Shown: positions 1 to 30,259 of the stretch, piece by piece
Numbering within the stretch: the first letter of the stretch is position 1
Layout of the letters: every line of letters starts with the position of its first letter
Made by a program: the position numbers and the translations under genes
Notes under the pieces: generated by a model
The model's input: the letters and a program-made list of their open reading frames with translations, nothing else
Database searches by the model: none
What the model was told of the DNA's origin: nothing
Virus record (IMG/VR): IMGVR_UViG_3300049215_000086
Location: 1 to 30,259 of that record
Source: a virus
Length of the DNA: 30,259 bases
Reading direction: 5' to 3' (one strand)

Positions 1-120
1 GTGATGCACGGGTTTAAGCTGCAATCGAACCCTTGGATGGGTCTCGCTGCGACCATTTGTTCATAAGGCTTGTGGGATTCATGCCGAACATCGCGTTCGA
101 AATCGGTAAGGCGGTCTGAA
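1..120. other. left-edge stretch, no confident gene
   Basis: Frame 1 is open from the window edge to a TAA at 64-66, so the last 21 codons of an upstream rightward gene could lie here; the peptide is not recognisable. At 81-119 a 12-codon ATG reading frame encodes MPNIAFEIGKAV. Its IAFEIG codons share the 14-base string GCGTTCGAAATCGG with the start of the membrane-protein gene at 719. No RNA gene or promoter was identified. Confidence 0.3.
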
Positions 121-234
121 ATGCAAACTGTTGCGGAAAAGCCACGGGAAACAGAGTCCCAGTTTCGGACACTCGACAATCCACGAAAATTGGGCCGGTG
201 GTGGCCCAATTTTCATGGACGGGATGGGAGGTAA
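121..234 (+). CDS. possible 37-residue small ORF
   Basis: An ATG at 121 opens a 37-codon frame that stops with TAA at 232-234, six bases before the next ATG (240). A GGTAAGG-like ribosome site lies about 10 bases upstream. The peptide is polar and basic, ends in a Trp-rich stretch (GRWWPNFHGR), and matches nothing I know. Its last third is encoded by the inverted repeat at 180-219, so it may be a leader peptide or simply an accidental frame. Weakly supported. Confidence 0.22.
   Translation: MQTVAEKPRETESQFRTLDNPRKLGRWWPNFHGRDGR
180..219 (+). promoter_or_regulatory. perfect 12-bp hairpin upstream of the 240 gene
   Basis: GAAAATTGGGCC (185-196) and GGCCCAATTTTC (203-214) are exact reverse complements around a 6-base loop, GGTGGT. 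After one mismatch the pairing continues for four more bases on each side (180-183 with 216-219). The structure ends just ahead of the GGGAGG ribosome site of the ATG at 240. There is no U tract after it, so an operator or a translational control hairpin is more likely than an intrinsic terminator. Confidence 0.55.
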
Positions 235-239
235 GAAGC

Positions 240-722
240 ATGGGTTGGAACCCGAAAATGAGCAGCGGCGAAATCGCGAAGACGGCAGCGGAAGCCGTCG
301 AATACGCGAACGTGCTCAACCCCCACTTACCGACGCCCCAGCTCGCCGAAAAAACTGGCGACGGAAGCCGATCGCGCTTTAATCGAGGAACTGAGCCGCA
401 GCTTGCTCGTCGCCTTCTTCGAGCGCTCTTCGAGCGGCTGATCCGCGCGGAACGCAGAAAGTTCGCCCTTCAGCAGCATAAACAGTTCGAATTATTCGAG
501 CATCTGCCGCTGCGCATCGTTGGCTACCGCAATCGCCGGATCGGTCTGCGAGACGCCACGTATCGCGACTTGGAGCGGTATTGTCGGGTGCTGCGCCGTC
601 GCCGGCGCGATCGGGATCGCAATGATGCTCAACTGAAGGAAGCCGAAGCGCTGGCGGAAAAACTGCACGCAGCGTCGAAGGCCCACCGCGGCATCACTGT
701 CGGCGAGCTGCTCGGCTTATGA
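240..722 (+). CDS. hypothetical small basic phage protein, probably two frames merged
   Basis: An open frame of 160 residues starts at ATG 240 behind GGGAGGT and ends at 722, overlapping the next start by four bases (ATGA). The first 40 residues (GEIAKTAAEAVEYANVL...) and the last 95 (LFEHLPLRIVGYRNRRIGL..., a basic heptad-rich stretch) look like real protein. The middle (GDGSRSRFNRGTEPQ) does not. At the A6 run 349-354 a +1 shift would continue as LATEADRALIEELSRSLLV to a TGA at 439-441, overlapping a CTG (438) that could start the second half. I therefore suspect two small coupled genes, about 240-441 and 438-722, fused in frame by an extra A. The function is unknown; the C-terminal half resembles small phage DNA-associated proteins only in charge. 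Confidence 0.55.
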   Translation: MGWNPKMSSGEIAKTAAEAVEYANVLNPHLPTPQLAEKTGDGSRSRFNRGTEPQLARRLLRALFERLIRAERRKFALQQHKQFELFEHLPLRIVGYRNRRIGLRDATYRDLERYCRVLRRRRRDRDRNDAQLKEAEALAEKLHAASKAHRGITVGELLGL

Positions 723-1210
723 TCTCGACCATTGCGTTCGAAATCGGCGGCGTGTTCCTCTTGGCCGCGCTCCTGATTTACGGCACGATGGGCGGATTCC
801 TGCCGCGCGTGTTCCATGCCGGCAAACCCGCGGGCCTCGCCATCTTCGTCCTCGCGATCGCTGGAGCGGTTTACTATTTCAGTCCCGAGATCCTGTCCGC
901 GTGGCGTGATTTCACAGCGTCTTCCCTGCCCTCATCCCCTCCGAAAGCCACGCCTTCACTATCCGACGTTCCGAAGGTCCACCCCATCAAGCCGAGGCCG
1001 GCGCCACAAGCGCGGACGACGGTCGTCGAAGCCCCTCCAGAAGCTCAACCGGTGCCGGCACCAGTTTCGCCTGTGGCGATCGCGCCGGCGCCGGATCCGC
1101 CCGCCCCCCGCGCGGAGGCCTCCGGAGATTCACCGTACGATAGCGGGATCAAGCGGGGAATCAAGCGAGTCGGGCGCTTCCTGCACCTCAGAAAGAAAGA
1201 CGACCGGTAA
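719..1210 (+). CDS. membrane protein with two helices and a Pro-rich tail
   Basis: This 163-residue protein starts with ATG in a 4-base overlap with the preceding stop. Residues about 10-28 (GGVFLLAALLIYGTMGGFL) and 38-54 form two hydrophobic helices. Residues 71-131 are a Pro/Ala-rich extended linker. The last 20 residues are strongly basic (GIKRGIKRVGRFLHLRKK). This suggests a hairpin membrane anchor with a long flexible arm ending in a nucleic-acid or membrane-surface binding tail. No family is recognised; it is not an obvious holin, which would be shorter and lack the arm. It is the last rightward gene and meets the leftward operon tail to tail with a 3-base gap and no clear terminator. 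Confidence 0.75.
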   Translation: MISTIAFEIGGVFLLAALLIYGTMGGFLPRVFHAGKPAGLAIFVLAIAGAVYYFSPEILSAWRDFTASSLPSSPPKATPSLSDVPKVHPIKPRPAPQARTTVVEAPPEAQPVPAPVSPVAIAPAPDPPAPRAEASGDSPYDSGIKRGIKRVGRFLHLRKKDDR

Positions 1211-1213
1211 AGA

Positions 1214-2551
1214 CTACTGCGCGACTGGCTGCGCGGTTGGTTGCGCGGCGCGCTCAAGCTTGCGCAGCTCGAACAGTGTTTCATCGATCGATTGCGCAGA
1301 GATCTGTCCGGTCTGGTTGAGCTTGAGCGATTTGACGATCGCGCTGAGGTGCGCTTTTACAGCTGGAGCGACGTCCGGATCCTGGAGGCCGGCCCTGATA
1401 TCGTCGGCCGCGAGCCCGCTCTGGTTGAGCACATGCGCGAGCGCGGTCGCTTTCTTCGTTCGCGCGGAGGCCTGGAAATCCTTCTGGGTCCAATCGGGCG
1501 CCGCGGTGCCCTGCGACTGCGGCATGACGGGCGGGTTCGCGCTGAGCTGCTCGGCCGGCGACGAGCGCGCGCCTGGCGCGGTCGCGTTCACGTCGATCGG
1601 CCCGTTCATCTCGCCAGGCCAGGAGAAGTCTGCGGGGCGCGGCCGCGGCATCGGGACTTTGCCGGCCATCAGGTCCGGCGATCGCGGCGGTTGCCAGCCT
1701 GGGATGATGCCGCTCGCGTCTGCCGGCGCCGGCGGGATGATTTGGCCGGGGTAGCTCGCGCCAGGCGCGGCGATCTGCCTCGAGGGCGACATCGTGATCG
1801 GCTGTGCCGGCCAGGGTCCTTCCGGATCTCCCAGCGTCATGGCGGGGCCCTGTTCGGCACCCAGCTCGGGCGTAAGCGCTCGGCGGCCGGCTGCGATGCC
1901 GGTCTTCGTGCCCTGGATGAGCTGCTTCAGGCCCTGGACCGCTTTCGGAACGCCGAGGATTACTCCGACCGGGCCCTCGGTGGCGGCTGCGGCGCCCGTG
2001 GCTGTCTTGGTCGCGCCCGCGGCGATGTCCTTGCCGCCGGCTTTCACCGCTTCTTTCGTGAACGTCGCGGCGTCGCTCGCGGCCTGCGGGATCGCTTTGA
2101 TCGCGTCCGGCGCCGCCGCGATCACTTTCGGGGCGGCCTCGACCATCTTCGCGCCGGCTTTTCCGCCGAGCCAGGCGCCGAGGACGTCGCCGGTCATCGC
2201 GCCGTACTGGCCATTGACCCACTCGTCGTTCAGCTGGCGCACGAACGGTCCGGCGACGGGGATAGCGTTTTTGAAATGGTCGATCGCTTCCTCGTGGCGG
2301 CCTTCCGACCAGGCCTTCTTGCCTTGATCGATCTCGTCGGCCGTGTCGCGCAGCATGCCGCTCAAGGTGTCGATCGGGTGCGCGATCGCGTGAAGCGGCG
2401 CGGTGAGGGCACCCCAGGTATGGGACGCCAGGTCGACGAGCTGCTGGCCGGCGCCTGATGTGGGCAGCGGTTCGCTCTTGGTGATCGACAGGCCGGATCC
2501 GGCCTGCGCGGGTAGCGGCTGCGAATCGGTGATGGTGAGCTGGTCGGCCAT
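1214..2551 (-). CDS. putative internal virion / ejection-type protein 3
   Basis: The protein has 445 residues from the ATG at 2551. A longer in-frame start at 2596 would overlap the preceding gene and is less likely. The N-terminus has a short duplicated motif (ITDSQPLP, ITKSEPLP). Residues about 90-230 alternate Ala/Gly-rich amphipathic helices (AIPVAGPFVRQLNDEWVNGQYGAMTG and after), and the middle is Pro-rich. The C-terminus is helical and ends in an AQPTAQPVAQ tandem. It is the last of three consecutive Ala/Gln/Gly-rich genes that close the virion operon, the place where P22 carries its ejection proteins gp7, gp20 and gp16. The role is inferred from position and composition, not from a specific domain. 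Confidence 0.72.
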   Translation of the reverse strand: MADQLTITDSQPLPAQAGSGLSITKSEPLPTSGAGQQLVDLASHTWGALTAPLHAIAHPIDTLSGMLRDTADEIDQGKKAWSEGRHEEAIDHFKNAIPVAGPFVRQLNDEWVNGQYGAMTGDVLGAWLGGKAGAKMVEAAPKVIAAAPDAIKAIPQAASDAATFTKEAVKAGGKDIAAGATKTATGAAAATEGPVGVILGVPKAVQGLKQLIQGTKTGIAAGRRALTPELGAEQGPAMTLGDPEGPWPAQPITMSPSRQIAAPGASYPGQIIPPAPADASGIIPGWQPPRSPDLMAGKVPMPRPRPADFSWPGEMNGPIDVNATAPGARSSPAEQLSANPPVMPQSQGTAAPDWTQKDFQASARTKKATALAHVLNQSGLAADDIRAGLQDPDVAPAVKAHLSAIVKSLKLNQTGQISAQSIDETLFELRKLERAAQPTAQPVAQ

Positions 2552-2556
2552 GGGGT

Positions 2557-4272
2557 TTACTGGCGCGTGATCGTGCCGTCCGGGGCTTTCATCCACTTCG
2601 AGCCATCGCTCAGCGTGTGGATCCCTGGTTTGACCGTTGCGGCGCCCAGGACGCTCTTTACGGCGTCAGGGACGGCGCCTGGGAGCTCGGGGCGTCCGGT
2701 CGGGAGTCCGCGTGCCTGGCGCGGCCGCATCTGGCCTCCGAACCGCTGCTGGTCGGCAGTGTCGAGCGAGCGCAGTGCGCCATCCTGGACGGCGGCCATC
2801 GCGCCGGCGAGCGTCGCGGAATCCATCTTGGGTGAGGCGCTCGACTGCTCGAGCTGCTGCACCAGCTGCTGCGGTAGGCGGCCGCCCAGGAGGGACTTCC
2901 CTTCCTGGAAGACCAAATAGCGCATGTTCGTGCGGATCCGCTGCGCGGCCGCTTCTTCCTCGGGGCTGAGGCCGACAGCGGTGCCGGCAGCCTGCTCTGC
3001 GTTTCCGAGGCGGCCCAGGATCGGGCCGATACGGGCTTGGACGCCGGGCAGCTGCAGGTCCTGCTGGATCTGCTGGACGGCGGTGAGGGCGTTGCGCGCG
3101 GCGCGCTCCTGGTTCTGTGCGTCGCCGGCGAGGGGTTTCGGGTAGGGCAGCCCGGTGCTCTTGGTGAACTGCGACATGACGGCAGTCCGCAGCGGTGCCG
3201 GCACTTCGTTCGTCGCGTCCGGATTCTGCGCGATCGTCGCGGCCCACCCTTTGACCGCGTCGCCGCCATATTCCATGGTGAATTTCTGAGCGTCCGTCCT
3301 CGCTCTGAGGGCGCTGGCGGCTGCCTCGGTCGCCTGGCTCCGTTCGCTCGCGACGTTGTGTCGGTTCGTCTCCTTCGCGGTGGCTGCGGCTTGCGCGGCC
3401 TGGACCGCTTCCTGCGGCGTCAGGAGGGCTTTATCGATCTCTGTCGGGTCGGCGGGCATCTGGCGCGGGAACGCCATCGTGACGCCATGGGGCAGCGAGA
3501 ACAGCGCTTGCTGGTAGGCGTCGGGGTCTTTCGCGGCGATCGCCTGCTTCAGTGCCGGCGCGACGGAGACGCGTTGCGCCTGGATCTGCGCGTATTGCTG
3601 CGCGGGCAGGCCTGCTTCGTACTTCAGGCGCTCGGTTTCGGCGTTCTTAGTTTCGGCGGCCGCCTTTGTCGTCGCGGCTTGCGCGTTCTGGCGTTCGACT
3701 GCTTCCTTCGCGAGATTTCCGCCATAGTCGAGCGTGGCTTTGAACGCGCTCAGGGTGCGGTCGTCGGTCGAGCCGAAGGTCTGCTGTGCGGTCTTCAGCT
3801 CATCGGGCGGCAAATATTGAGCAGCTTTTTGCCAGAATCCTGGCATCGCTGCGTCGCGTTCTTCGGGCGGAAGGTCCGAGATCCCGTCGACCATGCGGCT
3901 GAGCGCTTGGTGGTGCGCGGTCGCGAGCTCGTTTCGAGTCTTCTCGTTTCCGAGGAGGCTCGTTACCATCGTCTCGTGCGCGGCCTGCGCGGCCTGTACT
4001 GCTGGCAGACGCGCGCCGTACTGGATCGCGAGCTGCGGCAGCTTGTCGAAATCGCCACCGCTGTCGACGAAGGCTTTCTGCAGCGCTTGCTGGTCCTGAA
4101 ATGCGGCCTGGCGCTCCTGGGCTTGCGCCTGGAGCGTCTGCGCTTGCGCCATGCGCTCCTGCTGCTGGGCGGCGATCTCGCCCATCTGGATCCGGCGTTG
4201 CGCGGCGAGCGTCGGGTCAATCTGCACCGGACGCGGTCCGGCAGCGATGAGTGCGTCGACTGAAGATCCCAT
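2557..4272 (-). CDS. putative DNA ejection / internal virion protein 2
   Basis: This 571-residue protein starts directly after the previous stop (TAAATG). Residues about 22-70 are Gln/Ala-rich coiled coil. A globular helical part follows (about 80-200, with PPEERDAAMPGFWQKAAQYLP). Another coiled-coil stretch rich in Ala and Glu spans about 190-345, then come mixed helices (GPILGRLGNAEQAAG). The protein ends in a short DGSKWMKAPDGTITR motif. This layout is common in podoviral internal proteins that travel with the DNA. The position between two other low-complexity virion genes agrees. There is no enzymatic motif. A tail or baseplate role cannot be excluded. Confidence 0.75.
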   Translation of the reverse strand: MGSSVDALIAAGPRPVQIDPTLAAQRRIQMGEIAAQQQERMAQAQTLQAQAQERQAAFQDQQALQKAFVDSGGDFDKLPQLAIQYGARLPAVQAAQAAHETMVTSLLGNEKTRNELATAHHQALSRMVDGISDLPPEERDAAMPGFWQKAAQYLPPDELKTAQQTFGSTDDRTLSAFKATLDYGGNLAKEAVERQNAQAATTKAAAETKNAETERLKYEAGLPAQQYAQIQAQRVSVAPALKQAIAAKDPDAYQQALFSLPHGVTMAFPRQMPADPTEIDKALLTPQEAVQAAQAAATAKETNRHNVASERSQATEAAASALRARTDAQKFTMEYGGDAVKGWAATIAQNPDATNEVPAPLRTAVMSQFTKSTGLPYPKPLAGDAQNQERAARNALTAVQQIQQDLQLPGVQARIGPILGRLGNAEQAAGTAVGLSPEEEAAAQRIRTNMRYLVFQEGKSLLGGRLPQQLVQQLEQSSASPKMDSATLAGAMAAVQDGALRSLDTADQQRFGGQMRPRQARGLPTGRPELPGAVPDAVKSVLGAATVKPGIHTLSDGSKWMKAPDGTITRQ

Positions 4273-5430
4273 TTATGCTGGTCCGTAATTGATCGCGCCC
4301 CACGTCTGCGGGGGCACGGCTGGTCCGGACGCTCCTGGAGTTTCCCACCAAGGAGCGCCGCCACCTCCGCCGTACGGGTTCACCCCGCCGGCGCCGTAGT
4401 TGTAGCCGCCATACGTCGGCGGAAGGCCTGCCATCGCAGCGCTGCCGATTCCGCTGAACGCGTTGCTCCACGCGTTTGCCTGGCCCATCTGGCCTGCTGC
4501 GGTCCCCTGCGCGCCTTGCATGAACATCTGGCTGGCTGCCTCGGTGCCGGCGAGATTCTGGTTGCCGGCTGTGACTGCGCCCTGCAGCCCAAAGCCTGCC
4601 TCTCCGGAGAGGAGGTTCGCTTCGGTGCCGGCGCCCTGCATGCCGAGGTTCGCGCCGTATTCGGCGGTCCCGACGCCGACGTTCCCGGCATACTGCGCGG
4701 CGCCCATCGTGTTCGAGTTGTAGATGTTCCCGAAATTCTGCGCAGCCTGGTCGGCCATTCCGGACGCGCTCAGGCCCTGCTGCGCGAGCGAAAGGTTCGC
4801 GTTCAGGTTCGTGTTGTAGCCCTGCAGCGCATTGTTGAACGCGTTCTGGTAGTACGTCGACGCGACGCCCTGTCCATACTGTGTGAGGGCTTTGAGCGCT
4901 CCACCGGTCGCGCCGCCTCCGGTCGCGCCGAGCTGCTGCTCGACGCCCTGCAGACCCTGCTGCAGCTGGAATTGATAACCAGGTGTCGCTTCGGCCTCGG
5001 CAGCGGTCGGGGCATGAAATCCCTGCGCGGCGAGCGCTGCGGCGCCCGCGGTGCCCTGCGCGCCACTCTGCAGGTACGGGCTCAGATTCTCGAGCTGGCC
5101 GCCGAGGAGGTTGCCGGCGACCTGGTTCGACTGGTCGCGCGCGCCATACATCTGGGCGATCGCCTGCTGGCCGGCGCCGAATACTCCCTGCTGGCCCTGC
5201 TGCGTCGCGCCCTGGATGCCCTGGATCGCCTGGCCATATAGGCCGAGGCCCTGTTGTGTCGCCTGGTTGGTGGCGCCGGCGGCTTGATTGCCGGCGGTGC
5301 CGATCGCCTGCGCGCCCGCGGTGCCCGCTGCGCCTATCGTCCGGCCGGCGCTGCGCGCGGAGCCGCCGCCGAAAATTCCGCCCAAGAGGGACCCAACCCC
5401 AGAGATGATGGGAGCCAGAAACGCTGCCAA
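4273..5430 (-). CDS. DNA transfer / ejection protein 1
   Basis: The 385-residue protein has a TTG start at 5430, chosen because AAGGA lies eight bases upstream and no ATG fits. The N-terminus is hydrophobic and Gly-rich (APIISGVGSLLGGIFGGGS), as in proteins that insert into host envelopes. Residues about 145-230 hold the pattern GYQFQLQQGLQGVEQQL ... YGQGVASTYYQNAFNNALQGYN, which I recognise from podoviral DNA transfer proteins. The C-terminal third is Gly/Tyr-rich. Composition (Ala, Gly, Gln, Asn, almost no charge) differs sharply from the surrounding genes. It probably enters the cell with the genome during injection. Confidence 0.78.
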   Translation of the reverse strand: MAAFLAPIISGVGSLLGGIFGGGSARSAGRTIGAAGTAGAQAIGTAGNQAAGATNQATQQGLGLYGQAIQGIQGATQQGQQGVFGAGQQAIAQMYGARDQSNQVAGNLLGGQLENLSPYLQSGAQGTAGAAALAAQGFHAPTAAEAEATPGYQFQLQQGLQGVEQQLGATGGGATGGALKALTQYGQGVASTYYQNAFNNALQGYNTNLNANLSLAQQGLSASGMADQAAQNFGNIYNSNTMGAAQYAGNVGVGTAEYGANLGMQGAGTEANLLSGEAGFGLQGAVTAGNQNLAGTEAASQMFMQGAQGTAAGQMGQANAWSNAFSGIGSAAMAGLPPTYGGYNYGAGGVNPYGGGGGAPWWETPGASGPAVPPQTWGAINYGPA

Positions 5431-5509
5431 GTTATTTTTCCTTGTGGCAGCGCTTTCTGAGGGAGAACGCAGGAACCGAGACCGCTGTCTAGATAGTCGT
5501 CACGAGCGC

Positions 5510-6511
5510 TTAATGCCCCCCGCGTCGGGCGCGGATGTATTCGGGTAAGAAGGGCACCCGGGCGACGTACGGCGTCGCGAGCTCGATCACGAGCTGCGAA
5601 ACGCGGATGTTGGCCGTCTGCGGCAGCTTGGCCCACTCGATCGGCATCTGTGAAACGCGGACGTCGGCCGTCTCGGGCAGCTTCGCGATTTCGATCGGCA
5701 TCTGCGAGACGCGCACGTTCGGGTTGCCGGGGTTCGGCGGGATCCCGCCGGCGAATCCGGCGTCTATCTCGTACGCGCTCAGGTTGTACGCGGTCGATCC
5801 CAGATTGTTGTACTGCACGGAGCTGATGGCTGGCGAGCCGAAGGCCGTCTCCGTCAGGTAGACGCCGCTCATGTTCAGCGGAAGGCCCGAGCCGGCTTGG
5901 TAGGTTCCACCGTTCGCGCTGTCGCAGACCTTGATTCCGTCGACGTAGAGCTGCGCGGTGACTTGGGCAAAATGGTTGCCGCCGTACGGGATCCACGCGG
6001 CGCTCACGTCGAGCTCGAGGTAATACCACGTGTTCTGCTGAAAGCCGTTTCGGCGTCCGCTGGTCGAGGCGCCCGAGTTGTCCATCAGGAGGCGCGGGAT
6101 CCCTGCGCCAGGTCCGGTTCGAAGAGAAAACGTGTAATCGTCCTCGAGCCACAGCTCCATCAGGTCCAGACAATATTCGTTGTTGAAGTTCAGCGTCTGG
6201 CCAGGCTGTCCATTTCCCAGGACCCAGACGTTGAGGATCGGGACCACCGGCGTGTTGTTATGCGTGAGGAGCCGGTAAGCGCTGAAGATCGAGCAGGAGT
6301 TTGCGGGGCCGAAGGTCGGCGTGCACAGGTTGCAGCCGTTCGAATAGTAGTACTGGTGGGGCGCGGACGGCCAGACTCCACCCGAAAGAGCGAACGGACA
6401 AGGCGTCGCGTACGGATAGCAAACGCCCGGGCCGAACTGCGAAAACCAGCCGGGTGGCGTCGCCGGCACGCCCGTCGTCATCGTGTCGAACGGATCCGTG
6501 ACCAGGCTCAT
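5510..6511 (-). CDS. virion protein with lectin-like domain and RVSQMPIE repeats
   Basis: The 333-residue protein overlaps the upstream gene by four bases (ATGA). Residues about 60-250 form a beta-rich region with the habit of concanavalin/LamG-type domains (NNEYCLDLMELWLEDD, NTWYYLELDVSAAW, VTAQLYVDGIKVCDS). It is followed by three tandem 17-18-residue repeats (266-318) beginning VRVSQMPIE, and a basic tail. Similar RVSQ repeats are known to me from phage tail proteins. The N-terminus is rich in Cys, Pro and aromatic residues. It is a likely tail or receptor-facing protein and a structural relative of the neighbour encoded at 6508-7650. No signal peptide is seen. Confidence 0.78.
   Translation of the reverse strand: MSLVTDPFDTMTTGVPATPPGWFSQFGPGVCYPYATPCPFALSGGVWPSAPHQYYYSNGCNLCTPTFGPANSCSIFSAYRLLTHNNTPVVPILNVWVLGNGQPGQTLNFNNEYCLDLMELWLEDDYTFSLRTGPGAGIPRLLMDNSGASTSGRRNGFQQNTWYYLELDVSAAWIPYGGNHFAQVTAQLYVDGIKVCDSANGGTYQAGSGLPLNMSGVYLTETAFGSPAISSVQYNNLGSTAYNLSAYEIDAGFAGGIPPNPGNPNVRVSQMPIEIAKLPETADVRVSQMPIEWAKLPQTANIRVSQLVIELATPYVARVPFLPEYIRARRGGH
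5558..5716 (-). repeat. three tandem 51-54 bp coding repeats
   Basis: These encode the units VRVSQMPIEIAKLPETAD, VRVSQMPIEWAKLPQTAN and IRVSQLVIELATPYVAR at the C-terminal end of the lectin-like protein. Repeat 1 is at 5663-5716, repeat 2 at 5609-5662 and repeat 3 at 5558-5608. The first two are nearly identical at protein level and the third has diverged. Confidence 0.85.
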
Positions 6512-7650
6512 GCGATGAGCTTCACACCAAACTTGGTTGCGTTGAAGTCAGCGACGGTCCAGGCGACGTACGTTCCGCCGCCGCCGCCCGACGTCTGGCT
6601 CGGATCGTGGTCCCAGGTGAAATCAAAGTAAGTGTACGTGTCGGACGGATAGAAGGTCGGAGCGGTGTCGCTCGGCACCGCGTTCCAGATCTGGTCGTCG
6701 ACGACGAACGTGAATTCGCGCGTTCCCTCGTCGTCTTTCCGCGCGAAGGCGAGAAGGTGGACAGCGATGATCTGCCCGGTGAATGCGGCGAGGGGCTGAA
6801 AAAGAAACGAGTCGATCTGGTTGACCACGGTCGGTGGCGTGCCGGTCGGGGCCATGTAGATATAGCTCGAGTCGTCGTCTGGTGGCGTCTCGTTGATTTG
6901 CTTGTATTGCGGGCTTCCGGTCGCGTTCCATTGGATGGTCTGGTCGCTGTCTGGAAAGATCGCTTCGATCGCGGTGTCGCCGGGATAGCTGTTATAGAGG
7001 CCAGTGCCGTCGTTCCGGATGAAGATGTAGTCGCAGCCCCAGCTGCCGAAGTTCCCGTTGGATCCGCCGAACGTGTGAGAATTCACGGTCGCGGTCTGCA
7101 GGAGAAGGTTGGTCACTGGCACGCCGGTGTCGCCGTTCGTCGACGCGGTGAACATCAGTTGCGTGTTGATCCGAAGGCCGAACCCCGTCACGAAACAGTT
7201 GCCGGCGTTGCTCAGCGCGATCGCGCACTCGATCCAGTACCAGACCAGCGGGTTGATCTTGATCGGGGTAGTGAAGAGTGCCGGGTTTCCTGTGTTGCAG
7301 ATGTTGCCGGATCCGTCCTTCATAATCGCCCAGGCGCCTCCGTCCCACTGGACGACGGAGACGGTGGCGTCGGGCTCGATCCGTACGGCGACGAGGGCTT
7401 GGCCGGCGTGGGCGCCCACGTAAATGAAATTGTTGACCGAGGTCTGCGAAACCTGCGCGCGATAGCGCCAGCCCCAGACCCACGCGCTCTGGTGGCTGCG
7501 GACGATCGTCACGTCGGCGAGATATTGAATGCAGGGGTTCCCTCGCGGGCCGCCCGTAGGGACGATGGACGGGCTCGGGGAGAAGGTCCATTTTAATGGG
7601 AGCGTGTTGACGTCGTAGTGCGCGACGCTGTCCATCCAGTCGACTGCCAT
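6508..7650 (-). CDS. virion protein, concanavalin/LamG-like beta-sandwich
   Basis: This 380-residue protein starts at an ATG five bases after AAGGAG. Residues about 50-215 have the alternating pattern of a jelly-roll lectin: SAWVWGWRYRAQ, NNFIYVGAHAGQALVAVRIEPDATVSV (split by turns), and KINPLVWYWIECAIAL, which is the usual 'requires width of strand' signature around the concave face. The second half holds a DUTF-free beta-rich region ending in a Gly-rich hinge (SGGGGGTYVAW). It precedes a second lectin-like gene with a 4-base overlap. Probably a tail accessory or glycan-binding protein; the exact family was not identified. Confidence 0.76.
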   Translation of the reverse strand: MAVDWMDSVAHYDVNTLPLKWTFSPSPSIVPTGGPRGNPCIQYLADVTIVRSHQSAWVWGWRYRAQVSQTSVNNFIYVGAHAGQALVAVRIEPDATVSVVQWDGGAWAIMKDGSGNICNTGNPALFTTPIKINPLVWYWIECAIALSNAGNCFVTGFGLRINTQLMFTASTNGDTGVPVTNLLLQTATVNSHTFGGSNGNFGSWGCDYIFIRNDGTGLYNSYPGDTAIEAIFPDSDQTIQWNATGSPQYKQINETPPDDDSSYIYMAPTGTPPTVVNQIDSFLFQPLAAFTGQIIAVHLLAFARKDDEGTREFTFVVDDQIWNAVPSDTAPTFYPSDTYTYFDFTWDHDPSQTSGGGGGTYVAWTVADFNATKFGVKLIA

Positions 7651-7659
7651 GCGTTCTCC

Positions 7660-9282
7660 TTACGTCTGCACCGTGACCACGAGGTTCGCACCGGGGATCG
7701 TGCTGCCCACCTGGCCGATGATGAAATCGATCTGACCGTCCGGCGAAAACTGCACCGACGTCGTCCCGCTCGGTGGGTTCGGCATTGCCGGCGCCGTTCC
7801 CAGCTGCAGGTTGCCGTTGCTGTCGAGCGCGCCGGTGAGGACGGGCAGGTAGTTCGGCGGCCAGTCCCTTAGTGGAGCGGTGCGCGTCCACTGCGTGAGG
7901 CCGTGATAGGGCATCTGGCGGCCGTCAGGGACGTTCGGGCTCGTCGCGTTTCCATCCGGGTAGCTGGTGAAATTTCCGGTGTCGATGACCAGGCAATCGA
8001 GCAGGCCGACGGTTCGGGTGCCCATCGCGTTCGGCGGCGAGATGTAGCAGACCCAGATCACGATCGCGGCGTTTGCGTCGCCGCCGAAACTGACTGCGCC
8101 GGTGGGCGCGGTCTGGACCTTCGCGTAGATCGTGCGGATGGATTCCCAGGCCTGCGCGGAGATCCGCGACGCGGACGTCGCGCCGACGCTCAGGCCTCCG
8201 GAGATGCCGAGGCTCGTGTAGGCAGCTCCGCACATCGTTCTGAGGCCTGGCGCGGGAGGTAGGGATCGCGTGTTGTTCGTGACGCCGTCGGGCAGGTAGG
8301 GCGTCGGGGCCAGGTTCGTCAGGAGCGAGATTCCGGATCCGGAGACGGCGACCGCGGCGATGCACATGTTGTCCCAGAGGAAGCGCAGGAGCTGCGGGCC
8401 GGCTGAAACGTCCAGGTTGGTGAAAAATTCTTTGTTGATGAGCCTGTAGAAATTCGCTCCGGTGTGCGCGCTCAGCTTCGAGCCATATTGCGCGTAGCCG
8501 GTGGCGGCGCCGTTTGCGTGGCGCGCGAGCTTGCACGAGAAGTGCGTGTCATCGGTCGGCGTGATCGCGGTGATCTGGTCGATCTCGTACGAGTACGCGG
8601 CGCTCACGATCGTCGGGTCGTTCCAGATGATGAAGTCGCCGACGGCGAACTGTCGGCCGAGGGCGGCGATCGCTGTGGCGCCGGTGCCGCCGCCGCCGCT
8701 GAAAGTCACGGTCAGCGGCGCCGCCAGGTTGTATCCCTGGGTGGTCTGCGTCCAGCCGGTTATTTTGCCGCCAGTGAGGATCGCGGTCCCCTTCGCCGGG
8801 CGTCCCTGGCCGTTGGAGCTCGCGATCGAAATGTTGACCGTTCCGCTGTAGCCGGATCCGGGATTCGTGATCGCCAGAGCAGGCCCGAATCGCTGCAGGC
8901 CTGTCAGCGTCACGTTGAACGTGACCGGGTCGTCGGAATTGTTGACGGTGCCGGTGCCATACCAGCCGATGTCGGTCTCGTCGATCGACGGCGCGAGGAT
9001 CGTGATCAGGTTCGAGGATCCGCCCTGCGTGACGAATCGCTTCAAAAGCCAGAACCACTGCAGCCAGGCTTTCGAAAAACGCGCGGCCTGGACCGCCTGG
9101 AGCAACGAGGGGACGTCGCTGCCGGACAGTTGCTTCTCGTCGAGGCCTGGCTGCGGCATCGGCGGGTCGCCGAGAGTGATTCCGGTTGGTGTGGCGCTTC
9201 CGAGTGACTGGAAGGCCTCGAGCGTCAGGGTCGCGTACGCTTCAGGGCGAATCTGAAATACGAGCTGCGGCGTCGTGCTCAC
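7660..9282 (-). CDS. large tail structural protein
   Basis: The 540-residue protein starts with GTG at 9282, preceded at six bases by GGAGG that lies in the end of the gp10-like gene. The sequence is beta-rich with many Gly, Thr and Asn. Residues about 105-200 include a repeat-like ITNPGSGYSGTVNISI / GTAILTGGKITGWT region typical of phage tail proteins with 'NPGSGY' turns. The middle (RLINKEFFTNLDVSAG..LLRFLWDN) is more globular. No enzyme motif is visible. It lies between the gp10-like stabilisation gene and the lectin-like genes, so it most likely forms part of the tail hub or a fibre anchor. The specific role is unassigned. Confidence 0.75.
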   Translation of the reverse strand: MSTTPQLVFQIRPEAYATLTLEAFQSLGSATPTGITLGDPPMPQPGLDEKQLSGSDVPSLLQAVQAARFSKAWLQWFWLLKRFVTQGGSSNLITILAPSIDETDIGWYGTGTVNNSDDPVTFNVTLTGLQRFGPALAITNPGSGYSGTVNISIASSNGQGRPAKGTAILTGGKITGWTQTTQGYNLAAPLTVTFSGGGGTGATAIAALGRQFAVGDFIIWNDPTIVSAAYSYEIDQITAITPTDDTHFSCKLARHANGAATGYAQYGSKLSAHTGANFYRLINKEFFTNLDVSAGPQLLRFLWDNMCIAAVAVSGSGISLLTNLAPTPYLPDGVTNNTRSLPPAPGLRTMCGAAYTSLGISGGLSVGATSASRISAQAWESIRTIYAKVQTAPTGAVSFGGDANAAIVIWVCYISPPNAMGTRTVGLLDCLVIDTGNFTSYPDGNATSPNVPDGRQMPYHGLTQWTRTAPLRDWPPNYLPVLTGALDSNGNLQLGTAPAMPNPPSGTTSVQFSPDGQIDFIIGQVGSTIPGANLVVTVQT

Positions 9283-9284
9283 GC

Positions 9285-10817
9285 TCAGCCTCCGGTGCCC
9301 ATCTCATATTCGGCGTAGCCATCGACCCAGCACTGCGGGAGATTGTCGGTCGTCGTGAGGCGGTAGCAGCGCTTGCGTCCGATGCCTGCCCTTCGCCAGA
9401 TCGCGCGGTCTGGAGACGTTCCGCCCGGGCCGGACTGGAGAGTGATCCCGGTGCCATAGGTCTGGCCGCCATCGTTTGAGATCTCGAGCGTCCAGTTGCG
9501 CGTCGACGAGTACGGGCCGCCGTAATGCACCTCGAGCTGGCGATGGCGGATTTGCTTGTTTTCCTGCTGGATGATCGGCGTCGTGCGCTGGAAGGTGATC
9601 GCGGTGCCGGCGTCCTGGTGCACGCCGATGCTCGACGTGTAGAGGTTGCCGGATGAATCGAGCAGGTAGTGCTGCCCGAAGGCCCACGCGTGATAAAAGC
9701 CCAGCTGGTTCGTGCTCGGGCCGTTGTAGGCTCGGCGGTGCCAGAGGTTCTCGGTCACGTCGTAAACCCAGGTCCGCTGCGCGGTCGGGAAGTTCAGCAC
9801 ATAGAAGTCGTGGCCGTTCTCGGAGTAGCTGTAGGCGATCGCGTCCGAGATGTCCGATCCGGAGATCGTGTAGCTGTTGATTGCGTACTCGACCGCGTGG
9901 GTCGAGATGCGCTTCGGGATGTAGCCGTCGGCCCGGTAGACGATTCCGATTCCGCGGTCGTCGCCGCCCAACCAGTAGAGCGATCCGTTGATCGCCACGA
10001 CGCTGAACGCTGCCCAGCATCCCTTCCCGATGAAGGCTCCCGGTACGCGCTGGAAGGGGAACGGATCTAACGCGGATCCGCCGGTGTCGTACCAGACCTC
10101 GATCGATCGCTTCCCGAAAAGCCACAGCTCCTCGGGACCGGCGCCCGTCAGCGAGCCGGGCGTGTGGATCATCTGCAGCTGGTCCGGCGCGCCGGTTTTA
10201 ATTCCGAACTGGAGGGGATCCCAGACGTTGCCGACGAAAATCTGCGACAGGTTGAACTGCGTTCCATCGATCGTGTTGATCGGGATCGGATCGGTCGGGA
10301 AGCTGCCGGCTGGGCGCAGGACCACGCCGTATCCGTCGATACAGCCGACGCCGGCGCCGCTGATGACGGCGGGTGGCGTCGAGGTCGAGCCGTCGACATA
10401 CCAGACGTTCTGGTTCGCGGCGCCTCCGGATCCGGGTCCGGATCCGTCCCAGACGAGCAGCGCTCCGGAGCTCGGCAGCGTCAAACCTGGTCCGCTCGGC
10501 ACGAATACGATTTGCGCGGGTCCGGTGGCGTTCCCGATCGTGTAGCTGTGGATGATGGATCCGCTCTGGTTTACTTCGACCAGGTCGCCGCCGGCTACTG
10601 CGAAGAGGCGGTTATTGCCGCCCCACAGCGCTCGCCCGTTGCCGCCAATGTTGCCCAGCAGTGTCAGTCCTGGGCGGTTGAAATAGGCATATTTCGTGCC
10701 CTTGCTCGCTCCGTTGCCGCTCTCGATGAGTTCCGGGTAGAGGTTGACCAGGTCCTCTGGATCGACGGACGGATTCTCCGTCGTGTAGGCCGGCCCGATG
10801 AATCCAAACGACGGCAT
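9285..10817 (-). CDS. packaged-DNA stabilisation protein, P22 gp10-like
   Basis: 510 residues; P22 gp10, a tail accessory factor below the portal, is somewhat shorter. The N-terminus (GFIGPAYTTENPSVDPEDLVNLYPELIESG) has the family's usual 'sP.vn.q..iNlYpE' form. After it come repeated WGG/WDG beta-propeller-like segments, a DPLQFG.KTGAPDQLQMI region, and EELWLFGKRSIEVWYDTG, all typical of gp10-type proteins. ATG at 10817 follows GGGAG by five bases and abuts the stop of the gp4-like gene upstream. In P22, gp4, gp10 and gp26 close the portal in sequence; here the gp4-like gene directly precedes it, as expected. Confidence 0.88.
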   Translation of the reverse strand: MPSFGFIGPAYTTENPSVDPEDLVNLYPELIESGNGASKGTKYAYFNRPGLTLLGNIGGNGRALWGGNNRLFAVAGGDLVEVNQSGSIIHSYTIGNATGPAQIVFVPSGPGLTLPSSGALLVWDGSGPGSGGAANQNVWYVDGSTSTPPAVISGAGVGCIDGYGVVLRPAGSFPTDPIPINTIDGTQFNLSQIFVGNVWDPLQFGIKTGAPDQLQMIHTPGSLTGAGPEELWLFGKRSIEVWYDTGGSALDPFPFQRVPGAFIGKGCWAAFSVVAINGSLYWLGGDDRGIGIVYRADGYIPKRISTHAVEYAINSYTISGSDISDAIAYSYSENGHDFYVLNFPTAQRTWVYDVTENLWHRRAYNGPSTNQLGFYHAWAFGQHYLLDSSGNLYTSSIGVHQDAGTAITFQRTTPIIQQENKQIRHRQLEVHYGGPYSSTRNWTLEISNDGGQTYGTGITLQSGPGGTSPDRAIWRRAGIGRKRCYRLTTTDNLPQCWVDGYAEYEMGTGG

Positions 10818-11567
10818 TTACGCTCCCGGTTTCGGCGGGGGCGGCCCCATGGGATCTGCGGCGCTCAGCTGGCCCGTCCCCGGCGGAGCGCCTGGATTGC
10901 TGAAGTTCGAGGCGTTCATCGCGCGCACCGCGGCCTTCGATTCCTTCGCGGCTTCGATCAGCTCGCCGCTGGCGGAAACGGAAAGCAGCGGAGCCAGGCG
11001 GATCGCCAGGTTGGTGATCAGGGCTTCGTCGAGCCCCTGCGGCGTGTTGACCACGGTCGTCAGGTCGGGGAATTCGGCGAGTGCTTGCCATCCACCGATC
11101 TCGAGCTTCGGCGCGGTGCCGGTGAAGGTCGGCGTGCCGGCGAGGTTCCCTGTCGCGGTCGGGAATTGATAGTCGTAATAGAAAAGCTCGGGGATCTGCA
11201 CCGCTCGGGTCTTCTCGGGGTAGGCCTGATATTCCTGCTGCGAGACGTTGCGAATCGGGAAGCGCACGAACGTGCCGGCGATCGCGGCGCTGGGCAGGAG
11301 AAGACCCACCGTGTCGATCCGGATGAATCGCGTGCTGCCGAAGGATCCGCCGGCGCCGAACGTGTACGCGGCCGTCCCGCTAGTCAGGGCGACGGCGGAA
11401 ACGACGACGACGGGGACGTTGATCCGCTCGAGGGACCAGTTGTCGATCATCGAATTCGCTACGGCGAGGAAATCCGTTTGCTCGGACGAGCTCAACGATT
11501 CGCCCGGGTAAAGGCGGCCGAGGCGCTCGACCGCTGCGTTGAGGAGTGTTCCGCCGCTGAGTGACAT
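10818..11567 (-). CDS. P22 gp4-like head-tail adaptor, copy 2
   Basis: 249 residues. The N-terminal half (LLNAAVERLGRL ... EQTDFLAVANSMIDNWSLERINVPV) matches the helical fold of gp4-type tail accessory factors, which bind the portal ring after packaging. The last third has NLAIRLAP ... LIEAAKESKAAVRAMNAS, the same pattern as in the gene at 15829. It ends in a Pro-rich tail. P22 gp4 is about 166 residues, so this one is longer by a central beta insertion. It sits directly before the gp10-like gene, the P22 arrangement, which makes this the better candidate for the true gp4 equivalent. Confidence 0.82.
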   Translation of the reverse strand: MSLSGGTLLNAAVERLGRLYPGESLSSSEQTDFLAVANSMIDNWSLERINVPVVVVSAVALTSGTAAYTFGAGGSFGSTRFIRIDTVGLLLPSAAIAGTFVRFPIRNVSQQEYQAYPEKTRAVQIPELFYYDYQFPTATGNLAGTPTFTGTAPKLEIGGWQALAEFPDLTTVVNTPQGLDEALITNLAIRLAPLLSVSASGELIEAAKESKAAVRAMNASNFSNPGAPPGTGQLSAADPMGPPPPKPGA

Positions 11568-11603
11568 ACCGCGCGAGGCTTTCCAGGCGCGCGCGCTGTG
11601 TCC

Positions 11604-13031
11604 TCACTGAACGATCGGAAATCCTTTCTGGCCTCCGCCGGTGGACTGGTGCTGAATCGGCCCGATGTCTAGGTAGCCAGTTCCACCGACAGGGAGTGCG
11701 CCAGGGAATCCGTTTCCGCCGAGGGCAGTGATGCCGGCAGCCGAAAGCGCGAAGTTATTGGACGCCGAATTCACGAACGGGTTCAAGGCCAGCGTCTTGT
11801 CGTGCGCTCCGGAGCTCAGGTTGTTGAGGTTGCCGCTCGTGTTCGAACCATAGGCGTTGTAGTCCCACCAGAGCATGCCGGTCGGGTTGTACGACGTCGT
11901 GTTGTTCATCCCATAACCGGAGTTCCCGTACGCGATCGAATCGACGAAGGTGAAGCCCACCCACTGGCCCAAAGCCAGCCGGAAGCCGTCTCTCCCGTTC
12001 GAGACGGCCAGGCAGCGGACGCATGCGAAGACGGCCTGGCTTACGGCGGTGAGCACGAAGCCATCAGAGCTCGCGCCGCTGTTGTTCGCCGCGATGCAAA
12101 TGTCGCAGACGGCGCCGGACGCGATCGAAAAGGCCGCGACGCTGCCGTTTACCGCGACGCAGATGAAGCAGAACTGGTTGTAGCCGTTCTGGAGGAGAAA
12201 CGAGTTCCCACCCCCCTGCGATTTGACGGTGCACAGGCTGCAGGTCTGCTCGGTCGAGTTCATCTCGATCCCGTATTGCTGCTGGCAGTTCTCGACCAGG
12301 ATGTTGAACAGTCGCTCGGGGCTCGTCGCCATCTGCACGCCGTTCGATCCCGATTCGCTGTTGCAATTGATGATGAAATTCGCAAAGGTCATGCCCTGCG
12401 AGTTGACGCTAACGAGCGGGCCGACGCTGGTGGTCGTCGTCGTGATCGTGACTTGTCCCTGGTCGCCTCGCGTCGAGCTGTAGCCCATGAACGCGGGCTC
12501 CTGGCCGGCGTTCGAGGCGGCTTGGTTCAGGGTGATCGTGCTGGACGTGGTGATGGTGCTCTCGGCCTTCACCCACGTGATGGCTCCAGCCACAGCGATC
12601 GTATTCGCTTGGACCATCGTCGCCAGCGCGCCGCCTTCATACCACGTGCCGCCCGAGAGCGACCCGACAGAGCTCCCTGCGGCGCGGTCGAGCGTCGCAT
12701 TCCCGCCGGAAACCGAAACGATCTCATACCAGCCGACTGTCCAGTTCGTGCCGGCGCTGATGTGGATGCAATTGCCGACGTCGGCGCTCACGAAGCTGTG
12801 CGACGCGCTGCTCACGACGGCGGGATTCGCGGTTCCGTTCGAGGTGGCGAGATCAGTGAAGTTGTACTGCGCGGAGTTCTGCTGGCTGTAGTCGGTGCCC
12901 GCTTTCGCGGAGTCGAAGCACCCGCCATAGCTGTCGCTTCCGTGCGTCGGGCGGACTTCGATCACGGTCGTCGCCGGCAGCGCTGCGAAAAGGCTAATCG
13001 AGAAGAGGGCGGAAAGGATTACTGGTCGCAT
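11604..13031 (-). CDS. secreted right-handed beta-helix protein, tailspike-like, with CxxC ladder
   Basis: 475 residues from the ATG at 13031, overlapping the fibre gene by 13 bases. Residues 1-20 are a typical Sec signal peptide (MRPVILSALFSISLFAALPA). Residues about 140-380 form a pectate-lyase-type parallel beta-helix. Within it four CxxC motifs recur at residues 264, 288, 309 and 337, one per coil (CSLC, CFIC, CDIC, CVRC); the next coil has the same shape without Cys (FVDSIAYGNSG). The C-terminus (LALNPFVNSASNNFALSA) is the usual end of such helices. P22 tailspike is also a beta-helix but lacks a signal peptide. A receptor- or polysaccharide-binding or degrading role is plausible; no catalytic residues could be assigned. 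Confidence 0.8.
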   Translation of the reverse strand: MRPVILSALFSISLFAALPATTVIEVRPTHGSDSYGGCFDSAKAGTDYSQQNSAQYNFTDLATSNGTANPAVVSSASHSFVSADVGNCIHISAGTNWTVGWYEIVSVSGGNATLDRAAGSSVGSLSGGTWYEGGALATMVQANTIAVAGAITWVKAESTITTSSTITLNQAASNAGQEPAFMGYSSTRGDQGQVTITTTTTSVGPLVSVNSQGMTFANFIINCNSESGSNGVQMATSPERLFNILVENCQQQYGIEMNSTEQTCSLCTVKSQGGGNSFLLQNGYNQFCFICVAVNGSVAAFSIASGAVCDICIAANNSGASSDGFVLTAVSQAVFACVRCLAVSNGRDGFRLALGQWVGFTFVDSIAYGNSGYGMNNTTSYNPTGMLWWDYNAYGSNTSGNLNNLSSGAHDKTLALNPFVNSASNNFALSAAGITALGGNGFPGALPVGGTGYLDIGPIQHQSTGGGQKGFPIVQ

Positions 13032-15088
13032 TCGACGATGAGGCTCGCTTTCGTGGCGCTGGAAACCGTGTTGATGTTGATCGCGACGATGTCGTTCGCG
13101 GCGACGCTGGTCGTCCAGCCGGTGAGCGTCGTCGAGTGGAGTGCGGTGCCGGTGCTGATCGCCGGCAGCGCTGAGGCGGTGATGGAATTGGACGACGTCG
13201 GGATCGCGGTGCCGGTCGCGATTTTCCAAATGTCGAAGGTGATGGTGCCCGTGTCGACGGTGATGTTCCAGGCGGTGATCGTGCAGGCGAACGGAACCGT
13301 GAAATACGTGGTCTGCGTGGATCCGGACGTCAGGGCGGATCCGGATCCGTCGAAGCCGGCGCCGATGGCTCGCTTCGCCAGGTTCGCGATTGCCTTGCCT
13401 GAGTCGGATGGCGTGTTCGATGCACCGAACGTCACAACGTCTCCGGTCGTGCCGGCAAACGCGGTGCCGTTGATCTTCGACGTGGTCGTCGCGCACGATC
13501 CGGCGCTCGTCGTCGTGTCGCCTGCCAGGGCAGGAAGCTGACTACAAGTCGCCGATCCCGACAGGTCGCTGAACGCGGGCTGAAGCGAAGAGAACACTCC
13601 GGAATTGGCGAGGCTAGTGAGCCACTGATGCGAAACCGCGCTATAAGACTGGACGCCACCGAGCGTCGATCCAGTCGGGGTCGGAAGGTCCGCGCCCACG
13701 AGGGCGCGAAAGGTCGGCGCGGCTGCGGATCCGGAGCTCGGGCCCGCAAAGATCGTGTTAGCGGTCGCGTTTGAGAGAGTGAAGGTCAGGGCTGGCGTCG
13801 TCGTCGCGGTGGCGACGCTCGTCGTGAACAGCGGAGAGAGGTTGCCCGCGCTGAAGGTCGTAACGGTGCCGGTGCCGCCCGTCGCTGAAAGAGTGCCGCC
13901 CGAAAAGCTGAGGCCGCTGCCGAGGGTGACGTTTGAAAACCCGCCGCTTCCGTTGCCGTAAAGGATGGACGTTCCGGAGGTCGTTACCGTGTTCGACAGC
14001 GTGCCGCCTGAAAAGCTGAGACCGGTGCCCAGGGTCACGTTGCTGAAGCCGCCGCTCCCGTTGCCGTAGAGGATATTCGATCCGGACGTCAGGGACGGCA
14101 GGTCGGTCGCGGCGATCGCGCGGAACGTCGGCGTGCCGCTCGATCCGTTGGGCGACGCGAAGAAGAGGTTTTGCGACTGGCTCGACAGGCTGAAGGTGAG
14201 CGCTGGCGTCGTCGTCGCGGTGGCGACGCTCGTCGTGAACAGCGGAGAGAGGTTGCCCGCGCTGAAGGTCGTAACGGTGCCGGTGCCGCCCGTCGCTGAA
14301 AGAGTGCCGCCCGAAAAGCTGAGGCCGCTGCCGAGGGTGACGTTTGAAAACCCGCCGCTTCCGTTGCCGTAAAGGATCGAGGATCCGGACGTCAGGGCGG
14401 GCAGGTCGGCCAGCGCGATCGCGCGGAACGTGGGCGTTCCGGTGGATCCATTCGGCGACGCGAAGAAGCGGTTTTGCGTCTGGCTGTTCAGTGTAAACGT
14501 GAGCGCTGGCGTGGTGGTCGGGTTCGCCACGCTCGTCGCAAAGAGAGGCGAGAGGTTGCCGGCGCTGAAGGTCGTGACAGTGCCGCCGCCGGTCGCTGCA
14601 CAGGACTGCGACCACTGCGCGTATCCGTTCAGGAAGCAAATCGCGTACGTGCCGGGCGACGCCGGCGACTGCAGTGAGTTCAGTGGAATCTGCGGCGGGG
14701 GCGGGATCGCCACGGTTTCGACGCCAGTGAGGCCGACGGGGCCTGTTGCAGGCACTTTCCAGGCGCTGGTCGCTGCGGTGCATATGGTCGGGCGCAGGTC
14801 GTAGCGGACGGTATAGAAGCCCTGGTTGGGCGTCGTCGTCGTATTCGTGGGGATCAGGTTGACGCTGAACACGCCCGTCGACGGATCCACTGGGACGGGA
14901 AGGCTACCGCCCTGAATTCGGTAGCCGTCCATCGATGTGAACGTCGGCCAAGTCAGCGTGATCGTTCCACCGCAGAACGTCGAACCGTTCGCCAGGCGCA
15001 GGGTGTCAGTGACTGTGGTCGTCGTCGGTTGCGCGATCGCGATCGCGGCGCCGACGATGGCGAGGCTCAGAATGCGGGAGAGGCGCAC
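13019..15088 (-). CDS. repeat-rich tail fibre with signal peptide
   Basis: 689 residues if the GTG at 15088 is the start; a longer frame reaches into the gene upstream and is Arg-rich shadow. Residues 1-19 read as a Sec signal peptide (LSLAIVGAAIAIA, then Q). Residues about 20-125 form a secreted-type beta domain (TTTTVTDTLRLANGSTFCGG, DGYRIQGGSLPVPV). Residues about 145-490 are tandem repeats using TVTTFSAGNLSPLF and ILYGNGSGGFSNVTLG, and the C-terminal 130 residues look like a jelly-roll tip (TYFTVPFACTITAWNITVDTG). Such collagen-free repeat shafts are typical of phage fibres. Only a weak AAAGG site precedes the start, so the start is less certain than the gene. Two 176-bp segments are identical. 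Confidence 0.8.
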   Translation of the reverse strand: MRLSRILSLAIVGAAIAIAQPTTTTVTDTLRLANGSTFCGGTITLTWPTFTSMDGYRIQGGSLPVPVDPSTGVFSVNLIPTNTTTTPNQGFYTVRYDLRPTICTAATSAWKVPATGPVGLTGVETVAIPPPPQIPLNSLQSPASPGTYAICFLNGYAQWSQSCAATGGGTVTTFSAGNLSPLFATSVANPTTTPALTFTLNSQTQNRFFASPNGSTGTPTFRAIALADLPALTSGSSILYGNGSGGFSNVTLGSGLSFSGGTLSATGGTGTVTTFSAGNLSPLFTTSVATATTTPALTFSLSSQSQNLFFASPNGSSGTPTFRAIAATDLPSLTSGSNILYGNGSGGFSNVTLGTGLSFSGGTLSNTVTTSGTSILYGNGSGGFSNVTLGSGLSFSGGTLSATGGTGTVTTFSAGNLSPLFTTSVATATTTPALTFTLSNATANTIFAGPSSGSAAAPTFRALVGADLPTPTGSTLGGVQSYSAVSHQWLTSLANSGVFSSLQPAFSDLSGSATCSQLPALAGDTTTSAGSCATTTSKINGTAFAGTTGDVVTFGASNTPSDSGKAIANLAKRAIGAGFDGSGSALTSGSTQTTYFTVPFACTITAWNITVDTGTITFDIWKIATGTAIPTSSNSITASALPAISTGTALHSTTLTGWTTSVAANDIVAININTVSSATKASLIVECDQ
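13791..13966 (-). repeat. 176-bp exact direct repeat, copy A
   Basis: Base-for-base identical to 14202-14377 (offset 411), bounded by mismatches on both sides. It encodes residues about 374-432 of the fibre, from the ILYGNGSGG unit through the TTFSAGNLSPLF unit. Confidence 0.92.
14202..14377 (-). repeat. 176-bp exact direct repeat, copy B
   Basis: Second copy of the segment at 13791-13966, encoding residues about 237-295 of the fibre. The surrounding repeat units are diverged, so this identity is recent. Confidence 0.92.
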
Positions 15089-15092
15089 GCAC

Positions 15093-15620
15093 TCACTTGC
15101 CTTTCTTTTTGCTCTTGTCCTCGGGCTCGGCGGCCGCCGGCGCCGGCGCGCTCGCGTCATGAGCGAGCTTCGCGGCCATCTGGTTGTAGCGATCGCGGAA
15201 TTCGATCAGCTTGTCGACGGGGCTTTCGCCGGCTTCGACGCCCAGGATGTTCGCGATCTCGTCCAGCATGGCGAGCTTTTCGGCCGGTCCGAATTCGCGC
15301 ACCGGAGACGGCGGATATTGCGACGGGTGATCGACCCACCCCTGTTCGGACGGGGCGCGCTCTGCTTCGTCGTCCGCGTTTTTCACGACGATGGCGGCCT
15401 GATGCGGGTGGTAGCGCATTTTCGGAAAAGGCGAGTACTTGGCCGGCACGGTCGTGAGGCGGTGCTTCACTCGCTGCGCGGGGGTCTTCTGGCTGTCCGC
15501 AAACGTTTCCGTCCGATGCCGCGCGAGCTTGTCGAGCTTGATCTGCGGGATGTTCTCGGGGATTTTCGCGAGCTCTGCGATCTCCTGCTGGCTCAGCTCA
15601 CCGGCGTTCATTCGATCCAA
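15093..15620 (-). CDS. hypothetical virion-module protein
   Basis: 175 residues from a TTG at 15620, chosen because AAGGAG lies eight bases upstream, inside the end of the previous gene; an ATG three codons later is too far from that site. Residues about 50-56 share VKHRLTT with the small gene just upstream. Residues about 63-95 (SPFPKMRYHPHQAAIVVKNADDEAERAP ... GW) resemble a phage segment often written 'yPKmlYhp..a.vVkn.eee', found in structural accessory proteins. The C-terminus is helical and then Lys-rich (EDKSKKKGK). No defined function. It lies between gp4-like copy 1 and the fibre. Confidence 0.72.
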   Translation of the reverse strand: MDRMNAGELSQQEIAELAKIPENIPQIKLDKLARHRTETFADSQKTPAQRVKHRLTTVPAKYSPFPKMRYHPHQAAIVVKNADDEAERAPSEQGWVDHPSQYPPSPVREFGPAEKLAMLDEIANILGVEAGESPVDKLIEFRDRYNQMAAKLAHDASAPAPAAAEPEDKSKKKGK

Positions 15621-15625
15621 GGGGG

Positions 15626-15793
15626 TTACTCCTTCGGTTTGTTAGTCGTCAGGCGGTGCTTGACCTTTTCAGCGGGAGTGCCGGGCTGGTTGTGGATTTT
15701 GTCGGAGTAATGCGCCTTCGCGCGGGCGAGGTTCGCTTGCTTCTTGTCGGCGATCCGCTGCGCGTGCACTTCTTTCGGTTCTAGTTCGGCCAT
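15626..15793 (-). CDS. small charged protein, relative of its neighbour
   Basis: 55 residues from the ATG at 15793, which has AGGAGCT nine bases upstream. An alternative ATG at 15832 overlaps the preceding stop (ATGA) and would add 13 residues. The protein is hydrophilic and helical (EVHAQRIADKKQANLARAKAHYSDK). Its C-terminal TPAEKVKHRLTT closely matches TPAQRVKHRLTT in the next gene, so part of one was probably copied into the other. The function is unknown. Confidence 0.62.
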   Translation of the reverse strand: MAELEPKEVHAQRIADKKQANLARAKAHYSDKIHNQPGTPAEKVKHRLTTNKPKE

Positions 15794-15828
15794 GGTGATG
15801 AGCTCCTGGTTTCTGCAATCGATGATCG

Positions 15829-16614
15829 TCATCCTAGTGGCGACAGCCAATTAAAGCGGCTGCGGCCGGTGCGCTGCGACGTCGGGATGTCGACGACGGC
15901 TTGCTCACAGGGCGCGTTGATGCTGTCGATCGTTATGCGCGACTCCTGGGCGATTTCCTTGATCTGCTCGCGGTCCTCGCTGCTGAGGTTCTTCCGGTAG
16001 GACCCGGGCAGCTCCATCGCGAGGTTGTAGGTGAGGGCGCGCGCGTAGCCAGGCGGAACGAACAGCGTGTCGTCCGAGTTCAGCGTGGAGTTCAGTGCCT
16101 GCCAGCTGTACATTCGGAAGCTATACGCGCTCTGAGGTCCTGGCCAGAAGAAAAGGCTTGCGACGCCGGTCGGCTCGGACTGCGAATAGCCGGCATCGAA
16201 GTAGAGCTCGAACGGGATCGAGAAAATGCCGGGAACGCGGATCTGCGACTGGCCCGCGACGTCGATGATCTCCATGTCGACGTTCAGCTCCTGCGGCGCG
16301 GTCTGGTAGATCAGCTGGGCAAAGGTGATGCGTTCGGGTCGCGCCGTGTCGAAGGCGCCGTACTGGATCCCGTTGACGACGCCGGCGGTTGCGCCGGGGC
16401 CCATCCAGTAATACTGCACGTTCGCGGTGAGTTGGTAGACGGCGATCGTCGTGGTGAAGATGCGGTTACGCATCGCGTTCCAGCTGTCGAGGAGCTGGTT
16501 TAGAAAGTTCGTCGTCTCCTCGAGTTGCTCGGGCGCGAATCCGCGGCCTGGCTTCTCCATCTGTCCGCAGAGTCGGAGTGCGTCGCGCGTGTAGGCCTGG
16601 ACCGTCTTATCCAT
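15829..16614 (-). CDS. P22 gp4-like head-tail adaptor, copy 1
   Basis: 261 residues. The N-terminus (TRDALRLCGQMEKPGRGFAP ... NQLLDSWNAMRNRIFTTTIAVYQLT) is the helical bundle plus strand seen in gp4-type proteins. The C-terminus (NLAMELPGSYRKNL ... IKEIAQESRITIDSINAP) aligns by eye with the same region of the gene at 10818, so the two are paralogues. The middle is a beta-rich insertion. It is placed two genes after the coat, close to where P22 has gp4. Which of the two copies binds the portal is open. No strong ribosome site precedes the ATG. Confidence 0.8.
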   Translation of the reverse strand: MDKTVQAYTRDALRLCGQMEKPGRGFAPEQLEETTNFLNQLLDSWNAMRNRIFTTTIAVYQLTANVQYYWMGPGATAGVVNGIQYGAFDTARPERITFAQLIYQTAPQELNVDMEIIDVAGQSQIRVPGIFSIPFELYFDAGYSQSEPTGVASLFFWPGPQSAYSFRMYSWQALNSTLNSDDTLFVPPGYARALTYNLAMELPGSYRKNLSSEDREQIKEIAQESRITIDSINAPCEQAVVDIPTSQRTGRSRFNWLSPLG

Positions 16615-16679
16615 GTGAAAAAGTGGGGACGCGCACGCTGCCTCGCCCCCTCGCGAGAAGGAAACCCTTCAGAGAACGG

Positions 16680-17450
16680 TTAACGGTTGTACCAGGCCGT
16701 CCCGTTTGAGCCGCAGCGGGTCGAGCCATAGTTGGTCGTCACGCCGGTGCAGTGGTTCGATCCGCCGGCGATGGTGATGTTGTCAGTGCCGGCGGATCCG
16801 GATTCATCGACGATGATGTAGACCTTGCCTGGCATCGAATTCGCGGCCGGCAGAGTGACGGCGCGCGTAGCGGTCAGGGAGGTGTACGCGATGACGTAGT
16901 CGTAAGGCAGGGCCGAATAAGCGGCGTCGGCCACGGTGGTCCTGGCGTTCGGGATCCGGGGATCGCCGGCGCCCGGTCCGGCGTACGCGAATTCACCGCC
17001 CGAATCACACGTAAGCCACTTGCCGCTGAGCGTCTCGATGATCGGGTATGCGTAGAGGTTCGCAACGGTGCACGAGCCTCGCGGTTCTTGTCCGACCACG
17101 TGCTGGGCAAACCAGTCAGGGTTTCCGATCCAGACCAGGGCGTTCGCCAGGTGCGCTTCGGCGTGCGTTCCGTTCTGGCCTCGCAGGACCTGGAAGGTCG
17201 TAGTCGTGCCCACCTGGGCGATCACGCGCTCGGCTTCGCCGTCGACGAACAGCATCGTGCCCTGCGTTCCGTTATTGATCGAGGGGACGTTGATGCCGGT
17301 CGCAGAGGCGACGGTGACGAACGTCGGGGGGGCCGTCTGGCCTCCACCCGACTGCGCGGAGCTGAGGGTCGTATAGGTCAGCGTGTTGAGCTGGGCGAGG
17401 GCCACGATAGGCAGTCCCAGCAGGAATAGGATTTGTCGAATTCGATTCAT
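16680..17450 (-). CDS. virion-module protein with signal peptide
   Basis: 256 residues from the ATG at 17450, eight bases after AAGGAG; an ATG two codons earlier is only two bases from that site. Residues 1-20 (MNRIRQILFLLGLPIVALAQ) form a clear Sec signal peptide. Residues about 45-110 (FVTVASATGINVPS, GTMLFVDGEAERVIAQVG, FQVLRGQNGTHAEAHLANALVWIG) match a small beta domain common in phage decoration-like proteins. The C-terminal part (DYVIAYTSLTATRAVTLPAAN, GKVYIIVDESGSAGTDNITI) is the 'TLPaa...i.DesGsAgtnnIti' domain of many fibres. It directly follows the coat, the usual place for a decoration protein. The export signal is unexpected for an assembled virion part. Confidence 0.78.
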   Translation of the reverse strand: MNRIRQILFLLGLPIVALAQLNTLTYTTLSSAQSGGGQTAPPTFVTVASATGINVPSINNGTQGTMLFVDGEAERVIAQVGTTTTFQVLRGQNGTHAEAHLANALVWIGNPDWFAQHVVGQEPRGSCTVANLYAYPIIETLSGKWLTCDSGGEFAYAGPGAGDPRIPNARTTVADAAYSALPYDYVIAYTSLTATRAVTLPAANSMPGKVYIIVDESGSAGTDNITIAGGSNHCTGVTTNYGSTRCGSNGTAWYNR

Positions 17451-17473
17451 TGTCATGTCTCCTTGTTTGGGTT

Positions 17474-17502
17474 GCGTGGGAGTGTTTTCTGCACTTCCAC
17501 GC
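17474..17502 (-). promoter_or_regulatory. hairpin after the coat gene
   Basis: GCGTGG pairs with CCACGC (6 bp), then one mismatch, then AGTG with CACT (4 bp) around a 7-base loop. It fills the short gap after the coat stop. No T run follows on the minus strand, so it may be a partial terminator or a 3'-end stabiliser that raises coat mRNA relative to later genes. Confidence 0.5.
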
Positions 17503-17510
17503 GCTCCGAT

Positions 17511-18749
17511 TTAGGCGCCCGCGACGCGGCAGGCGTGCTCGCGATACAGCGGGGAAATGCCCCAGTAGACGTCGAAGCGGCACTTCCAGATGTCGGTGTC
17601 GGTGTCGAAGTCGCGGATGAAGCGCAGCCAGATGCCGGTCTCCTTGTCGCGCTCCTGATAGGCCATATCGGTGCCGCCGGGGACTTTTCCGGGGACGGAC
17701 ACGACGGTGTAGGCCGTCTCGTGGAAGCACAGGTACTGCGTTCCGGATGCGCCGCCGGTGGCGCTGAAGGTGAGCAGCGCGCCGTTCGCCGGCGCGGCGT
17801 TGACGTTCTGATACTGCCCGCTCGGCGTGATCGCCGGCGAGATGGTCAGAGTCGCGTTTCCGCTGCCGTCAGCAGTAGCAGCGGCCTCGACCACGAACTG
17901 CTGCAGGACGTTCGTGTTCTGGTAGTTCGCGGCGTTGGTCATGTTCACGTTCGCGATCGTGAACGTGTCGCCCTGGGCGATGGTGGTGTTCGCGGTGAAG
18001 CCGTTCAGCACCAGCTGCATCGTGCCGTTGTTCCCGCCGGCTCCGGTCTGGTTCGCACCGTTGACCGCGGGCGCGCCGGCGTTCGCGCCGGACGTCAGAG
18101 ACGCGAGGTTTTCCGTCTCATACCAGTCCATCCCGCCGGTGTCGCGACCCATCATGTTCTTCTGGAACATCTTGGAAATCGTGAACTGCGGGTTGAACTG
18201 CCCTTTCAACTGGTCGATGACCTCGGTCGTCGCGTCGGCGTTGATGACCATGCATCGTCCGTCACGCGGGGCGAGGTTCTGCTTCAGCTTCTTCGCGGCC
18301 AGGAGGTAGGTGTGGAACGCGGTCGATCCGGTCGGGGTCGTGCCATAGGTGCCGACCTGGTTCCAGGTGCGCTGCGCCATGTACTGCGCGGCAGCGAAGT
18401 CGAGCTTGTTGGCGAGGCGCTCGGCCGCGGGCTTGATGTAGTTCTCGTCCCAGGCCTCAATCGACATGTAATCTTCCATCGTGTCGGCCTGGAAGTGAAC
18501 GCCCGACTGCTGCGTTACGCTCACAGGGGTCACGAGGTTGTCTAGGGGCTCGGGCTGGAAAAGGGCGCCGTCGACGCCGACGAAACGCTGCGGTTTCCGG
18601 ACCTCGACGGTTCGACCGACTTTCGCACCCGGTTGCCCGAATTCGTCATCGTACCCGTCGTACAGGTTCGGCCAGATCTGGAGGAGGTTGGAAAGGCGCG
18701 CGAGACCTCGATAGAGGATCTTTTGCGTTGAGAGTAAATTGTTGGGCAC
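17511..18749 (-). CDS. major capsid (coat) protein, P22 gp5 type
   Basis: 412 residues; P22 coat has 430. The N-terminus (NNLLSTQKILYRGLARLSNLLQI), the EVRKPQRF strand, DYMSIEAWDENYIKPAAERLANKLDFAAAQYM, and the C-terminal VPGGTDMAYQERDKETGIWLRFIRDFDTDTD region all match the P22-type coat family. A Thr/Asn/Gly-rich insertion (about 215-330) would form the surface I-domain. The start is a GTG with AGGAG seven bases upstream; the start codon lies in the palindrome GGGCACGTGCCC. It follows the scaffold and precedes the signal-peptide protein, the expected head order. Confidence 0.93.
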   Translation of the reverse strand: MPNNLLSTQKILYRGLARLSNLLQIWPNLYDGYDDEFGQPGAKVGRTVEVRKPQRFVGVDGALFQPEPLDNLVTPVSVTQQSGVHFQADTMEDYMSIEAWDENYIKPAAERLANKLDFAAAQYMAQRTWNQVGTYGTTPTGSTAFHTYLLAAKKLKQNLAPRDGRCMVINADATTEVIDQLKGQFNPQFTISKMFQKNMMGRDTGGMDWYETENLASLTSGANAGAPAVNGANQTGAGGNNGTMQLVLNGFTANTTIAQGDTFTIANVNMTNAANYQNTNVLQQFVVEAAATADGSGNATLTISPAITPSGQYQNVNAAPANGALLTFSATGGASGTQYLCFHETAYTVVSVPGKVPGGTDMAYQERDKETGIWLRFIRDFDTDTDIWKCRFDVYWGISPLYREHACRVAGA

Positions 18750-18755
18750 GTGCCC
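18744..18755. promoter_or_regulatory. 12-bp palindrome on the coat start codon
   Basis: GGGCACGTGCCC is a perfect palindrome that contains the GTG start of the coat gene and its immediate upstream bases. It could mask the start in mRNA dimers or bind protein, or may be chance in GC-rich DNA. Confidence 0.4.
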
Positions 18756-18787
18756 GCTCCTGTCGCGAGCCCGCTACGCTGGAACGC

Positions 18788-19816
18788 TTATCTGCGCAGG
18801 CCTTCGGTTTTGTCGAAAGCCTTCTTGAAGCTGTCGTAGTTCGGCGCATTGTCCACCGTCACCGGTGCTGCCGCGCCTCCCTGCTTCAGCGTCGTTCCCG
18901 CTGGCGGGGCTGAAGATTTCCTCGGTTGAGCAGGGGCTTTTCGAGCTTCGGCGAGCTGCGCTTCGAGGTCCGCAATTTTGGACTCGTAGCGGAACGCGTA
19001 GAGAGCGTTGAACCTGGCGATCGGCGTCGCCTGGCTGTCGATCTCTTTGAGCTTTTCCGGCTCTTTCATAAGCCGGTGGAGCATCTCGGGACCTTCTGTG
19101 CCAGGGCACCCCCACAACAGGAACGCTTCGGTTTCCGGAGAGATTTTCGTCTCCTTCAACTTGGCGACCAGGTCGGGGTAGTCGTCGTGTTCCGCCGCGT
19201 ATTCGTTGCCGCGCGTTTCGAAATCTGCGACAGCGGATTTATAAGCCGCCTGTTGCGTTTCTCGTTGGCGCGTCTGCGCATCCTCGGCGGCCTTCGCCGT
19301 CTTCGCGTGTTCGAGCTTCCGGAATTCCTTCCGTCCGATCCAGGCGGCGCGGGCATCCAGCCATTGCTGGTAGTCCGTGAAATTATCCTGGACCGGCTCG
19401 GGATCCGTTGGGTCGGTGCCATCGAAGGGTTTGGGGGCAGCGGCACCACTCGTCTGAGTGGTGGTCGCAGAATCTTTGGGCGATGGCTTGTCGCCTCGGA
19501 GTGTCCGGAGTCGTTCTTCTTCCGCGTCTGCTTCGCGTTTGGCAGCCTCGCGCCGTCGAACCTGTTCGTCGATCTCGCGCTGGATCTGCTGCTTCCGCTT
19601 CTCGATCTTGTCCTGCTGTTTCGACGGGTCCGAACCGCCACGATTCTGCTCGTCGCCGTTTTCGCCGGCGGCGGCTGCGGATGCTGTGTCGTCCGATCCG
19701 TGCTTGTTGACTTCGACACCGGCAGAGGCGGCCGGCCCGGGTTTGTCGAATTCGGTTTTGAATTCGGCGTACGTCTCAGTCTTGGGCTGCTGCGTTTCGA
19801 CGACTGTGTCAGGCAT
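18788..19816 (-). CDS. scaffolding protein
   Basis: 342 residues, highly charged, rich in Glu, Lys, Ala and Gln. Residues about 67-105 are a strong coiled coil (KIEKRKQQIQREIDEQVRRREAAK and after). Around 140-200 lie helices with WLDARAAWIGRKEFRKLE. The C-terminus is a disordered Pro/Ala stretch and a short basic helix (SFKKAFDKTEGLRR), the usual coat-binding end of scaffolds. P22 scaffold (gp8) has 303 residues. It sits between portal and coat, as expected. It directs coat assembly and leaves the head on packaging. Confidence 0.88.
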   Translation of the reverse strand: MPDTVVETQQPKTETYAEFKTEFDKPGPAASAGVEVNKHGSDDTASAAAAGENGDEQNRGGSDPSKQQDKIEKRKQQIQREIDEQVRRREAAKREADAEEERLRTLRGDKPSPKDSATTTQTSGAAAPKPFDGTDPTDPEPVQDNFTDYQQWLDARAAWIGRKEFRKLEHAKTAKAAEDAQTRQRETQQAAYKSAVADFETRGNEYAAEHDDYPDLVAKLKETKISPETEAFLLWGCPGTEGPEMLHRLMKEPEKLKEIDSQATPIARFNALYAFRYESKIADLEAQLAEARKAPAQPRKSSAPPAGTTLKQGGAAAPVTVDNAPNYDSFKKAFDKTEGLRR

Positions 19817-19863
19817 GGTTTCCCATTCGGGCTTCCAAGAAACTCCTTCGAGACCGGAAACGG

Positions 19864-19881
19864 AAAGAGCCGAAGCTCTCT
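19864..19881 (-). promoter_or_regulatory. cUUCGg hairpin between portal and scaffold
   Basis: On the minus strand AGAGAGC pairs with GCTCTTT (one G-U) around TTCG closed by C-G, the classic extra-stable tetraloop. It lies in the 111-base gap between portal and scaffold. The following bases are only moderately T-rich, so it could be a weak terminator, or an RNA end that raises scaffold mRNA relative to portal. Confidence 0.55.
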
Positions 19882-19927
19882 CTGGAAAGCCGCTCCCGGA
19901 TCTGCATGCGTATAGTAGGCAGGACCG

Positions 19928-21991
19928 CTACGAAGCACCGCCGCCAGTCGGCGCGCCAGGTTCCATGGGCGGCGGCGCGACCGCGGCCTGGTGATCGACC
20001 ATCAGGTGCTCGTGGTGCATCTGCGAGAGATGCTGGGCGGCATCCATCAGGGCGGCCAGGTGCGTCTTGAAAAACTCGCTGCGGGTATCCATGACGGCGC
20101 GTTCGCTTTCGCCCTGCTGCTCGATGCCGGCTTTGACGAGGGCGGTCTTCTGTTTGATCTGCTCGACCTGGATCCGTCCCTGCGTCTCGATCTGTTTCGT
20201 CTTGATGATCAGGCCGGCTTGCTGGAGTGCCTGCTGCAGCTGCTGGATCTGCTGCTGCATCTGCATCATCTGAGCCTGGACCTGCGGCGGCATCTGTCCG
20301 TTCTTGCCGTCGTCGAGCAGGCCGGGCGACTGCATCCCGATCCAGCGCTTCATGCGCTCGGCTGCGATGTCGGCGCCGGCGACGTCCTTGTTCGCGAAGT
20401 ACTGGTCTCCAAAGACGGCCATTCCTTCGGGCCACGAGCTGATCGTCGTCTCCCAGAAGGCCTCGGCCTCCTCGCGCTCGGTCTTGTGCGAGGGTCCGAT
20501 ATCGCAAACGACGGCATAGCTGCCTTCGCCGAACTTGTGATGGTACGTCTCGCCGGTCTTCGGGTCGACGACGGGCTGCTCGGTGTTTACCCGGACGATC
20601 GACTCGGTCATGTCCTCGCCGAGAATGACGATCTCGCGCTCGGTGTCGTAATACCAATCGATCCACTCGAGCAAGACGCGGCACATCGCCTGGATCGAGC
20701 GTCGCAGGTTGTCCGAATAGTGGAAGGTCGCGAGGCTTCCCTGGCTGCGGAGCTGCTCGATCGCGCGGCCGGACTGGCCGGCATACTGCTGTTTCCCGAT
20801 CGACGGATCCTGGAGCCCGATCACGTCGCGCAGCTCGGCTGCGGTCTGCGCCTTCGCCTGGCTGATGGCTGCGATCGGTGGCTCGCCCCAGATGCGGATC
20901 GGCGCGCCGCCGTTGACGCGGGGGTCCGGCTCGAACAACACGTAATTGCGATTGTTCGTGTTCATTTCCCGCCACAGCTTCTCGTGCGGTCCAATCATCT
21001 GCGGCGTGACCATGAACGGGTTTTTGCTGTCCATGGCGAGGCGCTCGGCCTCCTGGGTGGCTTCCCAGTTGTAAAGCACGTTCACGTCGCGGGCGTCGCG
21101 GATCAGGCTGCCGATGTAGCGTTTGCCCTCGACCCACATCTCGTCTCCGAAGACGGGGAACAGCGGCACGCGCGTTCCTGGCAGCAGGGTGGGCGGTTCG
21201 AGCTCCTCGTCGCCGGTGATGATGTGCTTGACGAGCTCCTTGCCTTTCGTCTTGCGCTTGCGCTTCGGGCGGTCGGGATCGTCCTCGGCGCCCAGCGCGA
21301 CGTCGGAGCTGCCGGCTTTTTCTATGCAGTAGTATTCAGCAACGAGGATGTGATCTCCGTCTCCAAAGGGATCCATCCACTCCTGCGGTCCGTCCGCGAA
21401 ATCGGACGCGGTGGCTTTTGCGTCGGGCCAGGCGTCGGCGAAATCGATGCGACTCATCGGCACGAGCTTGATCGCCCAGCGCGCGTCTTCGCGGTCGGGC
21501 TTCATCGCGTGCGGGTCGAAGTAAACGCTGTCCGGGTCGAAAATCGGATCGATCCGGACCTCGTGCTCGCCCGTCTCCTCGTCGACCAGGACGGCGCTGA
21601 GCTGATAAACGCCGTAGCTCGAGCCGACGGCGTATTTCGAAGCTTCCTGGTAGGCGATCGACGCGTCGGAGTCGTACTGGATCGCGCGGATGAGGCCTTC
21701 CTTGACCTTGGCGGTTTCGACGGTTCCGTTGCGCCGCGGCGACACCCGGGCTTGCGGATTGTTCTGCCGGATGTCGTTTACCACCTGGTTGCGATACGAC
21801 GCCAGGCGGTTGATGGTCAGGGCGGCTTTGCCGCCGCTGATGCGCTCTTTTCTGACCTTCTCGTCCCACTGCTTACCGATGAGAAAGTTCTTGTCGATGG
21901 TCGCTTCGCGTCGGATCTCCTGCTCGGCCGCGCGCGCGGACTCCAGGCGTTTGCGTGCGGTCGCGATCAGCTTCTCGACGTCGTAGGCCAC
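19928..21991 (-). CDS. portal protein, P22 type
   Basis: 687 residues, near P22 gp1 (725). The start is GTG at 21991, with GGAAGG nine bases upstream. N-terminal EIRREATIDKNFLIGKQWDEKVR, LTINRLASYRNQVVNDIRQNNPQ and DPIFDPDSVYFDP are signatures of this portal family. The C-terminal residues about 570-640 are Gln-rich coiled coil (QAQMMQMQQQIQQLQQALQQ), matching the barrel helices of P22. It forms the 12-subunit ring at one vertex through which TerL pumps DNA. It is separated from TerL here by six tiny genes, whereas P22 has them adjacent. Confidence 0.95.
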   Translation of the reverse strand: MAYDVEKLIATARKRLESARAAEQEIRREATIDKNFLIGKQWDEKVRKERISGGKAALTINRLASYRNQVVNDIRQNNPQARVSPRRNGTVETAKVKEGLIRAIQYDSDASIAYQEASKYAVGSSYGVYQLSAVLVDEETGEHEVRIDPIFDPDSVYFDPHAMKPDREDARWAIKLVPMSRIDFADAWPDAKATASDFADGPQEWMDPFGDGDHILVAEYYCIEKAGSSDVALGAEDDPDRPKRKRKTKGKELVKHIITGDEELEPPTLLPGTRVPLFPVFGDEMWVEGKRYIGSLIRDARDVNVLYNWEATQEAERLAMDSKNPFMVTPQMIGPHEKLWREMNTNNRNYVLFEPDPRVNGGAPIRIWGEPPIAAISQAKAQTAAELRDVIGLQDPSIGKQQYAGQSGRAIEQLRSQGSLATFHYSDNLRRSIQAMCRVLLEWIDWYYDTEREIVILGEDMTESIVRVNTEQPVVDPKTGETYHHKFGEGSYAVVCDIGPSHKTEREEAEAFWETTISSWPEGMAVFGDQYFANKDVAGADIAAERMKRWIGMQSPGLLDDGKNGQMPPQVQAQMMQMQQQIQQLQQALQQAGLIIKTKQIETQGRIQVEQIKQKTALVKAGIEQQGESERAVMDTRSEFFKTHLAALMDAAQHLSQMHHEHLMVDHQAAVAPPPMEPGAPTGGGAS

Positions 21992-21997
21992 CGAGGT

Positions 21998-22240
21998 TTA
22001 CCTTCCGGTTGCGATGCGCGAGGCCAGCGAGGCCTGCGCCAGGGAGCTCGCCGGCGCGACCATCGGCGCGTCGATTCCCACGATCTGCATCGCGAGGAGT
22101 TTGCGGCAGGCGGGGTTCGCGCAATAGATAACGCTCGAGGTGATGGCGTCGTTCATCTTCACCATCGCTTGCGAAAATCGGACCGGGTCGGATCCGCAGT
22201 GCGGGCAGACGGGCAGGTTCGGCTTCTGTTCGGGTTCCAT
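21998..22240 (-). CDS. small zinc-ribbon protein
   Basis: 80 residues. The ATG at 22240 overlaps the stop of the 39-residue gene (TGATG), which favours it over an in-frame ATG 13 codons earlier. Residues C12-P-H-C15 and C40-x4-C45 with GSDPVRFSQAMVKM between them look like a zinc ribbon. The C-terminus is Ala/Ser-rich. Such proteins in phages often bind nucleic acid or are assembly adaptors. The function here is unknown. Confidence 0.7.
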   Translation of the reverse strand: MEPEQKPNLPVCPHCGSDPVRFSQAMVKMNDAITSSVIYCANPACRKLLAMQIVGIDAPMVAPASSLAQASLASRIATGR

Positions 22241-22359
22241 CAGGCTCTTTGCTTTCGTCGCTGGTGCTCGATCAGGCACGCGAGGAGCTGGTTGATGCGG
22301 CGCAGTCGCGCGCGCAGCCGGTTGAGCTCGGACGTCCCTGGGCGACAGGAGTGCTGCAT
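22240..22359 (-). CDS. 39-residue basic peptide in overlapping operon
   Basis: ATG at 22359 and TGA at 22240-22242; both ends overlap neighbours as TGATG (its start with the stop of the 95-residue gene, its stop with the start of the zinc-ribbon gene). The frame exactly fills the gap. The peptide (MQHSCRPGTSELNRLRARLR, then INQLLACLIEHQ and a basic end) is helical and basic with heptad leucines. No homology is recognised. The double coupling is the main evidence that it is translated. Confidence 0.6.
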   Translation of the reverse strand: MQHSCRPGTSELNRLRARLRRINQLLACLIEHQRRKQRA

Positions 22360-22646
22360 CAGATCTTTCCGGACGCGACCTTCTTCTTCACCTGGCTGTA
22401 GGTTTCGCGTTTTTTCTTTCCGAGGATCCGGTCGGCTTTCGCGCGGATCTTCGCTGCGCTCGCCGGCGAGAGGTTGCCCTTCTTCACTTGCTGCGTCGCG
22501 CGCGCTTTCGCGTTCGCGGCGTGGCTCTTGTCCGGCATCGGGTACTTGCGTTCACCCGGGAGCCCGAAGGTTGACTTGGGCAGCTTCGCGCGTTTCGACG
22601 CGTTCAATTTTCCTACGCTGCCGGCGATGCTTCCGATGGTTGGCAT
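22359..22646 (-). CDS. small basic protein with 'ERKYPMPDKSHAANA' motif
   Basis: 95 residues from the ATG at 22646, behind AAGGAG. The sequence LPKSTFGLPGERKYPMPDKSHAANAKARATQQ... strongly resembles a motif in phage and bacterial proteins (F.LP.er.YPi.D.aHArnAlaR) that I associate with the DUF6582-type family. The rest is Lys/Arg-rich (KIRAKADRILGKKKRETYSQ). The motif is often seen near phage structural or protease genes; no biochemical role is known to me. It overlaps the preceding 62-residue gene by 34 bases. Confidence 0.75.
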   Translation of the reverse strand: MPTIGSIAGSVGKLNASKRAKLPKSTFGLPGERKYPMPDKSHAANAKARATQQVKKGNLSPASAAKIRAKADRILGKKKRETYSQVKKKVASGKI

Positions 22647-22801
22647 GTGGCGCTCTCCTTGTCTCTTAAGCGAGATCCTCGTTTTTGCGGGTCGATGATT
22701 CGGCCCTTGGTGCAGCGCGAGCATTGCTGCGCGAGCAGGCCGTCGTTTCGTAGCGCGATCGTGACCCAGTGGCACCCGAGGATTTGGCAGGGCGTCTTCA
22801 C
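22613..22801 (-). CDS. small Cys-rich putative zinc-binding protein
   Basis: 62 residues; the ATG overlaps the previous stop (ATGA, 22798-22801). C5-x4-C10-H and C27-x2-C30 (QQCSRCTKG) suggest one zinc site. The tail beyond residue 45 is low-complexity and lies over the next gene's start. The function is unknown. Confidence 0.6.
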   Translation of the reverse strand: MKTPCQILGCHWVTIALRNDGLLAQQCSRCTKGRIIDPQKRGSRLRDKESATCQPSEASPAA

Positions 22802-23004
22802 GCGCGCGGCATTCTCCCTCGCATTCCGCGCTGGCTGTGCAGCTCGGTCCGCGTCAGTCCGTTCCCGCGTGCTCCGATCTTCGGGATCTTCGCCAGGCCG
22901 ACGTCGTTCGGCTGGGTCGGCATTGCCGGCGCCGCCGCGACTCTCGTGCGGAGCCCGATATCGTTCGGGTGAAAGGATCGAGGTAGTGCTGGCGTGAGTG
23001 GCAT
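22798..23004 (-). CDS. small protein with PNDxGL motifs
   Basis: 68 residues; the start overlaps the preceding stop (TGATG). It contains FHPNDIGLRTRV and PTQPNDVGLAKIPKIGARGNG. These match the motifs of the upstream 99-residue protein, so the two are related or share a ligand. The sequence has little hydrophobic core and is probably unfolded. The function is unknown. Confidence 0.62.
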   Translation of the reverse strand: MPLTPALPRSFHPNDIGLRTRVAAAPAMPTQPNDVGLAKIPKIGARGNGLTRTELHSQRGMRGRMPRA

Positions 23005-23156
23005 CAGTCGTCGTCGTCCTGGCTGCCGCCCTTCAGTCCGACGTCGTTCGGCTGCGTCGGTTGCTTGGGTAGCGATTTCGCGCGGGCTTTGATGCCGGCG
23101 TCGTTCGGCTGCGTCGGCTGGGTGGATCCGCGGGTTCCGATTCCGCCATCGTTCCC
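22904..23156 (-). repeat. QPNDxG coding repeats across two genes
   Basis: The string TCGTTCGGCTG(G/C)GTCGG (+ strand) occurs at 22904, 23044 and 23101, with degenerate forms at 22961 and 23149. On the minus strand these encode QPNDVGL, QPNDVGL, QPNDAGI, HPNDIGL and GNDGGIG. Two of the intervals are exactly 57 bases (19 codons). Confidence 0.8.
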
Positions 23157-23303
23157 GCGCGCGCGGTCTGCCATTCGCTGCGCGTCGCCGGCGATGTCCA
23201 GTCCTGCCGGCTGTGCCGGCGCCGCCGGCGTTTTAGAAGTCTGCGTGCCTGCGGCCTTTTTCAAGGCACCCTTGCCGAAGACGAAATCGAGGAATCCACC
23301 CAC
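23004..23303 (-). CDS. small low-complexity protein with QPNDxG repeats
   Basis: 99 residues from a GTG at 23303, directly after TerL; no clear ribosome site. The first 15 residues (GGFLDFVFGKGALKKAAG) are amphipathic and could bind a membrane or protein. Then comes a Pro/Ala linker, then three copies of the NDxGI/L motif (GNDGGIGTRG, PTQPNDAGIKARA, PTQPNDVGLKGG) and an acidic DDDD end. It looks like a disordered peptide with short linear binding sites. Unrecognised. Confidence 0.62.
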   Translation of the reverse strand: MGGFLDFVFGKGALKKAAGTQTSKTPAAPAQPAGLDIAGDAQRMADRARGNDGGIGTRGSTQPTQPNDAGIKARAKSLPKQPTQPNDVGLKGGSQDDDD

Positions 23304-23320
23304 GTCTGCTTAGTAGGCAC

Positions 23321-24841
23321 TCACCGCATCCAGCCAAACTCGCCATTGTTCCGGTCGTCGTCGTCGTGGTATTGGAAACGGGGCGCGACGGGCATGGCAA
23401 ACGTGAGGGCGAGGGCGTCGGCGTCGTCTGGCGATCGCTCGCCGCGCTCCTGGATGCTTTTCTTCGATTCGATCACCAGCTTCGAGCCACCGGGCTTGAT
23501 GTGATAGCCGGGCAGGCACAGCTGCTGGGCGAGGTTCTCGTCGTCGGGGATCGCGCCGAGCAACAAAGCGTCTTTCAGCTGCGAGTACATGTAGGCGCGC
23601 AGATTCGCGAAGTGGAGCGGATCCGGCGACTCGCTTCCAAACCCGACTTCGTAGACGTTGAAGAAGCCCATTGAGCGCAGCGTGGCCACGATGGGCGCGC
23701 CGAACGCGGTATCGACGAACATGGCAGTGATGCGCGTCTCGGGTCGCTGATCTCTGAGCAGCTCGGCGCAAATCGCCACGCGCTGCGTGCGATCGGGATC
23801 CTTCTCACCAGGGATCCGGATCGGGTCGCGGGTGGCCATGTTGAGGCCTCGGCGGAAACGGATTACATTCCACGCGCGGCCGCCGCCAGAAACGTCGAAG
23901 CCGGCGATCAGGGGGTCGAGTAGGGAGTCGGTGAGGACCCGCTGGCGCGCGGCGTCGACGCGTTTGCGGTCGATGTATTGGAGCTCGCTGGCTGACGGTG
24001 GCATGCCGAGAACGCGCACCTTGAAGTAGTCGGATTCCTCGCCATAGTCGTTCTGCCATTCGGCGATGAGCGCTTTGTTGGTGAACTTCGAGGTCCGGCT
24101 GTCGACGCGGCGCGTGTTCCACCTGGTGGCTTTCGCTCCGTGGGTGATCTCGTAAAACTCGCCCGTGTTGCGGACGCACTGGCCCCAGGCGAACATCATG
24201 GGCTCGCCGTCCGTGAGGCCGCCGTACGCCGTCTCGTAGACCTTGTTCGGGACCTCGGACGCTTCGTCGAACAAATACCAGCTGGTCGAGGTCCTCGCGT
24301 GCTGGCCGGCGAACGACTGCGCGTTTTCTTCTTTGCAGGACTGCGCGACCAGCTTCCAGTTTTCGGGGTCCTCTTTCGAGTAAATCCCATGCTGCTGGAT
24401 GTCGAACCAGTGGGACGTGACGCAGAGTCGTCCCCACCATTGGATGGCGGCCCAGGTTCGGGACTCGAGCTGCGTGTACGTGCCGGCTGTGACGGTGCCG
24501 ATCGATCGCGGCCTGGTCGAAAGGATCCACCAGGCTATCCAGGCGCCCATGGCGCTCTTGCCGGTGCCGTGGCCGCTCGACTCGCTCATCAGAATCGGCA
24601 TGACGGGATTGCGGCCGTCGAAGTTGCGCTTCCGGACTTCGCGCGCGAGCGACTCCAGGAATTCGGTTTGATGGCTGTCGGGTCCGGACTCGCCCTCGAG
24701 GGCGCCCTCGCCCCAAGGAAAGCAATCGAGAACGAAGCCCAGCGGATCCGCGTAGTACTCGGCCATTTCTTTGGCGAGCTGGACGTCGTCCTGGGTGCAG
24801 GCGACGAAGCGCAGATGGGGGCTGACGCGGGCGGTGATCAT
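23321..24841 (-). CDS. terL: terminase large subunit
   Basis: 506 residues. ATPase: Walker A GHGTGKS at 90-96, Walker B WYLFDEAS at 188-195 with D192/E193. Nuclease: LIAGFDVSGGG (D316), MFVDTAFGAP (D377) and the C-terminal RSPDDADALALTF (about D475), the three acidic clusters of an RNase H-like domain. The length is normal. It cuts concatemeric DNA and drives it through the portal, with TerS encoded just upstream. The ATG at 24841 has only a weak ribosome site. Confidence 0.95.
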   Translation of the reverse strand: MITARVSPHLRFVACTQDDVQLAKEMAEYYADPLGFVLDCFPWGEGALEGESGPDSHQTEFLESLAREVRKRNFDGRNPVMPILMSESSGHGTGKSAMGAWIAWWILSTRPRSIGTVTAGTYTQLESRTWAAIQWWGRLCVTSHWFDIQQHGIYSKEDPENWKLVAQSCKEENAQSFAGQHARTSTSWYLFDEASEVPNKVYETAYGGLTDGEPMMFAWGQCVRNTGEFYEITHGAKATRWNTRRVDSRTSKFTNKALIAEWQNDYGEESDYFKVRVLGMPPSASELQYIDRKRVDAARQRVLTDSLLDPLIAGFDVSGGGRAWNVIRFRRGLNMATRDPIRIPGEKDPDRTQRVAICAELLRDQRPETRITAMFVDTAFGAPIVATLRSMGFFNVYEVGFGSESPDPLHFANLRAYMYSQLKDALLLGAIPDDENLAQQLCLPGYHIKPGGSKLVIESKKSIQERGERSPDDADALALTFAMPVAPRFQYHDDDDRNNGEFGWMR

Positions 24842-24871
24842 GCTCTAGTGGCTGAGTCGCCGCCCGCGGGC

Positions 24872-24893
24872 TTATGTGATCGTTACGTGATCG
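24872..24893. repeat. 11-bp tandem repeat before terL
   Basis: TTATGTGATCG is followed at once by TTACGTGATCG (one mismatch) in the 54-base gap between the 71-residue gene and terL. It might be a TerS recognition element, but with only two units this is a guess. Confidence 0.35.
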
Positions 24894-24895
24894 AG

Positions 24896-25111
24896 CTACG
24901 CGAGGACGGGCGCGCCGGCTTCGACAGGGTGGGCTGCGTCGACTCCGTCGCGATACACGACGTGAAAGTTGCGCGGGCCCTGGATGGTGATCTCGCACTG
25001 CTTCTCGGAGGTGCGCTGCGCGGCGTACGCGCGCGCCTGGTCTTCCGTGTCGTGCTTGATCGGCGGGTAGCTGGTGCCGTCGAGGTCATCCTTCATTTGC
25101 GTCTGGAACAT
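24896..25111 (-). CDS. hypothetical 71-residue protein
   Basis: The ATG at 25111 follows AAAGGAG at seven bases and overlaps the end of the TerS gene by 26 bases. The protein is soluble and mixed alpha/beta (EDQARAYAAQRTSEKQCEI, then FHVVYRDGVDAAHPV). A small beta-hairpin domain is plausible. It lies between TerS and TerL, so a packaging accessory is possible. The family is not recognised. Confidence 0.65.
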   Translation of the reverse strand: MFQTQMKDDLDGTSYPPIKHDTEDQARAYAAQRTSEKQCEITIQGPRNFHVVYRDGVDAAHPVEAGAPVLA

Positions 25112-25568
25112 GATTCTCCTTTGGGTCAAGTTTCGCAAGTCGCTCAGCTCGGCGCTGGCGGATCGTCTCCGCGATCGAGACCTGGACCGGTCCACCTTCG
25201 GGCCCGGTGAGCTCCACTTTCCGTCCGTAGCGCTCCGGTTTGAGGCCTCGGAGCAAGAACTGCAGCAGCCCGCTGTCGTAGACGCGGCGCTCGCCGACGA
25301 CGTCGCCCTGGTAGTACACGTCTTCGAGTACTCCGTCACGAACGCGCGAAATTGCGATGTCCTCGAGGCGGTCTGCGGCCTCGACCTTCGCCTGGTCGAA
25401 TCTCTGTTTGTAGACGGGCGAGGCCTTCAGCCAGCGATAGTGCAGCCGGCGATCGACGCCGGCGGCCGCGGCGGCCTCCGTCACTGAGCCCGTCAGCCGG
25501 TAGGCCGCGAGAAACGCGTCTGCGTTCGCGTGAGCCTGCTTACGTGGCATGTGGGGTAGGTGGGGCAT
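25086..25568 (-). CDS. terS: terminase small subunit
   Basis: 160 residues. Residues about 18-50 form a helix-turn-helix (FLAAYRLTGSVTEAAAAAGV followed by DRRLHYRWLKASP), then a helical oligomerisation part (FDQAKVEAADRLEDIAISRV). After it comes the conserved DSGLLQFLLRGLKPERYG segment typical of this TerS type. It recognises the packaging site and recruits TerL, whose gene lies two genes on. The ATG at 25568 has AGGCGGG before it; an in-frame ATG six codons later is possible. Confidence 0.88.
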   Translation of the reverse strand: MPHLPHMPRKQAHANADAFLAAYRLTGSVTEAAAAAGVDRRLHYRWLKASPVYKQRFDQAKVEAADRLEDIAISRVRDGVLEDVYYQGDVVGERRVYDSGLLQFLLRGLKPERYGRKVELTGPEGGPVQVSIAETIRQRRAERLAKLDPKENHVPDANEG

Positions 25569-25654
25569 CCCGCCTAGTGTCGTCGGTTGCCCGATTCACT
25601 GACCGCGGTGCGACGCCCCTGCTGCTGCGCTGTGGTGATGAGGAAATAACGATT
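25569..25654. other. short gap before terS, nothing identified
   Basis: No ATG/GTG frame with a ribosome site is seen on either strand in these 86 bases between the holin-like gene and TerS, and no strong inverted repeat. Confidence 0.4.
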
Positions 25655-25840
25655 CTACTTTGTCGCGACGGCCGAGCTGGTCTGCAGCGGCGACGGCAGC
25701 AGGCCCTTGATCAGGGCGTAGACGCCGGCGATCACGGTCGCGATCGTCGCGTGTCCGGCCACAAAGGTCTGGATCTCGGTCGAGAACAGCGACGCGGCGG
25801 TTAGGACGAGCGTCACGACGGACGGGATGAATTTGGTCAT
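25655..25840 (-). CDS. holin-like membrane protein
   Basis: 61 residues from the ATG at 25840 with GGAGG seven to eight bases upstream. Two hydrophobic stretches (FIPSVVTLVLTAASLFSTEI; ATIATVIAGVYALIKGLLP), short and with a polar end, match class II holins. An in-frame ATG at 25924, coupled to the glycosyltransferase stop by TAATG, would add 28 basic residues (NRMLRDVKLLRAVNRF), so two forms may exist. It probably permeabilises the inner membrane for the endolysin; assignment rests on topology and neighbourhood. Confidence 0.68.
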   Translation of the reverse strand: MTKFIPSVVTLVLTAASLFSTEIQTFVAGHATIATVIAGVYALIKGLLPSPLQTSSAVATK

Positions 25841-25923
25841 GTTGATGGTGCCTCCTTGGGTCAGTTCGGAATCGAAACGGTTGACCGCGCGCAGCAGCTT
25901 CACGTCGCGCAGCATGCGGTTCA

Positions 25924-26940
25924 TTAGTTTTCCTCGATCGAGTCCTCGACGCGCGATCGGTTATAGAGTCCGATCGCTTGCTCGAGGGCGGGCTTGGACT
26001 GCGCGATCACGCGGATCCCCTGCTCGTCGTACGCGAGATCCGTGTCCGGATCAAAGCCATGGTCGACCAGGATCTGCCAGCGCTCGCGATAGTAGCGGCG
26101 GGCTTTCGGTCCGTGGAAGTAGTGTTCAATCCGGCCGTTCACGAATCCGACCTCGCCCTTCGTCACGCGCATCGCGGCGGCCTGCCACTCGCGGCAGAGG
26201 CGGAAGAACGACGGCGACATTTTTCCGTGGATCGTGTCGTCGACTTCGCCGATGCAAGCGAAGGCCATGTGATGGTCGGCGGATCCCAGTGGCGCGAAAT
26301 CCATCAGGCCGCGGACGTTCTCGAAAAACAGGCGTGTGCAGGCCCACGCGAACCCGCTGTGGGCGTACTCGTAGGGCTGCGCGGGCCACATCTGTTTCGG
26401 CACGCGGCGCTGGTGCTGGTAGCCGAACGATTTAAAGTGCTGGTAGATTCCGCCGCTCGGCCTCAAGTCGGCGCAGTCCTGCCAGGGCTGGACGACGTGA
26501 AAGTGCTGGAGCTGGTGGAGCGTCTCCTGCGCCCAGTTGCCGTCTCTGAAGAAGACGTCCATGTCGATCCAGGCGAAATATTTGGCGTAGCGGTCGCGCG
26601 CGATCGCGTGGCGGATCCCGAGGTTGATGAGGGGCTCTTTGATCCAGCTTTCGCTGCCCACGCGGACCGGGTAATAGTTCGCGCCCGCGTGCTGCGACGC
26701 TTCTTCGAGTTCGTTCTGCCGATCGCCGAACGTTGCCTCGACGACAGTCAGGTCGACGCAGTCTGTCCTGGCCATGTGGCCGATCCACTCGCGCGCGAGC
26801 CGGTAGCGCGACTGATAGCGGACCGGGTTGCTGCACACCCCGACGACGTGGAGCGTGTTCTGGCTGCGGAGCTGGGCCTTGCTGATGTGCTGGACGAGAT
26901 GGTCGCCATGGAGCGACATCGGTTGAAATTCGGAAACCAC
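25924..26940 (-). CDS. GT-A-like glycosyltransferase
   Basis: 338 residues from the GTG at 26940, chosen because GGAGAGGAGAG lies just upstream; the longer frame is basic shadow over the endolysin end. Residues about 25-40 (NTLHVVGVCSNPVRYQSRY) begin a Rossmann-like strand-helix. YFAWIDMDVFFRDGNW (about 121-136) carries a DxD-type DMD expected to hold the metal and the sugar nucleotide. GSADHHMAFACIGE (about 244-257) is a likely acceptor/catalytic loop. Phage glycosyltransferases modify DNA bases, virion proteins or host surface sugars. Its place in the lysis cassette fits none of these obviously. No membrane helix is seen. Confidence 0.78.
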   Translation of the reverse strand: MVSEFQPMSLHGDHLVQHISKAQLRSQNTLHVVGVCSNPVRYQSRYRLAREWIGHMARTDCVDLTVVEATFGDRQNELEEASQHAGANYYPVRVGSESWIKEPLINLGIRHAIARDRYAKYFAWIDMDVFFRDGNWAQETLHQLQHFHVVQPWQDCADLRPSGGIYQHFKSFGYQHQRRVPKQMWPAQPYEYAHSGFAWACTRLFFENVRGLMDFAPLGSADHHMAFACIGEVDDTIHGKMSPSFFRLCREWQAAAMRVTKGEVGFVNGRIEHYFHGPKARRYYRERWQILVDHGFDPDTDLAYDEQGIRVIAQSKPALEQAIGLYNRSRVEDSIEEN

Positions 26941-26962
26941 TGTAAGACTCTCCTCTCCCTGC

Positions 26963-27370
26963 CTACCCGGGCGACGCGAGCGCTGCGGCCTGCGCGGCCG
27001 GTAGGTGACTTTCGTATCGCATCTGGTAGTCGCCACCGCGATCGATATACCAGGCGATCGAGAGGTTTTTGTTGTTCCCGCCCCACAGCAGAAACGCGGC
27101 GCGCGCGTTCGTCAGCGGGTCGAAGAGGGCTGAAGGCGACGCGTTTGCCGGCGCGAGGAGCTTCGCGTTGATCAGCGATCGGACGCTGGGATCTTTCAGG
27201 TTGATCTGCCAGAGGCCGAACGAATTATCACCCGTCTCGATGTTCCCGTTGTACGCGTCCGGGTTGCCGGCGCTCTCGCGCAGCGCGATCGCTGTCATCG
27301 TGACGGCGACGACGGGCGGAAAGCCAGCCTGGCGCGCGAACTGGTAGATCGCGGGGGGCGTCAGGATCAT
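26963..27370 (-). CDS. endolysin, lysozyme/SLT-like fold
   Basis: 135 residues. VTMTAIALRESAGNPDAYN gives the catalytic Glu (E32) followed by Ser, and NSFGLWQINLKD (50-61) is the GLxQI motif of lytic transglycosylases and goose-type lysozymes. The distance between them (about 20 residues) and the short length fit a single catalytic domain. Residues about 92-115 (AFLLWGGNNKNLSIAWYIDRGG) close the domain. It cleaves peptidoglycan for release, or for entry if virion-borne. No signal peptide, so it needs a holin. GGAG precedes the ATG. Confidence 0.86.
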   Translation of the reverse strand: MILTPPAIYQFARQAGFPPVVAVTMTAIALRESAGNPDAYNGNIETGDNSFGLWQINLKDPSVRSLINAKLLAPANASPSALFDPLTNARAAFLLWGGNNKNLSIAWYIDRGGDYQMRYESHLPAAQAAALASPG

Positions 27371-27495
27371 GGGTGCTCCGGGGCCGCGTGGGCTCTCGCC
27401 GGATCCGGGAAAGGAGAAATGGATTCCGGCGAGGGCTTTGTGCCGCGGCGCGCTGCGCGAACCGGTGATGTCTTGGGATGGACGGTCCTCGCCAC
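27367..27495 (-). CDS. possible 42-residue Pro-rich ORF
   Basis: A GTG at 27495 opens a 42-codon frame whose TGA overlaps the endolysin ATG (ATGA). The peptide is Pro-, Ser- and Arg-rich (SPVRAARRGTKPSPESISPF). There is no clear ribosome site. It fills most of the 146-base gap between the XhlA-like gene and the endolysin, which otherwise holds nothing I can identify. Confidence 0.22.
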   Translation of the reverse strand: MARTVHPKTSPVRAARRGTKPSPESISPFPDPARAHAAPEHP

Positions 27496-27516
27496 GCGTT
27501 TAGTAGTCGCCACTCG

Positions 27517-27717
27517 TCAGTGCTTGAGCATGGCGCTGGCGATGTCGAGTGCGCGGGATCCCAGCGCCAGGGCGCTCAGAATGACGCTCCAGATCACTAG
27601 TTTCCGCAGCTCGTGCAGCTGGCCAGGTTGTCCGTTTCCAACGATTGCGCTCATCTGTGTCTCCAGTCGCGCGAGCCGCGATCCGGTGTCGAGGTTTTCC
27701 TCGCCATGCCCATGCAT
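27517..27717 (-). CDS. small membrane protein, XhlA/holin-like
   Basis: 66 residues. A polar N-terminus with a short coiled coil (SRLARLETQMSAIVG) is followed by one membrane helix (LVIWSVILSALALGSRALDI). This layout matches XhlA-type lysis accessory proteins. The ATG overlaps the stop of the 58-residue frame upstream (TGATG). It is placed before the endolysin and supports a lysis role together with the second holin-like gene at 25655. Confidence 0.68.
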   Translation of the reverse strand: MHGHGEENLDTGSRLARLETQMSAIVGNGQPGQLHELRKLVIWSVILSALALGSRALDIASAMLKH

Positions 27718-27893
27718 CAGTTCAGCTCCGCGAAATAATCAGCTGTCTCCTCAAAGTCGAAGTCGTCAACGATTACGCCGTAGCGGCGCCCTTCTCTTGC
27801 GTGGTGATCCGGCGCGAGCCGGTAGGTGCTTCGGAAACCACGGAGTTGAAGACGTCGTCCGCGACGTTTTTGGCGAGCGCGCTCAGCGTGCAT
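27717..27893 (-). CDS. 58-residue overprinted small protein
   Basis: An ATG at 27893, within the preceding gene in another frame, opens a 58-codon frame whose TGA forms TGATG with the next start. The N-terminal third is Arg-rich, as expected of a shadow. The C-terminal part outside the overlap (YGVIVDDFDFEETADYFAELN minus its first residue) is acidic, aromatic and protein-like. No ribosome site is clear, so the true start is doubtful, but the end looks coding. The function is unknown. Confidence 0.42.
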   Translation of the reverse strand: MHAERARQKRRGRRLQLRGFRSTYRLAPDHHAREGRRYGVIVDDFDFEETADYFAELN

Positions 27894-28186
27894 GTTGCGA
27901 ATTTCACGAAGGCTTTAAGGGGGATCAGCGTCAGGAGTTTCTTGTAGTCGATCGACTTCTCCTTCGCGCACGGTCCGAGTCGGACGGTGAAGCGCTGGCC
28001 GATGACGTTCCACTCCTCGTCCGGCTTCGCGGGGCATAGCTCGCGCAGTGTTTTCTCGAGCACCTTCGCGCGCTCGAGCTTCTGTTTGAGTGGGGCGATC
28101 GCGATCGCGTATTCCTTTTCGATCTGGCCGAGCTCGTCCGCGATCGCGGGGAGGGCTGGCAGGGGCGCAGTTTTCTTCGAGGCCAT
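27773..28186 (-). CDS. hypothetical helical protein
   Basis: 137 residues. Residues about 10-50 (LPALPAIADELGQIEKEYAI ...) form a coiled coil with a leucine pattern. Then comes a beta strand pair (WNVIGQRFTVRLGPCAKEKSID) and a helical end (DYKKLLTLIPLKAFVKFATCTLSALAK). This shape recurs in small phage proteins of unknown role. AGAGGG precedes the ATG, and the palindrome at 28196-28221 sits directly upstream. Confidence 0.7.
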   Translation of the reverse strand: MASKKTAPLPALPAIADELGQIEKEYAIAIAPLKQKLERAKVLEKTLRELCPAKPDEEWNVIGQRFTVRLGPCAKEKSIDYKKLLTLIPLKAFVKFATCTLSALAKNVADDVFNSVVSEAPTGSRRITTQEKGAATA

Positions 28187-28195
28187 GCGCCCTCT

Positions 28196-28221
28196 TAGTC
28201 GTCAAATATATTTGACGGCTA
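28196..28221. promoter_or_regulatory. 26-bp palindromic operator candidate
   Basis: The core 28200-28217, CGTCAAATATATTTGACG, is an exact 18-bp palindrome with no spacer. After one mismatch three more pairs extend it (TAG...CTA), including the HTH gene's stop codon. It is an AT-rich island in GC-rich DNA. The lack of a loop favours a dimeric DNA-binding protein over an RNA hairpin. The HTH protein encoded next to it is the obvious candidate ligand. Confidence 0.7.
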
Positions 28222-28575
28222 CGCTGCGGACGCCAGCGGGACTGCGATCCGATGCTCCTGCATCCAGCGGTACAACGTCGTCCTGCCCTTGCCGAGTAGC
28301 TTCGCGGCCTCTGCGACGTTGCCGTTCGTCTGACGCAGCGCGCGCTCGACGGCGCCGGCTTGCAGCGCTCCGAGGTCGAGGGTGTCCGGACGCGGCCGCG
28401 AGCTCGAGGGCGGGAAGACGCGGTGTCCGTTTCGAAAGCCGGCGATCTTCACTCCCTCGCGCAGGACCTCGATCTCGGTGTCGCGGATCTCGCTCAGGTC
28501 CAGCGCGAGCGAGACGCACTCGAAGAGGTTTGCGTGGGCGGCCAGGTCCATGCCGGCTGTGCGGATCAGGTTCAC
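28219..28575 (-). CDS. Fis-type helix-turn-helix regulator
   Basis: 118 residues from a GTG that overlaps the sigma-factor stop (GTGA). The C-terminus, residues about 69-110 (LGALQAGAVERALRQTNGNV, then AEAAKLLGKGRTTLYRWMQE), is the Fis/NtrC-type DNA-binding domain normally found at the end of sigma-54 activators. There is no AAA+ domain. The N-terminal 60 residues (DLAAHANLFECVSLALDLSEI, EVLREGVKIAGFRNG) are of unknown family. It probably binds palindromic DNA as a dimer. Coupled to a sigma factor, it is likely a regulator of phage transcription; the palindrome just after the gene may be its site. Confidence 0.82.
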   Translation of the reverse strand: MNLIRTAGMDLAAHANLFECVSLALDLSEIRDTEIEVLREGVKIAGFRNGHRVFPPSSSRPRPDTLDLGALQAGAVERALRQTNGNVAEAAKLLGKGRTTLYRWMQEHRIAVPLASAA

Positions 28576-29147
28576 GACGCGAGCTCCCTTCGCAGCAGTG
28601 TGATGATGTTCTCGTGTATTTCCGCGATCTGCCGGCGCCGGCGCCAGTACGCTCGCTTCAGGCGATCGCCGTCTTCGGCGTAATACTGTTCGAGGACGGC
28701 TTGCTGCTGGCGTGTGAGGCGCGCGACGGCGCCCTCGAGGCGCTGGAGCATCAGCTCGTGCGACAGGTCGTCCTGCGGCGCCGCTGCGAGGCGCATCGAA
28801 ATCGGGCGGCCGTCTCCATGTGGGTCGTCGATCGACGGCATGGTGTTCGCGGTGAAGTGTCGCCGGCGCACGGAGTCGAGGATCGCGCCGCGGATGCACG
28901 GTCGCGCGTACGCGGAGAACGGCGTTCCGTTGTGCTCCTTCGGTCGGTACCGCGTCGCGGCGTGCAGCAGGGCCACGTTGCCGGTTGCGATGAGGTCTTC
29001 GAGGTCGAATGACGGCGGCAGCGAGTTGTGGATCCGTCTCGCTATCGGCGGCACGATTTCAAGGTGGGCTTCGACGAGTCGATCGCGTCGCGCTAGAACC
29101 CGGGCGCGGCGGCCGCCTTCGTCGATGGAGACGGGAGTCCGTGACAT
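28572..29147 (-). CDS. phage sigma-70-family sigma factor
   Basis: 191 residues. Region 2 at about 24-97 is clear: VEAHLEIVPPIARRIHNSLP, DLEDLIATGNVALLHAATRY, and TPFSAYARPCIRGAILDSVR, as in FliA/WhiG-type factors (core binding, -10 recognition). Region 3 is short. Region 4 (about 133-190) starts normally (LTRQQQAVLEQYYAEDG) but the HTH is basic and atypical (KRAYWRRRRQIAEIHENI). So it can probably bind core RNA polymerase, with altered -35 recognition. It heads the late operon after one small gene. No good ribosome site is seen before the ATG. Confidence 0.88.
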   Translation of the reverse strand: MSRTPVSIDEGGRRARVLARRDRLVEAHLEIVPPIARRIHNSLPPSFDLEDLIATGNVALLHAATRYRPKEHNGTPFSAYARPCIRGAILDSVRRRHFTANTMPSIDDPHGDGRPISMRLAAAPQDDLSHELMLQRLEGAVARLTRQQQAVLEQYYAEDGDRLKRAYWRRRRQIAEIHENIITLLRRELAS

Positions 29148-29169
29148 GGATTGCTGGATATAGTCGTCG

Positions 29170-29373
29170 TCACTTCAGTCGAGCTCGTAGCTTCTCCAGA
29201 ATGTGGAGTTCCCAGCGATCTTCGGCGAGTCTCTCGTCGGGGAATGCCTCGAGCACCACACCGTGGGCCATGACGAGCCAGGAGTCCATCGAACGGTTGT
29301 AGCGCCACTGGACGCGAGGCTTCGGTGGCCCTGCTGTTGGTGGCCTTTTCCAGGCGATGAAGGGGCGTTCCAT
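29170..29373 (-). CDS. small hypothetical protein, first gene of leftward operon
   Basis: 67 residues; the ATG follows GGAGG. The protein is Trp/Arg-rich (IAWKRPPTAGPPKPRVQWRY) with a mixed alpha/beta C-terminus (SWLVMAHGVVLEAFPDERLA). It is not recognised. As the first gene after the divergent control region it may be expressed early and may influence the following sigma gene. Confidence 0.66.
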   Translation of the reverse strand: MERPFIAWKRPPTAGPPKPRVQWRYNRSMDSWLVMAHGVVLEAFPDERLAEDRWELHILEKLRARLK

Positions 29374-29491
29374 GCGGAGCCTCCGAGGGACCGTTCGGAG
29401 CCCGAACGTACTAGTATTAGCGTCTATTGTGCGAAATCTCGCTGAAATTCACAATCTTTTCACGCGGAAATCCTCGTGGTTTCGGCGCTAT
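29374..29491. promoter_or_regulatory. divergent control region with two dyads
   Basis: The two operons diverge from these 118 bases, which are AT-richer than the flanks. CGTTCGG-AGC-CCGAACG (29392-29408) is a perfect 7+7 operator-like dyad 19 bases before the leftward start. ATTGTG (29426-29431) and CACAAT (29450-29455) form a second, spaced dyad. Between them lie TAGTAT and TATTGT, possible -10 elements, but no convincing -35 pair, so exact promoters cannot be placed. Confidence 0.6.
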
Positions 29492-30040
29492 ATGACGCAG
29501 GTTCAGGAAATCGTTCTTCGGGCGGGCATCCGGCTGCCGCGCTCGTCGCCGCGCGGCTGTCGCGACTGCTTTGTAAAACTGCTGTCATCTGTCGATCCGG
29601 ATGCGACGCACGCGTTCGGCTTCGAGGGTCGGTACTTTCGGGCTGGCTCTCTCGTCTCGCTCGCTGCGCTGCGGCCCGGGCCCGAATATCCGGAGACGCC
29701 AGTCGTCCTCGAATACGCCACGCTTCCCGCACCTGGTCGCCATCGGCGCGACAGCGTTTATATTCTCTGGCGCTGGGACGCGGCTGCCGGCGAATGGCGC
29801 GAGCTCGCGCGCTCGATCTGCGAGTCCTGGCAGTGGGCGTCCGATCTGCGGCCCGTCGCTGTGCGTGCTTTGAAAGAGGCGCGCTCTGCTGCGGTGCTCC
29901 AGATCGTGCCCGACGTGCGCGTGGTCGCGGCGCGGATCGCGGAGGTCCTCGAGCGCGAGCTCCGGGGGCTCGAACCCCACGATCGCTTCCGTGTGGTGTC
30001 GCTCCTTCACGATCGTCTCGCGGCCAGGCTCTGCGCGTAG
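29492..30040 (+). CDS. hypothetical protein, first rightward gene
   Basis: 182 residues from the ATG at 29492; the open frame extends upstream but that part is control DNA. No strong ribosome site precedes it. Residues about 10-90 look like a beta-rich domain (GRYFRAGSLVSLAALRPG, ETPVVLEYATLP, SVYILWRWDAAAGEWRELA). The rest is helical (AVRALKEARSAAVL, RIAEVLERELRGLEP). The CRDCF pair near residue 30 is not enough for a zinc site. It opens the divergent operon, so an early or regulatory role is possible. Not recognised. Confidence 0.68.
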   Translation: MTQVQEIVLRAGIRLPRSSPRGCRDCFVKLLSSVDPDATHAFGFEGRYFRAGSLVSLAALRPGPEYPETPVVLEYATLPAPGRHRRDSVYILWRWDAAAGEWRELARSICESWQWASDLRPVAVRALKEARSAAVLQIVPDVRVVAARIAEVLERELRGLEPHDRFRVVSLLHDRLAARLCA

Positions 30041-30175
30041 CTCAGTTGCGCGCGGGGTGGTCGCTCGACTATCATGGCGTCGGCTGGACTGATCATCCGG
30101 CTCAAGCTTCCGGTGCTTGCGGGGTGCCTCTAACACCCCGCTTCACTGGATCCCAAGCCGTTTAGAGGGCGGCCC
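30041..30175 (+). promoter_or_regulatory. intergenic region with weak promoter candidate
   Basis: TTGCGC (30046-30051) and TATCAT (30070-30075) with an 18-base spacer make a weak sigma-70-like promoter. A short frame at 30074-30133 overlaps it and has no ribosome site. The hairpin at 30119-30141 lies further down, ahead of the next gene. Confidence 0.3.
30119..30141 (+). promoter_or_regulatory. 8-bp GC-rich hairpin
   Basis: GCGGGGTG and CACCCCGC are exact complements around CCTCTAA. No T run follows, so it is an attenuator- or operator-like element rather than a standard terminator. It precedes the last gene by 34 bases. Confidence 0.5.
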
Positions 30176-30259
30176 ATGAAAAAAATCGGGGACGACGGTC
30201 GATCACGCTGGAAGAAGAAGCCGGCGGTGCGTGTGCGCTTCCGGCGCCAGATATTATGT
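30176..30259 (+). CDS. basic protein, cut by window edge
   Basis: ATG at 30176 after GAGGGCGG; the frame stays open to the edge (28 codons). The visible part (MKKIGDDGRSRWKKKPAVRV, then RFRRQ) is very basic. No assignment is possible from the fragment. Confidence 0.5.
   Translation, partial: MKKIGDDGRSRWKKKPAVRVRFRRQILC

Follow-up and report, generated by a model that had tools for sequence, protein, structure and literature searches.

Predicted Sec-type signal peptides on three virion-module proteins of a P22-type phage

The structural modules of tailed phages are generally understood to encode parts that are assembled in the cytoplasm. Sf6 TSP, CBA120 TSP2, phi29 gp12 and the K1 lyase are phage late-gene products of the beta-helix superfamily with an N-terminal virion-binding part, and we know of no signal on any of these tailspikes and appendages. 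Signal-arrest-release (SAR) endolysins such as JG068 gp47 (PMC3765740) are phage proteins that use host export by means of an N-terminal signal, which keeps these enzymes in the membrane. Among bacterial proteins, Pantoea stewartii WceF (PMC7949094), a trimeric glycan-degrading enzyme encoded in an exopolysaccharide cluster, combines a tailspike-type right-handed beta-helix with a signal for Tat export. In the literature searched, which covered few subscription papers, we found no virion-module fibre family described as carrying signal peptides. Here we describe three virion-module proteins, A, B and C, with signal-type starts in the IMG/VR virus record IMGVR_UViG_3300049215_000086 (the window, which is the whole stretch of 30,259 nucleotides analysed). 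Protein C resembles the phage tailspikes in superfamily and in its place among late genes, but unlike them it has a signal and no N-terminal virion-binding part.

Signal-type starts in the window

The window has a P22-type coat gene (PF11651, 1.5e-32) followed in order by gp4-like and gp10-like genes, the arrangement of a P22-type tailed phage, and nearly all of its genes are on the minus strand; its portal- and terminase-like genes are presumed to be such from gene order and sequence. The coat protein has 37 homologues in isolates, every one below 60% identity. As the first-pass annotation had described, genes A, B and C all lie between the coat gene and the second gp4-like adaptor copy (Table 1), and the first adaptor copy and two small genes, none of them signalled, are interspersed among them. 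The gp4-like adaptor (phrog_12985) is present twice, with B and C between the copies, and seemingly four adaptor-like genes stand in tandem in G010 (L108:13965-16813). A glycosyltransferase-like gene close to lysis-type genes of the window (25924-27036) could alter host surface glycans.

Table 1. Features of the A-B-C stretch in the window (a slash marks the predicted cleavage)
Feature	Position	Strand	Description
P22-type coat protein (PF11651)	17511..18749	-	upstream boundary of the stretch; no signal
Protein A	16680..17450	-	Sec signal, residues 1-19 (VALA/Q); phage tail-protein domain (phrog_1101); 4 mature Cys; directly behind the coat gene
gp4-like head-tail adaptor copy 1 (phrog_12985)	15829..16614	-	no signal
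Small gene directly upstream of B	15093..15620	-	no signal; no family match
Protein B	13019..15088	-	GTG start; signal MRLSRILSLAIVGAAIAIA/QPTT; conserved N-terminal domain; fibre-like repeats; phrog_35197 C-terminal domain; 8 mature Cys
Protein C	11604..13031	-	signal MRPVILSALFSISLFA/ALPATT; right-handed beta-helix (AF2 pLDDT 90.5); closest to pectate lyase Pel9A; 12 mature Cys
gp4-like head-tail adaptor copy 2 (phrog_12985; phrog_637)	10818..11567	-	downstream boundary; no signal
gp10-like head closure/packaged-DNA stabilisation protein (phrog_578)	9285..10817	-	no signal

Signals were called by a fixed rule for the n-, h- and c-regions. Applied to internal segments, the rule gave a background of 0.16%, and with shuffled N-termini one of 1.05%. 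Among the 29 called genes of the window, the rule flagged A, B, C and a lysozyme-like protein. The flag on this last, lysozyme/transglycosylase-like gene (26963-27370) is doubtful and probably a false positive. The rule found no signal on the neighbouring genes (the coat, both gp4-like adaptors, the small gene upstream of B, the gp10-like gene, gene 7660-9282 and the remainder), in agreement with the earlier statement that the genes on either side lack such ends. A, B and C each have the features of Sec export and signal peptidase I (SPase I) cleavage, namely a basic n-region, a hydrophobic h-region and small residues at positions -3 and -1, and no twin arginine was found in the three starts. 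The Sec-type signals read in the first-pass annotation are therefore borne out, with SPase I-type starts at sound start sites. The cleavage sites given there for A (VALAQ) and B (AIAIAQ) also stand; that of C does not, the predicted site lying a few residues before the AALPA end.

Protein A starts at ATG 17450, one of two candidate ATGs, which has a Shine-Dalgarno sequence (AAGGAG) 8 bases upstream, and its signal reads MNRIRQILFLLGLPIVALA/QLNT. Protein B starts at GTG 15088, just beyond the stop of the small gene upstream, and protein C at ATG 13031, in a 13-base overlap with the B stop. If translation began after the hydrophobic stretch, the signals would be start-site artefacts, and B indeed has only a GTG start. 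However, no start codon stands at the mature end of the proteins, where the first-pass annotation had considered a downstream start: in the part that separates the hydrophobic residues from the conserved core of mature A, B and C, the only one found is a GTG at codon 23 of C, within a conserved motif. The hydrophobic core of A (ILFLLGLPIVALAQ) is identical at 14 of 14 residues between the window and its relative L008 across 6 synonymous codon changes, which argues that this stretch is read as protein and that its amino-acid sequence is constrained. Given also the Shine-Dalgarno sequence of A and the 18 non-redundant C starts of like kind described below, an artefact has hardly any chance of being the explanation. 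Judging from the sequences, the signals of A, B and C are very probably real and used, and we infer that the three proteins would be exported and cleaved.

Conservation of the signals and switching at a fixed joint

Two IMG/VR contigs, L008 and L007, have coats 85% identical to that of the window and an A gene at the corresponding position. L008 has homologues of B and C as well, and its A, B and C each carry their own signal, at identities to the window of 49% (A), 61% (B) and 54% (C). The C-terminal half of A is swapped between the window and L008, with the signal and N-terminal half retained. A fourth gene with a signal lies in L008 at 8225-8737, flanked by the small gene and B. Thus the comparison of homologues proposed in the first-pass annotation finds the signals kept in relatives despite diverged sequence. 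Three more small genes of L008 (L008:2517-2768, L008:2786-3148 and L008:14969-15175), absent from the window, have signal-like starts; two of them sit between portal and scaffold, and one start (MNRRGFLGILGG) is twin-arginine-like.

The gene directly behind the coat is a signalled A homologue in G010, G015, G024 and L026, which are P22-type and differ in base composition (the cleavage region of L026 is longer and was read by eye), and six P22-type phages have a signalled A in this place. In G236, an Acidobacteriota genome, the A homologue behind a related coat is unsignalled and begins with MALTKTTIAGAI, at the mature end. The structure prediction of A was of low confidence (pLDDT 58).

Scanning with a seven-member alignment of C found 74 viral loci and five in bacterial genomes. 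The phage family has about 70 members, whose starts were read by walking upstream of the conserved core. Most members begin M-A-[LFI]-x-A-x-x-V-W-E-V-R, often straight after a stop codon, leaving no room for a signal. In 18 non-redundant members, as against about 54 unsignalled ones, 16-30 residues of signal-type sequence precede that point. The signals of the 18 are mutually unrelated in sequence, yet all are joined at the Met/Ala of the unsignalled form (the joint of L084 was read by eye). The SPase-type site stands directly before Ala (16 members) or Thr (2), which is residue 2 of the unsignalled proteins, so that predicted cleavage would yield the N-terminus of the unsignalled form minus its methionine.

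A maximum-likelihood tree of 72 C cores, with the signal columns excluded, requires 11 changes of state (bootstrap range 11-11; shuffled mean 16.2), all of them forced by strongly supported branches. For example, signalled L067 is sister to unsignalled L059 (support 100/100), and signalled L017 to unsignalled L027 (100/97). The family has therefore switched at least 11 times, by gain or loss, the tree not distinguishing the direction. Since the hydrophobic stretch measures 10-15 residues in each of A, B and C, it could be an uncleaved membrane anchor, as the first-pass annotation had suggested, or an ejection-type segment. Against this, sites of the A-x-A type are conserved at a fixed place though the hydrophobic sequence varies, the segment is missing from unsignalled homologues, whose N-terminus is the one that cleavage would leave, and cysteine numbers tend to be even (see below). 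We consider an anchor very unlikely and rejected it together with the start-site artefact, on the conserved cleavage sites, the synonymous changes in A and the lack of downstream starts.

Fold, gene neighbours and cysteine parity

AlphaFold2, run on mature C with 35 homologues, gave a parallel right-handed beta-helix (pTM 0.90), and PF13229 was found in 6 of 36 members of the family. The best fold match is the bacterial polysaccharide lyase Pel9A (PL9, PDB 1ru4; Z 29.5 over 329 residues, rmsd 2.7), a likeness of fold only at about 17% identity. We take Pel9A to be secreted. The next matches are an alginate epimerase/lyase (Z 27.7) and a rhamnogalacturonan lyase (27.0), and tailspikes and phi29 gp12 (Z 21-24) rank below the polysaccharide lyases and epimerases. 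The alignment to Pel9A begins at residue 3 of the model, and the matched part begins at chain residue 159 of the Sf6 tailspike, 330 of the full-length CBA120 tailspike and 96 of phi29 gp12, that is, in the region behind the N-terminal virion-binding domain. No such domain was found ahead of the beta-helix in the AF2 model of C; thus C is predicted to be a bare beta-helix, and its lyase-type fold suggests that it acts on glycans. Residues 264-340 of C have CxxC pairs at consecutive beta-helix turns (CSLC, CFIC, CDIC, CVRC), and unsignalled members have similar or more cysteine.

The fold of C is also that of secreted bacterial lyases, and a host exoprotein with a tailspike fold exists in WceF (PMC7949094), so that A, B and C might be recently captured host exoproteins without a phage function; the first-pass annotation had proposed acquired host exoproteins. 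However, A and C come from phage families that include unsignalled virion-module members, the repeated switching took place within phage family C, and among 396 Acidobacteriota genomes C was found in 2, as was a related coat. Host exoproteins are at most a remote origin, and a recent capture seems to have a small chance of being correct. In bacterial genome contigs, C homologues were found in Planctomycetota and one Acidobacteriota MAG, with no signal where the start was readable, and no B homologue was found. Among isolate phages (50,697 records) there was no homologue of C, of the N-terminal half of A or of the two conserved ends of B.

Signalled genes tend to stand together. Other signal genes lie within four genes of C in 14 of 18 signalled loci, as compared with 6 of 43 unsignalled ones (p 3e-6), and two or three signalled fibre-like genes follow one another in L035, L115 and, read by eye, L067. 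P22-type G014 has two successive signalled genes between portal and scaffold (L048:2342-3464), the slot that in DSL-LC05 holds pectate-lyase and tailspike genes. In L003, which is long-tailed and has an unsignalled C, signalled fibre-like genes (13930-14334 and 14344-14910) stand behind a muramidase-type gene.

Exported proteins of Gram-negative bacteria favour even cysteine counts (PMC7678975). Among the genes of these loci with at least one cysteine, the mature number is even in 36 of 46 signalled and 106 of 248 unsignalled genes (p 9e-6), and still in 31 of 38 signalled genes without the C family and 18 of 25 without the A, B and C families (p 0.006), these p-values being optimistic because members are related. 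Inside the C family alone, the parity trend is not significant (p 0.08). The idea that exported C proteins have more cysteines was rejected (1.76 per 100 in signalled and 2.29 in unsignalled members). Support for the first-pass view that the proteins are exported rather than cytoplasmic comes from the conservation of the signals, a splice joint at a fixed place, the residues at -3 and -1, and the tendency to even cysteine counts.

A similar arrangement exists in Acetobacter phage phiAX1 (LC644973), which is mitomycin-inducible and predicted by its authors to be incomplete (PMC8566455). In this particle-forming prophage, the fibre-like PhiAX1_440 lies between the gp4-like and gp10-like genes and starts with MKRLAILAGLCVPALAFA/Q. 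It adjoins a GH66 enzyme (2.9e-84), for which an ATG 35 codons upstream of the annotated start gives a signal, MKKIIILALLLLAPCVHA/MP, and nearly abuts the PhiAX1_440 stop; the annotated start, at 27492, is probably too late, the gene being 27387-29312 of record LC644973.1. In seven other P22-type records (PBR31, PAE2, DSL-LC05, CV-1-33 and three Manatee Spring contigs), no signal was found on the fibre-like genes checked. PBR31, PAE2, DSL-LC05 and CV-1-33 share the P22-type coat and a similar module order with the window, but differ from it in these unsignalled genes.

Proposed role and comparison with known systems

We favour, with some reserve, the reading that A, B and C are spike- or fibre-like late proteins that are exported by Sec, cleaved by signal peptidase I and act outside the cytoplasm, likely on surface glycans. 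The late products would enter the host Sec pathway, lose their signals, fold with disulfides beyond the cytoplasm and work either in the periplasm or extracellularly. The set would bind or cut the surface glycans of the producing host, thereby clearing the matrix for progeny or occupying receptors. Since C is a stand-alone lyase-type beta-helix without a virion-binding head, binding or cutting of these glycans is the most likely job of the set. A, B and C would mostly remain free, with a share of them perhaps coating virions upon lysis, and most of C would not be virion-bound. That the exported proteins are free glycan-active spikes or fibres has about an even chance; the bare lyase-like fold of C, the GH66 neighbour in phiAX1 and indifference to phage type point to free action. 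Of the records in which C or B is signalled, five have a P22-type coat and others lack one, so the trait is not limited to one phage type.

On the other hand, where the genes lie and the identity of the mature ends point to virion docking, and the location of A, B and C inside the head-tail operon, together with that of unsignalled C genes in the tail modules of long-tailed phages, suggests virion parts and thus speaks against the reading we favour. It is possible, though less likely than free action, that true virion fibres or decorations fold in the periplasm and dock on finished particles at lysis. This would fit A, which has a tail-protein domain and follows the coat gene, the unsignalled homologues in virion modules, and the even cysteine numbers. 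Each record with a signalled C has one full-length C gene, and no second full-length copy for the cytoplasm was found; what is exported may therefore act as a free enzyme or rejoin virions at lysis. Yet C lacks an additional virion-binding domain at its N-terminus, and its start stays conserved between phages of unrelated type, where a docking domain would be expected to vary. In addition, we know of no tailed phage that acquires fibres by periplasmic folding and docking at lysis. Only tentatively, therefore, do we suggest that some tailed phages make capsid and tail in the cytoplasm and send disulfide-bonded fibres or spikes through Sec to dock at burst, with lineages switching tail-protein families by signal gain or loss at the fixed joint.

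Exported fibres could also fill the cell's own receptors and block adsorption of progeny or competitors, a form of receptor masking or superinfection exclusion that overlaps with the action of free proteins. The fibre-like repeats and the exchangeable body or C-terminal parts of A and B, with signals retained, are consistent with this, but the genes are in a late virion operon and not among early or lysogeny genes, and we regard such masking as rather unlikely.

If C alternates between being cytoplasmic and being exported by Sec, as the switches at its fixed joint indicate, export of late spike or fibre proteins would be a selectable strategy. This bears on host-surface remodelling ahead of lysis and on the annotation of 'virion' genes, and such loci are a possible source of natural free glycan-active proteins. 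Phage phiAX1 is a direct test case.

Phage use of host export is already known for lysis enzymes, and A, B and C resemble SAR endolysins in this respect. Unlike SAR endolysins, they carry cleavage sites and are not encoded by lysis genes, and no lysozyme family match was found in A, B or C. The nearest precedent is WceF, which shares with C a tailspike-type right-handed beta-helix and an export signal; it differs in that WceF is a bacterial protein exported by Tat, whereas A, B and C stand in a phage virion operon and carry Sec-type signals.
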